Of a DNA stretch of 50,673 nucleotides, positions 1-50,673 are shown in pieces; positions within the stretch are counted from its first letter, which is position 1; every line of letters starts with the position of its first letter. The position numbers and the translations under genes were made by a program. This stretch comes from Ignavibacteria bacterium (lineage in GTDB: Bacteria > Bacteroidota > Ignavibacteria > Kapaibacteriales > UBA2268). The DNA is taken from assembly GCA_026417135.1 (NCBI GenBank), contig JAOADV010000015.1:1-50673 (forward strand). Direction: 5' to 3'. Below the pieces are notes generated by a model. That model was not told the DNA's origin, searched no databases, and worked only from the letters and a program-made list of their open reading frames with translations.

Positions 1-75
1 TCTCTCAATATATAATAATTGAACAAGTTCTCTTTCGCATTTGGTAAGTAGAACAAAATAATACATTTTTTATCA

Positions 76-83
76 TAAATTTG
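76..83 (+). promoter_or_regulatory. Candidate -7 promoter box TAAATTTG
   Basis: The box matches the Bacteroidota -7 consensus TAnnTTTG and lies 17 nt before the glycosyltransferase ATG at 101. No convincing -33 TTTG is seen at the usual distance. The leader would be very short. Confidence 0.4.
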
Positions 84-100
84 TCAATTTTGTCCGGATT

Positions 101-1567
101 ATGGAGCAAAAAAAGTATTTTTTTTACTTTGTGTTTCTTTTGTCCATTCTGACTATTATCCGAATCATACTTATTCCACAATTTAACTTAGTTCCACAAG
201 AGGCATATTACTGGCTTTTTAGTCAACGTCTTGCTCTAAGCTATTTCGACCACCCACCAATTTGTAGTCATACAATTGCTTTGTTTACAACAATTTTCGG
301 AAATAATGAATTTTCTGTTCGTATAGGAATGATACTTTATTCGATTGGTACGATGGTATATTTGTTTCTTCTTGCCCGTAAGATATTCAACGATTACCGC
401 CTTGCTTTTTGGAGTATAGTTTTCTTGAATTTAACAATTTTTTTTAATATTCATTCGATTGTAGCTACGCCCGATGGACCACTTCTTTTCTTTTGGGCTG
501 GCTCGATGTTCTACTTTTTTAAAGTGTGTTTCGAAGGAAATCACCTTCGAGATTGGCTTCTTGCTGGTATATTCGTCGGGCTTGCTATGAGCAGTAAATA
601 TACTGCAATATTTCTATATCCTTGTTTGGTTCTATTTTTGGTATTGCAAGGCGACATAAAAAGGTTACTGTCATATAAATTTCTTTTATCAATTTTTATT
701 GCATTAGTAGTATTTACTCCAGTTATTTACTGGAATTATCTAAATAATTGGGCTTCCTTTCTATTTCAGAGTGCGGAACGAGCTCGTGGCTTGCGAGGTT
801 TTAGCTTTCATTATTTTTATCAACTTATTGCCAGCCAACTTTTCGAGCTTACGCCATTATTTTTTACCTTGATGTTTGTAGTTTTCTTTAAGAAAGTTTT
901 CGATTTCAACAAGATTACCTCGCAAATGAAGTTTCTCTTGATGTTTTCTTTGCCAATTGTAGTCTTTTTCTTTGGATTAAGCTTTAGAACTTTGGTAAAA
1001 ATGAATTGGATTCTTCCGGCATATCTTCCAATGATTCTGCTTGTTGTAGATTATTGGGAGAGATTAAAGGAAACGGGGCGAACTGTCTTTAAATATGTTG
1101 GTATTCCGACAAGTTTTGTTTTTATTGTTGCAACACTTTTGATTATTCTTGTTCCAATTCTGCCAATTCCCAAAGGGGATACTTGGACTGGATGGAGAGA
1201 AATAGCAACAAAGATATCACACCTAAAACAAGAGTTTGATAGGGAAAAACCTACTTTTATTTTTTCGACTGAATATAAAGTTTCGGCAGAACTTTCTTTT
1301 TACACTCCTTTCAAGGACCAAATATTAGCCGAAAATGTTTATGGCGAAAGGGCTTTGCAATTCGATTATTGGTTCGACCCAAAAGATTTTGCAGGTTGGG
1401 ACGCAATTTTAGTTTTCTCAGATTTTCAGCCTTTTAACAAATTCGACGTATTAAAATTGAACTTTTCTAAGGTAGAGTTTTTCGAAGAATTTAAAATTAT
1501 TCGAAAGGGGAAAGTGTTTCGCACTTTCTATATTTATCGTTGTTATGATTACAAACCGAATTATTAA
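101..1567 (+). CDS. GT39-type membrane glycosyltransferase (ArnT/PMT-like)
   Basis: A 488-residue polytopic membrane protein, probably a lipid-phosphate-sugar-dependent glycosyltransferase of the dolichyl-phosphate-mannose-protein mannosyltransferase superfamily. The N-terminal helix is followed by QEAYYW (33-38) and YFDHPP (48-53). These are the loop motifs of this family, where acidic residues (here E34 and D50) sit at the active site. About ten further hydrophobic segments follow, then a soluble C-terminal tail of roughly 120 residues. Such enzymes move a sugar from an undecaprenyl-phosphate carrier to lipid A, a glycan or a protein on the outer face of the inner membrane. The acceptor cannot be told. 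The next gene, a DprE2-like reductase 47 nt downstream on the same strand, hints at polyprenyl-linked sugar metabolism. The start is ATG 101, without a clear Shine-Dalgarno. Confidence 0.85.
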   Translation: MEQKKYFFYFVFLLSILTIIRIILIPQFNLVPQEAYYWLFSQRLALSYFDHPPICSHTIALFTTIFGNNEFSVRIGMILYSIGTMVYLFLLARKIFNDYRLAFWSIVFLNLTIFFNIHSIVATPDGPLLFFWAGSMFYFFKVCFEGNHLRDWLLAGIFVGLAMSSKYTAIFLYPCLVLFLVLQGDIKRLLSYKFLLSIFIALVVFTPVIYWNYLNNWASFLFQSAERARGLRGFSFHYFYQLIASQLFELTPLFFTLMFVVFFKKVFDFNKITSQMKFLLMFSLPIVVFFFGLSFRTLVKMNWILPAYLPMILLVVDYWERLKETGRTVFKYVGIPTSFVFIVATLLIILVPILPIPKGDTWTGWREIATKISHLKQEFDREKPTFIFSTEYKVSAELSFYTPFKDQILAENVYGERALQFDYWFDPKDFAGWDAILVFSDFQPFNKFDVLKLNFSKVEFFEEFKIIRKGKVFRTFYIYRCYDYKPNY

Positions 1568-1614
1568 ATAATTTTAATTGTTTGATAATTGTGTTTGCTT
1601 TAAATTAGTTATTT

Positions 1615-2352
1615 ATGGAAAAAATATTAGTCTTAGGTGCATATTCGGGTATTGCTCAGCAAGTTTTGTATAACTTTGCAAAGGAAGGTCCTTTTTTCTT
1701 TTTGGTTGGTAAAGATTACGAAAAGTTGAAAATCGTAGGGGACCATTTGAAAGTTCTTGGAGCAAATTCTGTACATCTTGAACCTTTCGATATGAACAAG
1801 TTGGAATCTCACGAAGAGCTTTTTGCAAAATCCCTCTCTGTTATGGGGTCCGTCGATATTTTATTTATTTCTTATGGGATTCTTTCAAAACAAAGTGAAG
1901 TGGAAAGGAATACCAATCAACTTTTAGAGAATTATTTCACAAATGCTATCAGTGTTGTTCATTTCATTTCGAAGGTTTTGGGGTATTTTAGAGCACGAAA
2001 TGAAGGAACTATTGCCGTTGTTACATCGGTTGCTGGTGAAAGAGGACGAAAAAGTAATTTCTATTACGCTTCTGCTAAATCTTCTGTAGATGTGTTTTTA
2101 CAGGGTCTTCGGCATAGCCTTTCGAACACAAATGTTTCAGTCGTAACAATAAAGCCCGGAGTTGTAGATACACCTATGACACGCGAATTGGAGCGAAAGT
2201 TCCTTGTGGCTTCGAGCAAAAAGGTCGGGAAGGATATTTATGATGCTATTAAAAGTAAGAAAAAGTTAGTTTATACACCTTGGTACTGGCGTTATATTAT
2301 GTTGGTTATTCGAAACTTACCCGATTTTATTTTCAATAAGTTAGATATTTAG
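1615..2352 (+). CDS. Short-chain dehydrogenase/reductase, DprE2-like
   Basis: A 245-residue SDR enzyme. The Rossmann motif GAYSGIA (8-14) binds NAD(P)H. The catalytic set is S138, Y151 and K155, with the PG motif at 181-182 after the sixth strand. The C-terminal stretch around YTPWYW and the final hydrophobic NLPDFIF segment resembles the decaprenylphosphoryl-ribose 2'-keto reductase (DprE2) branch, which finishes epimerisation of polyprenyl-phosphate-linked pentoses. That branch assignment is by remembered motif similarity and is less certain than the SDR call. In the classical pathway DprE2 works with an FAD oxidase, DprE1; none is visible here. The gene follows the GT39 gene by 47 nt and may share its transcript. 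Confidence 0.8.
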   Translation: MEKILVLGAYSGIAQQVLYNFAKEGPFFFLVGKDYEKLKIVGDHLKVLGANSVHLEPFDMNKLESHEELFAKSLSVMGSVDILFISYGILSKQSEVERNTNQLLENYFTNAISVVHFISKVLGYFRARNEGTIAVVTSVAGERGRKSNFYYASAKSSVDVFLQGLRHSLSNTNVSVVTIKPGVVDTPMTRELERKFLVASSKKVGKDIYDAIKSKKKLVYTPWYWRYIMLVIRNLPDFIFNKLDI

Positions 2353-2424
2353 GCTTTGAGTTCAAGCTTTTGCAGGTTGCAAATTGGGAGTTAGGGTGAA
2401 AAATGAATTTTCTATAGAACTTGA

Positions 2425-2456
2425 TTTGTGGATTAGATAATTTTATAATAAATTTC
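2425..2456 (+). promoter_or_regulatory. Candidate promoter TTTG-N20-TAAATTTC
   Basis: TTTG (2425-2428), 20 nt, then TAAATTTC (2449-2456), one mismatch from TAnnTTTG. It ends 27 nt before the lytic transglycosylase ATG at 2484. This is one of only two sites here with both the -33 and -7 elements at suitable spacing. Confidence 0.45.
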
Positions 2457-2483
2457 GTAGTTTAGAAAAAAATTGGGGGGCAA

Positions 2484-4838
2484 ATGAATTTCGAAAACAA
2501 AAGACAAAAAAATAACTATTGCTTTTATTTCGTTAAGGCTTACTTTGGTTTTCCTATGGTTCTATTTTTTTTCATTCTAGCATTTCAAATTAGTTTATTT
2601 GTAGATATATTTGCCCAAACTACGAACAAATCCAAACAAGTTAGAATCTTTCCCGATGAGTATTCAGAATTGGACGATGTACCTATAAGTTCGAAAAACG
2701 ACGACCCTTTTATTCTTAAAACTCTTGAAAGGGCAAGAGTCCGTTACTTACGCGGGCTTTCTTTCATTGAAAAAAACGATACAGTTCGTGCTGCCGAGAA
2801 TTTCGAGATGGCTATCGACATTTTAAATTCAATTTCTTCCTATCCCAATATAAATTCAAACAAGGATTATACAGAGTTAATTCAAGCAATACTGGAGGAT
2901 TACGAAAAATACATTCAAAATATTGATAAACTTAACGAAAATTCTTCCTTATACATACTTCGAGAAGCATTGACGAAGGAATTGGACCTTGCATATAAGT
3001 CGTCTAAAATTAAAATGTCGACGATACAACAAGTGAAATCTGATACAACTTACAAAACCAGTGCTAAATCTACTTACACTATTCCAATGGACGATAACGA
3101 GTATGTCAAAAGAAGTATAGAATTTCTTACTCAGAAACCTATTGGAAGGAAGTTCGTTCGAACAAGCCTTGCACGAAGTACTCTGTGGGGGAATTTGATA
3201 AAACAAATAATATTAGAAGAGGAAATGCCGTTGGAACTGTTTTATCTTGCTATGGTAGAAAGTGGTTTTAATCCATTTGCAGTATCACGAGCGAAAGCTG
3301 TTGGAATTTGGCAATTTATAAGTTCCACTGGCCAACTTTATAATTTAAATTCTAATGGTATACCTTGGATTGACGAAAGGCGCGACCCAATTAAATCAAC
3401 TCGTGCTGCAATGAGGCACTTAAAGGATTTATTCAACGAATTAGGAGATTGGCATCTTGCTATTGCTGCATATAATTGTGGTATAAATTGTGTTCGTAAA
3501 GCAATTGAACGACTAAATCAACCCGACCAAGTGAATTTTTGGAACGTAATGCCTTTTTTACCTCGCGAAACCCGAAACTATGTTCCGCTTTTTATTGCTA
3601 CCGTAAAGGTTGTAGAGAACTTAGAAGAATATGGATTTAATAAATCCGAAATGGAATTTTTACCAGAAATTAAGTTCGATAAATATGTTTTGAACGAACC
3701 TGTAAGTCTTTCTGCTATTGCTAAATGTGCCAACACAACTGTCGAAAGAATAAAGGAATATAATCCAGAATTGTTGTTTTCATTTACTCCTTCGATACCT
3801 TCGGGATATGAAATTAGGATACCGTACGGTACTCGTCAAATTTTTTTAGCAAATTATCTTAATTTAACTCCGGAGGAAAAACAGCCGGTTTTTACTTATC
3901 GTGTCGAACGTAAAGAAACAATTTCATCGATAGCCGAAAAGTTCAATCTCAATCCAAACGAATTACTGCTTGTAAACAATCTTGCTTCCACTTCAAAAAA
4001 ACTTCCAGTCGGTACTAAATTAAAAATTCCAATAGTTGCTTATAATTCAACAACAGAAGAAAACCAAATATCGACCCCAGAAACACAAATGAGTAAAATC
4101 AACGATTCCAAAAAAGATTCGCAGACAAATAAATTCACCTCTGAATATCAATCCAATCCAGCTTTCGAATTCAAAGAAAATAGAACGACTGTCAGATATA
4201 TCGTAAAAGAGAACGAAACGCTCGAATATGTTGCCTTAAAGTTTAAAATTCCAGCCGATAGCTTAATTGTTTGGAATGAGTTAAAAAGTCCCAGAATTCG
4301 CGAAGGACAAATATTAAGAATTTTTGTTGACGATATGTCTGAAAGTACTAAGATTTCGAATCGAGCCGATGATAGGTTGGGGAATGTTTCGACTAATGGA
4401 ACTTCGCAAAATTCTTTTACTAATCTTGAACGAAATGTTACCGACGATAAGACTAATTCGCCAAATCTAAACCAACCTGTATTTTCGCATATTGTTAGAC
4501 GAGGCGAAACACTCGAAGAAATTGCAAAAAGGTATAAAGTTGATGTCGAAATGATTTTAGAGGCAAATCCAAGGTTACGTAATAGAAAAGATAATATCTT
4601 GGCTGGAGAAAGAATTGAAATTCCAGGCAAAGCAACTTCGGCAACCACATCTTCGCCTAAGCAAAGCAAGAAAGAAAGAGCTCGAGATACAAAAGGAAAA
4701 TACCACTTAGTTCGCAAAGGCGATACCCTTTCGGACATAGCAACAAAGTATGGGCTGACTTTTTCTGAGATTAAAGCTTTGAACCCAAAAATAAATCCAA
4801 ATCGCTTAAAGGTCGGACAAAAAATAAAAATTCAATAA
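2484..4838 (+). CDS. mltD: Membrane-bound lytic murein transglycosylase D-like, multi-LysM
   Basis: A 784-residue protein with a charged N-terminus and a hydrophobic segment at about 20-45 that anchors or exports it. A charged linker follows, then an SLT domain from about 225 to 375. Its catalytic glutamate is E259 in MVESGFNP, followed by the GIWQF and IAAYNCG motifs typical of MltD. A degenerate LysM-like segment at about 405-450 is followed by four clearer LysM modules near 470-518, 568-612, 668-712 and 738-784, separated by Ser/Asn/Thr-rich linkers. It should cleave glycan strands to 1,6-anhydro-muropeptides in the periplasm, held to peptidoglycan by LysM. Escherichia coli MltD is shorter with fewer LysM repeats. 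The start ATG 2484 is preceded by a G-rich GGGGGG stretch acting as ribosome site. Confidence 0.92.
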   Translation: MNFENKRQKNNYCFYFVKAYFGFPMVLFFFILAFQISLFVDIFAQTTNKSKQVRIFPDEYSELDDVPISSKNDDPFILKTLERARVRYLRGLSFIEKNDTVRAAENFEMAIDILNSISSYPNINSNKDYTELIQAILEDYEKYIQNIDKLNENSSLYILREALTKELDLAYKSSKIKMSTIQQVKSDTTYKTSAKSTYTIPMDDNEYVKRSIEFLTQKPIGRKFVRTSLARSTLWGNLIKQIILEEEMPLELFYLAMVESGFNPFAVSRAKAVGIWQFISSTGQLYNLNSNGIPWIDERRDPIKSTRAAMRHLKDLFNELGDWHLAIAAYNCGINCVRKAIERLNQPDQVNFWNVMPFLPRETRNYVPLFIATVKVVENLEEYGFNKSEMEFLPEIKFDKYVLNEPVSLSAIAKCANTTVERIKEYNPELLFSFTPSIPSGYEIRIPYGTRQIFLANYLNLTPEEKQPVFTYRVERKETISSIAEKFNLNPNELLLVNNLASTSKKLPVGTKLKIPIVAYNSTTEENQISTPETQMSKINDSKKDSQTNKFTSEYQSNPAFEFKENRTTVRYIVKENETLEYVALKFKIPADSLIVWNELKSPRIREGQILRIFVDDMSESTKISNRADDRLGNVSTNGTSQNSFTNLERNVTDDKTNSPNLNQPVFSHIVRRGETLEEIAKRYKVDVEMILEANPRLRNRKDNILAGERIEIPGKATSATTSSPKQSKKERARDTKGKYHLVRKGDTLSDIATKYGLTFSEIKALNPKINPNRLKVGQKIKIQ

Positions 4839-4862
4839 ATTTTTGTCGAATTTTGAACTTGT

Positions 4863-5414
4863 ATGCAAAATTGGTCAATAATGGACCGTGAAAAATTGGG
4901 AAAAGAAATTTTTAGCTTATCACTTTTGAAAGGTGAGTTCAAACTTCGTTCCGGGAAAGTGAGTAATGAGTATTTCGATAAATATCAATTCGAAAGTAGG
5001 CCAGAGGTATTGCAAAATATTGTGGAACATTTGATACCATTGCTCCCAGAAAATTTTGATGTGCTTGCTGGCTTAGAAATTGGCGGAATTCCACTTGCCA
5101 CTGCACTCTCGATGAGAATTAATAAACCGGTAATTTTTGTTAGAAAGAAAGCAAAGGAGTATGGTACAAGGCGGCTGGCAGAAGGTATAGATTTTTCCAA
5201 TAAAACTTTGGTTGTTATCGAAGATGTTGTAACAAGTGGTGGGCAAGTAGCCGAAAGTATTAAGGAGCTTCGTAGATTAGGTGCAATTTGTAGTCTTGCT
5301 TTGTGTGTTATCGATAGAGAAGAAGGTGGAATTGACAATCTCGCCAGAATAGGTGTCGAGCTTCGCCCATTATTTTCGATGAGCGAGTTGAAAAAGCTTG
5401 CCGATGAGTTGTAA
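4863..5414 (+). CDS. pyrE: Orotate phosphoribosyltransferase
   Basis: A 183-residue type I phosphoribosyltransferase that converts orotate and PRPP to orotidine 5'-monophosphate, the fifth step of pyrimidine synthesis, in the cytosol. The PRPP-binding signature VVIEDVVTSGGQ lies near 119-130, and the earlier GLEIGGIPLA and FVRKKAKEYG segments are family landmarks. It lies 24 nt after mltD on the same strand; no other pyrimidine gene is in the window. Two in-frame starts exist, ATG 4863 and ATG 4881. The later one would give 177 residues, and neither has a visible Shine-Dalgarno. Confidence 0.93.
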   Translation: MQNWSIMDREKLGKEIFSLSLLKGEFKLRSGKVSNEYFDKYQFESRPEVLQNIVEHLIPLLPENFDVLAGLEIGGIPLATALSMRINKPVIFVRKKAKEYGTRRLAEGIDFSNKTLVVIEDVVTSGGQVAESIKELRRLGAICSLALCVIDREEGGIDNLARIGVELRPLFSMSELKKLADEL

Positions 5415-5649
5415 AAGCTTTCGTATAAAACAAGATAGTGAAAAGTAATTAGCTCTTGTCTTCTTTTTAAATAAAGTATCTTATTGTTTAGATTGGACCT
5501 ATTTCTTTTTTTTGACCTTGCTATATTTTTGTTGTTCTTTCAAATATAATCATCTACTTGTCGATATCTTGTAAAAATTTAAAGCAAATTTCGAAATTTA
5601 ACTTGGCACAAGAATTGTTGTTTTCATCTCTTTGGATGACTCTTTTTGT

Positions 5650-7035
5650 ATGAAATTGTTGATATACATATTCTGTTTGATTGTATTTGTCCAAAATTTG
5701 TTTGGGCAAGAAATTCTGCTAATCCGAACCGATGTTGATTCAAATCGTAGAAATTTTGTAACTGCAACATATAATTTCTCTTTAAAAGTCGTTGTTAAAA
5801 ATGTTAAAAGATGTACAGGGGTTTCCTTTGTACTTCGTCACAATCAAAACGAGTATGTTAGATTTTCGAATTATCGCGCTTTACCGTTCTCCAAGAATGG
5901 GTCAGTTTTTGTCTACCCTTTATACAATTCTGTTGATGGGTTTGCAAGAGTTTATGCTGGTATTCTCAATGGCGATACAATTGGTGGGCTTGGAGTTGAC
6001 AACCCAGAGGTGATAGAGTTTGAATTTAGTGTCTTTCCAGATGCACCAAGCAACGATATTTTAGAATTTGTTGTCGAGGATGCCGAAGCAGTCTTTACTG
6101 ACGATTCTATTGGTGCTTTGAAAAAATTACGGAGTGTTGTTTATCGGTATAGGATACATGGCTTCGTTAATGTTTGGCCTGGGGATACTGATAATGATGG
6201 AATAGTTGGGGTAAAAGATGTATCCAAAATTGGTCTTTTTCTTGGTTATGGGTCAAGAAAAGGAAATTTTCGCGCTTTTCGAAGAGAAAATGCCTCGACT
6301 TTTTGGATGCCTCAAATTTGCTTGGGTTGGGACAGTCTCGAAGTAACTTATGCTGATTGCGATGGAGATGGTGAAGTTACATTAAATGATATGCTTGTTA
6401 TTCCTTTAAATTTTGGGAAAACTCAAAGTGGCTTGTTATTATTCAATTTCGACAATAAGGTTGAAGATAAAATTACCATTGCTGAATTAGCCGATAACAA
6501 TATTCCACTTAAATTGTTAGCTAATGAAGAAGTAGTTGGTTTCGTATGCGATTTACCTTGTTCATCGATGATGCCTGGTGCAAAATTTACCCAAAATAAT
6601 TTCTTTTCCGACAAAGTCTTCTTCTACAACAACAAAACTGATTCGAGTTTACAATTATTTGTCGGCTCGTTTTCTAATAATAATTCCTTAAACAATACAA
6701 TTTTATATTATTCAAATCGGGAAATTGTAATATGGGGAAAGGCTATTACCAGCTATGGTAAAATTGTCGATGCTTGCCTTGCTCCCGTAAAATCCTTTAG
6801 TTATTTAACCGAGTCGAGCATAGATTCTTTCGACGAGGCATTTAATAAAATTGAATTTCCTAATATATTCGTTTTCTACAATTACTTGGGCAAGGAAATA
6901 GAACGTTTAATGGTAAGTAATGTTACGGAAATCATTGGTTTTTACGAGAAACTTCCGAGCGGAGTTTATTTTATCATCATTTTGGACCAAGACAAAAAAG
7001 GAATAATAAATAAGCCTATCAAAATAATTAAGTAA
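5650..7035 (+). CDS. Secreted protein: cohesin-like domain, dockerin-like Ca2+ loops, sorting domain
   Basis: About 461 residues if it starts at ATG 5650. The upstream in-frame ATG 5632 would put two aspartates before the signal peptide. Residues 1-20 form a signal peptide ending FGQ. Residues 25-165 look like a cohesin/carbohydrate-binding-type beta sandwich. A dockerin-like pair follows: D179-T-D181-N-D183-G and D236-C-D238-G-D240-G, each with the DxDxDG calcium-loop pattern. The last 80 residues (YNYLGKEIE ... LPSGVYFI) match a type A C-terminal sorting domain for type IX secretion. It is therefore probably exported to the cell surface. No enzymatic motif is seen. Dockerin-like doublets of this kind are, as I recall, frequent in Ignavibacteria-type genomes, where their partners are unknown. 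The gene is about 235 nt downstream of pyrE and is probably a separate unit. Confidence 0.75.
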   Translation: MKLLIYIFCLIVFVQNLFGQEILLIRTDVDSNRRNFVTATYNFSLKVVVKNVKRCTGVSFVLRHNQNEYVRFSNYRALPFSKNGSVFVYPLYNSVDGFARVYAGILNGDTIGGLGVDNPEVIEFEFSVFPDAPSNDILEFVVEDAEAVFTDDSIGALKKLRSVVYRYRIHGFVNVWPGDTDNDGIVGVKDVSKIGLFLGYGSRKGNFRAFRRENASTFWMPQICLGWDSLEVTYADCDGDGEVTLNDMLVIPLNFGKTQSGLLLFNFDNKVEDKITIAELADNNIPLKLLANEEVVGFVCDLPCSSMMPGAKFTQNNFFSDKVFFYNNKTDSSLQLFVGSFSNNNSLNNTILYYSNREIVIWGKAITSYGKIVDACLAPVKSFSYLTESSIDSFDEAFNKIEFPNIFVFYNYLGKEIERLMVSNVTEIIGFYEKLPSGVYFIIILDQDKKGIINKPIKIIK

Positions 7036-7113
7036 GAAAGTTTCAGTTTAAATCTTGTCGGAATCCTTTTGTCAATTATAATTAAACAGTTTTCTTTCGT
7101 CTATAATCTTTTT

Positions 7114-7131
7114 GAAGATGAAGATGAAGAT
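7114..7131 (+). repeat. Hexanucleotide tandem repeat (GAAGAT)x3 carrying tandem ATGs
   Basis: Three exact copies of GAAGAT followed by GAAAAA. Each copy creates an in-frame ATG (7118, 7124, 7130), and TTG 7112 is also in frame, so the TonB receptor begins with Met-Lys repeats. The unit length is a multiple of three, so copy-number change would not shift the frame. Confidence 0.9.
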
Positions 7132-9631
7132 GAAAAAAACTATTATCACTTTTTTTTATATAACCTTTTATTTTTTGATTTTTCTTTTGCCGACTCACTC
7201 CCAAGACCAGCGGCAAGGAATGTTTCAACAAAGCGAGCCCAAAGGAGTAATCCGAGGCAAAATCCTTGATTTACAAACCAAAAAGCCTATGGAATATGTC
7301 AGTGTTAGGCTTTTTCGGAGTCGCGATTCTTCGCTTGTGGCTGGAACTTTGACGAACGAAAACGGAAATTTCGAATTAACCAACGTTCCGTTTGGTCGAT
7401 ATTATGCTGTTTTTAAATTTATCGGATTTAAAACCAAAATAATTGATTCCGTCTTTGTTACTCCAAGAAGTCAAGAAGTTTCCCTATCAACTATTTACTT
7501 TGAAAACGAGTCTATTCAAACAAAGGAAGTAGAAGTTACTGCAACAAAGGATATTGTATCGTACGAGATAGACCGAAGAATTTATGATGTTTCTCGCGAT
7601 TTAGCAAATGTTAGTGGAACTGCACTCGACGTTTTAAGCAATGTACCTTCTGTATCCGTTGATATCGAAGGCAATGTAAGTTTGCGAGGAAGTGGCAATG
7701 TTCAAATATTGATTGATGGAAAGCCTTCGTCCTTGCTTGGTTTCGACCGCGGAACAGTTCTCGAGCAAATACCCGCAGATAATATTGAACGGATAGAGAT
7801 TATTACGAATCCCAGTGCTAAGTTCGACCCCGATGGCGTTGCTGGGATAATTAACATAATTTTGAAGAAGCAGTTGCTGCTTGGGTGGGGAGCAATTCTA
7901 AACGCAAATGCTGGTACCGCCGACAAGTATAATGGTTCATTGAATTTTAACGTCCGCTCGGATTATTTCAATACAACTTTAGGATATAATTTCCGTTCGT
8001 TTAGTATGCGTGGCAACACTACTGCTTCTCGGAATTCTTTTGCTCCCGATACAACTTCTCTTTTCCAAAAACAAGAATTTTTGCGAAAGGGCATTTTTCA
8101 TCGATTTCAATTCTCAACAGAATGGACCCCGAATACCAAAAACTCCTTGATTTTTAATGTAAATGCGGGGCTGAATTCTCGGCGAACTTCTGATTCGACA
8201 GGGTACAACTTTGTTAACTTTGTTCAAGAGTTGACAGAAAATTATTATCGACAAAATTCAAATGAAGGGAAAAATTTTTCATACGATTTAGGGGTTAGTT
8301 ACAAGCTTTCTTTCGATAAAAAAGATAAAGAATTAAACTCCAACATTTTTTATATGTCTTATTCTGGTAACGAAGACAACTTGTATAACCAAACCAACTT
8401 GACAACTGGCACCCAATCCTTTTTTAACAAACAGAATAACAAAACCGATTACGTTAACAACAACTTGATGTTCGAAATAAATTATTCCGACCCATTCGAT
8501 TTTGGTAAAATCGATGTTGGATTCAAGACAAACTTGCGATATATCAACATTGATTACTCATTTTTCAATTTTAACTTTGATTCCTCAAAGTGGATTATCG
8601 ATAACTTGAAAAGTAATGAATTTTCTTACAACGAAAATATCTTTGCTACCTATTTTACATTTGCGGGAAAATATAACAAGTTTGGATATCAGATTGGATT
8701 GCGAGGGGAAGGGACTTTTACAAATTCTGAGCAAAAAACTCTTAACGAAACCTTTTTGAACAAATTTTTTAATTTTTTCCCAACTGTTCACTTATCGTAT
8801 CAAATTCTTCCAATTAATACCTTGATGTTAAGTTATACTCGGCGGATAAATCGACCTCATTCATTTTATTTAAATCCTTTTATTGATTATTCAGACCCTC
8901 AGAATTTGTCGAAAGGCAATCCGAACTTAAAGCCGGAGTTTTCCAATGCTTTTGAACTTTCGAATTTACTTTTGTTTGGGAGAAATTCCTTGAACTTGAC
9001 ATTATTTTACCGTTTTACTTCCGATATTATTTCACGAGTAACACGATTGGATACTTCAAAAAAATTCACTATAACAACTTATGAAAATATTAATCAAAGT
9101 AAAAGCTTAGGTTTCGAAGCCATTTTGAACTACGCATTTTTCAATTGGTGGAAGAATAATTTGAGCTTTTCTTACTTTTATTTAGATATCAATGGCATAC
9201 CAGAGTACGGGATACCAGCAAGAAATAGTAACAGTTGGAATTTAAAATACAACTCTGTTATAAGTTTAAACGACGACATAGATTTACAGTTCAACTTGTC
9301 CTACGATTCTCCCGTAGTTACGATAGGTGGTGGTGGGATGTATTGGCGATTCTTTCAAATGGGGAATGTCGGGCGACTCGATGGAATTTTCACAGCTAAT
9401 TTAGCTCTTAAAATAGATGTTTTTGGTGATAGGGGGACAATTAATTTTCGGTTGCAAGACGTTTTCAAAACAATTACCTATAACCTTACAACAACAGCCT
9501 CCAATTTTACCTCGAATATTTATCGTATAAGAGAAAGCCGAGTTGCTTTTATTGGATTTCAGTACAAAATAAACGAATATAAGCGTCCGCGAATGAGAAA
9601 GCTCGAAGAAATGGAAATGGAATTCGAATAA
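7118..9631 (+). CDS. TonB-type outer-membrane beta-barrel receptor
   Basis: About 837 residues. A signal peptide (FFYITFYFLIFLLPTHS) is followed by a carboxypeptidase-regulatory-like beta sandwich (about 45-120; GKILDLQTKKPMEYVSV). A plug-like domain spans about 135-250 with VSLRGSGNVQILIDGKPS and the IERIEIITNPSAKFDPDG stretch. A long beta barrel carries the outer-membrane beta-barrel family segment NPNLKPEFSNAFELS. The family imports large ligands or acts as an outer-membrane porin driven by TonB; I see no obvious TonB box. The substrate is unknown. It lies 82 nt after the dockerin-like gene and about 44 nt before the porin gene. Three tandem ATGs start it; ATG 7130 alone gives an ideal signal peptide. 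Confidence 0.88.
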   Translation: MKMKMKKTIITFFYITFYFLIFLLPTHSQDQRQGMFQQSEPKGVIRGKILDLQTKKPMEYVSVRLFRSRDSSLVAGTLTNENGNFELTNVPFGRYYAVFKFIGFKTKIIDSVFVTPRSQEVSLSTIYFENESIQTKEVEVTATKDIVSYEIDRRIYDVSRDLANVSGTALDVLSNVPSVSVDIEGNVSLRGSGNVQILIDGKPSSLLGFDRGTVLEQIPADNIERIEIITNPSAKFDPDGVAGIINIILKKQLLLGWGAILNANAGTADKYNGSLNFNVRSDYFNTTLGYNFRSFSMRGNTTASRNSFAPDTTSLFQKQEFLRKGIFHRFQFSTEWTPNTKNSLIFNVNAGLNSRRTSDSTGYNFVNFVQELTENYYRQNSNEGKNFSYDLGVSYKLSFDKKDKELNSNIFYMSYSGNEDNLYNQTNLTTGTQSFFNKQNNKTDYVNNNLMFEINYSDPFDFGKIDVGFKTNLRYINIDYSFFNFNFDSSKWIIDNLKSNEFSYNENIFATYFTFAGKYNKFGYQIGLRGEGTFTNSEQKTLNETFLNKFFNFFPTVHLSYQILPINTLMLSYTRRINRPHSFYLNPFIDYSDPQNLSKGNPNLKPEFSNAFELSNLLLFGRNSLNLTLFYRFTSDIISRVTRLDTSKKFTITTYENINQSKSLGFEAILNYAFFNWWKNNLSFSYFYLDINGIPEYGIPARNSNSWNLKYNSVISLNDDIDLQFNLSYDSPVVTIGGGGMYWRFFQMGNVGRLDGIFTANLALKIDVFGDRGTINFRLQDVFKTITYNLTTTASNFTSNIYRIRESRVAFIGFQYKINEYKRPRMRKLEEMEMEFE

Positions 9632-9675
9632 TTCTTATTTTTTCTTAATTTTCCCTTTTTTATTCTGGAGGCTAT

Positions 9676-11001
9676 ATGTTTCTAATATTTTCTTCACTTT
9701 TTTTTATTTTCTCTTTAAATCAAATTTATTGCCAGGATGATTTCAAGATTTTTGGAGAGTTTCGAGTAAGAACTGAACTCGATGGGAGAGATTTTTTGAA
9801 TAAAACTTACCCTCAATCTTTTACCTCTATGAGAACTCGTCTTGGGGTAAGTAAAACTTTATTCGAAAAAATTCAGATATTTATTCAATTACAAGATTCG
9901 AGAGTTTTTGGCGAAGAGAAAAGTACATTGGAAAGTATTAAAAATATTGACCTTCATCAAGGTTTTCTCACACTTAAAGATATTTTTGACTCGAAATTTT
10001 ATTTGACAGTTGGGAGGTTCAAATTAAATTATGGCTCTTTCAAAATTTTTGGTCCTAACGATTGGCATAATGTTGGTCGGAGTTTCGACGGGTTTAAACT
10101 TGGCTACGATTCGGACTTTCTTAGAGCAGATGCTTTTGTTACAACAATTTCAAACTTCTTAAACTTTAGAAGTGGTGCCGCACCAATTCGTGCTAACTAT
10201 AATTACAACGAGGCACCACCCGACACAAGTTTTAACCTTTATGGATTGTATTCCACGATAAATCCCGGCAATTTCTACAAAATAGACATCTATGGTTATT
10301 ATGAACTTGATAGGGCACGAATTTTAGATACTTCTACTCGAATTTCTTACTCTCGAACTAAAAGGTTCACATTTGGTGGTGTGTTTAATTTCGTTCCCAA
10401 TCAATTTCCTTTGTTTGCACGTGTTGAACTTGCTTACCAAGGAGGAGAAATTTTTACCAATTCCCTTAAAAAAATTTCTGCATTTACGATTTTCGCTAAT
10501 TTAGGTTATAAATTTGGGGATTTAAATATATCTTTAAATGCCGATATCCACTCGGGTGGTGACCCAAGCAAGAGCGATAAGTATCAACTTTTCGAGAATG
10601 CCTTCGCAAGTAAACACAATTTCCAAGGTTTTATGGATTATTTTACAAGACTTGCTTCTCCTGATTTTAAAACTGGTATTTATGGCTTAAATGATTATTT
10701 TCTGCGTATTCTTTACTCATTTAACAAAAGCCTGTTCATTCATTTAGATGCTCATTATTTCACTTCTTTTGTTCAATTCAAATCTACCGACAATAAGGAC
10801 ATCTTTGTTTATGGCCCAGAACTTGACCTTGTCGTTCGATACAATCTATTAAATTCTGTCGATATCGAGTGGGGGTCAGGTTTGTTCATTCCGCAAGAGG
10901 CTATGAAAGAAGTTTTCATTACTTCTTTACCGAATCGAGACCGAAAAGCACCATTCGACCCAGCTTTTTGGACTTATTTACAATTTAATGTAAGATTTTA
11001 A
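9676..11001 (+). CDS. Alginate-export-type outer-membrane porin
   Basis: A 441-residue protein with a signal peptide (1-19, ending YCQ) followed by alternating amphipathic beta strands with aromatic girdles and a terminal phenylalanine (NVRF). That is the pattern of an outer-membrane barrel. The landmarks GEFRVRTELDGRDF, MRTRLG, QLQDSRVFGE and VGRFKLNYGS match the alginate export (AlgE-like, PF13372) family. In this phylum such proteins are general or substrate-specific porins, and alginate export should not be inferred. The start ATG 9676 has a good GGAGG 6 nt upstream. It follows the TonB receptor by 44 nt, so co-transcription is likely. Confidence 0.75.
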   Translation: MFLIFSSLFFIFSLNQIYCQDDFKIFGEFRVRTELDGRDFLNKTYPQSFTSMRTRLGVSKTLFEKIQIFIQLQDSRVFGEEKSTLESIKNIDLHQGFLTLKDIFDSKFYLTVGRFKLNYGSFKIFGPNDWHNVGRSFDGFKLGYDSDFLRADAFVTTISNFLNFRSGAAPIRANYNYNEAPPDTSFNLYGLYSTINPGNFYKIDIYGYYELDRARILDTSTRISYSRTKRFTFGGVFNFVPNQFPLFARVELAYQGGEIFTNSLKKISAFTIFANLGYKFGDLNISLNADIHSGGDPSKSDKYQLFENAFASKHNFQGFMDYFTRLASPDFKTGIYGLNDYFLRILYSFNKSLFIHLDAHYFTSFVQFKSTDNKDIFVYGPELDLVVRYNLLNSVDIEWGSGLFIPQEAMKEVFITSLPNRDRKAPFDPAFWTYLQFNVRF

Positions 11002-11234
11002 CAAAGTTTATTCCTAGTTTTTTAAAATTAATTAGGTCTGGTTTCTTTTAGCGACTGGAGCGCCAAAATTATATTGATATTCAAACAGCAAGACTTAAAT
11101 AAATTTTTATTTGAACTAATCAGTAATTAAAACAAATACACTTTACACAAAAAAGAAAAAAATTGAAATGATACAATTACTTACTATTTGAGTTTTCTTG
11201 TTTTGCTTATTGATAAAGAACTTAATAGCGACAC

Positions 11235-12794
11235 TTACTTAGCTATTGCTACGCTTCGGCGCTCTCGAATAAGAGTAACTTTGATTTGTCCTGGAAATTC
11301 TAGTTCGTTTTCAATCTTTTTAGCAATATCAACTGCAAGTTGGTCGGCTGTAATATCGTCTATTTTGTCGGGTTCTACAATAACTCTTATTTCGCGTCCA
11401 GCTTGAATAGCAAAGGTTTTTTGGACACCATTGAAGCTCTGAGCTAAAGTTTCTAATTTTTCTAACCTTTTGATGTAGTTTTCGAGAGATTCTCGGCGTG
11501 CCCCGGGGCGTGCTCCACTAATACTATCAGAAGCTTGAACGAGCACCGCGTAAGGTGTTTCCATTTCAATATCCTCGTGATGCGCACCGATAGCATTAGC
11601 AACAATTGGATGTTCTTTGTATTTTTTTGCAAGTTCGTAGCCAATCAATGCGTGGGGTCCGTCGATATTTTGGTCTTCGCATTTTCCAATATCGTGTAGA
11701 AGACCAGCCCGCTTGGCGAGTTGTGGGTCTAAACCAAGTTCGGATGCCATTATTCCACAAAGACGTGCAACCTCGATAGAGTGGCTAAGAAGGTTTTGTC
11801 CGTAGCTTGAACGGTATTTCATCTTTCCGACAAGCCTAACTAATTCCTTGTGCATATTGTAGATTTGGAGTTCGAGGCAAGTTGATTCACCTATTTTGAT
11901 AATTTCTTCTTCTAATTCTTGACGGACTTTTTCGACAATTTCTTCTATTCTGGCTGGGTGTATTCTTCCGTCCTGCATAAGTCGGATTAAAGCAATTCTA
12001 GCGACCTCTCGGCGGAATGGGTCGAAGCCAGAAATTACAACTGCTTCTGGTGTATCGTCTATTATTAAATCGACCCCAGTTGCGGATTCAAACGAACGGA
12101 TGTTTCTGCCTTCTCTGCCAATGATTCTTCCTTTCATCTCGTCCGATTCGAGAGTAACAACCGAGACGGTACTTTCAATACTATGGTCCGAAGCGGTGCG
12201 TTGTATTGCTTCGATGATTATATTCCTTGCTTCTCGTTGCGCATTCTGCTTTGCTTCGTCTCGGATTTGTTTAATGTATTGTGCGGCTTCGGTCTTAGCT
12301 TCGTTTATGAAATTATCCATAAGAATTTTCTTCGCTTCTTCGGAACTCAAACCGCTGATTTCTTCAAGTTTTGCAATTTGGTCGTTTTTGATTTTTTCGA
12401 TTTCATCGAGTCTTTCTGAAATTTGTTTTTGCTTTTCAATTAATTCGTTTTGTAGGCTTTCGAGCTGCTTTTCTTTTTTCGAAAGCATTTCGTTTCTCGA
12501 TTCAATTGCTTCTTCACGGGTTTTGAGCAATCGCTCGGTTGCTTGGATTTTTGCTTTTCTCTGTTGATACTCGTTTTCGAATTCTTGCTTCCTTTTGTGC
12601 CATTCTTCTTTTACTTCGAGAAGTTTTTCCTTTTTAAAATTGTTTGCCTCCTTTTCCGCTTCCTTGAGTATATTTTGAGCTTTTTCTTCTGCTTCTGCTA
12701 TTTTGAAGGAAATTGCCCTTTGGGTAATGAAGTAGGCAACTCCGAAACCAAGTAGAAGTCCTAATACGGTTCCTACGATAATTAACTCACTCAT
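11235..12794 (-). CDS. rny: Ribonuclease Y
   Basis: A 519-residue membrane-anchored endoribonuclease that starts mRNA decay. One N-terminal helix (about 3-22) is followed by a long charged coiled coil (about 30-190). A KH RNA-binding domain follows (about 210-275, with GREGRN), then an HD hydrolase domain with the metal pair H367-D368 in LLHDIGK and a later GAHHED. Length and domain order match Bacillus subtilis RNase Y. The start ATG 12794 is preceded by AGAAGGA, a good Shine-Dalgarno. It is transcribed towards the porin gene and diverges from the Asp-box protein; the 241-bp spacer between the starts holds promoters for both. Confidence 0.97.
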
Positions 12795-12982
12795 CTTTTC
12801 CTTCTGCTTTTGTCATTAATATTTCAAAAAAACTAAAATTAGTTTAAGTAAAAATTCAATTTAATATTTAAAAAGAAAATTTAAAAATTTCTAAATTGTT
12901 GGCACCATTTCCAGACGTTTTTGTAGGATTTATATTACTCTGCCTCGAATTTTTAGATTTGGCTAAAACACTTTGCGGTTTC

Positions 12983-13015
12983 TTTGAGAATGTAAGAAAG
13001 TTTTTGTTATATTTG
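12983..13015 (+). promoter_or_regulatory. Promoter TTTG-N21-TATATTTG
   Basis: TTTG (12983-12986), 21 nt, then TATATTTG (13008-13015), 20 nt before ATG 13036. Both elements and the spacing match the Bacteroidota primary sigma factor consensus. This is the cleanest promoter in the window. Confidence 0.6.
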
Positions 13016-13035
13016 AAATTAATTAATTTATTTAT

Positions 13036-15612
13036 ATGAAAAAGTTAATCTTTTATTTTTCTCTTGTCTTATTCCCGTTTTTTTGCTTATCGCAGAACAT
13101 AAATCCCTTCGTAGAGAGAGAAGGAGACGAAGAGTTTAAAATAAGGCGGGACAAATGGCTTCGTAGTTTTCACCGTTGCGAAGAAGGTTTGCCTTACTGG
13201 ATAATCAATTTAGAACAAAAAAATATGTTTTTTGAAAAAACAAGACTTAAAGGAACCGAAGAACAAATGTTAAGTCGTTGGTATGCCGAAGGTCGCATTT
13301 TTGGTGAATGGAAAGAAAGAGGTAGCAACAACCAATCTGGGCGTGTTCATACCGTTGACTACGACACCCTTGAAAAAGTTATTTATTTGGCTTCTGCGGG
13401 AGGAAATATTTGGAAAGGTAGTATAAACGGTAATGATTGGGTTTGTTTAAACGACGGAAAAAGGTTCCCGAATATTCGGATGGTAAGAATTGTTAAATTT
13501 TCTGGAAAGAAAAGGATTCTTGTAGTAGCAAATTCTCCTTCCTGTGTTTATTACACTGATAATGACGGCAGAAGTTGGGTTAAGGCAAAAGGTCTCGACA
13601 ATCCAGAAAAATGGGGTTGGACAATACGTGGTACTGTTACTTTGAATAACTCTATATATGTATTGTTATGTGAATGGAATTTTAAGACTTGGAAAATGAT
13701 GATAAGTATATATAAATCCAATGATTTTGGGGAAACATTTTCACCTATCTATTCTTCATATAACGACCCCGAATTGGCTGACATTTGGGCTCCCCGTTAT
13801 GGAGTTAATAATTTGTTCTTTATTACAAAAGATACTCTATTCAGTATAGACAATGAAAATCAGATTAAAATAATTTCAATAAATCAATTTATCGACAAGT
13901 ACACGAGTGGAATTTTAATGACTGGAACTACGGCAACCTTACCGATATCTATTTATTTGGCAGTGAAAACGACTAGTGTTAAGACAGAGTTTTATTATTC
14001 TACAAATGGTGGTCTAACTTTTAACAAGACTGGTAAATTCAATTTTTATCCTTTTGAGAAAAATAGTTTCGAAGCTTCTGTAGTTAACCCCAAAAGAGTT
14101 TATTTTGGGCAAGTAGAGTTTTATGTAAGTAACGATATGGGACTTTCGTGGGACACGGCAAATAAGTGGACCGAATATTATTCCCAAATTGAAACAAAAC
14201 TTCACGCTGATATTCCGGGTATTGTTTCGTTTAAAGTTTGGGACGAGAAAAATAAGATTGAACGGGAAATTCTATTTATATGTACGGACGGTGGCTTATA
14301 TGTTTCGTATGATGGAGGCAAAACTTATACTAATCTCTCTTTATCTCGACTTAATATTAGTCAATATTATTCTATCTATACATATCGAGCAAACCCGAAG
14401 GTACTTTTTGCTGGGAGCCAAGACCAAGGTTTCCAGCGATGTCTTCACGATTCTGGAGCGGTCCTTTCTTTTCAACAAACGATAAGTGGAGATTATGGTC
14501 ATTTTGTTTCTAGTAATGGTGGACAACATCTTTGGTCTGTTTACCCCGGGTTTGCGATGTTGTATTTAAATCCGAACAATGAAAACTTTAGAAGTTGCTT
14601 TTGGGAATTCAAAGGTGGAGTTTCTCTTTGGATGCCGCCTCTTGTGGCAGACCCAATCGACCCTAATTTAGTTTATTTACTCAGTGGTAAAAACGATGCC
14701 CCCAAAAGTACTCCTGCGTCTTACATCTATAAACTAAGATTTGATGAGCGAAAATTTTCAATTAATTACGAAGTGCTTCCTTTTAATTTTGCTCTCGATA
14801 AAGCTACACAAGATATTACCGCTTTGGCAATATCTCCTTTCAACCCAAATTTATGGTATGCTGCAACAAATGAAGGTAAATTTTTGTTTTCAACAAACAA
14901 AGGGCAAGACTGGACTCTTGTCGATGGGGTTGCTGGTCCTAAAAGTCATTATTTTTATGGAAATAAGATATTGCCTTCACGTAATCAGCTTGGAAAACTT
15001 GTAGTTGCTGGTAGTGGTTACTCAAATCCTGCTGTTTTGATTTCTTATGATAACGGTAAAACATTTGAACCTTTGGGGAAAAATCTTCCAAATACCTTAT
15101 TTTATGATATTGAATTCAACGAAGACGAAAGTTTGCTTTTTGCAGCAACTGAAATCGGACCTTTTGTTTTCCATTTTGCAGAAAATCGATGGTTTTTCTT
15201 AGGAGGCATTGGGGTTCCAGACCAAGTTTTTTGGGATGTGGAATACTTACAAGCTCTAAAAATAGTTCGATTTGCCACTTACGGCCGTGGTATTTGGGAT
15301 TTTAAGATTGATAGGGTACTTACTATTGCTGATAAGGATGAATCTCGACCTTTGGTGGAAGTCTCGCCGAACCCATTCTCCGAGAAATTGAAAATAAATT
15401 TATATGGGGATATAGATAAAATTAACTTGAAAATTTATGATATTGAAGGTAGACTTGTCCGAAATTTGTTTAGTGGACATATCGATGGAAATTTGGAAAT
15501 TTATTGGGATGGAAAATCCGACGAAGCTGAAAATCTACCCTCTGGGATTTATTTTATAATTTTTAACGATGGGCAACAAGTTTCGTATTCAAAAGTAATA
15601 TATAGTAGATAA
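13036..15612 (+). CDS. Secreted Asp-box beta-propeller protein with sorting domain
   Basis: An 858-residue protein with a signal peptide (1-19, ending CLSQ). At least seven Asp-box (BNR) motifs of the type YxSxDxGxxW/F follow, for example YYTDNDGRSW, YKSNDFGETF, YYSTNGGLTF, YVSNDMGLSW, YVSYDGGKTY, LFSTNKGQDW and LISYDNGKTF. They are spread from about 170 to 680, giving a sortilin/sialidase-like propeller. The C-terminal 80 residues (VEVSPNPFSEKLKI ... LPSGIYFIIF) form a type A sorting domain for type IX secretion. The Asp boxes alone do not make it a sialidase, and no arginine triad can be assigned from the sequence. It is likely a surface or extracellular protein, as a hydrolase or a binding scaffold. 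The gene is monocistronic with its own promoter. Confidence 0.82.
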   Translation: MKKLIFYFSLVLFPFFCLSQNINPFVEREGDEEFKIRRDKWLRSFHRCEEGLPYWIINLEQKNMFFEKTRLKGTEEQMLSRWYAEGRIFGEWKERGSNNQSGRVHTVDYDTLEKVIYLASAGGNIWKGSINGNDWVCLNDGKRFPNIRMVRIVKFSGKKRILVVANSPSCVYYTDNDGRSWVKAKGLDNPEKWGWTIRGTVTLNNSIYVLLCEWNFKTWKMMISIYKSNDFGETFSPIYSSYNDPELADIWAPRYGVNNLFFITKDTLFSIDNENQIKIISINQFIDKYTSGILMTGTTATLPISIYLAVKTTSVKTEFYYSTNGGLTFNKTGKFNFYPFEKNSFEASVVNPKRVYFGQVEFYVSNDMGLSWDTANKWTEYYSQIETKLHADIPGIVSFKVWDEKNKIEREILFICTDGGLYVSYDGGKTYTNLSLSRLNISQYYSIYTYRANPKVLFAGSQDQGFQRCLHDSGAVLSFQQTISGDYGHFVSSNGGQHLWSVYPGFAMLYLNPNNENFRSCFWEFKGGVSLWMPPLVADPIDPNLVYLLSGKNDAPKSTPASYIYKLRFDERKFSINYEVLPFNFALDKATQDITALAISPFNPNLWYAATNEGKFLFSTNKGQDWTLVDGVAGPKSHYFYGNKILPSRNQLGKLVVAGSGYSNPAVLISYDNGKTFEPLGKNLPNTLFYDIEFNEDESLLFAATEIGPFVFHFAENRWFFLGGIGVPDQVFWDVEYLQALKIVRFATYGRGIWDFKIDRVLTIADKDESRPLVEVSPNPFSEKLKINLYGDIDKINLKIYDIEGRLVRNLFSGHIDGNLEIYWDGKSDEAENLPSGIYFIIFNDGQQVSYSKVIYSR

Positions 15613-15804
15613 GAATTCATAATATTCTCATTACCTTTTCTCTTAATACTTTATGTTTAGCTAAAATGTTTTTGATATTCGAGCTAAATATACTTTAATT
15701 GGGTAAATTGTTATTATTTTTTAAATTCAAATAGCTCGTTCTTTCGAAAGCTTTCATTTATCAATTAAGTCGCAATCGGAAAAAACTTCAGTTTCTTCTC
15801 TTTT

Positions 15805-16194
15805 TTAAGAAGATTGAATTTCGTTGCTTTCGATAATTACAACAGCAGAGGCAACAGAACTCAAATGTGATAGACTGACGAAAATTTTGTATTTTCCCCA
15901 TTTTTCAGCTAAACTACCGAAAAGTTCAATTCTTGGGTCGCCTTTATCGCCGTTTACAATACCGACTTGGTTCAATTTGAAGCCTTGTCGGAGTCCAGTT
16001 CCTATGGCTTTACTAAAAGCTTCCTTAGCTGCAAATCTTGCTGCGTAATGCAAAAATTTCTTATCCTTGTATTCTTCGCAGTATTTCCTTTCAGTTTCGG
16101 TAAAGACACGGCTAATAAATTTTTCGCCATATTGGGTTATTGCTTGCTCTATCCTCGAAATTTCAATTAAATCAATTCCAACCCCGATAATCAT
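15805..16194 (-). CDS. acpS: Holo-[acyl-carrier-protein] synthase
   Basis: A 129-residue enzyme that transfers 4'-phosphopantetheine from coenzyme A to apo-ACP, needed for fatty acid synthesis. It has GVGIDLIEI with the Mg2+ ligand D8, and FAAKEAFSKA with E58, the standard AcpS metal and catalytic residues at their usual numbers. Length is typical. Its ATG overlaps the end of cobB by 4 nt (ATGA type), so the pair is translationally coupled. A U-rich weak hairpin follows the stop but is not a convincing terminator. Confidence 0.97.
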   Translation of the reverse strand: MIIGVGIDLIEISRIEQAITQYGEKFISRVFTETERKYCEEYKDKKFLHYAARFAAKEAFSKAIGTGLRQGFKLNQVGIVNGDKGDPRIELFGSLAEKWGKYKIFVSLSHLSSVASAVVIIESNEIQSS

Positions 16195-16940
16195 AATAGA
16201 CCTTTTTTGCGTTTTACTTCTTCGACTATTGCTGGTAACGCAACTGCGGAAGTTTCGGAAATTTTAAAGTCCACATAAGGGGTAAGAGCGGTATAGTTTG
16301 GGTTTACTTCGACAACGAGTGCTCCGGAACGTTTTGCAATTAAGGGGAGATTTGCAGCAGGGTAAACTTCGGCGGAAGTTCCAATACTAAAAAAGACATT
16401 GCATTCGGTTGCAGATTGTTCGGCTTCGGTTAATGCATCGAATGGTAAAAGTTCGCCGAACCAAACGACAGATGGTCTAATCAAGCCGCCACACGAAGGG
16501 CACTTTGGAATTTCACCATCGGGTAGAGCAGTTTCACCTTCGAACGGTCTTTTACATTGAAAACAATGATTTTCAATGATATTGCCGTGAAGTTCGATCA
16601 CCTTTTTCGAACCAGCCTTTTGATGCAATCTGTCGACATTTTGTGTAATTAAAGTAAATTGAGGGAACAATTTTTCCATCTCTGCCAAGGCATAATGCCC
16701 TGGATTTGGCTTTGCGTTGTTGATTACTTCTCTGCGGTATTGGTACCAATCCCATACCCTTTGTGGATTGGAAAGAAATCCATCGATACTTGCCAATTCC
16801 ATCGGATTGAACTTTGCCCAAAGCCCATCTGGATCCCGAAAAGTTTTTATTCCACTTTCGGCAGAAACTCCAGCCCCAGTCAAAGCTGCTACAAAATTTG
16901 CACAAGTAAGCGCATCGATGAGGTCGTCTGGTATTTCCAT
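16191..16940 (-). CDS. cobB: NAD-dependent protein deacylase, sirtuin CobB type
   Basis: A 249-residue class III sirtuin that removes lysine acyl groups using NAD+, releasing nicotinamide and O-acyl-ADP-ribose. GAGVSAESGI (22-31) binds NAD+, TQNVDRLH is at 99-106 and the catalytic base is H118 in ELHGN. A zinc site is formed by C126, C129, C147 and C150. The Y66-Q-Y-R69 pair in the helix after the NAD loop matches the Tyr/Arg signature of desuccinylase/demalonylase sirtuins, so acidic acyl substrates are likely. AAGGTG precedes the ATG. It is first in a two-gene unit with acpS, overlapping by 4 nt, and a perfect palindrome lies 31 nt upstream of its start. Confidence 0.96.
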   Translation of the reverse strand: MEIPDDLIDALTCANFVAALTGAGVSAESGIKTFRDPDGLWAKFNPMELASIDGFLSNPQRVWDWYQYRREVINNAKPNPGHYALAEMEKLFPQFTLITQNVDRLHQKAGSKKVIELHGNIIENHCFQCKRPFEGETALPDGEIPKCPSCGGLIRPSVVWFGELLPFDALTEAEQSATECNVFFSIGTSAEVYPAANLPLIAKRSGALVVEVNPNYTALTPYVDFKISETSAVALPAIVEEVKRKKGLL

Positions 16941-16971
16941 CTTTTCACCTTAAATTTATAGATACTGCAAA

Positions 16972-16991
16972 AATTGTTAACTTTAACAATT
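16972..16991. promoter_or_regulatory. Perfect palindrome, candidate operator of cobB-acpS
   Basis: AATTGTTAA-CT-TTAACAATT: two 9-bp arms with a 2-bp centre, 31 nt upstream of the cobB ATG. Its place and symmetry suit a dimeric repressor site. No known operator is recognised, and AT-rich DNA makes chance palindromes more likely. Confidence 0.35.
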
Positions 16992-17086
16992 CGTAATTAA
17001 AGACTTTTTTTGACCGAATCACTATGTTTAGAACTTCTTTAAAAAACATTTTTTCAACTTTTCGAAAAACAACAATTCCCGTTTTG

Positions 17087-18049
17087 CTACTCTTCGGGCG
17101 GGGGCTCGCTTAAAAGAAGTTGACCCGGATTTTGAGTATATTCGAGTAGCATTTTTTGCATTAATGAATTAGATTTTTTCAATCCATTTATCAACTCGTT
17201 TAACGAAAAGCTTGCAAGTTCGACACGAGAAGCAACTACAAAGGCTATTTGCTTACCTAAATCGACGAGACTATCGACTCGTGTTAAAGTGTTGTCGACC
17301 TTTTCCGACAATTTTAACATCTGGGCTTCTTTGTTTAATGTGTCGGCAAAATTTTCTAACTTTTTTGTGATTTGAAGAATATTTAAAGAGGCATTTCCCA
17401 AAACCGAAATTATTCTTGTTGTGTCGAGCTGTTGCGAAAGAGAACGAAGGTTTTCGCTAGTTAACTTAAAATTAGTAAAAGTTTCGGAAAGATTTTCATT
17501 TTTTAAGAAATTGTCGGCTGTGTTTAGAAAATTTACTATGCTTTGGGAAACATCCCGAAATTGGAATTCAAGTATTTTGTTTGCAGCTTCTCGAATTCCT
17601 GCTTCCAAAGTTTCAATTCCAGAAGGTGCCGAAGGGATAACCGCAAGATTTGGTTTAAAAGGTAATTTGGGATGCCGTTCTAAAATGTATGGGTCGGTTG
17701 GGTAGAATAGTTGAAGGAATCTTCCACCGGTTAAACTAGTAAATTCTATTTTAACCCTCATACTATCCCGAATTTCTAAATTCTTTTCTAAAACCATAAC
17801 GATTTCCACCATTCGCCCATCGGGCGCCAAACGAACTTCGAACACACTACCAACGGGGATGCCAAGATACTTAACTGGTGTCCCTTTTGAAATCCCTTCC
17901 ACAGAACCATCGAAATAGGTTGCATAGTACGAGCTTTCTTTGAAAAATTTCTCGGCACCGAACCAAACTAATCCAATACCAAGCAAGAAGAAGCCGGAAA
18001 TTAGAAACAAGCCTATGAAGAAATTAAGATTAATCCTATTTTTTGCCAT
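17087..18049 (-). CDS. MCE/MlaD-family lipid transport protein
   Basis: A 320-residue protein with one N-terminal transmembrane helix (about 10-30). A single MCE domain spans about 38-118 (YFDGSVEGISKGTPVKYLGI, PVGSV, LTGGRFLQL). A long, mostly helical region that may pack as a coiled coil follows, then a short Pro/Glu tail. In Gram-negative bacteria MlaD-type proteins form periplasmic hexamers that carry phospholipids between the inner-membrane MlaEF transporter and the outer membrane. No MlaE permease or MlaF ATPase gene is adjacent, which is unusual since these usually cluster. The ATG is preceded by AAGGGGCGAG. It lies just downstream of a tRNA gene and has its own TAATTTTG box. Confidence 0.88.
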   Translation of the reverse strand: MAKNRINLNFFIGLFLISGFFLLGIGLVWFGAEKFFKESSYYATYFDGSVEGISKGTPVKYLGIPVGSVFEVRLAPDGRMVEIVMVLEKNLEIRDSMRVKIEFTSLTGGRFLQLFYPTDPYILERHPKLPFKPNLAVIPSAPSGIETLEAGIREAANKILEFQFRDVSQSIVNFLNTADNFLKNENLSETFTNFKLTSENLRSLSQQLDTTRIISVLGNASLNILQITKKLENFADTLNKEAQMLKLSEKVDNTLTRVDSLVDLGKQIAFVVASRVELASFSLNELINGLKKSNSLMQKMLLEYTQNPGQLLLSEPPPEE

Positions 18050-18075
18050 AAAACTCGCCCCTTAATTTTACGTTT

Positions 18076-18083
18076 CAAAATTA
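18076..18083 (-). promoter_or_regulatory. Candidate -7 box TAATTTTG upstream of the MlaD-family gene
   Basis: TAATTTTG on the minus strand, ending 26 nt before ATG 18049. No clear TTTG -33 element is seen. It lies between the tRNA gene and the MCE gene, allowing expression independent of the tRNA. Confidence 0.45.
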
Positions 18084-18154
18084 AATTAATAAAAATATAA
18101 AAGAAAATGAAATAGTTAAGAGGAAAAAGGAAATTGGTCCAAGAAATTATTTAG

Positions 18155-18228
18155 TACCGGAGGAGGGATTTGAACCCCCGACACACGGATTATGATTCCG
18201 TTGCTCTAACCAACTGAGCTACTCCGGC
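18155..18228 (-). tRNA. tRNA with CAU anticodon, probably elongator tRNA-Met
   Basis: A 74-nt cloverleaf read on the minus strand. The acceptor stem is GCCGGAG/CTCCGGT with a terminal G-U pair. The D arm is GCTC-AGTTGGTTA-GAGC. The anticodon arm is ACGGA-ATCATAA-TCCGT, giving anticodon CAU, and the T loop is TTCAAAT. The discriminator is A, and no CCA is encoded. It lacks the mismatched first pair and the GC-rich anticodon stem of an initiator. A tRNA-Ile2 (CAU modified to lysidine) is not excluded, but the C4/C5 pattern of that tRNA is absent. It lies 15 nt beyond the stop of the bifunctional-nuclease gene. Confidence 0.95.
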
Positions 18229-18243
18229 AAAAGTCTTCGAAAA

Positions 18244-18867
18244 TCACTTTTCAGTAATTTTTTTCAATTCATCGCGAATTTTAGCAGCAAGTTCGTAGTT
18301 TTCTTCCTTGATTGCCTTTTCCAACTTTTCTTGTAATATTTCAATTTTAGATTTTGGTTTTTCTGGTTCTCTGGGCAGAAACACTTCGCTTTCTTCTTCT
18401 TCATCTTCAAGTTTAGTGAAGAATTCGGATTCTTTTGATGAATCATCTATATCTGAAAGGCGAGTAGATGAAAATGTAATTCCAGCTTGGTCGAGTACAT
18501 CGGAATTAACAAATATCGGCACGTGGCAACGAACGGCAAGTGCTACTGCGTCGCTTGGACGTGCATCGATATCGAGAGGGGGATGCTCGAAGATAATTCT
18601 GGCATAAAAAGTTCCATCTCGAAGGTCGTTTATATAAACTTGGTCAATACGAGTACGAAGTTCGTCGAGAATCATTTTCATTAGGTCGTGTGTAAGCGGT
18701 CGTGGTGTAGCCATTCCTTCCAAGACCAACGCGATGGATTGAGCCTCGAATGGTCCAATAATTATAGGTAAGCTCCGATTCCCTTGCTTTTCTTTTAAAA
18801 TTAGAGCGTAAGCATTTGGACTATCGGGGCTTGCTGTTATTCCTATTGGTCTAACTTCGATTTTCAC
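18244..18867 (-). CDS. Bifunctional nuclease family (BFN/DUF151) protein with UVR motif
   Basis: A 207-residue protein. Residues 1-135 are a BFN domain with the landmarks LPIIIGPFEA, RPLTHDLM, DARPSDAVALAVR and PIFVN. An acidic linker follows (about 140-170), then a C-terminal UvrB/UvrC-type helical hairpin (about 175-205, LEKAIKEENYELAAKIRDEL). BFN proteins have been reported to have RNase and DNase activity in plants, while bacterial homologues remain poorly characterised. The UVR motif suggests docking to a partner protein. This combination recurs in the FCB group. It starts with GTG at 18867 preceded by GAGAGGA. It lies 75 nt downstream of etfA on the same strand and just before the tRNA. 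Confidence 0.88.
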   Translation of the reverse strand: MKIEVRPIGITASPDSPNAYALILKEKQGNRSLPIIIGPFEAQSIALVLEGMATPRPLTHDLMKMILDELRTRIDQVYINDLRDGTFYARIIFEHPPLDIDARPSDAVALAVRCHVPIFVNSDVLDQAGITFSSTRLSDIDDSSKESEFFTKLEDEEEESEVFLPREPEKPKSKIEILQEKLEKAIKEENYELAAKIRDELKKITEK

Positions 18868-18942
18868 TATTCCTCTCTCTTTTCTTGAAACTCACATTTA
18901 AAAGACTATATCCTTTTACTTTTATTTTATTTATTAAAATAA

Positions 18943-19914
18943 TTATTCTTTATACTTTTTTAGTTCCTTTATCAGCTTGGGAATGGCATTAAATAAATCC
19001 CCGACAATCCCATAGTCTGCAACTTTGAAAATTGGAGCATCTTTGTCTTTGTTGATTGCTAATATGAATTTCGAAGAAGCCATACCAGCAAGATGTTGAA
19101 TTGCTCCACTTATTCCACAAGCAACATACAGGGTTGGAGAAACGGTTTTTCCAGTTTGACCTACTTGTTCGTTGTGGGGACGCCAACCAGCATCGACAAC
19201 GGCGCGCGATGCTCCAACGGCCGCTCCTAAGACATTAGCCAATTCTTCGATAAGATTGTAATGTTCCGGACCTTTAATCCCTCGTCCACCCGATACAACT
19301 ATTTCTGCTTCTAAAACATCGAGCTTGCCTTCGTTTCGAAATGAGTTAACTACGACTTCTTTTTTATCGTTGTCTCCGACGTCTGGGTTGAACTCTTCTA
19401 TTTCGAGCTTTTCGGTCGGATTGACTTCTGCTGTGAAAACATTAGGCCGCAATGTGAATATTTTAATGTTTCCATCGACTAATACATTAATTTGTGCCTT
19501 TCCAGCATAGATAGGTTTCTTTGCAATGGCTTTTCCATTATCGATTGTTAAACTAATGCAATCGGAGATGTAGGGAGATTCGAGATTTGCTGCTAAACGA
19601 CCAGCTATTTCGAGCCCATAGGTATGTGCTGGTAATAAAACATATTCGACTTGATACTTGGTAACAACTTGAGATAAAGCCTTTGAAAACAAGGAAACAG
19701 AATACTTCTCGAATGTAGAATTGTTGATAAGAATAATTTTACTCAAACCGAATTCCTTCACTTTTTCCAGAAGCTCGGTATTCGAGGAGAAAGCGACTCC
19801 GAGTAATTCGTAATTTGTTTGTTCGGCAATTTTGCGACCAGCAGTAATGAGTTCGTAAGAAACTCTTTTTATTTTATTTTCTAAAACTTCTATTAAGACT
19901 AAAATTTTTTTCAT
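18943..19914 (-). CDS. etfA: Electron transfer flavoprotein alpha subunit
   Basis: A 323-residue FAD-binding subunit of ETF, which passes electrons from acyl-CoA and other dehydrogenases to the quinone pool. The N-terminal adenine-nucleotide-alpha-hydrolase-like domain (1-190) is followed by the FAD domain. The FAD domain carries VSGGRGI, SRAVVDAGW and the signature GQTGKTVSP ... YVACGISGAIQHL ... AINKDKDAPIF near the C-terminus. GGAGG precedes the ATG and lies within the 12-nt gap after etfB, so the two are one operon. No electron-bifurcation partner dehydrogenase is adjacent. Confidence 0.96.
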   Translation of the reverse strand: MKKILVLIEVLENKIKRVSYELITAGRKIAEQTNYELLGVAFSSNTELLEKVKEFGLSKIILINNSTFEKYSVSLFSKALSQVVTKYQVEYVLLPAHTYGLEIAGRLAANLESPYISDCISLTIDNGKAIAKKPIYAGKAQINVLVDGNIKIFTLRPNVFTAEVNPTEKLEIEEFNPDVGDNDKKEVVVNSFRNEGKLDVLEAEIVVSGGRGIKGPEHYNLIEELANVLGAAVGASRAVVDAGWRPHNEQVGQTGKTVSPTLYVACGISGAIQHLAGMASSKFILAINKDKDAPIFKVADYGIVGDLFNAIPKLIKELKKYKE

Positions 19915-19926
19915 AATACCTCCATT

Positions 19927-20673
19927 TTAAATAATTTTTGCATCTTCGTGAAGAAGTCGAGCTATTTCTGCAATATCTTCGTCGCTATCGGAAAGTATGA
20001 TGTTCTTGCGTGCACGGTGGGGGATTTCCATATTGATTATTTCGTACATTGGCGATGTTTCTTGTGGCGAACGCTCATCAATAGGTTTGTTTTTGGCTTT
20101 CAAAATGTCGGGAAGTTTGGGATAACGAGGCTCGTTCAAACCTTTTTGTGCCGAAATCACGCAAGGTAGTGTAGTTTCGACAACTTCACGACCCCCAACG
20201 ACATCCCTTTCTGCAACTACTTTACTTCCGTCAATTGTTAATTTCGAAACAATTGTAATCAAGGGAAAGTTCAAAAGTTCGGAAACCATTGCTGGTACTG
20301 CTAATGAATCATAATCGACACTTTGTTTGCCAAAAAGTATTATGTCGGGGTTAAATTCTTTTGCATAAATTGCGATATTCTTTGCTGTAAAGAAGGAATC
20401 GAAGGAAGAGTTTGTTTTTACAAGAACCGCACGGTCGGCTCCCATTGCAAGAGCAGTTCGAATTATCTCTTTCGAAGGCTCGGGACCAACTGTTATTGTT
20501 ACAACTTCGCCACCGAATTTTTCTTTGATTCTCAAACCTTCTTCGAGCGCAAATTCGTCGTATGGATTAATTATAAATTTAACTCCTTGCTCGTCGATGG
20601 ATTTTCCATCTTTACCAACTAAAATTCTTGTGGCTGTATCGGGTACTCTCGAAATACCAACTAATATCTTCAT
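19927..20673 (-). CDS. etfB: Electron transfer flavoprotein beta subunit
   Basis: A 248-residue partner of EtfA, forming the soluble heterodimer that binds FAD and, in classic ETFs, AMP. Landmarks are the N-terminal MKILVGISRVPD, NPYDEFALEEGLRI, the GADRAVLV signature and the central FGKQSVDYDS. A VGGREVVE segment lies before the recognition-loop region. The ATG at 20673 is preceded by ATATGGAG. It is the first gene of etfBA with a TAATTTTG box 32 nt upstream. Confidence 0.96.
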   Translation of the reverse strand: MKILVGISRVPDTATRILVGKDGKSIDEQGVKFIINPYDEFALEEGLRIKEKFGGEVVTITVGPEPSKEIIRTALAMGADRAVLVKTNSSFDSFFTAKNIAIYAKEFNPDIILFGKQSVDYDSLAVPAMVSELLNFPLITIVSKLTIDGSKVVAERDVVGGREVVETTLPCVISAQKGLNEPRYPKLPDILKAKNKPIDERSPQETSPMYEIINMEIPHRARKNIILSDSDEDIAEIARLLHEDAKII

Positions 20674-20705
20674 ATTTCTCCATATTTGATAAACAAATGC
20701 ACATA

Positions 20706-20713
20706 CAAAATTA
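20706..20713 (-). promoter_or_regulatory. Candidate -7 box TAATTTTG for etfBA
   Basis: A minus-strand TAATTTTG ending 32 nt before the etfB ATG. The divergent spacer to rng (161 bp) also serves rng, for which no clear box is found. Confidence 0.45.
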
Positions 20714-20834
20714 ATGATTTTCTTTTTCTTGCTATTCTAAATTCTAAATTGACCATTAGGCAAGTTTTCCAAATTTTATCATAATTTATTCGTCAATTTT
20801 TTGTTAAAATACATAAATATCATTTTTTTATTTT

Positions 20835-22499
20835 ATGAAAAAGGAAATCCTAATTAGTTCGGAGATTAATGAGATTCGAATAGCCATAACCGAAGATGGT
20901 CACTTGGCGGAATATTTCGTTGAACTTCCCGACCAAGAAAAATATGTTGGTAATATTTATTTAGGTAGAATTATCAGGATTCTACCTAGCCTCAACGCAG
21001 CTTTTGTTGATATTGGTTTAAAACAAAATGCTTTTTTGCATTTTTCAGATATTGATGAAAGGTTCAAGTATGTCCTTTGGGATGAAGATGAAAAGGAAAT
21101 TACAACTTTAGAGAAAGATTTAAATCCAGATAATGGCAAATCGGAACGAAGCGTTATTAATGAAATTGACGAATTAATCGAAAATTTGGACAACCAGAAC
21201 GGAAAGCCAAAACGAAAATCCAGAAAGTCGCAGCAAAACAATCAATCCATCCCAACTTATAAAATTCAATTTAAAGAGAACCAACTCGTTCCAGTTCAAG
21301 TTGTTAGAGAGCCGTTCTCCAATAAAGGAGTAAAAGTAACAACAAGAATTTCTTTGCCCGGCAGATATTTAGTTTTGGTTCCAGATTTCAACATAATTGG
21401 TGTATCGCGTAAAATAACATCATTAAACGAAAGGAAACGATTGCGAGCACTTGCCGAAAAAGTTACGAGCAAAGAGTTTGGTTGTATAATACGAACTGCT
21501 GCAATAGGTTGCGACGAAGAAGATTTTGAAACTGATTGGCGAAAGTTGAAGGAACAGTGGTCCAGGATACAAAGGAAAATTTCGAACGCAAAGGAGCCTG
21601 GTCTTCTTCACAAAGATATGACTTTGACTACAAGTATAATTCGCGACCTTTTTCGAAACGACGTCGACCGTGTCGTAGTCGATTCAAAAAAACTTTATAA
21701 AGAAATAGCCGAATATTTGGAAGATTATTCCCCCGAATTTTTAGGTAAAGTTGAACTTTACAAGGATAAAATTCCACTTTTCGATTATTATCAAATAGAA
21801 AAAGAAATTGAACAAACCAAACAAAGGAAAGTTTTGCTTCCGAGCGGTGGGAGTATTATAATCGACCAAACCGAAGCAATGTTTATAATTGATGTAAATT
21901 CTGGAAAATTGACAAAGGAAGCAACCCAAGAAGAAAATGCTTTCAAGACAAATATGGAGGCGGTGGTCGAAATTGCAAGACAAATTCGATTGCGGGACCT
22001 ATCTGGTATTATTATTGTTGACTTTATCGATGTTCACGACCCAATTCACAAGAAAAAGATTTACACCGAGATGCGTCGACATTTGAAAAGAGACCGTGCT
22101 AAAACCGTCGTTTTTCCATTGACTGAACTTTCGTTGATGCAAATTACAAGGCAAAGAATAAACTTGAATATTTCAGAGAAGGTAACCGAAATCTGCCCAC
22201 TTTGTAGAGGAACTGGACGCATTCCAACAAAAGCAGAAGTGTTAACACAGATTGAACGTTGGCTAAAGAACTTTAAGTCTAAATCGAAAGAGTTCCGCCT
22301 AAAACTTTATGTTCACCCCCATATTGCAAACTACTTGACTTCTGGAACTATTTCCCGACTTGTGAAGTTAATGTTGAAATATTTTGTAAGATTGAAATTA
22401 ATATCCGACGACAAACTCCAACTTGACCAATTTAGATTTGAATCGATGAAACAAAGCAAAGACATTACTCTTGAGTATTTGGAAGCAACAAATGAATAA
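20835..22499 (+). CDS. rng: Ribonuclease G (Rne/Rng family)
   Basis: A 554-residue endoribonuclease for rRNA maturation and mRNA decay. An N-terminal RNase H-like part leads into an S1 domain (YVGNIYLGRIIRILPSLNAAFVDIG) that is split by a highly charged, low-complexity insertion (about 80-145). The catalytic metal residues are D353 (FIIDVNSGK) and D396 (IIVDFIDVHD). The CPLC zinc-link cysteines C454 and C457 hold the dimer. Escherichia coli RNase G has 489 residues, and the excess here is mostly the insertion. There is no long RNase E-type scaffold tail. It is the first gene of the rng-dxr-rseP cluster and overlaps the dxr start by 8 nt. Confidence 0.95.
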   Translation: MKKEILISSEINEIRIAITEDGHLAEYFVELPDQEKYVGNIYLGRIIRILPSLNAAFVDIGLKQNAFLHFSDIDERFKYVLWDEDEKEITTLEKDLNPDNGKSERSVINEIDELIENLDNQNGKPKRKSRKSQQNNQSIPTYKIQFKENQLVPVQVVREPFSNKGVKVTTRISLPGRYLVLVPDFNIIGVSRKITSLNERKRLRALAEKVTSKEFGCIIRTAAIGCDEEDFETDWRKLKEQWSRIQRKISNAKEPGLLHKDMTLTTSIIRDLFRNDVDRVVVDSKKLYKEIAEYLEDYSPEFLGKVELYKDKIPLFDYYQIEKEIEQTKQRKVLLPSGGSIIIDQTEAMFIIDVNSGKLTKEATQEENAFKTNMEAVVEIARQIRLRDLSGIIIVDFIDVHDPIHKKKIYTEMRRHLKRDRAKTVVFPLTELSLMQITRQRINLNISEKVTEICPLCRGTGRIPTKAEVLTQIERWLKNFKSKSKEFRLKLYVHPHIANYLTSGTISRLVKLMLKYFVRLKLISDDKLQLDQFRFESMKQSKDITLEYLEATNE

Positions 22500-23664
22500 T
22501 AGTCGAGAGGTTGTAAAACTTTCTATTTTAGGTTCCACTGGCTCAATTGGTATACAAACCTTGCAAGTAATTGAGCAAAGTAGGGGCAAATTCGAAGTTC
22601 TCTATTTGACTACTAATAGGAACATCGACTTACTTTACCAACAGGTTCAAAAATTTGCTCCAAAAGGGGTAGTTATCCGAGATTACGATATGTTCAAGGA
22701 GTTCAAGAAAAAATATAATGCTAATATTAAAGTTTTTTCTGGGGAAGATGCGTTGGACGAAGTTGCAGCTTCAAGCGAAAACGACCTCGTTGTATCTGCT
22801 ATCGTTGGTTTTAGTGGTGTCAAACCGACTATTTCAGCCTTGGCTTCTGGTAAAAATGTTGCATTAGCAAACAAGGAATCCATAGTTGTTGCTGGGGAAA
22901 TCATTACAGAAATTACAAGAAAATATAATTCTAAGATTATCTCTATCGACAGCGAACATAATGCAATTTTGCAGTGTTTGGTAGGTGAGAATTTGGATAC
23001 CGTCGAAGAAGTAATTCTTACAGCTTCGGGTGGACCTTTTCTCAATACTGACCCCAAAAATTTCGAGCATATTCAAATCCAAGAAGCTCTTGCCCATCCT
23101 CGCTGGTCTATGGGAAAAAAAATTTCCATCGATTCTGCAACTTTGATGAACAAAGGCTTAGAAGTTATCGAAGCCCATTGGCTATTTAATTTAGAGACCG
23201 ATAAGATTAAAGTATTGATACATCCAGAAAGCATAATTCATTCTATGGTTCAATTCATAGATGGCTCTATTAAAGCTCAATTAGGACCCCCCGATATGCG
23301 AATCCCAATTTCTTTCGCTTTAAACTATCCTAATCGTTTCAAATATGACTTCCCACGAATCAATTTAGCAAAGATAGAAAAATTAAGCTTTTTCGAACCA
23401 AATCATAATAAATTCCCTTGTCTTCGTTTAGCATATGATGCTCTTGCGGTAGGAGGTAGCGCCCCTATTGTTTTAAACGCTTCGAATGAAATTGCTGTTA
23501 ATGCCTTTCTTGGCGGAAAAATTACTTTCGATAAGATACCGGCTTGCATTGAGTTTGCCTTGAACAAGATTAACAATAAGGCAAAACCTTCGCTCGAAGA
23601 GATTTATTACATTGACAAATTAACACGCGAGATTACTGAAAGTTTTATTAATAATTTGAATTGA
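22492..23664 (+). CDS. dxr: 1-deoxy-D-xylulose 5-phosphate reductoisomerase
   Basis: A 390-residue enzyme of the non-mevalonate isoprenoid pathway, making 2-C-methyl-D-erythritol 4-phosphate with NADPH and a divalent metal. GSTGSIG (14-20) binds NADPH. Further family motifs are ANKESIV, DSEHNAI, and the substrate loop PRWSMGKKISIDSATL with the following NKGLEVIEAHWLF. The start ATG 22492 lies inside the last codons of rng (8-nt overlap). An upstream in-frame TTG at 22471 would lengthen it without matching the family. The rseP ATG begins 2 nt after its stop, indicating translational coupling along the cluster. Confidence 0.97.
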   Translation: MNNSREVVKLSILGSTGSIGIQTLQVIEQSRGKFEVLYLTTNRNIDLLYQQVQKFAPKGVVIRDYDMFKEFKKKYNANIKVFSGEDALDEVAASSENDLVVSAIVGFSGVKPTISALASGKNVALANKESIVVAGEIITEITRKYNSKIISIDSEHNAILQCLVGENLDTVEEVILTASGGPFLNTDPKNFEHIQIQEALAHPRWSMGKKISIDSATLMNKGLEVIEAHWLFNLETDKIKVLIHPESIIHSMVQFIDGSIKAQLGPPDMRIPISFALNYPNRFKYDFPRINLAKIEKLSFFEPNHNKFPCLRLAYDALAVGGSAPIVLNASNEIAVNAFLGGKITFDKIPACIEFALNKINNKAKPSLEEIYYIDKLTREITESFINNLN

Positions 23665-23666
23665 TT

Positions 23667-25046
23667 ATGGATTTTTTTAGCACACTCTTTTACTTCATAA
23701 TTGTAATTGGAATTTTAGTTGTTTTTCACGAATTCGGGCATTTCATAGCAGCGCGTCTTGCTGGTATTCGTGTGGATGTTTTTTCGATAGGTATGGGTCC
23801 AAGATTGTTTGGTTTTAACAAAGTAAATCGTTTTACATTTGGAAAATTGCCCGAAGGTTTCGATTTAAATGGACATACAGATTACCGAGTTTGCATTTTC
23901 CCTATTGGTGGTTATGTCAAAATTGCTGGGATGGTCGACGAAAGTCTCGATAAGTCTTTCATTAATGAACCTCCAAAGGAATATGAGTTCAGAAGTAAAA
24001 GCACGTTCGTCAAACTCTTTGTAATTACCGCTGGGGTGTTGATGAATGTGATTCTTGCTATTTTACTTTTTTCTGTGATAGCATTAAACGAAGGTAAAGT
24101 AATTTGGAGAACGAATAAGATTGGCTATGTTCAACGAAATTCTTTGGCAGAAAAAATTGGGTTAAAACAAGGGGACGTAATTTTACAAGTTGACAACGAA
24201 AATATCCAAGATTGGAATGAATTAATCGTTAAACTTTCTCTCGATAAATTCGGTACGACTAAAACAATAAAAATTTTGCGAAACAACGACACAGTTAATT
24301 TGAGGGTCGATGGCAACCAGATCGTCAGAAGTATTGCCGAAGGCCAAACAAGCTTGGGACTTACTCCTTCGAATTTTTATGTATTTGTCCGAGAAGTCGA
24401 AACTTTAGCTCCAGCTGGTAAAGTTGGTTTGAAATCTGGCGACACTTTGCTTTCAATTAACAATGAGCAGATTGATGCATTCGACGAGTTAACATATTTG
24501 CTTTCGTTAAATAAGCAAAAATCTATTTTATTGACTTGGAAACGTGGTAGCACAATCCTTTCAGATTCAGTTGTACCAACAGCGGAAGGTAAACTTGGGT
24601 TCTATCCGGGTTTTTATTTTGCTGGTCCAAAGGATACCCTACGTTTTTCGTTAGTCGAAGCTTTATGGGTTGGTGTTAAAGAAACTTATCGTGCAACCGA
24701 GCTTTTCTTTTTCTCTGTATTGCAGATATTTAAGGGGACAATTTCCGCAAAAGAGTCAATTGGCGGACCAATAATGATTGCAAAGAGTGCTTCCCAGCAA
24801 GCCAGTCTTGGGTTGATTTACTTCTTGAATTTTATTGCTTTGCTTTCGATAACTCTTGCAATTATAAACATTTTACCACTCCCAGCATTGGATGGAGGCC
24901 ATTTCGTTATTATTTTGCTCGAAGGTATTATCCGACGCGAATTACCGATAAAAGTGAAGCTAATTATTCAAAATATTGGTATTGCTTTGATTATTCTTTT
25001 GATGATATTTGTCATTTTCAACGACGTTGCAAGATTACTGAGATAG
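23667..25046 (+). CDS. rseP: Site-2 intramembrane metalloprotease RseP
   Basis: A 459-residue zinc metalloprotease of the inner membrane that cleaves anti-sigma factors and leftover signal peptides. The active site HEFGH is at 21-25, and the C-terminal LDGGH motif with zinc ligand D409 is near the last helices. About four transmembrane segments flank two PDZ-like domains (about 145-225 and 235-310, with IGLKQGDVILQVD and VGLKSGDTLLSIN). ATG 23667 begins 2 nt after dxr; TTG 23661 is also in frame. A dxr-rseP order is widespread in bacteria. It is the last gene of the cluster and converges on the flippase gene. Confidence 0.95.
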   Translation: MDFFSTLFYFIIVIGILVVFHEFGHFIAARLAGIRVDVFSIGMGPRLFGFNKVNRFTFGKLPEGFDLNGHTDYRVCIFPIGGYVKIAGMVDESLDKSFINEPPKEYEFRSKSTFVKLFVITAGVLMNVILAILLFSVIALNEGKVIWRTNKIGYVQRNSLAEKIGLKQGDVILQVDNENIQDWNELIVKLSLDKFGTTKTIKILRNNDTVNLRVDGNQIVRSIAEGQTSLGLTPSNFYVFVREVETLAPAGKVGLKSGDTLLSINNEQIDAFDELTYLLSLNKQKSILLTWKRGSTILSDSVVPTAEGKLGFYPGFYFAGPKDTLRFSLVEALWVGVKETYRATELFFFSVLQIFKGTISAKESIGGPIMIAKSASQQASLGLIYFLNFIALLSITLAIINILPLPALDGGHFVIILLEGIIRRELPIKVKLIIQNIGIALIILLMIFVIFNDVARLLR

Positions 25047-25140
25047 AATATACTTTGCTTCCTTAGTAGTTATTCTTCAAAGAATATTGCAAATTAATTT
25101 ACTTTTTCCTTGAATTTTCTTGTATTTAACCGTATTACGG

Positions 25141-26442
25141 CTATTTGTGGGCGATGTTTCTTAGGTAATACCAAATATCGAAAAGACCTTGTCGAAGCGA
25201 CAGGATAGAAAAAGAGTAGTTTTTGCAAGAATAAAAGTACACAAGAAGACCAAACAAAAAATAATAAATCACAATACCTAAGGGGAGTAGATTTTCCAAT
25301 TTGTAGATTCCAACAATTAGAAACGAAGCGAAAGAAGCGAAAGCCGAAAAGAAAATGTACATAGCGACAGTTTTTGTTTTTTGTTCAGCAATCATTAACG
25401 AGGCATTTAGCTGGAATGGCATAAAAAGAGCTGCAATGAGCATAAAGTTGAAGATGGAGATAGAAAGTAGATATTTTTCGGGAAGGAAAAATCGGATGAA
25501 AAGTTCGCTACCACCAAATTGGAGTATAACAAAAAGAAAAAGGACAAGAATAAAGGTGAACGAAGTAGATTTGTCCATTAAACTCTTCAAATCTTGGCTT
25601 TTGCCTTTTGCAATTAATCGTACTGCTGTGGGGTAAACCAAGCTATAGGCTGCATTAAGTCCTTCTTCGAATAATCGAAATAAAGTTTTTGCAGAATAAT
25701 AGATTCCGACAATTTTGCTTTGAAAAAAATATTGAAGTATCAATACATCCAATTGCCTTGGTATACTTTGAAAGAAGGAGTAGAAAACTATTGGTAAACC
25801 GAAGCTGAAATATTCACGCAAGGTTAAAGTTCCTTTTGAACTAAGGGTTACCTTTTTTCTTAAAAGTAAGAATGCGGTCGCCGAACTAAGGATAGTGCCA
25901 CTTAAATAAATTGTAACCATAAGCTCAAAAGTGAATAGTGGCTTCGTAAAGAAAAAGTATATAGTAAGTAAAGACATAGTCAAGAAAAACGAAGAATTTA
26001 CAACGAACAACTCGAATGTATTGGAATGCTTAAATGCAAATTTTAAAAAGTAGATACGAGGTATTGACAAAAAACTAAGAAATGGTAAGATATAAGTAAT
26101 TTTTTTAAATGCTGGCTCCTTGAAAATTACAACTAAGTAATCGGAGCAAAGATAAAGCGAAAAGCTTACAATAAAGATAAAAGCCGAGGATAAGAGAAGA
26201 GCAAAAAGATTTGCTCTTTTCTCTGTTTGTGGATTGAAGCCAAATTGAATTATGCCTTGATAAAAGAGTGAATCCGAGAGTATAAAAAGCCAAGTATGTA
26301 TTGTTATGAGTATTGCATAGATTCCGAATTCTGCTGGTTCGAGCCGTCTTATTTGGAGTAAAGTTACGAAACCATAGATTATATATAACCCTTTATCTAA
26401 AAGGGTCCATACAACTTTGTCTATGTTTTCGCTTAACTTCAA
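25141..26442 (-). CDS. Polysaccharide flippase, MOP/Wzx superfamily
   Basis: A 433-residue protein with about twelve to fourteen hydrophobic helices and little else. The N-terminal pattern (WTLLDKGLYIIYGFVTLLQIRRLEPAEFGIYA) is that of the oligosaccharide flippase family (PF13440/PF01943). Such proteins move undecaprenyl-pyrophosphate-linked glycans across the inner membrane. The glycan is unknown, and no polymerase or ligase lies beside it. The start is TTG 26442; no ATG exists near the N-terminus in this frame. It lies 33 nt after the histidine kinase gene on the same strand but has a TAATTTTG box in that gap, 14 nt before the start. Confidence 0.82.
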   Translation of the reverse strand: MKLSENIDKVVWTLLDKGLYIIYGFVTLLQIRRLEPAEFGIYAILITIHTWLFILSDSLFYQGIIQFGFNPQTEKRANLFALLLSSAFIFIVSFSLYLCSDYLVVIFKEPAFKKITYILPFLSFLSIPRIYFLKFAFKHSNTFELFVVNSSFFLTMSLLTIYFFFTKPLFTFELMVTIYLSGTILSSATAFLLLRKKVTLSSKGTLTLREYFSFGLPIVFYSFFQSIPRQLDVLILQYFFQSKIVGIYYSAKTLFRLFEEGLNAAYSLVYPTAVRLIAKGKSQDLKSLMDKSTSFTFILVLFLFVILQFGGSELFIRFFLPEKYLLSISIFNFMLIAALFMPFQLNASLMIAEQKTKTVAMYIFFSAFASFASFLIVGIYKLENLLPLGIVIYYFLFGLLVYFYSCKNYSFSILSLRQGLFDIWYYLRNIAHK

Positions 26443-26456
26443 ATTTCATAAAAAAA

Positions 26457-26464
26457 CAAAATTA
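26457..26464 (-). promoter_or_regulatory. Candidate -7 box TAATTTTG, almost leaderless
   Basis: A minus-strand TAATTTTG ending only 14 nt before the flippase TTG start. Transcription starting about 6-8 nt downstream would leave almost no leader and no room for a normal Shine-Dalgarno. Confidence 0.4.
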
Positions 26465-26475
26465 CAAATCCAATG

Positions 26476-28206
26476 CTAATTAATTGGGAGGAGTATAGTA
26501 AATTTTGTTCCTCGACCTTCTTCACTTTCGACTTGAATGTTGCCGTCGTGCAATAAGATTATATGCTTTACAATCGAAAGACCTAAACCCGAACCACCAC
26601 TTTTTCGCGAACGAGATTTATCGACGACATAAAATCTTTCAAATATTCTATCAAGATGCTGGCGTGGTATACCTATACCTTCATCTTGAAACTCGATTTT
26701 TACTGTTTCTTCGTCGTCTCTTTTTAAATTTATTTTTATTGTTCCGTTTTCCGAATATTTTATCGCATTGTCAATTAAATTAATAAACACTTGTTCCATT
26801 CGAAAGGCATCTGCCTTTATAGTTGGAAAATCTTGTTCGACCGAGACCTCGATTTTAAGGTTTTTCTCCTCTAATCTGTGTTTAAATGTTGGGATGACTT
26901 GTTCCGTAATTTCGACAAGATTTACATCGGAAATAAACAATTTCGAGGAAACATCTTCGAGCGACATCAAATGTAGAAGGTCGTCGACGATATGAATTAT
27001 TCTTTCTGTATTCTTTTTGATTGTCTCGACATAACGGATTTGTTCGCCTTGGACTTCTTCTTCCAATGTTTCTAAATATCCTTTTATTGCAGTAAGTGGG
27101 GTTCGCAGTTCGTGCGATACATTGGCTACAAGGTCTCTTTTTATATTCTCAATCCTTTTCAAATTTGTTATATCGTAAACAAGATGGATGATTTCTGTTG
27201 AATTTTTCAAATGCTTAACAGTCGATAAATAAATTTTATCTTCAAGTTGGATTTCTTTTGAATTATCTTTGTTGGATTTTAAAGCTTGCTCTATTTGTTG
27301 GACAAGGGACGCTTCTTTTGCGATTTGTTTGAGTTTATTGTTTTTTTCATTCTTAAGCAAAAGTGTTCTATAATTCAAATTAGCAAAAACAAGATTACAA
27401 TCTTTGTTTATTATTGCGATAGCTTGGTCTATCAAGTTTATTACATTGTGCATAAAATCTCTTTGTTCTTTTATGGATTCAAGGCTTTTTTTCATTTCTT
27501 CGACCATTGTATTGAAGTTTTTCTTCAATGTAGCCAATTCGGAATCGCCTCTTTCATCGAGGGAAACAGTGAAATCACCTTCAGCGACTTTTTTCGAAGC
27601 TTCGATGACTTCGTGAATCGGTTTAGTTAATCTTTTGGAAAGTAAATAAGAAATTAAGATAATACCACCAAACATTCCAAGAAAAGTCAAGATTATCTTT
27701 TGTTGAAGGTCTGCAAAAAGGAAATTAAAGCTCTCCCTTTCTGCGCTAGTTCGCACAAAGCCCAAAAAGTTATCCTTGAAGTTAACTTTTTTTGCAGCAT
27801 AAATACATTCTGCCTTCATTGTCGTGCTATAGCGGAAAGCAGTTCCGTGGCCAGTTCTTTTAGCTTCGACTATTTCGGGTCGCAAGCTGTGGTTTTCCAT
27901 TTTACTTGCATCTTCGCGGGTATCGAAAAGAACTCGACCAGTACTATCAATTACAGTAATTCTAACATTCAAAAGAGAATCTACTTTTAAAAGAAAATCT
28001 GTAGTTGGTTTATTATCGATTATTGAAAGCTCACGATTTTCTAAAAGTCTAGTTTCGATTAAGTTATTCAACTTATTTAATTCATTCGTTTGATATTGAA
28101 GGAAAGTCTTCTTGAAAGTAGTAAAATTTTGATAGATTATCAATAGAGAATATACAAGGACTATTGAAATAATGGAAGCAAAAACAACGGATGAATATCT
28201 TTTCAT
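26476..28206 (-). CDS. PhoR-like sensor histidine kinase
   Basis: A 576-residue membrane kinase. A helix at about 8-28 precedes a periplasmic sensor domain (about 30-170), and a second helix follows (about 172-192). A HAMP linker (about 193-245) and a PAS-like domain (about 255-345, IDQAIAIINKDCNLVFANLN) come next. HisKA has phosphoacceptor H365 (VSHELRTPL), and the HATPase domain has N box NLIDNAIKYS and G boxes DEGIGIP and GGSGLGLSIVKHI. The order matches PhoR/WalK-type kinases, which often sense phosphate or envelope state; the signal here is unknown. Its ATG overlaps the stop of the regulator by 1 nt (TAATG), so the pair is coupled. Confidence 0.93.
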   Translation of the reverse strand: MKRYSSVVFASIISIVLVYSLLIIYQNFTTFKKTFLQYQTNELNKLNNLIETRLLENRELSIIDNKPTTDFLLKVDSLLNVRITVIDSTGRVLFDTREDASKMENHSLRPEIVEAKRTGHGTAFRYSTTMKAECIYAAKKVNFKDNFLGFVRTSAERESFNFLFADLQQKIILTFLGMFGGIILISYLLSKRLTKPIHEVIEASKKVAEGDFTVSLDERGDSELATLKKNFNTMVEEMKKSLESIKEQRDFMHNVINLIDQAIAIINKDCNLVFANLNYRTLLLKNEKNNKLKQIAKEASLVQQIEQALKSNKDNSKEIQLEDKIYLSTVKHLKNSTEIIHLVYDITNLKRIENIKRDLVANVSHELRTPLTAIKGYLETLEEEVQGEQIRYVETIKKNTERIIHIVDDLLHLMSLEDVSSKLFISDVNLVEITEQVIPTFKHRLEEKNLKIEVSVEQDFPTIKADAFRMEQVFINLIDNAIKYSENGTIKINLKRDDEETVKIEFQDEGIGIPRQHLDRIFERFYVVDKSRSRKSGGSGLGLSIVKHIILLHDGNIQVESEEGRGTKFTILLPIN

Positions 28207-28907
28207 TAAGTTTCGTTAATTTTATATCCTACGCCTCTTACATTTTTGATGAATTTTCCAGCTGGGCCTAGTTTTTCGCGTAAGTTTTTTATGTGAACAT
28301 CAACTGTTCGGTCTAAAACACCTTTTTCGCTCGAACCCAACTCGTTTAAGATTGTTTCTCGAGAAAAGACCCAGCCTTTTCTTTTTAACAGAAGTGTGAG
28401 AATTTTAAATTCGCTCGGAGTAAGTTCGATTTTTCGATTTTCAACATATACGTCAAATCTTTTTAAATCTACGCGTAAGATGTTGCCGAAAGTAATGTAT
28501 TGCGAGCTATCTTCTTTTTTCTCCCGACGAAGAACGGTTTTGACACGCGCGACTAATTCTCTTGGCGAGAATGGTTTAGTGACATAATCGTCGGCACCTA
28601 ACTCCAAGCCCAAAACTTTCTCCATTTCGTCGCCACGAGCAGTTAAAATAATAATAGGTATTTGCTTGAATGTCTCATGATTTTTTAAGTATTTACAGAC
28701 CTCCATTCCATCTGCATCTGGTAGCATTAAATCGAGAAGGATGAGGTCGGGCAACTCGGAATTTAAGTAACGATAGAAGCTTGAAACATCTGAAAATTCA
28801 CGAACTTCGAAATTATGCTTACGAAGATTCATCCCTACAAGCTCTAAAATATCTTCTTCGTCGTCAACAATTGCTATTACAGCTTCGTTGAGGGGAGATT
28901 GTCTCAT
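28206..28907 (-). CDS. OmpR/PhoB-family response regulator
   Basis: A 233-residue two-domain regulator. The receiver domain (about 8-125) has acidic pair D15/D16, phosphoacceptor D59 in LILLDLMLPDADG and the conserved lysine in TKPFSPREL. The C-terminal winged helix (about 140-230, LTPSEFKILTLLLKRKGWVFSRE and VDVHIKNLREKLG ending VRGVGYKI) binds DNA. It is the first gene of the pair with the kinase that follows, overlapping it by 1 nt. The protein order and the PhoB-like receiver support a PhoB role, but targets are not known. A TAATTTTG box is 28 nt upstream. Confidence 0.94.
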   Translation of the reverse strand: MRQSPLNEAVIAIVDDEEDILELVGMNLRKHNFEVREFSDVSSFYRYLNSELPDLILLDLMLPDADGMEVCKYLKNHETFKQIPIIILTARGDEMEKVLGLELGADDYVTKPFSPRELVARVKTVLRREKKEDSSQYITFGNILRVDLKRFDVYVENRKIELTPSEFKILTLLLKRKGWVFSRETILNELGSSEKGVLDRTVDVHIKNLREKLGPAGKFIKNVRGVGYKINET

Positions 28908-28935
28908 TTTATTTTCTTTGAATGTTTAAGAATTT

Positions 28936-28943
28936 CAAAATTA
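28936..28943 (-). promoter_or_regulatory. Candidate -7 box TAATTTTG for the two-component pair
   Basis: A minus-strand TAATTTTG ending 28 nt before ATG 28907. The 227-bp spacer to the MazG-like gene holds no other recognised element apart from the terminator of the preceding unit. Confidence 0.45.
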
Positions 28944-29144
28944 ACCGAAAATTGTTAATTTTTTCTTAAGACAACACTTCATAAGTTATTTATTTTTAAA
29001 AATATATTAAAATTATCTAATTCTTTATTTCAAAAATCAACTTTATAAATGTTAATTGGAAAATGCTTGCTTAGCCTTGTCCAAAGAAATTTCAATATGG
29101 TGGAATTTATTTATTTCTTTTGGTGTAGTTGTTTGGGTTGAATA

Positions 29145-29171
29145 AAAATAGTGGAATATCACCGCTATTTT
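29145..29171 (-). terminator. Intrinsic terminator of the surface protein-regulator-MazG unit
   Basis: On the minus strand AAAATAGCGG pairs with CCACTATTTT (10-bp stem with one G-U pair, 7-nt loop), followed by UUUUUAUU. The stem begins within the TAA stop codon region of the MazG-like gene. The geometry is that of a Rho-independent terminator. Confidence 0.7.
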
Positions 29172-29523
29172 AATATGCTTGACCTTGGGCTTCCAACTCT
29201 AATCTTTTTTCTTCAATCCATTTTAGTTTTTTCAAAAGTGCGTTTGTTAAGTTCAAATTTCTTGCATTTACGTAATTGAGTAAAGCAATGAACACGTCGG
29301 CGGATTCATCTTCGAGAACTTCTAATGGAATTTTTTTCCCTTTCCAAATTTTTTTCTCACTGTTGGCAAGTTCGCCGGCTTCCCCGTTCAATTCAAGGCA
29401 GAAAAACTCGGGTGTTCTAGCTGGGAAAAATTGAATTTGATATGTTTGGAAATGTTTCTGAATCTCTGGCAAGCAGGTAGAAATTGAAGTCAAAAGTTTA
29501 TCGAAAATTTCATTGTTGTTCAT
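29170..29523 (-). CDS. MazG-like nucleotide pyrophosphohydrolase-fold protein
   Basis: A 117-residue all-helical protein. The pattern ELNGEAGELAN (E..E..E) and EDESADVFIALLNYVNARN (ExxD) resembles the Mg2+-binding EExxE...ExxD motif of MazG/dCTPase-type NTP pyrophosphohydrolases. The C-terminal KKLKWIEEKR is also common in short MazG-like proteins. These usually hydrolyse canonical or damaged NTPs to NMP and pyrophosphate; the substrate here is not predictable. Its ATG 29523 lies inside the end of the response regulator gene (14-nt overlap), so the two are co-translated. The terminator starts at its stop codon. Confidence 0.75.
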   Translation of the reverse strand: MNNNEIFDKLLTSISTCLPEIQKHFQTYQIQFFPARTPEFFCLELNGEAGELANSEKKIWKGKKIPLEVLEDESADVFIALLNYVNARNLNLTNALLKKLKWIEEKRLELEAQGQAY

Positions 29524-30214
29524 TTTCTTGATTTATTTGTGAAGTTTCTCGTATTCTGTAACCAACGCCCCGAATGCTTTGTATTAAAGGTGGAAGCGAA
29601 GGGTCGAACTCTAATTTTTCCCGCAAGCGTTTGATATAAACATCGATTATGTTCGATTCGGGGTCGAAAGAATGTTTCCAGACGTGTTGAAGAATATTGC
29701 TACGGCTAACAATTCTATTCTTATTGCGTAATAGACATTCCAGAATTGCATATTCTTTGGTAGTCAACTCTATTTCCTTACCGCCACGGTAGGCTAAATG
29801 AGAAACTGTGTCTAAAACAAGGTCTTGGCATTTCAGTTTCGTCGTTTTTTCGGTGCTACTTCTTCGAAGAATAGAACGAAGTCTTGCAGCAAGTTCTTCG
29901 AAACTGAATGGCTTTGGAAGATAATCGTCGGCTCCAAGGTCGAGTCCAAGGACACGGTCCTCCGTTGCTCCACGCGCAGTTAGCATCATCACGGGAGTAG
30001 AAATACCAGCGTTGCGAAGTTCTTGGAGAACTTTAAACCCGTCGCGTCCTGGTAGCATCACATCTAAAAGAATTGCATCGTATTCGTTGTTCATTGCCAT
30101 TTCTAAGCCCTTTTCACCATCGTTCGCAACATCGACAATATATCTTTCTTCTTCCAATCCGTGTTTGATAAAATTTGCTACCTTCTTCTCGTCTTCCACA
30201 ACAAGAATTCTCAT
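29510..30214 (-). CDS. OmpR-family response regulator without adjacent kinase
   Basis: 234 residues from ATG 30214 (MRILVVEDEKKVANF). A longer in-frame reading to 30355 exists, but its extra residues overlap the surface protein gene and do not resemble the family. The receiver has D51 in AILLDVMLPGRDG and PKPFSFEEL. The winged helix has LTTKEYAILECLLRNKNRIVSR and IIDVYIKRLREKL, ending IRGVGYRIRE, a CusR/OmpR-like pattern. No histidine kinase gene adjoins it; the nearest kinase belongs to the other pair. It lies 23 nt after the surface protein gene and overlaps the MazG-like gene, so it appears to be the middle gene of a three-gene unit. Confidence 0.92.
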   Translation of the reverse strand: MRILVVEDEKKVANFIKHGLEEERYIVDVANDGEKGLEMAMNNEYDAILLDVMLPGRDGFKVLQELRNAGISTPVMMLTARGATEDRVLGLDLGADDYLPKPFSFEELAARLRSILRRSSTEKTTKLKCQDLVLDTVSHLAYRGGKEIELTTKEYAILECLLRNKNRIVSRSNILQHVWKHSFDPESNIIDVYIKRLREKLEFDPSLPPLIQSIRGVGYRIRETSQINQENEQQ

Positions 30215-30237
30215 TTTAGAGACCCGTCTAATAAAGT

Positions 30238-33156
30238 TTACTTTACGAAAATAGGAAAAATTTCTTGATTTCCATCGGAAAGGAGGAGAAAAACATAATA
30301 AAGCCCCGGTGCAACGATAGAACCATCCAACTTTTTCCCGTCCCACCGTTCGCAATAGTAGGTATTTCCAAATCGAAATGAAGAATTTAGTATTTCGTAA
30401 ACGATTCTATTACCTTGGTCTAGAATCCTCATAGTTACATTAGCATCTTTTTCGAGAATGTAACTAATTTCAGTTGATTCTACCGTTGGATTAAATGGAT
30501 TTGGAGCAATTGAATTGATATACTTTGGCTTTGTGATGTAAAGTAGAGTATCGGCAGAATAACAACCATTCGCACAGCAAAATCGCAAGATTAGCTGTTC
30601 TGGATGGGTTCTTTTCTGTTCAAACTTAAATTCCCCTGTTGAAGTGGGTATTTTTTTTAATTGATAAAATTTTTGGTCTTTATTTTCGAACAAAAGAACA
30701 TTTAATGTGTCGCAGTCGAATGGTAAATCAACCCATCTAAAAATTTTATGACAACATATTGATTTCGAGCTGTCGTAAGTAACAAGAAACTTTTTAGGAT
30801 AAACGTCAATAGGGAAAATGTCGGTAGTATCTTTAAAAAAGCCTTTGAAGATAACTGCTCGAATACTTACATAACCTTTGACATCTTTCGACGAACAATC
30901 GAAAATAGGTAGGCAAGGCAAGGAAAAATTGAATGTGTTTGTTAGTCCCGAATTACTGACGGAACCTAAGATGTTCCAAGTTTTATTATCAATTGAATAT
31001 TCAATACGAGCAGTATCTACACAAGAGGTCGAGAAACTGATAGAAACATCATCGAAAAAGTTGTGCCGATTAGACGTATGCCAAAACAGCGAAGGCTTTG
31101 TAAATCGTAGGACTGCAGTAGAGTCGAAAATTTCGGTAGTATCGGTTGAATTCTCGAGATAAATAATTCCTTCTTTATTTTCATAATTTGCATTTATGAA
31201 AATTTTTACAGTTGTGTGTTTTTGGTGCAAAGTAATATTTTTTGCAATAAGGAATGATTTTGCATATTCATAATTACCTTGTGAAATGGGAACGAATCTC
31301 AAATTGATTTGCCTTTCTGTTTTAGCTTTCGACTCAATTTTTATTAATAGAGTATCCCCAATGCAGAATATAAAAGGAGTGCCTTCGGAATATTTTGGCT
31401 CGTTAACTTCTATCATTTTTGGCAATGGATTTCCAATAAGATAAGTAAAGTTGTTAGTTGTAACAATTAAATCGTTCTTTGCATCGCCTTCTAAGTCGCA
31501 CACTAAAACTCTGTGAATCGTCTCGTTTCGGAATTCATAGAACCAAAGCGTGTCGAAAGGTATTCCCATTTTAAACTCAAAGCTGTTATAGTCTCGCATT
31601 TGGAGAATTAATAGGCGGGAGCCATCTGCCAGTATAAGTTCTTCCTTTTTGTTTTCAGCCCCATCCAAATCGTTGACGCAGGCAATCCAGCCATTAATTC
31701 TAAAAGAGCAAATTGTATCGAAAGGAAATAGGAAGTAATTTGGTGGACTTGGTTTTGGGACAGGGTTTCCAGCATTGTACCTAAGTATGAACAATCTGTT
31801 GTTGGGAACTGTTCTGTAGATTGAACTCATCGTTACGATAATTTCGTTCCCTGGATTATTTGGAAAATATGGGAGAAACGAGTTTGTCTGGATACCATCG
31901 ACATTTCCGACTGCAATGCTCCATTGGTGATTTTCGCTGCCAACAGAAAAAGAAGGTGAATAGTAATCGTTGGGGAAGGTTATTGCATTTCCTTGATAGT
32001 CGAATAAGTGTAGTCGGGGACTTCCGTACGAAGAGTCTATGCCTTTGTATTCTTCGGCAACAAGTATATATAAAGAATCGCGAGTAGAGGAATTATTTAA
32101 AGTAACAAAAAAAGGTCGAATTTGGGCTCGTTTGCCACGAGTGTCTAAAATCGAGTTTAACTCCAAAGGAGGGAAAGTTTGTCGAATTTGATTGTTGATT
32201 AGTGAATACGATAAGAGGTACGATTTTAATGGATTTGTTCTATTTAGCGAAATATAGTTAGGCACGTTAACATTTTGTTTAAGAGATGCGTAATTGGGGA
32301 TGAGGATTTGGAGATTTCCTCCAACTATATTTATGGATGGTTGAGTAAACGATACTTCCGGACCAAGAGTAACTCTGAAATTTTGGTCGTCGGTTATCTC
32401 GGGTAGAGGGAACGTATTAACCAGACGATTTGATGGAAAAACGGAAAAGCCACGAAAGAAAGGGGGTTTTGAAGGGTCGGAAGTAGAGATATTCGGATTG
32501 ATAATATTTACTGAAGCATAAGTGAGAAAGTTTCCAGCGAATCTTCTTCCAAGGAATATTTTCATCGAGGCAAAAGTATTAGGTTTATACTCGCGCATAT
32601 CGACAACGACACGTTTAATCAAAGAAATTGTATCAGCGGTTTCATCATAGCTGGCTAAATAAGTATAAGCAAGTGTGTCCTTTTGGTTTTCAAATTCAAC
32701 AGTTTCAAGTCCTAAGCTAACGACTGAACTTGGAGTTGGATAGTAAATTGGGGAAAGTGTATCGAAAAGTATAGAAACATTTTTTAAAAAGGGAATTGGA
32801 TAAGAATTTGATTTTCGCGTCTGGCCACGCCCATCGACAACAATAATTTTTCCACCCGTAACAGCAACAATTTCGTTTGGAGCAAAAGGTAAGGATTCGT
32901 CTATTTTAGGGTCATTTATAATATTTCCTACTAATGTTTGTGCTTGACCGCTGATTGAATTTGTTCTCCATTTGATTAAAAATTTTCCTATGTCTTGTTC
33001 GGCAGAGGGTACTTGCTGGCGAAATGTTCCTTGTGGATTTCCATTCGGGAATAACCATGTAGCTGGATTTGCCAAATAGATTTGCGAAAAAATAATAGAA
33101 TTGGAAATGAAGAATAATAGCCAAAATGTGAGAAATTTTAATCTGTTTTTTTGCAT
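30238..33156 (-). CDS. Large secreted surface protein with type IX sorting domain
   Basis: A 972-residue protein with a signal peptide (1-25, ending IFSQ). A long N-terminal half (about 30-600) may be a FG-GAP/beta-propeller-like fold judging by repeated short segments such as GNVDGIQTN, VNDLDGAENKKEELILADG and CDLEGDAKNDLIVTT. Beta-sandwich-like segments follow (about 610-880), including paired cysteines such as CNLC- and CC-type spacings. The last 85 residues (SIAPNPFNPTVE ... GLYYVFLLLSDG) form a type A C-terminal sorting domain for type IX secretion. No catalytic motif is recognised. It is the first gene of the unit with the orphan regulator and the MazG-like gene. Confidence 0.75.
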   Translation of the reverse strand: MQKNRLKFLTFWLLFFISNSIIFSQIYLANPATWLFPNGNPQGTFRQQVPSAEQDIGKFLIKWRTNSISGQAQTLVGNIINDPKIDESLPFAPNEIVAVTGGKIIVVDGRGQTRKSNSYPIPFLKNVSILFDTLSPIYYPTPSSVVSLGLETVEFENQKDTLAYTYLASYDETADTISLIKRVVVDMREYKPNTFASMKIFLGRRFAGNFLTYASVNIINPNISTSDPSKPPFFRGFSVFPSNRLVNTFPLPEITDDQNFRVTLGPEVSFTQPSINIVGGNLQILIPNYASLKQNVNVPNYISLNRTNPLKSYLLSYSLINNQIRQTFPPLELNSILDTRGKRAQIRPFFVTLNNSSTRDSLYILVAEEYKGIDSSYGSPRLHLFDYQGNAITFPNDYYSPSFSVGSENHQWSIAVGNVDGIQTNSFLPYFPNNPGNEIIVTMSSIYRTVPNNRLFILRYNAGNPVPKPSPPNYFLFPFDTICSFRINGWIACVNDLDGAENKKEELILADGSRLLILQMRDYNSFEFKMGIPFDTLWFYEFRNETIHRVLVCDLEGDAKNDLIVTTNNFTYLIGNPLPKMIEVNEPKYSEGTPFIFCIGDTLLIKIESKAKTERQINLRFVPISQGNYEYAKSFLIAKNITLHQKHTTVKIFINANYENKEGIIYLENSTDTTEIFDSTAVLRFTKPSLFWHTSNRHNFFDDVSISFSTSCVDTARIEYSIDNKTWNILGSVSNSGLTNTFNFSLPCLPIFDCSSKDVKGYVSIRAVIFKGFFKDTTDIFPIDVYPKKFLVTYDSSKSICCHKIFRWVDLPFDCDTLNVLLFENKDQKFYQLKKIPTSTGEFKFEQKRTHPEQLILRFCCANGCYSADTLLYITKPKYINSIAPNPFNPTVESTEISYILEKDANVTMRILDQGNRIVYEILNSSFRFGNTYYCERWDGKKLDGSIVAPGLYYVFLLLSDGNQEIFPIFVK

Positions 33157-33191
33157 TATATCATTATCTGTTTAAAAATTTACATTACCCG

Positions 33192-33199
33192 CAAAATTA
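33192..33199 (-). promoter_or_regulatory. Candidate -7 box TAATTTTG for the surface protein unit
   Basis: A minus-strand TAATTTTG ending 35 nt before ATG 33156, in the divergent 211-bp spacer shared with hppA. Confidence 0.45.
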
Positions 33200-33313
33200 A
33201 TTTAAAATTTGGTAATTATCATATTTTATACCAAAACAAGTTTATTTTAGCAAAGAGTTAGAATGAATTTAAGTTGTTAATGAAATTTAAGTTAAAGGAA
33301 TATTACAATTTCG

Positions 33314-33321
33314 TAATTTTG
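33314..33321 (+). promoter_or_regulatory. Candidate -7 box TAATTTTG for hppA
   Basis: A plus-strand TAATTTTG ending 46 nt before ATG 33368. It is oriented opposite to the minus-strand box at 33192-33199 in the same spacer. Confidence 0.45.
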
Positions 33322-33367
33322 CATTTTTTTGAAAATACTTCTTTTGTAAAATATTTCAAGGTTTTTT

Positions 33368-35566
33368 ATGGAAACTTCATTACTATATCTTGTTCCAGCA
33401 TTTGGTGTTTTAGGGATTCTTTATACTATCTGGAAGACAATATGGATTCAGAAGCAGGATCCCGGAACAGAGAAGATGCAACGCATAATGAGTTACGTCC
33501 AGCAAGGTGCAATGGCATTTTTAAAGACCGAGTACAAAGTTATTTCAATTTTTGTAGTGATTGTTGCAATTCTGCTTGCAATTCAAGGAGCTTCGGTCGA
33601 ACAATCTTCGCCGTTACTTGCCCTTTCGTACATCGTTGGAGCTTTTTGCTCTGGTCTTGCTGGTTGGATAGGTATGAGAATTGCCACAAAATCGAATGCT
33701 CGCACAACTAACGCTGCAAGGCGAAGTCTTAATGATGCACTTCGTGTAGCATTTGCTGGCGGTTCTGTTATGGGAATGGCTGTTGTCGGGATTGGGGTCA
33801 CGGGTTTAAGCACTGTTTTCCTTATTTATTTGAACCTTTTTGGCTACGAAACTCAATCTGGCTTATTGACAGTTATAAATGTTATCACTGGTTTCTCCTT
33901 CGGTGCATCGACGATTGCATTGTTTTCCAGAGTCGGTGGCGGAATTTACACCAAAAGTGCTGACGTCGGTGCAGATTTAGTGGGTAAAGTCGAAGCTGGT
34001 ATTCCCGAAGACCACCCGCTTAATCCAGCTACCATTGCAGATAATGTCGGAGACAATGTAGGAGATGTTGCAGGTATGGGTGCCGACTTGTTTGAATCGT
34101 ATATTGGAGCAATTGTCAGCACAATGGTTTTGGGGTCAGTATTTTACAATGTTCCCGAATTCCAAGATACAGTTTTCAAAGGTATGTCGGCGGTTATGTT
34201 GCCACTATTTCTTGCTGGCGTAGGTATCATTGTTTCGATTTTCGGAACCTTTTTTGTAAGCGTAAAAGAAGGGGGAAATCCACAAAAAGGTTTAAACATT
34301 GGAACATTTGTCGCAAACTTTGTAATGTTGATAGCGTCTTACTTTGTTATAAATTGGTTGTTGCCAGAATCTTTTGTTTATAACGACCCACTCTATAACA
34401 GAGAATTTACGATAACTTCCAACGGTGTGTTTTTTGCAACAATTTTTGGGCTTGTTGCTGGCGTTGGAATTGGTTTGATTACCGAATATTTCACTGGATT
34501 GGGTAAACCACCCGTGCGAAAGGTTGCCGAAAATAGTCTTACGGGTTCTGCAACAAATATTATTACTGGAATATCCGTAGGTATGCTATCTACTGCTATT
34601 CCAGTTCTATTGATTGCTTTTGCAATCATAGGAGCTTTTGAATTTGCGGGTTTGTACGGTATTGCTATTTCAGCAGTTGGAATGCTTGCAACAACTGGTA
34701 TACAACTTTCTGTCGATGCCTATGGTCCTATCGCTGACAATTCTGGTGGAATTGCCGAAATGTCTGAATTGCCACCCGAAGTTAGGGGAAGAACCGATAA
34801 ACTCGATGCGGTGGGGAATTCAACTGCTGCTATTGGAAAGGGGTTTGCAATTGGGTCTGCTGCTTTGACTGCGCTGGCTTTGTTTGGAGCTTTTATGACT
34901 GCAGCAAATCTTCATTCAATTGATATTTCGAAAGCAAATGTTATTGCTGGGCTTTTTATTGGAGCTCTTCTTCCTTTTGTTTTTTCAGCGTTGGCTTTGG
35001 GAGCTGTTGGCAGAGCTGCTATGTTTATGGTAAAAGAAGTTAGACGACAATTTACCGAAATTCCTGCCCTTCGAATGGCTTTGGAAGTAATGAAACGACT
35101 TGGGGACAAACCAAAGTCCGAATGGCCCAAGGAAGATTTAGAGACTTTTGAAGCTGCGGATGGCAAGGCAGAATATGAGAAGTGTGTGGCAATAGCTACA
35201 AAAGGGGCTATTCGGCAAATGGTTATTCCAAGCCTGCTCGCAATAGTAACTCCGATTGCTGTGGCATTTTTACCTTTCTTTGGTAAAGAAGCCTTAGGAG
35301 GTATGCTTGCTGGTGTTACTGCCAGTGGTGTCCTATTAGCAATTTTCCAAGCTAATGCAGGTGGAGCTTGGGATAACGCAAAGAAAATGTTCGAAGAAGG
35401 TGTTGTTATCGATGGTGTTCGGTATTATAAAAAATCCGACCCCCATAAGTCTGCTGTAGTTGGCGACACCGTTGGCGACCCATTTAAGGATACAGCTGGT
35501 CCGTCTCTTAATATTCTTATTAAGTTAATTTCGATAGTTTCCTTGATTCTTGCTGTTTTACTATAA
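33368..35566 (+). CDS. hppA: K+-dependent membrane ion-translocating pyrophosphatase
   Basis: A 732-residue, roughly sixteen-helix pump that hydrolyses pyrophosphate to move H+ and/or Na+ across the membrane. Signature loops are [13 protein letters not shown] (starting D199), [21 protein letters not shown] (about 225-245) and the C-terminal [17 protein letters not shown]. In [10 protein letters not shown] the residues A487 and G490 occupy the positions that are Lys and Thr in K+-independent enzymes, so a K+-dependent enzyme is predicted. Whether the ion is Na+ or H+ cannot be read safely. Length is typical. It is monocistronic, with a TAATTTTG box upstream and a probable terminator downstream. 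Confidence 0.97.
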
Positions 35567-35745
35567 AATTCTAAAAAAGAGCTTTCTTGCATTCTTCGAA
35601 AAAGAAAATTGCCGAAGAAAGAAAGATTAGTTTGCTAATTTTTCACAAAAGTTACTGTTTGCAAGTTTGAGTTATTTTCGCTTGCTTATGAAAATTCTAT
35701 TTTAAAGCAATTTTTGTAATGTGAAAAATTCAAATAAAACTTACT

Positions 35746-35768
35746 TGAACTTAATGAAGTTCATTTTT
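35746..35768 (+). terminator. Probable intrinsic terminator after hppA
   Basis: TGAACTT-AATG-AAGTTCA (perfect 7-bp stem, 4-nt loop) followed by TTTTT. It lies about 180 nt after the hppA stop and before the converging transporter gene. The A/T-rich stem is weak, and the T run serves the plus strand only. Confidence 0.5.
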
Positions 35769-35807
35769 AATGATTCTTTTACTTTTGGTAAAGTTAAGCA
35801 AGTCGGA

Positions 35808-37622
35808 TTACTTTGACCCAGTTGCTTGCTCTAAACGTTTCATTAAACTGAAAATAAATGCTGCCGAAGCCAAACAACAAATAATGAATATTAACCAAAC
35901 TTCCCATAGTTCGATTCTATCCCAGAAAAAGCTTCCAACGAAGAGAAGTTTGTTGCCGACAGCAGTTGCAAGCAACCAACCGCCTTGCATCAAACCTTGA
36001 AAACGGGATGGTGCGACTTTCGAGACGAATGAAAGTCCCATTGGGCTTAAAAACAATTCAGCTATTGTAATTATCAAATAACTTGAAATCAACCAGTAAG
36101 GTGAAACCCTAACCCAATCGGTCAAACCCGAGGTTTTAACATATTCTGGAGAAGGAAGACCTATCGAGGCAATTAACAAAATTACGAATGCCACTGTTGC
36201 AATAAGCATTCCTATTCCAATTTTTCGTGGTGTCGATGGTTCACTATTTTTCTTTCGTAGCCAAGCAAAGAAAGCCAAAGTTGGGAAGGTCAACACAACA
36301 ATGAACAAAGGATTAAAGGCTTGGAATTTTTCGGGTTCGATAGGTACGCTGTTTGGAGAATTGAGAATTAGAAAGTATGACCAAATTCCAAAAGCAACAA
36401 AAGCAATTGCTCCAAAAACTTTCTCAATAGGCTTTTTTCTGATAATTGTAAATACTAAACCAGCGACGGTTGCAATCAACACTAAAAGATGTCCGAGATT
36501 GAAAAACATTTGGTCTATTTGACCAACCTCTTTGACTGTGTAGTCTCTTGCGAAGAAAGTCATTACTAAACCATTTTGATGGAAGGACATCCAGAAGAAA
36601 ATAACAACGAGATAAACCAATACCAAAGCCACTATTTGAGGTTTTTCTTCTTTTTTCGAAGCTAAGAAAATCCAAGTTGCAAATGCAAAGAATAATCCAA
36701 TTGCCATCCCCAAGGCAAAGTTATTTAGTAGAAAATGGAAAATAATAACTACCAATGCGAAAACTAAAACACCAAAAAGAAGTGGTAGTATTGTTTCCTT
36801 AGTCAGAAAAGAAGGTGTTGGTGTTTCTTTGGTTTCTTTAACAACTTTTACTTTTTCGGGAAGGTAACTGCGGAATATTGTGTAAATTATCAAAGAAACA
36901 AGCATTGCCCCGGCTGCAATGCCGAAAGCCATATTGTATCCTTGTGAGAATGCATTTATATAATCATTTGCAAAATTGGTCAAATTGGTAAAATTATATG
37001 TTTGCGAAACTTTCAAGGCAAGGTTTTGGAAAAACTCCAATTGGGAGGGGTCGGTCAATTTGCCTTCGAGATAGGAATGGCAAAGTGCTGGCAAGCTAGC
37101 ATCGTGAAGGAATCCTTTTTGTTCGAGAAACCAATTTCTTATACCAGTTGCGGCGAAAGGAGCAAAAAATGCTCCAATATTGATACCCATATAAAAAATC
37201 ATATAAGCAGTGTCGCGTAGCGGAGAATATTTTGGGTCGTCATACATTTGCCCAACTATAGCTTGCAAATTACCTTTGAAAAGTCCATTCCCAAAAGCGA
37301 TGACAAATAACCCAGCCACGGTCACGGGAAGTGCCATACCTGGTATAGCAATCATAGCATAACCGATAAGCATTACAATTAATCCAATCATAACTGTTGT
37401 TTTATACTTGTTTGTAGAGTCGGCAATTAGCCCGCCAACCAAAGCTAATGCATAAATAGCAAAGTAAAACCAACTATAAATGTCGCCAGCTGATTCAGCA
37501 GATAGGTTATACTTTGCTTGGAGAAATAGAACCAAAATTGCCATCATTGTGTAGAAACCAAAACGTTCTCCCATATTGGAGAAAAAAGCAATTACCAAAC
37601 CTTTAGGATGATTTTTGAACAT
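35808..37622 (-). CDS. Proton-dependent oligopeptide transporter (POT/PTR family)
   Basis: A 604-residue major-facilitator-type importer of di- and tripeptides with about fourteen hydrophobic helices. The first helix carries the POT motif MGERFGFY (ExxERF-like). Next comes the family segment YSWFYFAIYALALVGGLIAD, then a GNGLFKGNLQAIVGQMY motif. A long, lysine-rich interdomain segment lies near 260-290, and there is a C-terminal helical hairpin. Import is driven by the proton gradient. The gene lies 30 nt downstream of the M24 peptidase on the same strand, so peptide import and cleavage are probably one unit. Length exceeds the 450-500 residues of compact bacterial POTs, as in many FCB homologues. 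Confidence 0.9.
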   Translation of the reverse strand: MFKNHPKGLVIAFFSNMGERFGFYTMMAILVLFLQAKYNLSAESAGDIYSWFYFAIYALALVGGLIADSTNKYKTTVMIGLIVMLIGYAMIAIPGMALPVTVAGLFVIAFGNGLFKGNLQAIVGQMYDDPKYSPLRDTAYMIFYMGINIGAFFAPFAATGIRNWFLEQKGFLHDASLPALCHSYLEGKLTDPSQLEFFQNLALKVSQTYNFTNLTNFANDYINAFSQGYNMAFGIAAGAMLVSLIIYTIFRSYLPEKVKVVKETKETPTPSFLTKETILPLLFGVLVFALVVIIFHFLLNNFALGMAIGLFFAFATWIFLASKKEEKPQIVALVLVYLVVIFFWMSFHQNGLVMTFFARDYTVKEVGQIDQMFFNLGHLLVLIATVAGLVFTIIRKKPIEKVFGAIAFVAFGIWSYFLILNSPNSVPIEPEKFQAFNPLFIVVLTFPTLAFFAWLRKKNSEPSTPRKIGIGMLIATVAFVILLIASIGLPSPEYVKTSGLTDWVRVSPYWLISSYLIITIAELFLSPMGLSFVSKVAPSRFQGLMQGGWLLATAVGNKLLFVGSFFWDRIELWEVWLIFIICCLASAAFIFSLMKRLEQATGSK

Positions 37623-37652
37623 AGAACACCCAATATTAGTTGTACATAGATT

Positions 37653-38840
37653 TTATAAGTTTAGGATTGGAATTATCTCATTTTGGATTTCTCCGTAAAC
37701 AAGGACTTGTGAATCGTTAGTAACAACAACATCTATTTCGCTTCGGAAACCAATTTTTTCTTCGGGGATGTATATTCCCGGTTCAATCGAAAAGATAGTT
37801 CCATTAATAATTCTTCGTTCGTCTCGTGTTTCCAAATTGTCCATATGGGTGCCGTTTCCGTGAACTTCTTGACCGATGTTGTGTCCTGTTCGGTGAATGA
37901 AAAATTTACCATATCCAGCATTTTCAATAATTCCTCTTGCGGTGTTGTCCACTTCGAACCCGTAAATAGGTTCACTTTGGCTGAATCTTTTTCTTACCAA
38001 TTCGAATGCAGAATCTCTTGCATTAGTAACAATTTTAAAGATTTCAGAGAATTTTTCTGGAACTTTTCTGCCAACGAATCCCATCCAAGTAATATCGTAA
38101 TAGATGGACTTTTCGATGTTTAATTTCGCCCAGAGGTCAAGGAGTAAAAGGTCTCCTTCCTTTATTCTATAGCTATTTGTTTCGGTAGGTTCGAAATGGG
38201 GGTCGGCTGCGTGTTCGTTAACTGCAACAATTGGTCCATCGTTATTTATAAGATTAAACTCTTCGAAGAGGTTTAGTATGAATTTTTGAATTTCAAATTC
38301 AGTTGGGTTTTTACCGGAAGTTATTTCTTCGGCAATTTTTTTGAATGCTAAATTCTTTGCTTGATGCAACAATTCCCCAGCTTTCCTGTGTGTTTCGATT
38401 TCTTCGTTGGTTAATTTGGATTCGAAAATGCTTACAAGGTTGGAGCTTGAAACAACTTCGACCCCAAAACTTCGAACTAAGTCGATTGTCCCGCCATCGA
38501 CAACAGAAATATATGGAATTGAATTATTTGGGGAATATTGCATTGCTATTTTTTTGGCATTTCCTATTATTTGTCTGAGCAAGCTGTGTTGCTCTTGCCA
38601 AGGAAGATAAACATATTTTTCGCCGGGTAAACTATCCAGCTTCCAAGATTCAATTTTATGAACTAATTTTTTCGGAGTACCTTCGGCTGGGACAAAGTAA
38701 TACCATCGGCGCGAAGTAAACCGTTTTGGGTCTATTCCCAAAATACGCATTGCAATCGCATCGCGATTGTGAAAATCATAAAAAAGCCAACCATCGAGTC
38801 CTTCATTTTTCAGTTCCTTTTGGATTGCGAGGATGTCCAT
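37653..38840 (-). CDS. M24 family metallopeptidase (Xaa-Pro aminopeptidase/dipeptidase-like)
   Basis: A 395-residue pita-bread-fold peptidase that removes or splits residues next to proline or acts on dipeptides. The creatinase-type N-terminal domain spans 1-145. The catalytic domain follows with metal ligands D235, D249, H320, E353 and E368 and shuttle histidine H210 (NEHAADPHF), all present. It is probably cytosolic, with no signal peptide. The ATG 38840 has a clear AGGGAG. It comes first in a two-gene unit with the POT transporter, which fits intracellular cleavage of imported peptides. Confidence 0.92.
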   Translation of the reverse strand: MDILAIQKELKNEGLDGWLFYDFHNRDAIAMRILGIDPKRFTSRRWYYFVPAEGTPKKLVHKIESWKLDSLPGEKYVYLPWQEQHSLLRQIIGNAKKIAMQYSPNNSIPYISVVDGGTIDLVRSFGVEVVSSSNLVSIFESKLTNEEIETHRKAGELLHQAKNLAFKKIAEEITSGKNPTEFEIQKFILNLFEEFNLINNDGPIVAVNEHAADPHFEPTETNSYRIKEGDLLLLDLWAKLNIEKSIYYDITWMGFVGRKVPEKFSEIFKIVTNARDSAFELVRKRFSQSEPIYGFEVDNTARGIIENAGYGKFFIHRTGHNIGQEVHGNGTHMDNLETRDERRIINGTIFSIEPGIYIPEEKIGFRSEIDVVVTNDSQVLVYGEIQNEIIPILNL

Positions 38841-38969
38841 AAACTCCCTTTTTTTTAATAATATATAAAAACAAAAACTTCAATATAAAAAAAAGGAAAA
38901 AATTAACGGTAAGATAACTCAAACTACATTAAATAAAATTGTTAATTTGATTTTTTTAAGGGAGTGCTT

Positions 38970-39578
38970 TTGAAACTTAATAGATTCGAATTTCTCTTGA
39001 TGAATAACCCAATAAGAGCTTTCATCCAAGAAAAGTTCGAAGTTCAAATTTTACGAAAATTGCTTGGTTCCGGAAAGTTTAGAAATGTTTTAGAAATAGG
39101 CTGTGGGAATGGAAATGGAGCAAGATTGATAAAAAATTACTTTGCACCAGAAAATTTGATTGCAATTGACATTGACGAAAAAATGATAAAAATCGCTAAA
39201 AAAAGAAGCAAAGAGAAAAATATCGATTTTCTTGTTATGGATGCTGTAAATCTAAGTTTCCCAGACAAATACTTCGATGCAGTTTTCGACTTCGGCGTAA
39301 TTCATCATATTCAAGACTGGCGAAAATGCATTAATGAAGTACATCGGGTGCTGAAAGTCTCGGGAAAATTTGTTGGAGAAGAACCGTCGATTGAGTCTTT
39401 CCAAAAAGGAATTGGAAAGTTTTGGAGGATAATGACAAACCATCCCTACGATTCTATGTTTTCTATGAGTGAATTCACTAAATATCTAAATTCCTCTGGT
39501 TTTCAGATTTTAACCACCGAAAAGAAAAACCCTTTTGGTCTATTGAAGTTTTTCCTTTTTGTTACAGAAAAGAGCTAA
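38970..39578 (+). CDS. Class I SAM-dependent methyltransferase
   Basis: About 202 residues with start TTG 38970, placed 6 nt after AAGGGAG; GTG 38964 overlaps the ribosome site and is less likely. Motif I VLEIGCGNGNG binds S-adenosylmethionine. The following acidic residue lies in IAIDIDEKM, the motif II/III region is MDAVNLSFPDKYFDAVFDFGVIHHI, and a post-II helix ends EVHRVLKVSG. This is the UbiE/Methyltransf_11 type; the substrate is unknown. The gene stands alone in a plus-strand pocket between the M24 gene and smc. Confidence 0.85.
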   Translation: MKLNRFEFLLMNNPIRAFIQEKFEVQILRKLLGSGKFRNVLEIGCGNGNGARLIKNYFAPENLIAIDIDEKMIKIAKKRSKEKNIDFLVMDAVNLSFPDKYFDAVFDFGVIHHIQDWRKCINEVHRVLKVSGKFVGEEPSIESFQKGIGKFWRIMTNHPYDSMFSMSEFTKYLNSSGFQILTTEKKNPFGLLKFFLFVTEKS

Positions 39579-40082
39579 ATACAAATTTGTTTGCACATCA
39601 AAACAAAAAGTTAGATTGAAATGCAAATAAATTTACCCTAAATGTATCATACATTCCACCCCGAGATTTTTGACAAGGTTAATAAAAATTATATTTTCAG
39701 ATATCCTTGTAAAGATTTATGAAAGCTGAGCAATTTCGAAAAAGTTGAAAATTGCAGAATTTTGGGAATTTCAAGTTAATTGTTGGCAATACGATGCTTC
39801 TTTCTTTTGGTTATTTGGCAATTAATCGCAACTGTAAATGTTTGTTTAAATGTGTCAAAGACAAATAGTAATACTCAGTGTAGTAAGCTTATATATAATA
39901 TTGTTGAATTTTTGTTTTTTCAATCATCGTGTCAAATTAGCCACCTTTTGAATTTTTATCATAGTAACATTTTGGAATTGGAATTGAGTGATTTGAAATC
40001 AAAAGCACTCGATTAGGATGGTCAACTATTAACTCGACTAAAAGTCTTAATTTTGTTGTTTATGGTAAGTATCCTAAAATAG
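39579..40082. other. 504-bp intergenic region before smc
   Basis: The stretch has no supported gene. One 78-codon open frame (39780-40016) is low in complexity and not convincing. It holds a candidate promoter box at 40048-40055 for smc and a loose inverted ACAAGG/CCTTGT pair near 39675-39712 with no T run. Nothing else is recognised. Confidence 0.6.
40048..40055 (+). promoter_or_regulatory. Candidate -7 box TAATTTTG for smc
   Basis: A plus-strand TAATTTTG ending 27 nt before ATG 40083. No TTTG lies at the usual -33 distance. Confidence 0.45.
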
Positions 40083-43000
40083 ATGTTCCTTTCGAGTCTC
40101 GAATTAGTTGGATTTAAGTCTTTTGCCAATCGAACAATATTTAAATTCAATGGTGGAATTACAGCGATTGTCGGACCTAACGGCTGTGGAAAGACTAATG
40201 TTGTTGATGCTGTTAGATGGGTTCTTGGTGAACATAGGAGCTCGTTATTGCGAAGCGAGATTATGGAAGATGTCATCTTTAATGGTTCAGCATTAAGAAA
40301 ACCTCTTGGAATGGCCGAAGTTTCGATTACCCTCGATAACCAGATGAATGTTCTTCCAACACATTTTTCCCAAGTTACAATTACAAGGAAAGTTTTTCGG
40401 AATGGGGAAAGCGAATATTACCTCAATAATACACCTTGCCGACTTAAGGATATTATCGACCTATTAATGGATACTGGAATTGGTCATAATTCCTATTCGA
40501 TTATCGAATTAAAAATGATAGAATCTCTTTTGAATGGCAATATTGACGATAGGCGGAAAATTTTGGAAGAAGCTGCTGGCGTAGCAAAATATAAACAAAG
40601 AAAGAAGGAGACAGAAAAGAAGCTTCTGAATGTCGAACAAGACTTACAAAGAGTTAACGACTTAATTCAAGAAATGGAGCAAAGAGTTCGAACTTTGTCC
40701 CGACAAGCCCAAAAGACAAAAAGGTATATTAGGCTACAAGATGAATTGAAAAATATTGAACTAAATTTATGGAAAGTTGAATTTGACCAAATAAATTCAA
40801 GATTAACAGAATTGGAAGAAGATAACAAAAAGTGGCTTTTGGAAAAAACAGTTTTAGATGAGAGATTGGCTGAGGTATTGGAAGAGTTGCAAATTCTAAA
40901 AATTAGTTTGGATGAGCTTGAAAATAATCTCGAAAATGTAAGAGAAGATGAAGCGGAGCTTAATAGTAAAATTTCAGATATTAAAAACAAAATTTCGTTG
41001 AATAAGGAAAGGAAGAATAATATTGGCAACTCGATAGAAAAATTAACGAAAGAGCGTTTCGAAATTAGGAACTTAATTACGAAATTCGACGATACTTTAA
41101 CCAAGCTAACAAAATTGAAAGAGCAAAAACAGGATGAGTTGACAGAATTCGAAAATGTTTATCGTCAGATAAGTGGGGAATTAAGCGATGAAAGAAACAA
41201 AATAACAGACTGCAAAATAGATTTAGAGAGAGTAAAAGAAAAAAGAGTCGAGCTTGAAAATAAAATTAAGTTTTTGAATTTTCGACAAACACAATTAGAA
41301 AGCTCAAAGGCTTTAGCTTTTTCAAAATTGAAAGAACTCGAAGCAAAGATATCTGGTGCTAATGATTCGCTTGCTACAACACTTGAAAAGATTAAGACTT
41401 TGGAGAGTGATTTGGAGAGTATTAATTCTAAGAAAAAAGAATTAGAACAAGTAGCCCAAAATTTAAGAGAGATGATAAGCGAAGAAAGTTTGAAGTTAGA
41501 AAACATTCGTCGAAGGGAACAAGAAGTTCGAATTTCGCTAAACGAGGTAATAACATCTCTTGAATTTTTGAATTCAATTTTGGAAGTAGATGAATCGACG
41601 AAATTTTTGATTAAAGAATCTGGATGGGCTGGGGAAAGAAAGTATTCGTTGTTGAGCGAAATCTTGACAGTCGACGAAAAGTTTAGGATAGCGTTCGATT
41701 CTGCTCTTGGTCAGTTCAAAAATTTGATAATTGTCCAGAATGAAAAAGATTTAAATTCTGCTATCGAGACATTAACTGGAAAGCACAAAGGAAAATGCTT
41801 TTTTGCTGTTTTGGAAAATGTTTCAAACGAAAGCGTAAATCGCGAGCCACCAGAAAATCCGCGTATAATAGGTTATATTAGCGAATTACCAATCGTCGAT
41901 AATAAAATTAGAAACATTCTTAGAATAATTTTTGGGACAAGTGTTCTTGTTAGGGATTTAAACGAGGCAAAGGAAGTTGCAAACGAGAATATTTATGACT
42001 TTGTAGTAACCCTTTCGGGGGAAATAGTTTATAGTGGTTTTCTCGAAAAGCGTGGTTCTGTTCTTCATCGCGAAGGTATTGCAATTGGTAAACTCGATAG
42101 AATTAACAAATTGCTTTCGAAAAAGGAAAATTTAGAAAGCGAATTGGATAGTATTAAAGATGAAGCTTCGGTTTGCGAAAATAGAAAAATAGAATTCGAG
42201 AAAGAGCTCCAAAATTATCAAAATGAGATAGAAAGTTTAAATCATAAGTCCAAAACTTTAGAGTTTGACAAAACCAATCTTATGAACAAGTGCAACAATT
42301 ACGAAAATCAAATAAAGGATTTAAATAACGAAAAAAAAGATAAAGAAGGAGAAATAGTTGAAATTGAAAAAGAATTTAATATACACAAAAAAGAACTTGA
42401 ACTTCTCGAAAAAGAAATCGACGAAGTAAATAAGGATTTAAATTTTAAGGCAGAAAAACTTAAATCATTTGAGGATGAATTTGAAAAACAAGATACCCAA
42501 TTACGTTCTATCGAAAAGACTATTGTTCGACTTACTGCTGAATTGGATGCTTTAACCAAAGAAATTCTTAGAGTTGAGAATTCGAAAGAGATGCAAATAA
42601 AAAAATTGCAAGGTTTAGATAAAGAATTGGTAAAACTTAAGAACTCTATTGAAGAAATAGCAAGAAAAATCGTCGAAGAAGAAAGTATTTTTCAAGAATT
42701 AACAAAGAGGCACGAGTCTATCCGAGCAAAAAAAAGTATTCTAATTGAAAATCTTAGAGAAAAGGAAGAGAACTTTAACTTGCAAGATAATTACAAAGAT
42801 GAAATTCAGCACCAAATTGAAACTTTAACAGAAAAGATTTATCGAAATGAAATCGAGATTACAAGAGGAAAAGAGCAAGCAAATTCTCTGTTTCGAAAAG
42901 CACTTGAGATTTACAATGTGAACTTAAACGATTTTCGTTTGGATGAGAATCTTAGCTTAAAGAACGAAGATTTGCCTTCGCGAGCCGAAAAAGTTCGACA

Positions 43001-43610
43001 GACTTTAAATTCTTTAGGTCAAATAAATTTTCTTGCCCTACAAGAATACGAAGAGCAGTCCGAACGTTTACATCATTACAAAACTCAGGTTGGTGATTTG
43101 AAAAAGTCCAAAGAAACTCTCGACGAGGCATTAGTAGAAATAAACCAGACTGCAACTAAAAAATTTTTAGAAACGTTCGACAAGGTAAACGACAACTTTG
43201 CGAAAGTTTTCAAAGAGTTGTTCGGAAATGACAGCACTGCCGAGCTTGTAATCGACCGAAATAATCCATTAGAAAGCGAAGTAGAGATTCGAGCAAAACC
43301 TTCGGGAAAAAAGATTCATTCCATCGATACTCTATCTCAAGGAGAAAAAACACTTGTTCTTCTTTCGTTATTGTTTGGGATTTATTTAGTCAAGCCTTCC
43401 CCATTTTGCATCTTGGATGAAGTCGATGCCCCATTGGACGACTCTAATGTTGAACGTTTTCTTAACTTATTAAGGAGTTTTTCGAAAGACATACAATTCA
43501 TATTGATTACCCACAACAAGCGAACGATGGAGTTTGCTAATACTCTTTATGGTGTAACGATGACAGAGGATGGAGTTTCGAAAGTTCTATCGGTTAAACT
43601 GGTCGATTGA
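40083..43610 (+). CDS. smc: Chromosome segregation ATPase SMC
   Basis: A 1175-residue condensin ATPase that folds into an antiparallel coiled coil and dimerises at a hinge. The head has Walker A GPNGCGKT (31-38). The ABC signature is LSQGEKTLVL, and Walker B is CILDEVD with D1112 and E1113 near the C-terminus. Long heptad-rich coils occupy about 170-500 and 670-1010, and the hinge is about 500-660. It compacts and segregates chromosomes with ScpAB, whose genes are not here. It is the first gene of a compact group with the nuclease-like lipoprotein and mtgA; its stop lies 11 nt before the next ATG. Confidence 0.97.
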   Translation: MFLSSLELVGFKSFANRTIFKFNGGITAIVGPNGCGKTNVVDAVRWVLGEHRSSLLRSEIMEDVIFNGSALRKPLGMAEVSITLDNQMNVLPTHFSQVTITRKVFRNGESEYYLNNTPCRLKDIIDLLMDTGIGHNSYSIIELKMIESLLNGNIDDRRKILEEAAGVAKYKQRKKETEKKLLNVEQDLQRVNDLIQEMEQRVRTLSRQAQKTKRYIRLQDELKNIELNLWKVEFDQINSRLTELEEDNKKWLLEKTVLDERLAEVLEELQILKISLDELENNLENVREDEAELNSKISDIKNKISLNKERKNNIGNSIEKLTKERFEIRNLITKFDDTLTKLTKLKEQKQDELTEFENVYRQISGELSDERNKITDCKIDLERVKEKRVELENKIKFLNFRQTQLESSKALAFSKLKELEAKISGANDSLATTLEKIKTLESDLESINSKKKELEQVAQNLREMISEESLKLENIRRREQEVRISLNEVITSLEFLNSILEVDESTKFLIKESGWAGERKYSLLSEILTVDEKFRIAFDSALGQFKNLIIVQNEKDLNSAIETLTGKHKGKCFFAVLENVSNESVNREPPENPRIIGYISELPIVDNKIRNILRIIFGTSVLVRDLNEAKEVANENIYDFVVTLSGEIVYSGFLEKRGSVLHREGIAIGKLDRINKLLSKKENLESELDSIKDEASVCENRKIEFEKELQNYQNEIESLNHKSKTLEFDKTNLMNKCNNYENQIKDLNNEKKDKEGEIVEIEKEFNIHKKELELLEKEIDEVNKDLNFKAEKLKSFEDEFEKQDTQLRSIEKTIVRLTAELDALTKEILRVENSKEMQIKKLQGLDKELVKLKNSIEEIARKIVEEESIFQELTKRHESIRAKKSILIENLREKEENFNLQDNYKDEIQHQIETLTEKIYRNEIEITRGKEQANSLFRKALEIYNVNLNDFRLDENLSLKNEDLPSRAEKVRQTLNSLGQINFLALQEYEEQSERLHHYKTQVGDLKKSKETLDEALVEINQTATKKFLETFDKVNDNFAKVFKELFGNDSTAELVIDRNNPLESEVEIRAKPSGKKIHSIDTLSQGEKTLVLLSLLFGIYLVKPSPFCILDEVDAPLDDSNVERFLNLLRSFSKDIQFILITHNKRTMEFANTLYGVTMTEDGVSKVLSVKLVD

Positions 43611-43621
43611 AGTGTATTGAA

Positions 43622-44089
43622 ATGATGGAAAGAAATATAATAATAGTAATCTTGGTTTTTATTGCAATTATACTCTTCAATTCTTGTAACGAAACAGAAA
43701 ACCCAACGAACAATACAAATATTCCAACAGAACCGATATTAATTACTACTGTCATTGAAATAACTGATGGAGATACATATTCGATTTACTATAAAAACCA
43801 GAAATGGAAAGTAAGAGTACTCAAAGTTGACGCATACGAAACAACCAAGGGCACACGACTTACCGAACAAGCAAGGAAGGCTGGGATTTCCATTGACTCT
43901 GCTTTAAGTTTAGGTTTAAAAGCAAAAACCTTTGCAAAAATTACATTATTAAACAAGAAGGCTGAATTGCGTCGGGACAATAGCGAACCGAATATAGATA
44001 GTTATGGCCGCCTACTTAGAATTACAATTATTGATGGTATGCGTTACGATTCGCTTCTCAAAGCAAATGGCTTAGCGGTTCCAGAGTGA
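43622..44089 (+). CDS. Staphylococcal-nuclease-like lipoprotein
   Basis: 155 residues from ATG 43622 (ATG 43625 also possible; a TTG at 43607 overlaps the smc stop). A short hydrophobic signal ends NSC22, an imperfect lipobox. A thermonuclease (SNase) fold follows with DGDT at 49-52 and the catalytic set R65, E73 and R130, plus D51 and D70, spaced as in staphylococcal nuclease. All key residues are present, so a Ca2+-dependent DNase/RNase on the cell envelope is plausible. The link to smc and mtgA looks positional only. The mtgA ATG overlaps its stop by 1 nt (TGATG). Confidence 0.83.
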   Translation: MMERNIIIVILVFIAIILFNSCNETENPTNNTNIPTEPILITTVIEITDGDTYSIYYKNQKWKVRVLKVDAYETTKGTRLTEQARKAGISIDSALSLGLKAKTFAKITLLNKKAELRRDNSEPNIDSYGRLLRITIIDGMRYDSLLKANGLAVPE

Positions 44090-44766
44090 TGAAAAGAATT
44101 TTTAAGTTTATATTCAAAATTGTTATCTATTTTATTGTTTCAAGTATCGTTGTAGTGATTATTTACAAGTTTGTTCCGCCACCAATAACTCCAATAATGA
44201 TTATTCGTGTTTTTGAAAGTTGGTTCGAAGGGGGTGCAGTTGAAATAAGTAAAGAGTGGGTTCCTTACGAGAAAATTTCAAAGAATATGTTTCGTGCTGT
44301 AATCGCTGCCGAGGATGCAAAATTTATGAGGCACAATGGTTTCGATTGGGATGCAATCGAATCTGCTCAACGATATAATCGTGCAAAGAAAGGGAAAAAA
44401 CTCCGAGGAGGTTCAACAATATCTATGCAGACTGCAAAAAACACATTTCTTTGGCACGGCAGAAATTATGTTAGAAAAGCGCTCGAAGCTTATTTTACTA
44501 TACTTATTGAATTAATTTGGGGAAAGAAAAGAATTCTTGAAGTTTATTTAAATGTGATTGAATTTGGTGGTGGAATATATGGGGTCGGGGCTGCTTCGAA
44601 GTATTTCTTTAACAAAGTACCAAGCCAACTTACGCAAAGAGAAGCAGCTTTGCTCGCAGCTGTTCTTCCAAATCCACGAAGATGGTCGCCAAAGTTTCCG
44701 ACTCCATATATAGAAAAAAGAGTTGAATTTATACAAGGAAGGATGAACTCTGTCGTCATACCATAA
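44089..44766 (+). CDS. mtgA: Monofunctional peptidoglycan glycosyltransferase
   Basis: A 225-residue GT51 enzyme that polymerises lipid II into glycan strands at the inner membrane. An N-terminal transmembrane helix (about 8-28) is followed by the catalytic motif AAEDAKFMRHNGFDW with E75. GGSTISMQ is at 108-115, KALEAYF is near 130-136, and the second active-site segment RILEVYLNVIEFG carries E151. It lacks the transpeptidase domain of bifunctional PBPs and ends within the family's normal length. The ATG 44089 overlaps the preceding stop (TGATG), so it is coupled to the lipoprotein gene. Confidence 0.96.
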   Translation: MKRIFKFIFKIVIYFIVSSIVVVIIYKFVPPPITPIMIIRVFESWFEGGAVEISKEWVPYEKISKNMFRAVIAAEDAKFMRHNGFDWDAIESAQRYNRAKKGKKLRGGSTISMQTAKNTFLWHGRNYVRKALEAYFTILIELIWGKKRILEVYLNVIEFGGGIYGVGAASKYFFNKVPSQLTQREAALLAAVLPNPRRWSPKFPTPYIEKRVEFIQGRMNSVVIP

Positions 44767-44767
44767 T

Positions 44768-44775
44768 TATATTTG
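44768..44775 (+). promoter_or_regulatory. Candidate -7 box TATATTTG for the metzincin gene
   Basis: TATATTTG begins 1 nt after the mtgA stop and ends 53 nt before ATG 44829. It suggests a separate promoter for the protease rather than read-through from mtgA. Confidence 0.4.
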
Positions 44776-44828
44776 TAACTTTTATTTATTTTATTTTGTT
44801 TATTGTTTTTTTTGGTTTGGAGCTTTTT

Positions 44829-47315
44829 ATGAAATTTAGAGTTTTATTTACAATCTCAATATTCTTTGCGGTCTTTTCTAGTACAGTTTTTTCCAAAGAC
44901 TTGATTATCGATTCCAAAGTTTTAATAAGAAATTATAGGATTACAGAATTTCTTACTAGTTCCGAAAGTATTAACTTCGAAATCAATTCAAAAGTTGCCC
45001 GAGAGATTTTTACAGAAAATTACGATAAACTCATAATTCAACAATTTCCCCTTTTTGGTGGCAAAGCCGAAGATTTGATACTTGAAAAAGCAGAAATACC
45101 TTTCGACCAAAATACAGAGTTTTATCGTGGGACAAAAAATGGTTTGATAAGAATAAATGCTCCTAAGGTAATGTGCCTTTCTGGTCGAATAAAAAATCAA
45201 CCCAATTCTTTTGTTTTTCTCAATTTAACTGAATTTGGAATTATAGGCACTATTTTAGAATCCGAAGGCAAGTTATATTCTATCTCTCCTATTTTTAGTT
45301 CTAAAGAAGGTGAGCATATTCTTACGAATGCTAACTCACAAATTGTGAGTGAAAATGTCATTTTTAGATGCTTGACTGAGGATTACAGTGGAAATCGGAA
45401 TGAAATAAAAGATTTGATTGACCACTACGATGGAATTCCTTTATCGAAGAAGCCTTTGCTCGAGGTAAAACTTATTACCGAAGGTACCGCCGATTATTTC
45501 AAGATATTCAACAATCTCCAAGCTGCAACAGCATATATGGTTTCAGTTATCGCACAATCTTCGAAATTATATCAGGAGTTTTTCAATGTTCGGTTGTTTA
45601 TTGGCCAAACTATTGTTTGGGAAGATGATTGGGACGACCCATATTATGGGACACAGAATTTACAAGAGAAACTTCGAAAGATGCCTTCGGTATGGAAGAG
45701 TAAAACCGTCGATAGGGCTTTGGTTGTTCTTTTTGCCAACTTAGCAAATCAGCCACAAGGAGAAACGGTTGCTGGTATTTCATTCGGTGGCACTCCCTAT
45801 TACGGAAGTTTATGCAACCGAGACTATGGTTATTGTGTATTGGGGATTCGAGGGAATGCAAGATATCCAACTTTAAACTATACTTGGGACGTAAATGTTT
45901 CGACACACGAAATTGGGCATAATTTTGGGTTACCGCATACTCACAATTGTTACTGGCAACCAAATATGATAGATACTTGCGTTACTGGGGAAACTTATGG
46001 TGTTGGGGATGCTTGCATTAGGTCGGGAAACCCTATTCCACGACCTGGAACAATTATGAGTTACTGCCATTTGACTAATGCAACGAGGTCCGTACAATTG
46101 ATTTTCCATCCCCGAGAATATCCGCTTGGGAGAACAGCTGCAGAACGTTCCTCTTGCGTTAAGCAACCTGCTTCCCCTTATGTTTCCTTGTTAAACCCAC
46201 TTGGTGAAAAAAGTTATATAGCTGGCGATATTTTACCAATTCGCTGGACTTCCGCAAGAGTAAATTATTTAACAATTTTCTTTTCAAGCAACAACGGTTC
46301 AACTTGGTCGGTTATTGCTGATAATGTACCAGTAACCGATTCGATTTATTTTTGGGAAACTCCTAAGATAAATACCTCGCAAGCTTTAATTTATATAAGA
46401 GACAAGGGTAATCCATTAGTTGCCGATACCTCTATGAAACCCTTTTCAATTTCTGTTCGTAGCATTCAAGTCTCATTTCCTTCGGAAAACGAAGAGTTTG
46501 CTCAGAATGAATTGATAGCTTTATCTTGGAGAGCGACTTTGGTTGATTCCTTCATAATTCAATTTTCGTCCGACGGGGGAAATACTTTTAAAACTTTGGA
46601 ATCGAATTATACAAACACTTATTACGAATTTATTGCTCCAGAAATACAATCGGACAACTGTTTGTTTAAAATTATTTCAACCGATGGAAAAATATTTGCT
46701 CAGACTTCAACTTTTAAAATTGGTGTGCCACAAGCAGAAATTATCTTCCCTAAAGGAGGCGAAATTCTTTGTGTAGGTGCCAGTTACTCTATTCGCTGGT
46801 CTGCTTCATATGTCAATAAAATCATTCTTGAATACTCCGTCGACAATGGGACTTCGTGGCGAAAAATTTCTTTAGGAAATATTGATGCAAAACAAAGAGG
46901 TTATATCTGGAAGGTCCCAAATAGACTTTCAAATCAAGCTTTAATTAGGATTCGTCCTAATTTTAGCGAGATGCCAATTACACAAAATTCCAAAACTTTT
47001 TCTATCGATTCTTGCCAAACAGTTGGTAATGTCGAGATTATTGCTAATTCGTTGGAAAGAATAACAAATGTATCGATAAGTTCTGACCAAGATGAAATTA
47101 GCTTTGATGTTAACAGAATAGAAGATTTAAAAAATCCTACAATTGCAGTTTACGATTTGCTTGGTCGTCTTTTATATTCCGAACCTTTGTTAAATTCTTT
47201 AGCTACTCCTTTTAGGCAAACAATAAACTTGGACCTTCCGTCTGGTAATGTGTTTTTCTTAGTTTTGCAGTTCGAAGGGGGAAGTTACCTCGTTTCTACT
47301 TTTTTATTAGATTAA
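44829..47315 (+). CDS. Secreted metzincin (reprolysin-like) metalloprotease with sorting domain
   Basis: 828 residues from ATG 44829; an upstream TTG at 44796 is less likely. A signal peptide ends VFSK. A propeptide-like region (about 20-220) precedes a protease domain with the zinc motif H360-E361-xx-H364-xx-G-xx-H370 (HEIGHNFGLPH). Cysteine-rich loops follow, then the Met-turn TIMSYCH. Two or three repeated beta-sandwich modules (about 455-735, with LSWRATLVDSFIIQFSSDGG, RWTSARVNYLTIFFSSNNG and RWSASYVNKIILEYSVDNG) follow. The end (YDLLGRLLYS ... LPSGNVFFLVL) is a type A sorting domain. It is likely a surface or released endopeptidase supplying peptides for uptake. Confidence 0.88.
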   Translation: MKFRVLFTISIFFAVFSSTVFSKDLIIDSKVLIRNYRITEFLTSSESINFEINSKVAREIFTENYDKLIIQQFPLFGGKAEDLILEKAEIPFDQNTEFYRGTKNGLIRINAPKVMCLSGRIKNQPNSFVFLNLTEFGIIGTILESEGKLYSISPIFSSKEGEHILTNANSQIVSENVIFRCLTEDYSGNRNEIKDLIDHYDGIPLSKKPLLEVKLITEGTADYFKIFNNLQAATAYMVSVIAQSSKLYQEFFNVRLFIGQTIVWEDDWDDPYYGTQNLQEKLRKMPSVWKSKTVDRALVVLFANLANQPQGETVAGISFGGTPYYGSLCNRDYGYCVLGIRGNARYPTLNYTWDVNVSTHEIGHNFGLPHTHNCYWQPNMIDTCVTGETYGVGDACIRSGNPIPRPGTIMSYCHLTNATRSVQLIFHPREYPLGRTAAERSSCVKQPASPYVSLLNPLGEKSYIAGDILPIRWTSARVNYLTIFFSSNNGSTWSVIADNVPVTDSIYFWETPKINTSQALIYIRDKGNPLVADTSMKPFSISVRSIQVSFPSENEEFAQNELIALSWRATLVDSFIIQFSSDGGNTFKTLESNYTNTYYEFIAPEIQSDNCLFKIISTDGKIFAQTSTFKIGVPQAEIIFPKGGEILCVGASYSIRWSASYVNKIILEYSVDNGTSWRKISLGNIDAKQRGYIWKVPNRLSNQALIRIRPNFSEMPITQNSKTFSIDSCQTVGNVEIIANSLERITNVSISSDQDEISFDVNRIEDLKNPTIAVYDLLGRLLYSEPLLNSLATPFRQTINLDLPSGNVFFLVLQFEGGSYLVSTFLLD

Positions 47316-47650
47316 AATTTGTTGTGCAATAGTAAATCTTTATCTCAACGGGATGTGAACTGGTACCTTAAACAGTAGGTCAACCTTTATGCCTTTTCAA
47401 ATGAATTTCAAAGGATAAAATCTTATGTTACTTCGATTGCATAAGCTAGAATTTAAGTTGGCACTTGAACTTCATTAATGACTATAAACTATTCTTATCC
47501 ACAATTATAAACTTATTCTAACAAGCTTATGATTATGAAAATTTGAAATTCATTCTGTGAAAAATGTTAAGTTCAAAAGATTTCTTAATATTCAAAGAAT
47601 TTTAAAGCAAAACATACTTTAATTCTTAATTTTGCTTTTTTCCAATCATA
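47316..47650. other. 335-bp intergenic region before the second flippase
   Basis: No supported gene or repeat. It contains only a candidate promoter box at 47627-47634 for the downstream flippase. Confidence 0.6.
47627..47634 (+). promoter_or_regulatory. Candidate -7 box TAATTTTG for the second flippase
   Basis: A plus-strand TAATTTTG ending 16 nt before ATG 47651, again implying a very short leader. Confidence 0.45.
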
Positions 47651-49135
47651 ATGAAAAGTAGAATTCTTAATTTAGCGGGTGATACCCTAACCTATGGCTT
47701 TTTCATATTAATAGGTCGATTCCTAACTTTTCTTCTAACCCCATTTTACACTAATTTTTTGACGATAGAAGAGGTAGGGGACATAGGTAATTTCTTCGCT
47801 TTGATAGCATTCGTAAACGTTCTTTATGCAATTGGGATGGACACGGCATTTCTCCGATTTTATTCTAAAGATAATTTGGAGGAAACTCGAAAAGTGTTTA
47901 CCTTGTCCTATTTTTCGATTCTTGTCCTATCGTTAACATCGACACTCCTTCTTTTATTTCTAAGTCCAATTTTTGCTCATTATCTAACGAAACTGCCGGA
48001 GAAAGAAACAATTGTTCAACTTGCAATCTTAGTTCCTTTTACAGATTGTTTGATGGTTATTCCTTATGGATATTTGCGGATGACCCGACAAGTAGCTAAG
48101 TTCTCGATAATTCGCTTATCTTTGATTGTTATTGCAGTTGCTTTAAACATATTGTTTGTCGTTATACTTCGCATTGGAATAAAAGGGGTCTTTTACGCCC
48201 AGCTGTTAGCAAATGTTATCGGCGTTTTATTTTTTATACCAATTCTTCTTCGGCAGCTTGCATTTCACTTCGATGGCCAGTTGTTAAAGAAAATGTTGGA
48301 ATTTGGTTTACCCACTGTTCCAGCTGCCTTTTCTGGTATAATACTTCAAGTTGTTGACCGACCTATTTTAAAATTCCTTACCGATGCGAACCAGGTTGGA
48401 ATTTATATGGTCAATTATCGTTTAGCAATACCGATGATGCTTTTTGTTGCAATGTACGATTATGCTTGGAAACCATTTTACCTTTCAAATTTCGAAAGTT
48501 CAGATGCGAAAGACCTTTTTTCCCGAATTTTTACCTACTTTGTCTATTCTGTGGCTACAATATTCTTAGTTACTTCATTTTATATTGAATTTTTAGTCCA
48601 ATTACCATTTTTTGGTGGAAAATTTATAGAGCCTTCGTATTGGGTTGGAATGGATATTATCCCTATCATTATGCTTGGATATGTTTTCAATGGCTTTTAC
48701 GTGAATTTTACTGCTGGGATTACAATCCAGAAAACCACGAAATATCTTCCAGTTGCCGTTGGAATTTCGGCACTTTTAAAGATAATTTTAAATTTCGTTA
48801 CAATCCCATACATTGGCTATTATGGTTCTGCTTGGGCTACTCTTTTAGCTTATTTGAGTTCTGCCGTAATTGTTTATTATTTTTCGCAAAAAGTTTATCC
48901 GATTCGTTATAACTGGGGAAAAGTAATACTTCTGGCAACTATTGCTACCGCAATCTATTTTCTTTTCAAGTTTGCCTCTTTTGGTGTGGATGATTTATGG
49001 AAATTCATCATCCGCACTGTTGGAATATTTGCTTTTGTTACTATTCCATTCCTTACTAATATTTTTAATTATAATGAAAGGAATGTGTTGAAAAGTTTAT
49101 TCAAAGAATTTACGATTTGGAAATCTAAACTTTAG
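47651..49135 (+). CDS. Polysaccharide flippase, MOP/Wzx superfamily
   Basis: A 494-residue protein with about fourteen hydrophobic helices. The N-terminal segment LAGDTLTYGFFILIGRFLTFLLTPFYTNFLTIEEVGDIG and the later ADRPILKFLTDANQVGIYMVNYRLA-type segment are those of oligosaccharide flippases. It should export a lipid-linked glycan and is distinct in sequence from the flippase at 25141-26442. The lipid II flippase MurJ belongs to the same superfamily and cannot be excluded on sequence alone, though the pattern fits Wzx better. It stands alone on the plus strand and converges on the hemerythrin-PAS gene. The start ATG 47651 has no Shine-Dalgarno. Confidence 0.85.
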   Translation: MKSRILNLAGDTLTYGFFILIGRFLTFLLTPFYTNFLTIEEVGDIGNFFALIAFVNVLYAIGMDTAFLRFYSKDNLEETRKVFTLSYFSILVLSLTSTLLLLFLSPIFAHYLTKLPEKETIVQLAILVPFTDCLMVIPYGYLRMTRQVAKFSIIRLSLIVIAVALNILFVVILRIGIKGVFYAQLLANVIGVLFFIPILLRQLAFHFDGQLLKKMLEFGLPTVPAAFSGIILQVVDRPILKFLTDANQVGIYMVNYRLAIPMMLFVAMYDYAWKPFYLSNFESSDAKDLFSRIFTYFVYSVATIFLVTSFYIEFLVQLPFFGGKFIEPSYWVGMDIIPIIMLGYVFNGFYVNFTAGITIQKTTKYLPVAVGISALLKIILNFVTIPYIGYYGSAWATLLAYLSSAVIVYYFSQKVYPIRYNWGKVILLATIATAIYFLFKFASFGVDDLWKFIIRTVGIFAFVTIPFLTNIFNYNERNVLKSLFKEFTIWKSKL

Positions 49136-49188
49136 ATTAAAAATTCTTTTCGATTACTTGACTTTCTTGGTAACTGCTGTAAAAATAC

Positions 49189-50133
49189 TTATTCCTCGTC
49201 CAAAAGTCGTTTTTCTCCCTCCAAAGCCCGATAAGGATTAACATCTTGGACTAATTCGACGACACCTTGATACTCACCTTTCTCGTTTCGAACAGCATAG
49301 TAAGCTATAAAAAGATACATTCCATTGAAATGTATCCAAAAAGTTGCTTTATCGCGTTTACCAGCTTTCATTTCTTCGATGATTTTGTTCACAAGATGAA
49401 TACTTTTGGGCGGGTGGCATTGTTGAACTGTTCGACCAATTGCCGAAAGTGACCTCGTGAAGATTTTTTCTTTATCGAGCTTGTTAAAATATCGAACTCT
49501 ATCGTTTGCATCCACGAAGGTTAATTCAATTGGTAGGCTATCCAAAATGTTGTTTATAAGTTCAGTTGGCAAAGATGCCAAAAGGTCGATACGCTCTCCA
49601 CTTTCCTTTTCGAGAGCATCCACCAAAGTCTTAAATCGCTCGTACCCTCCAAGTCCCACGGTTTCTTGTTCTATCATTTTAAATTGGGTAACAAGGTATG
49701 CTTCGTCTGTTGGCTTAATAAAGTTTTTGCCCATAGGATAAAGGATATCGTTTTCCTTCCAGATATGTTCCTTTGTTAAGGCTGAATACTCACGAAAAAT
49801 AATCCTTAAACTTTTAATTTCTTCGGCTGTTTTTTCGGTTTGTGAGATTATTTTTTTGATTTGATTTAAATAATTTCTTTCTGCTTCGTGCTCTTGCAAC
49901 ATAACTGCAACTGGACCCATCGGTGGCATACCATTTTCTAAAAGCAATGGGAAATAAATTTTCTCTTCTTTTGCATTATGGCACAACTCTCCATAATTCC
50001 AAAGTATTTCGACAAGAGTTTGAACGACATTCCAATTGATTTTTTCTCTTTCGATTTGTCGTTCTGCGATAACAAGTGTCTTTTCGATTATTGAATGGTC
50101 GTTGATTAAAATTGTAATATACATATCAGCCAT
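49189..50133 (-). CDS. Hemerythrin-PAS (DUF438-related) sensor-like protein
   Basis: A 314-residue protein with an N-terminal hemerythrin-like four-helix bundle (1-160). Candidate diiron ligands are H13, H52, E56 or E57, H82, E83 or E86, H123 and E127. A C-terminal PAS domain (about 195-305) follows with RTVQQCHPPKS and QDVNPYRALEGEKRLL, matching the PAS_10-type domain of DUF438 proteins. Those proteins often place a separate DUF438 segment first, which is missing here. The protein is cytosolic. It may sense O2, NO or redox state, but no output domain such as a kinase or DNA-binding part is present. Two TAATTTTG boxes lie upstream. Confidence 0.85.
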   Translation of the reverse strand: MADMYITILINDHSIIEKTLVIAERQIEREKINWNVVQTLVEILWNYGELCHNAKEEKIYFPLLLENGMPPMGPVAVMLQEHEAERNYLNQIKKIISQTEKTAEEIKSLRIIFREYSALTKEHIWKENDILYPMGKNFIKPTDEAYLVTQFKMIEQETVGLGGYERFKTLVDALEKESGERIDLLASLPTELINNILDSLPIELTFVDANDRVRYFNKLDKEKIFTRSLSAIGRTVQQCHPPKSIHLVNKIIEEMKAGKRDKATFWIHFNGMYLFIAYYAVRNEKGEYQGVVELVQDVNPYRALEGEKRLLDEE

Positions 50134-50152
50134 TTTTCCACCAGAAAAAAAG

Positions 50153-50160
50153 CAAAATTA
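50153..50160 (-). promoter_or_regulatory. Candidate -7 box TAATTTTG, proximal
   Basis: A minus-strand TAATTTTG ending 19 nt before ATG 50133 of the hemerythrin-PAS gene. Confidence 0.45.
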
Positions 50161-50181
50161 GTTAAGAAAATGAATAACGGA

Positions 50182-50189
50182 CAAAATTA
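50182..50189 (-). promoter_or_regulatory. Candidate -7 box TAATTTTG, distal
   Basis: A second minus-strand TAATTTTG 29 nt upstream of the proximal box, 48 nt before the ATG, giving possible tandem promoters. Confidence 0.35.
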
Positions 50190-50382
50190 TCTGATTTTTG
50201 TAAAATTTTGTTTTTATTTTTGAAACTACCTATCTGACAAATTTATATTTATTTAATCTGGAGATTTTGTATAATAACTTTACTTTTTGGCAATCAAATC
50301 TAAGTTCTAATGGTTAGGATACAAAATTTTAATGTCAATTTTCTTTAAATTTATATAATATTTTTTTATGATATATAGGAGT

Positions 50383-50673
50383 ATGGAAAAAGTTAATGTT
50401 TGCATTGCTTGTGGTTCAATCCAGATAACCTCTTTTAACAAAGCTGGTTTCACTTTTTTCAAATGTCAAATTTGTGGTCTTGTAAGAAAAGTTGATACCT
50501 CGTCGGAATACATTTACGAGAAAGGTTACTATCTACGAAAAGAAGCGAAAAACAAATATGGCATTCAAGTATGGAATTTCGCACGATACCCAGAAAATAT
50601 CAAATTAATTACTGAAATTATGCAATTTGTCCCGCCCCCAGCCACTCTGGTCGATGTTGGATGTTCCTATGGT
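50383..50673 (+). CDS. Zinc-ribbon class I methyltransferase, 5' part (runs off the window)
   Basis: 97 codons are visible from ATG 50383; an in-frame ATG at 50368 is possible. AGGAG lies immediately before ATG 50383. A zinc ribbon is formed by C7, C10, C28 and C31 (CIACGS and FKCQICGLV). At the window edge VDVGCSYG is motif I of an S-adenosylmethionine-dependent methyltransferase. Proteins with this order often modify sugars or lipids in surface-polysaccharide clusters, so a role near the flippase is possible but not shown. The 3' end lies outside the window. Confidence 0.75.
   Translation, partial: MEKVNVCIACGSIQITSFNKAGFTFFKCQICGLVRKVDTSSEYIYEKGYYLRKEAKNKYGIQVWNFARYPENIKLITEIMQFVPPPATLVDVGCSYG

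Follow-up and report, generated by a model that had tools for sequence, protein, structure and literature searches.

In Porphyromonas gingivalis the regulator PorX and the kinase PorY are described as a cognate pair that is separately encoded and tied to type IX export (PMC4800418). PorA of the same species, a surface protein with a type IX C-terminal domain, has been proposed to relay a surface signal to PorXY (PMC7712824), and the available text of that paper gives no indication of a regulator gene beside the porA gene. RprY, also of P. gingivalis, is reported to be a regulator that lacks a linked kinase, whereas rprX and rprY lie together in relatives (PMC3646045). In Flavobacterium psychrophilum, remFG-sprCDBF is a type IX adhesin operon whose sigma-54 promoter has been confirmed by mutating it (PMC9723704).

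The locus reported here is found in Kapabacteria, a little-studied group, and combines a gene for a surface protein (SURF) with genes for a response regulator (RR) and a MazG-like protein. It is fairly probable that this unit is an operon of Kapabacteria, specific to their order and built around one of the two partners of a divorced two-component system.

Gene layout and conservation of the gene order

The window is the whole stretch of DNA that was analysed, 50,673 nucleotides in length. Features of the unit and its surroundings are listed below; the coordinates of the three genes are from gene calls and the sequence, and the length of RR is counted from the conserved MRILVVEDE start.

33219..33234, minus strand, degenerate -24/-12 (sigma-54-like) element upstream of SURF, GG-N10-GA
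33192..33199, minus strand, TAATTTTG box, present without conservation
30238..33156, minus strand, surface protein (SURF), 972 aa
29510..30214, minus strand, OmpR-family response regulator (RR), 234 aa, CopR/CzcR/SilR-like, D51 conserved, no adjacent partner kinase
29170..29523, minus strand, predicted MazG-like all-alpha NTP pyrophosphohydrolase, 117 aa
29145..29171, minus strand, weak hairpin with a U-rich tail over the MazG-like stop codon, possible terminator
28206..28907, minus strand, PhoB-like regulator, a neighbour outside the unit
26476..28206, minus strand, PhoR/PnpS-like histidine kinase outside the unit, 1-nt overlap with its own regulator

The gene calls and the sequence bear out the tight linkage described in an earlier note on this DNA: a 23-nt gap follows SURF, and RR and the MazG-like gene overlap by 14 nt. 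Rfam gives 0 matches at gathering scores in positions 28100–33600.

The gene order was compared across 60 genomes, the window's genome and 59 relatives whose records are titled Kapabacteria. SURF and RR are adjacent in 40 of the 47 genomes having both, in 8 families; RR and the MazG-like gene are adjacent in 23 of 44 genomes, in 6 families; all three genes are together in 14/60. The regulators of G006, G007, and G031 (43–50% identity, long branches) are scored as present in these adjacency counts and are the three doubtful rows left out of certain tests below, and the G037 SURF aligns at its two ends only. The earlier note had staked the unit on an order reaching beyond very close relatives and on a shared transcript; the first of these holds far past close relatives.

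It is possible, if doubtful, that the three genes have no function in common: an ancient arrangement would have persisted by chance, or through a promoter that they share, and the MazG-like gene would be a passenger. RR and the MazG-like gene are apart in 21/44 genomes, partly through contig breaks, with a separation of ~1 kb in two genomes, and in families f2 and f7 SURF is missing from 7/7 genomes while RR is kept in 7/7 and has the MazG-like gene adjacent in 6/7. Yet the genes that flank the unit are reshuffled and hardly conserved across genomes, and SURF and RR are still paired where SURF identity to the window protein is about 31–56% (long matches). Among 43 long SURF loci, RR is the downstream neighbour in 31 genomes and the commonest upstream neighbour is found in just 6. 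SURF-RR-MazG-like is found as an arrangement across many genera and is probably a real control unit. Its operon type was unfamiliar to the author of the earlier note, and the literature searches likewise found no printed description of the unit.

The surface protein

SURF shows an N-terminal hydrophobic helix (residues 2–20), a propeller-like region (about 55–580) with FG-GAP motifs in the family, an Ig-like region (about 590–870), and a C-terminal FlgD/T9SS-like domain (about 880–972). The earlier note had called it a type IX-exported protein. The sorting domain is weak in the window's SURF, where the C-terminus scores below the cut-off (FlgD_ig E 0.081, CHU_C E 0.084), but is clearer across the family, with FlgD_ig found in 16/30 members and CHU_C in 3/30 at E<=0.01; TIGR04183 matches 2/30. 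A type IX secretion apparatus is found in the genome set, as judged by SprA/Sov (60/60 genomes), PorX (its own gene in 57/60), and PorZ (model matched in 60/60, above cut-off in 47). SURF was considered as PorZ itself, but this is rejected since the window's genome encodes PorZ in another gene (G000:C24:1380-3617). Weak PorZ-model matches are found in 2/30 SURF members.

Foldseek with the whole SURF model returns mostly Ig-type chains with low TM-scores. In a second structural comparison the model aligns with propeller and integrin structures, namely 8bbf (Z 20.4, rmsd 3.2, 331 aligned), chain B of the BAM complex 8bvq (Z 19.5, rmsd 3.0, 316 aligned), and integrin alpha chains (Z about 14–15). 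Such matches of a predicted model give a fold and no function. SURF is probably a type IX-exported, integrin-like propeller surface protein.

The response regulator and a candidate partner kinase

The RR consists of a receiver and a winged-helix domain of the OmpR/PhoB type, both clear and above cut-offs (PF00072 102.5 bits, PF00486 98.9 bits). D51 and K101, the phospho-acceptor Asp and the Lys, are invariant across 32 sequences. The best NCBIfam model is CopR-type, with 261.2 bits, under the cut-off of 279.2. There is no PglZ domain on the window's RR, and the PorX relative in the window's genome is another gene (G000:C61:13169-14716).

The kinase at 26476-28206 is on the same strand as RR, 1.3 kb downstream of it, and the earlier note suggested it as the enzyme that phosphorylates RR. 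This is very improbable. The kinase matches PnpS/PhoR models best and shares one base with its own regulator at 28206-28907, which matches PhoB best, and a profile search finds no kinase within 1.5 kb of RR in the other 60 of the 61 order loci having RR. The kinase is not a likely partner of RR and is part of its own PhoB/PhoR-like pair.

The description of RR as a regulator without a kinase is true locally, but a candidate partner is encoded elsewhere in 42/60 genomes. RR relatives from the same taxonomic class but outside the order have a histidine kinase directly after them in 12/12 loci examined, out of 13 such matches; a second regulator match in G096 is not among the loci fetched. In the 42 genomes a clear relative of this outgroup kinase is located apart from RR, with the partial matches of G010 and G040 (251 and 243 bits) scored as present. 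The relative in the window's genome is G000:C61:99309-100880, the C61 kinase, which the nearest outgroup's kinase finds at 5.5e-104, the next match being the kinase at 26476-28206 with 2.8e-40. The C61 kinase has a CopS-type model as its best NCBIfam match (255.6 bits, under the cut-off of 292.55), and the outgroup kinase passes the CopS model with 304.9 bits. The best matches of RR to CopR and of the C61 kinase to CopS are independent of each other. The C61 kinase as PorY is rejected, with 129 bits against a PorY cut-off of 350 and a far better fit to CopS.

Kinase loci were fetched from 39 of the 42 genomes (G010, G040, and G054 left out). No receiver open reading frame was found within 1 kb of the unlinked kinase in 39/39 loci, although in 6 of these the contig stops less than 1 kb away on one side. 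Thus the adjacent regulator-kinase arrangement of CopR/CopS is found in 0/39 kinase loci of the order and in 12/12 outgroup loci. The genes beside the unlinked kinase are not shared across the order; the most widespread families among them are found in 6 genomes.

In quick, cleaned trees, of which the regulator tree leaves out two far controls and the three doubtful rows, the kinases of the order lie on one side of a branch with support 98 and the regulators on one side of a branch with support 89, which is not conclusive. Both cleaned trees place the linked gene of G180 as the nearest outsider and the linked paralogues of the order in a separate group. With the far controls included the groups are less clean and the regulators of the order are split. 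These homologies point to RR and the C61 kinase as a pair.

A different reading, which we think unlikely, is that RR is now a true orphan with no kinase of its own, or receives its signal from several, and that the CopS-like kinase is a relic with another role. Of the 33 genomes of the window's family with a regulator match, 16 keep RR but have no kinase, several of them >95% complete, and the DNA-binding helix is well conserved in most of these kinase-less genomes. These 16 genomes also weigh against the divorced-pair reading, since RR does not always need the partner kinase. In G029 the kinase is present and the regulator absent. That no other receiver was found beside the unlinked kinase in the 39 loci speaks against the orphan reading, as does the divergence of the regulators themselves. 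Within the family they are more divergent in kinase-less genomes (p 0.033 without the three doubtful rows), and against outside references this is seen in the receiver (p 0.0017) and in the DNA-binding domain (p 0.0009), whereas PorX displays no such shift (p 0.19); these p-values ignore relatedness and come from 5 label changes, with 2 independent pairs on well-supported branches. A relaxation confined to the receiver after kinase loss is seen against a consensus of kinase-bearing rows, but is not claimed, since comparison with outside references shows greater divergence in both domains and the independent losses are too few.

Upstream elements and a possible terminator

The earlier note had taken TAATTTTG as a shared upstream box. 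The sequence is present in the window at 33192-33199, but it occurs in only 4 of 43 SURF upstream regions, shows no conservation, and is absent upstream of SURF in all four further members of the genus. With 16 copies in the window against 10.2 expected, TAATTTTG is near background and is rejected as a shared promoter. TANNTTTG is also near background (76 copies in the window against 68.8 expected).

A sigma-54-like element, TTGGYAY-N6-TGC, was discovered in the same sequences in which it was later counted. It is exact in 10/27 and present with at most one mismatch in 23/27 SURF upstream regions of the window's family, against 3/473 and 14/473 upstream regions of other genes. The 27 are from 31 family genomes with SURF; G014, G016, G025, and G026 were left out (<150 nt upstream). 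The element is absent upstream of SURF outside the family (16/16). The -24/-12 consensus of sigma-54 promoters is given in the available text of PMC12316311 as TGGCAC-N5-7-TTGCT, and the RpoN DNA-binding domain is found in 60/60 genomes. The element is imperfect in the window's genus: the window's copy has its one mismatch in the GC itself, reading GG-N10-GA where the family's other genera have GG-N10-GC. The shared upstream signal is better explained by this conserved sigma-54-like element than by TAATTTTG.

No operator shared by the upstream regions of SURF, the kinase, and RR was found; direct-repeat totals exceed those of shuffles (101 vs 75, 68 vs 47, and 8 vs 5) with no shared word. The terminator that the earlier note placed at the last stop codon does exist as a hairpin, but a weak one (−6.5 kcal/mol, z −2.3, 5 of 200 shuffles equally good), and a consensus terminator scan lists none at 29145..29171.

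The MazG-like protein

By itself, the window's MazG-like protein matches nothing in Pfam or NCBIfam at E<=1 and does not match PF03819 at E<=10. Of the 36 aligned family members, the remaining 35 do match PF03819 at E<=10, the best at 1.8e-5. The metal-binding pattern of MazG-type all-alpha NTP pyrophosphohydrolases is ExxE ... ExxD, and E48-x2-E51-x21-E73-x2-D76 is invariant in the 36 sequences. The predicted model (pLDDT 96.8) has a MazG/dCTPase fold and aligns with YpjD 2gta (Z 9.8, rmsd 2.7, 85 aligned) and 5ie9 (Z 9.7, rmsd 2.8, 92 aligned), although Z values of ~9.7–9.8 can be common among helical bundles. Foldseek shows no match at E 0.001; the top rows are nonetheless of the MazG-type family. 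The sequence profile matches 2gta at 1.6e-5, in agreement with the fold. The protein is taken as MazG-like, as in the earlier note, with a putative pyrophosphohydrolase activity.

Proposed explanation

The system may be read as a divorced pair rewired into a surface-protein operon, comparable to PorX/PorY. The ancestor would have been a CopR/CopS-type regulator-kinase pair lying side by side, linked first and split later. In this order RR now lies between SURF and the MazG-like gene, and the kinase is an orphan elsewhere. The operon would be driven, in the window's family, by a promoter of the sigma-54 type, which would require an enhancer-binding activator. SURF would be exported by Sec and then by the type IX system to the surface. 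The unlinked membrane kinase may sense an envelope condition and phosphorylate RR on D51, and phosphorylated RR may control envelope genes. The MazG-like enzyme would be co-expressed for nucleotide clean-up.

A more specific and considerably more speculative version has SURF itself as the signal for the unlinked CopS-like kinase, so that RR reports the arrival of SURF at the cell surface and the sigma-54 activator times the circuit. If true, this would be a loop similar to that from PorA to PorXY, of independent origin from a metal-type two-component system.

Comparison with known systems

The divorced-pair reading names a testable partner for a seemingly orphaned regulator, and linked outgroups, the split order, and kinase-less lineages form a natural series for parted two-component genes. 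In the unit an OmpR-type regulator is linked with a surface protein that is probably exported by type IX and with putative sigma-54-type control, a combination for which the searches found no description in this branch of the phylum.

Each described system shares part of this arrangement. CopR/CopS (CusRS, CzcRS) provides the best NCBIfam models of RR and the unlinked kinase, both just under cut-offs, and the outgroups have its usual regulator-kinase order; in Kapabacteria, however, the pair is split and RR is joined to SURF and the MazG-like gene. The remFG-sprCDBF operon also encodes a type IX surface protein, an adhesin, under a sigma-54 promoter, type IX export and sigma-54 use being putative here, but the available text of PMC9723704 names no regulator or MazG-like gene in it. 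PorA, in the available text, is a surface protein with a type IX C-terminal domain and a proposed tie to two-component signalling, features that are putative for SURF; it has a FimH-like domain where SURF has a predicted propeller. As for RprY, the rprX kinases of relatives are described as only weakly homologous to P. gingivalis kinases (PMC3646045), whereas here there is one clear kinase relative in 42/60 genomes and RR sits in a fixed, new putative operon. PorX/PorY is similar in that regulator and kinase are paired though encoded apart, here by homology. It differs in that PorX carries a PglZ domain (observed on the PorX of G180) while RR is OmpR-type, and in that the kinase here fits CopS far better than PorY. 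The Kapabacteria unit is a case that stands next to the well-studied PorX/PorY.

Gene order and its conservation

The genes of the unit, their downstream neighbours and a promoter-like element are placed in the window as follows.

30238-33156, minus strand: surface protein (gene calls and sequence)
29510-30214, minus strand: regulator (gene calls and sequence)
29170-29523, minus strand: MazG-like protein (gene calls and sequence)
28206-28907, downstream of the unit: PhoB-like regulator (domain and NCBIfam matches)
26476-28206, downstream of the unit: PhoR/PnpS-like kinase (domain and NCBIfam matches)
33219-33234: copy of the sigma-54-like element, with the C of GC lost

The window makes up contig 6 in a 2.24 Mb genome of 63 contigs. 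Gene calls and sequence place the three genes as an earlier note had stated: the first two are 23 nt apart and the last two overlap by 14 nt.

The three proteins were each searched against 60 genomes of the order (the window's own and 59 relatives). The tally counts 47 genomes with the surface protein, 57 with the regulator and 44 with the MazG-like gene. The earlier note had proposed conservation of the gene order as a check, and it is borne out: of the 47 genomes with both surface protein and regulator, 40 have the two side by side, over 8 families. Regulator and MazG-like gene are adjacent in 23/44 genomes (6 families), and the complete triple is found in 14/60; contig breaks account for some missing adjacencies. 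The unit is real and conserved. Among named surface-protein loci, which overlap with the 60-genome set, 54/66 carry the regulator. In 43 long surface-protein loci the regulator is the downstream neighbour in 31 genomes, and the commonest upstream family is found in 6 genomes only. The flanks of the unit are hardly conserved.

Two families, f2 and f7, are without the surface protein and the MazG-like gene still adjoins the regulator in 6/7 of their genomes. Four f2 genomes without the surface protein (G036:C2, G045:C1, G052:C3, G059:C11) show an SprA translocon gene about 16-18 kb from the regulator.

In a phylum sample of 148 genomes, MazG relatives (E<=1e-12) are found in 11, all inside the order, and the surface protein (E<=1e-20) in 5, namely four of the order and G180, a genome of the same class. 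The unit is order-specific as far as the searches reach. A literature search found no published description of the unit.

Most relatives have a different gene upstream of the surface protein. The one in the window (33368-35566) is divergent from the unit, and we take its product to resemble a membrane pyrophosphatase; the gene beside it codes for an enzyme of a kind that releases pyrophosphate.

A possible sigma-54-like promoter element

By word count, TTTGGTATAA-like words are in excess in the surface-protein upstreams, and they extend to TTTTGGTATAATTTATGCT. This pattern is GG-N10-GC, i.e. sigma-54 promoter spacing; one source states the sigma-54 promoter consensus as TGGCACN5-7TTGCT (PMC12316311). 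The template TTGGYAY-N6-TGC is found in surface-protein upstreams of the window's family in 10/27 cases exactly and 23/27 with <=1 mismatch, vs 3/473 and 14/473 upstream of other genes in the same loci. Fisher values of 8.9e-12 (exact) and 3.5e-26 (<=1 mismatch) are both too small, because the template was drawn from the same upstreams and relatedness was ignored. For a stricter pattern, 806 kb held 12 hits, of which 10 precede the surface protein, and the count in five shuffles was 0-3. The template (<=1 mismatch) was found in 0/16 surface-protein upstreams outside the family, G180 included.

Three other members of the window's genus also deviate at the GC, and a fourth is without a good copy. 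The whole window shows 13 places within one mismatch of the template vs 7.0 expected. An RpoN domain is present in 60/60 genomes. One of the three other genes with an exact element upstream (L073:9223-10722, genome G018) gives a product with a signal-peptide-like start.

The regulator and its probable, separated kinase

Relatives of the regulator (E<=1e-70) occur in 12 of 24 same-class genomes of the phylum sample outside the order. A histidine kinase directly follows the regulator relative in all 12 loci (one fetched per genome). The kinase of the nearest outgroup locus, from G180, was used as query. Its best match in the window's genome is G000:C61:99309-100880 (5.5e-104), the C61 kinase; the second is the window kinase (26476-28206) at 2.8e-40. 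By the cut applied, matches are found in 42/60 genomes, 2 of them partial. A profile search showed no receiver open reading frame within 1 kb of the unlinked kinase in 39/39 fetched loci, six of which end at a contig edge <1 kb away on one side. Among 61 loci of the order with the regulator, the window alone has a kinase within 1.5 kb. In G004 the unlinked kinase and the regulator share a contig, 4.7 kb apart.

In quick, cleaned trees a branch with support 98 parts the order's kinases from the other sequences, and a branch with support 89, which is not conclusive, does so for the order's regulators; earlier versions with far controls gave less clean groups. Outside the order's group the linked G180 member comes nearest in both trees, and the order's linked paralogues group separately. 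The best NCBIfam models, CopR type for the regulator and CopS type for the C61 kinase, independently support their pairing. The best reading makes the regulator one half of a two-component system whose genes have parted. The whole explanation of the unit, with the function we infer, is moderately probable.

The earlier note had suggested testing the window kinase as partner. That role is very unlikely: the kinase matches PnpS/PhoR in NCBIfam, and the adjoining regulator, its own, matches PhoB. The two form a separate pair.

G012 (loci L340, L348) and G018 (L347, L350) each have a second CopRS-like regulator, a paralogue, with a similar kinase on a different contig; in other genomes, e.g. G022 (L338) and G008 (L341), the two are linked.

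The kinase is absent from 16 of 33 window-family genomes with a regulator hit. Regulators of the kinase-less genomes are more divergent than those of kinase-bearing ones; PorX shows no such shift (p 0.19). On the surface-protein tree five changes suffice for the presence/absence labels, and two independent pairs lie on strong branches. Since only these five changes and two pairs are available, the divergence gives no more than a hint of a tie to kinase loss.

MazG-like and surface proteins

The MazG-like protein is a predicted all-alpha pyrophosphohydrolase by fold and site, because E48, E51, E73 and D76 are invariant among 36 relatives and the structure model is close to YpjD and dCTPases. 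The family profile also matches 2gta (1.6e-5).

In an alignment of 30 surface-protein sequences, FG-GAP repeats are found in 28 and FlgD_ig in 16 (E<=0.01). The predicted structure (mean pLDDT 86.7, pTM 0.70) matches propellers over residues ~55-580; its match to integrin alpha chains covers a longer part of the protein. The G037 protein (L136:5943-7259) matches the family at its two ends only, as if the propeller middle were lost.

The SprA/Sov translocon is present in 60/60 genomes, PorX as a separate gene in 57/60, and the PorZ model exceeds its cut-off in 47/60. In G180 a distant surface-protein relative (L245:3845-9127) is divergent from PorX; it overlaps the gene that follows it, whose 138-aa product carries a type IX sorting domain. 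This arrangement suggests an older tie to type IX export.

Comparison with known systems

In Flavobacterium psychrophilum a type IX adhesin operon is described as being under sigma-54 (PMC9723704); another paper connects sigma-54 with the exterior of bacteria (PMC3162934). RprY, as reported in PMC3646045, is comparable to the unit's regulator when the latter is read as one of two parted partners. The genes of PorX and PorY, as described in PMC4800418, also lie apart, like those of the regulator and the C61 kinase.
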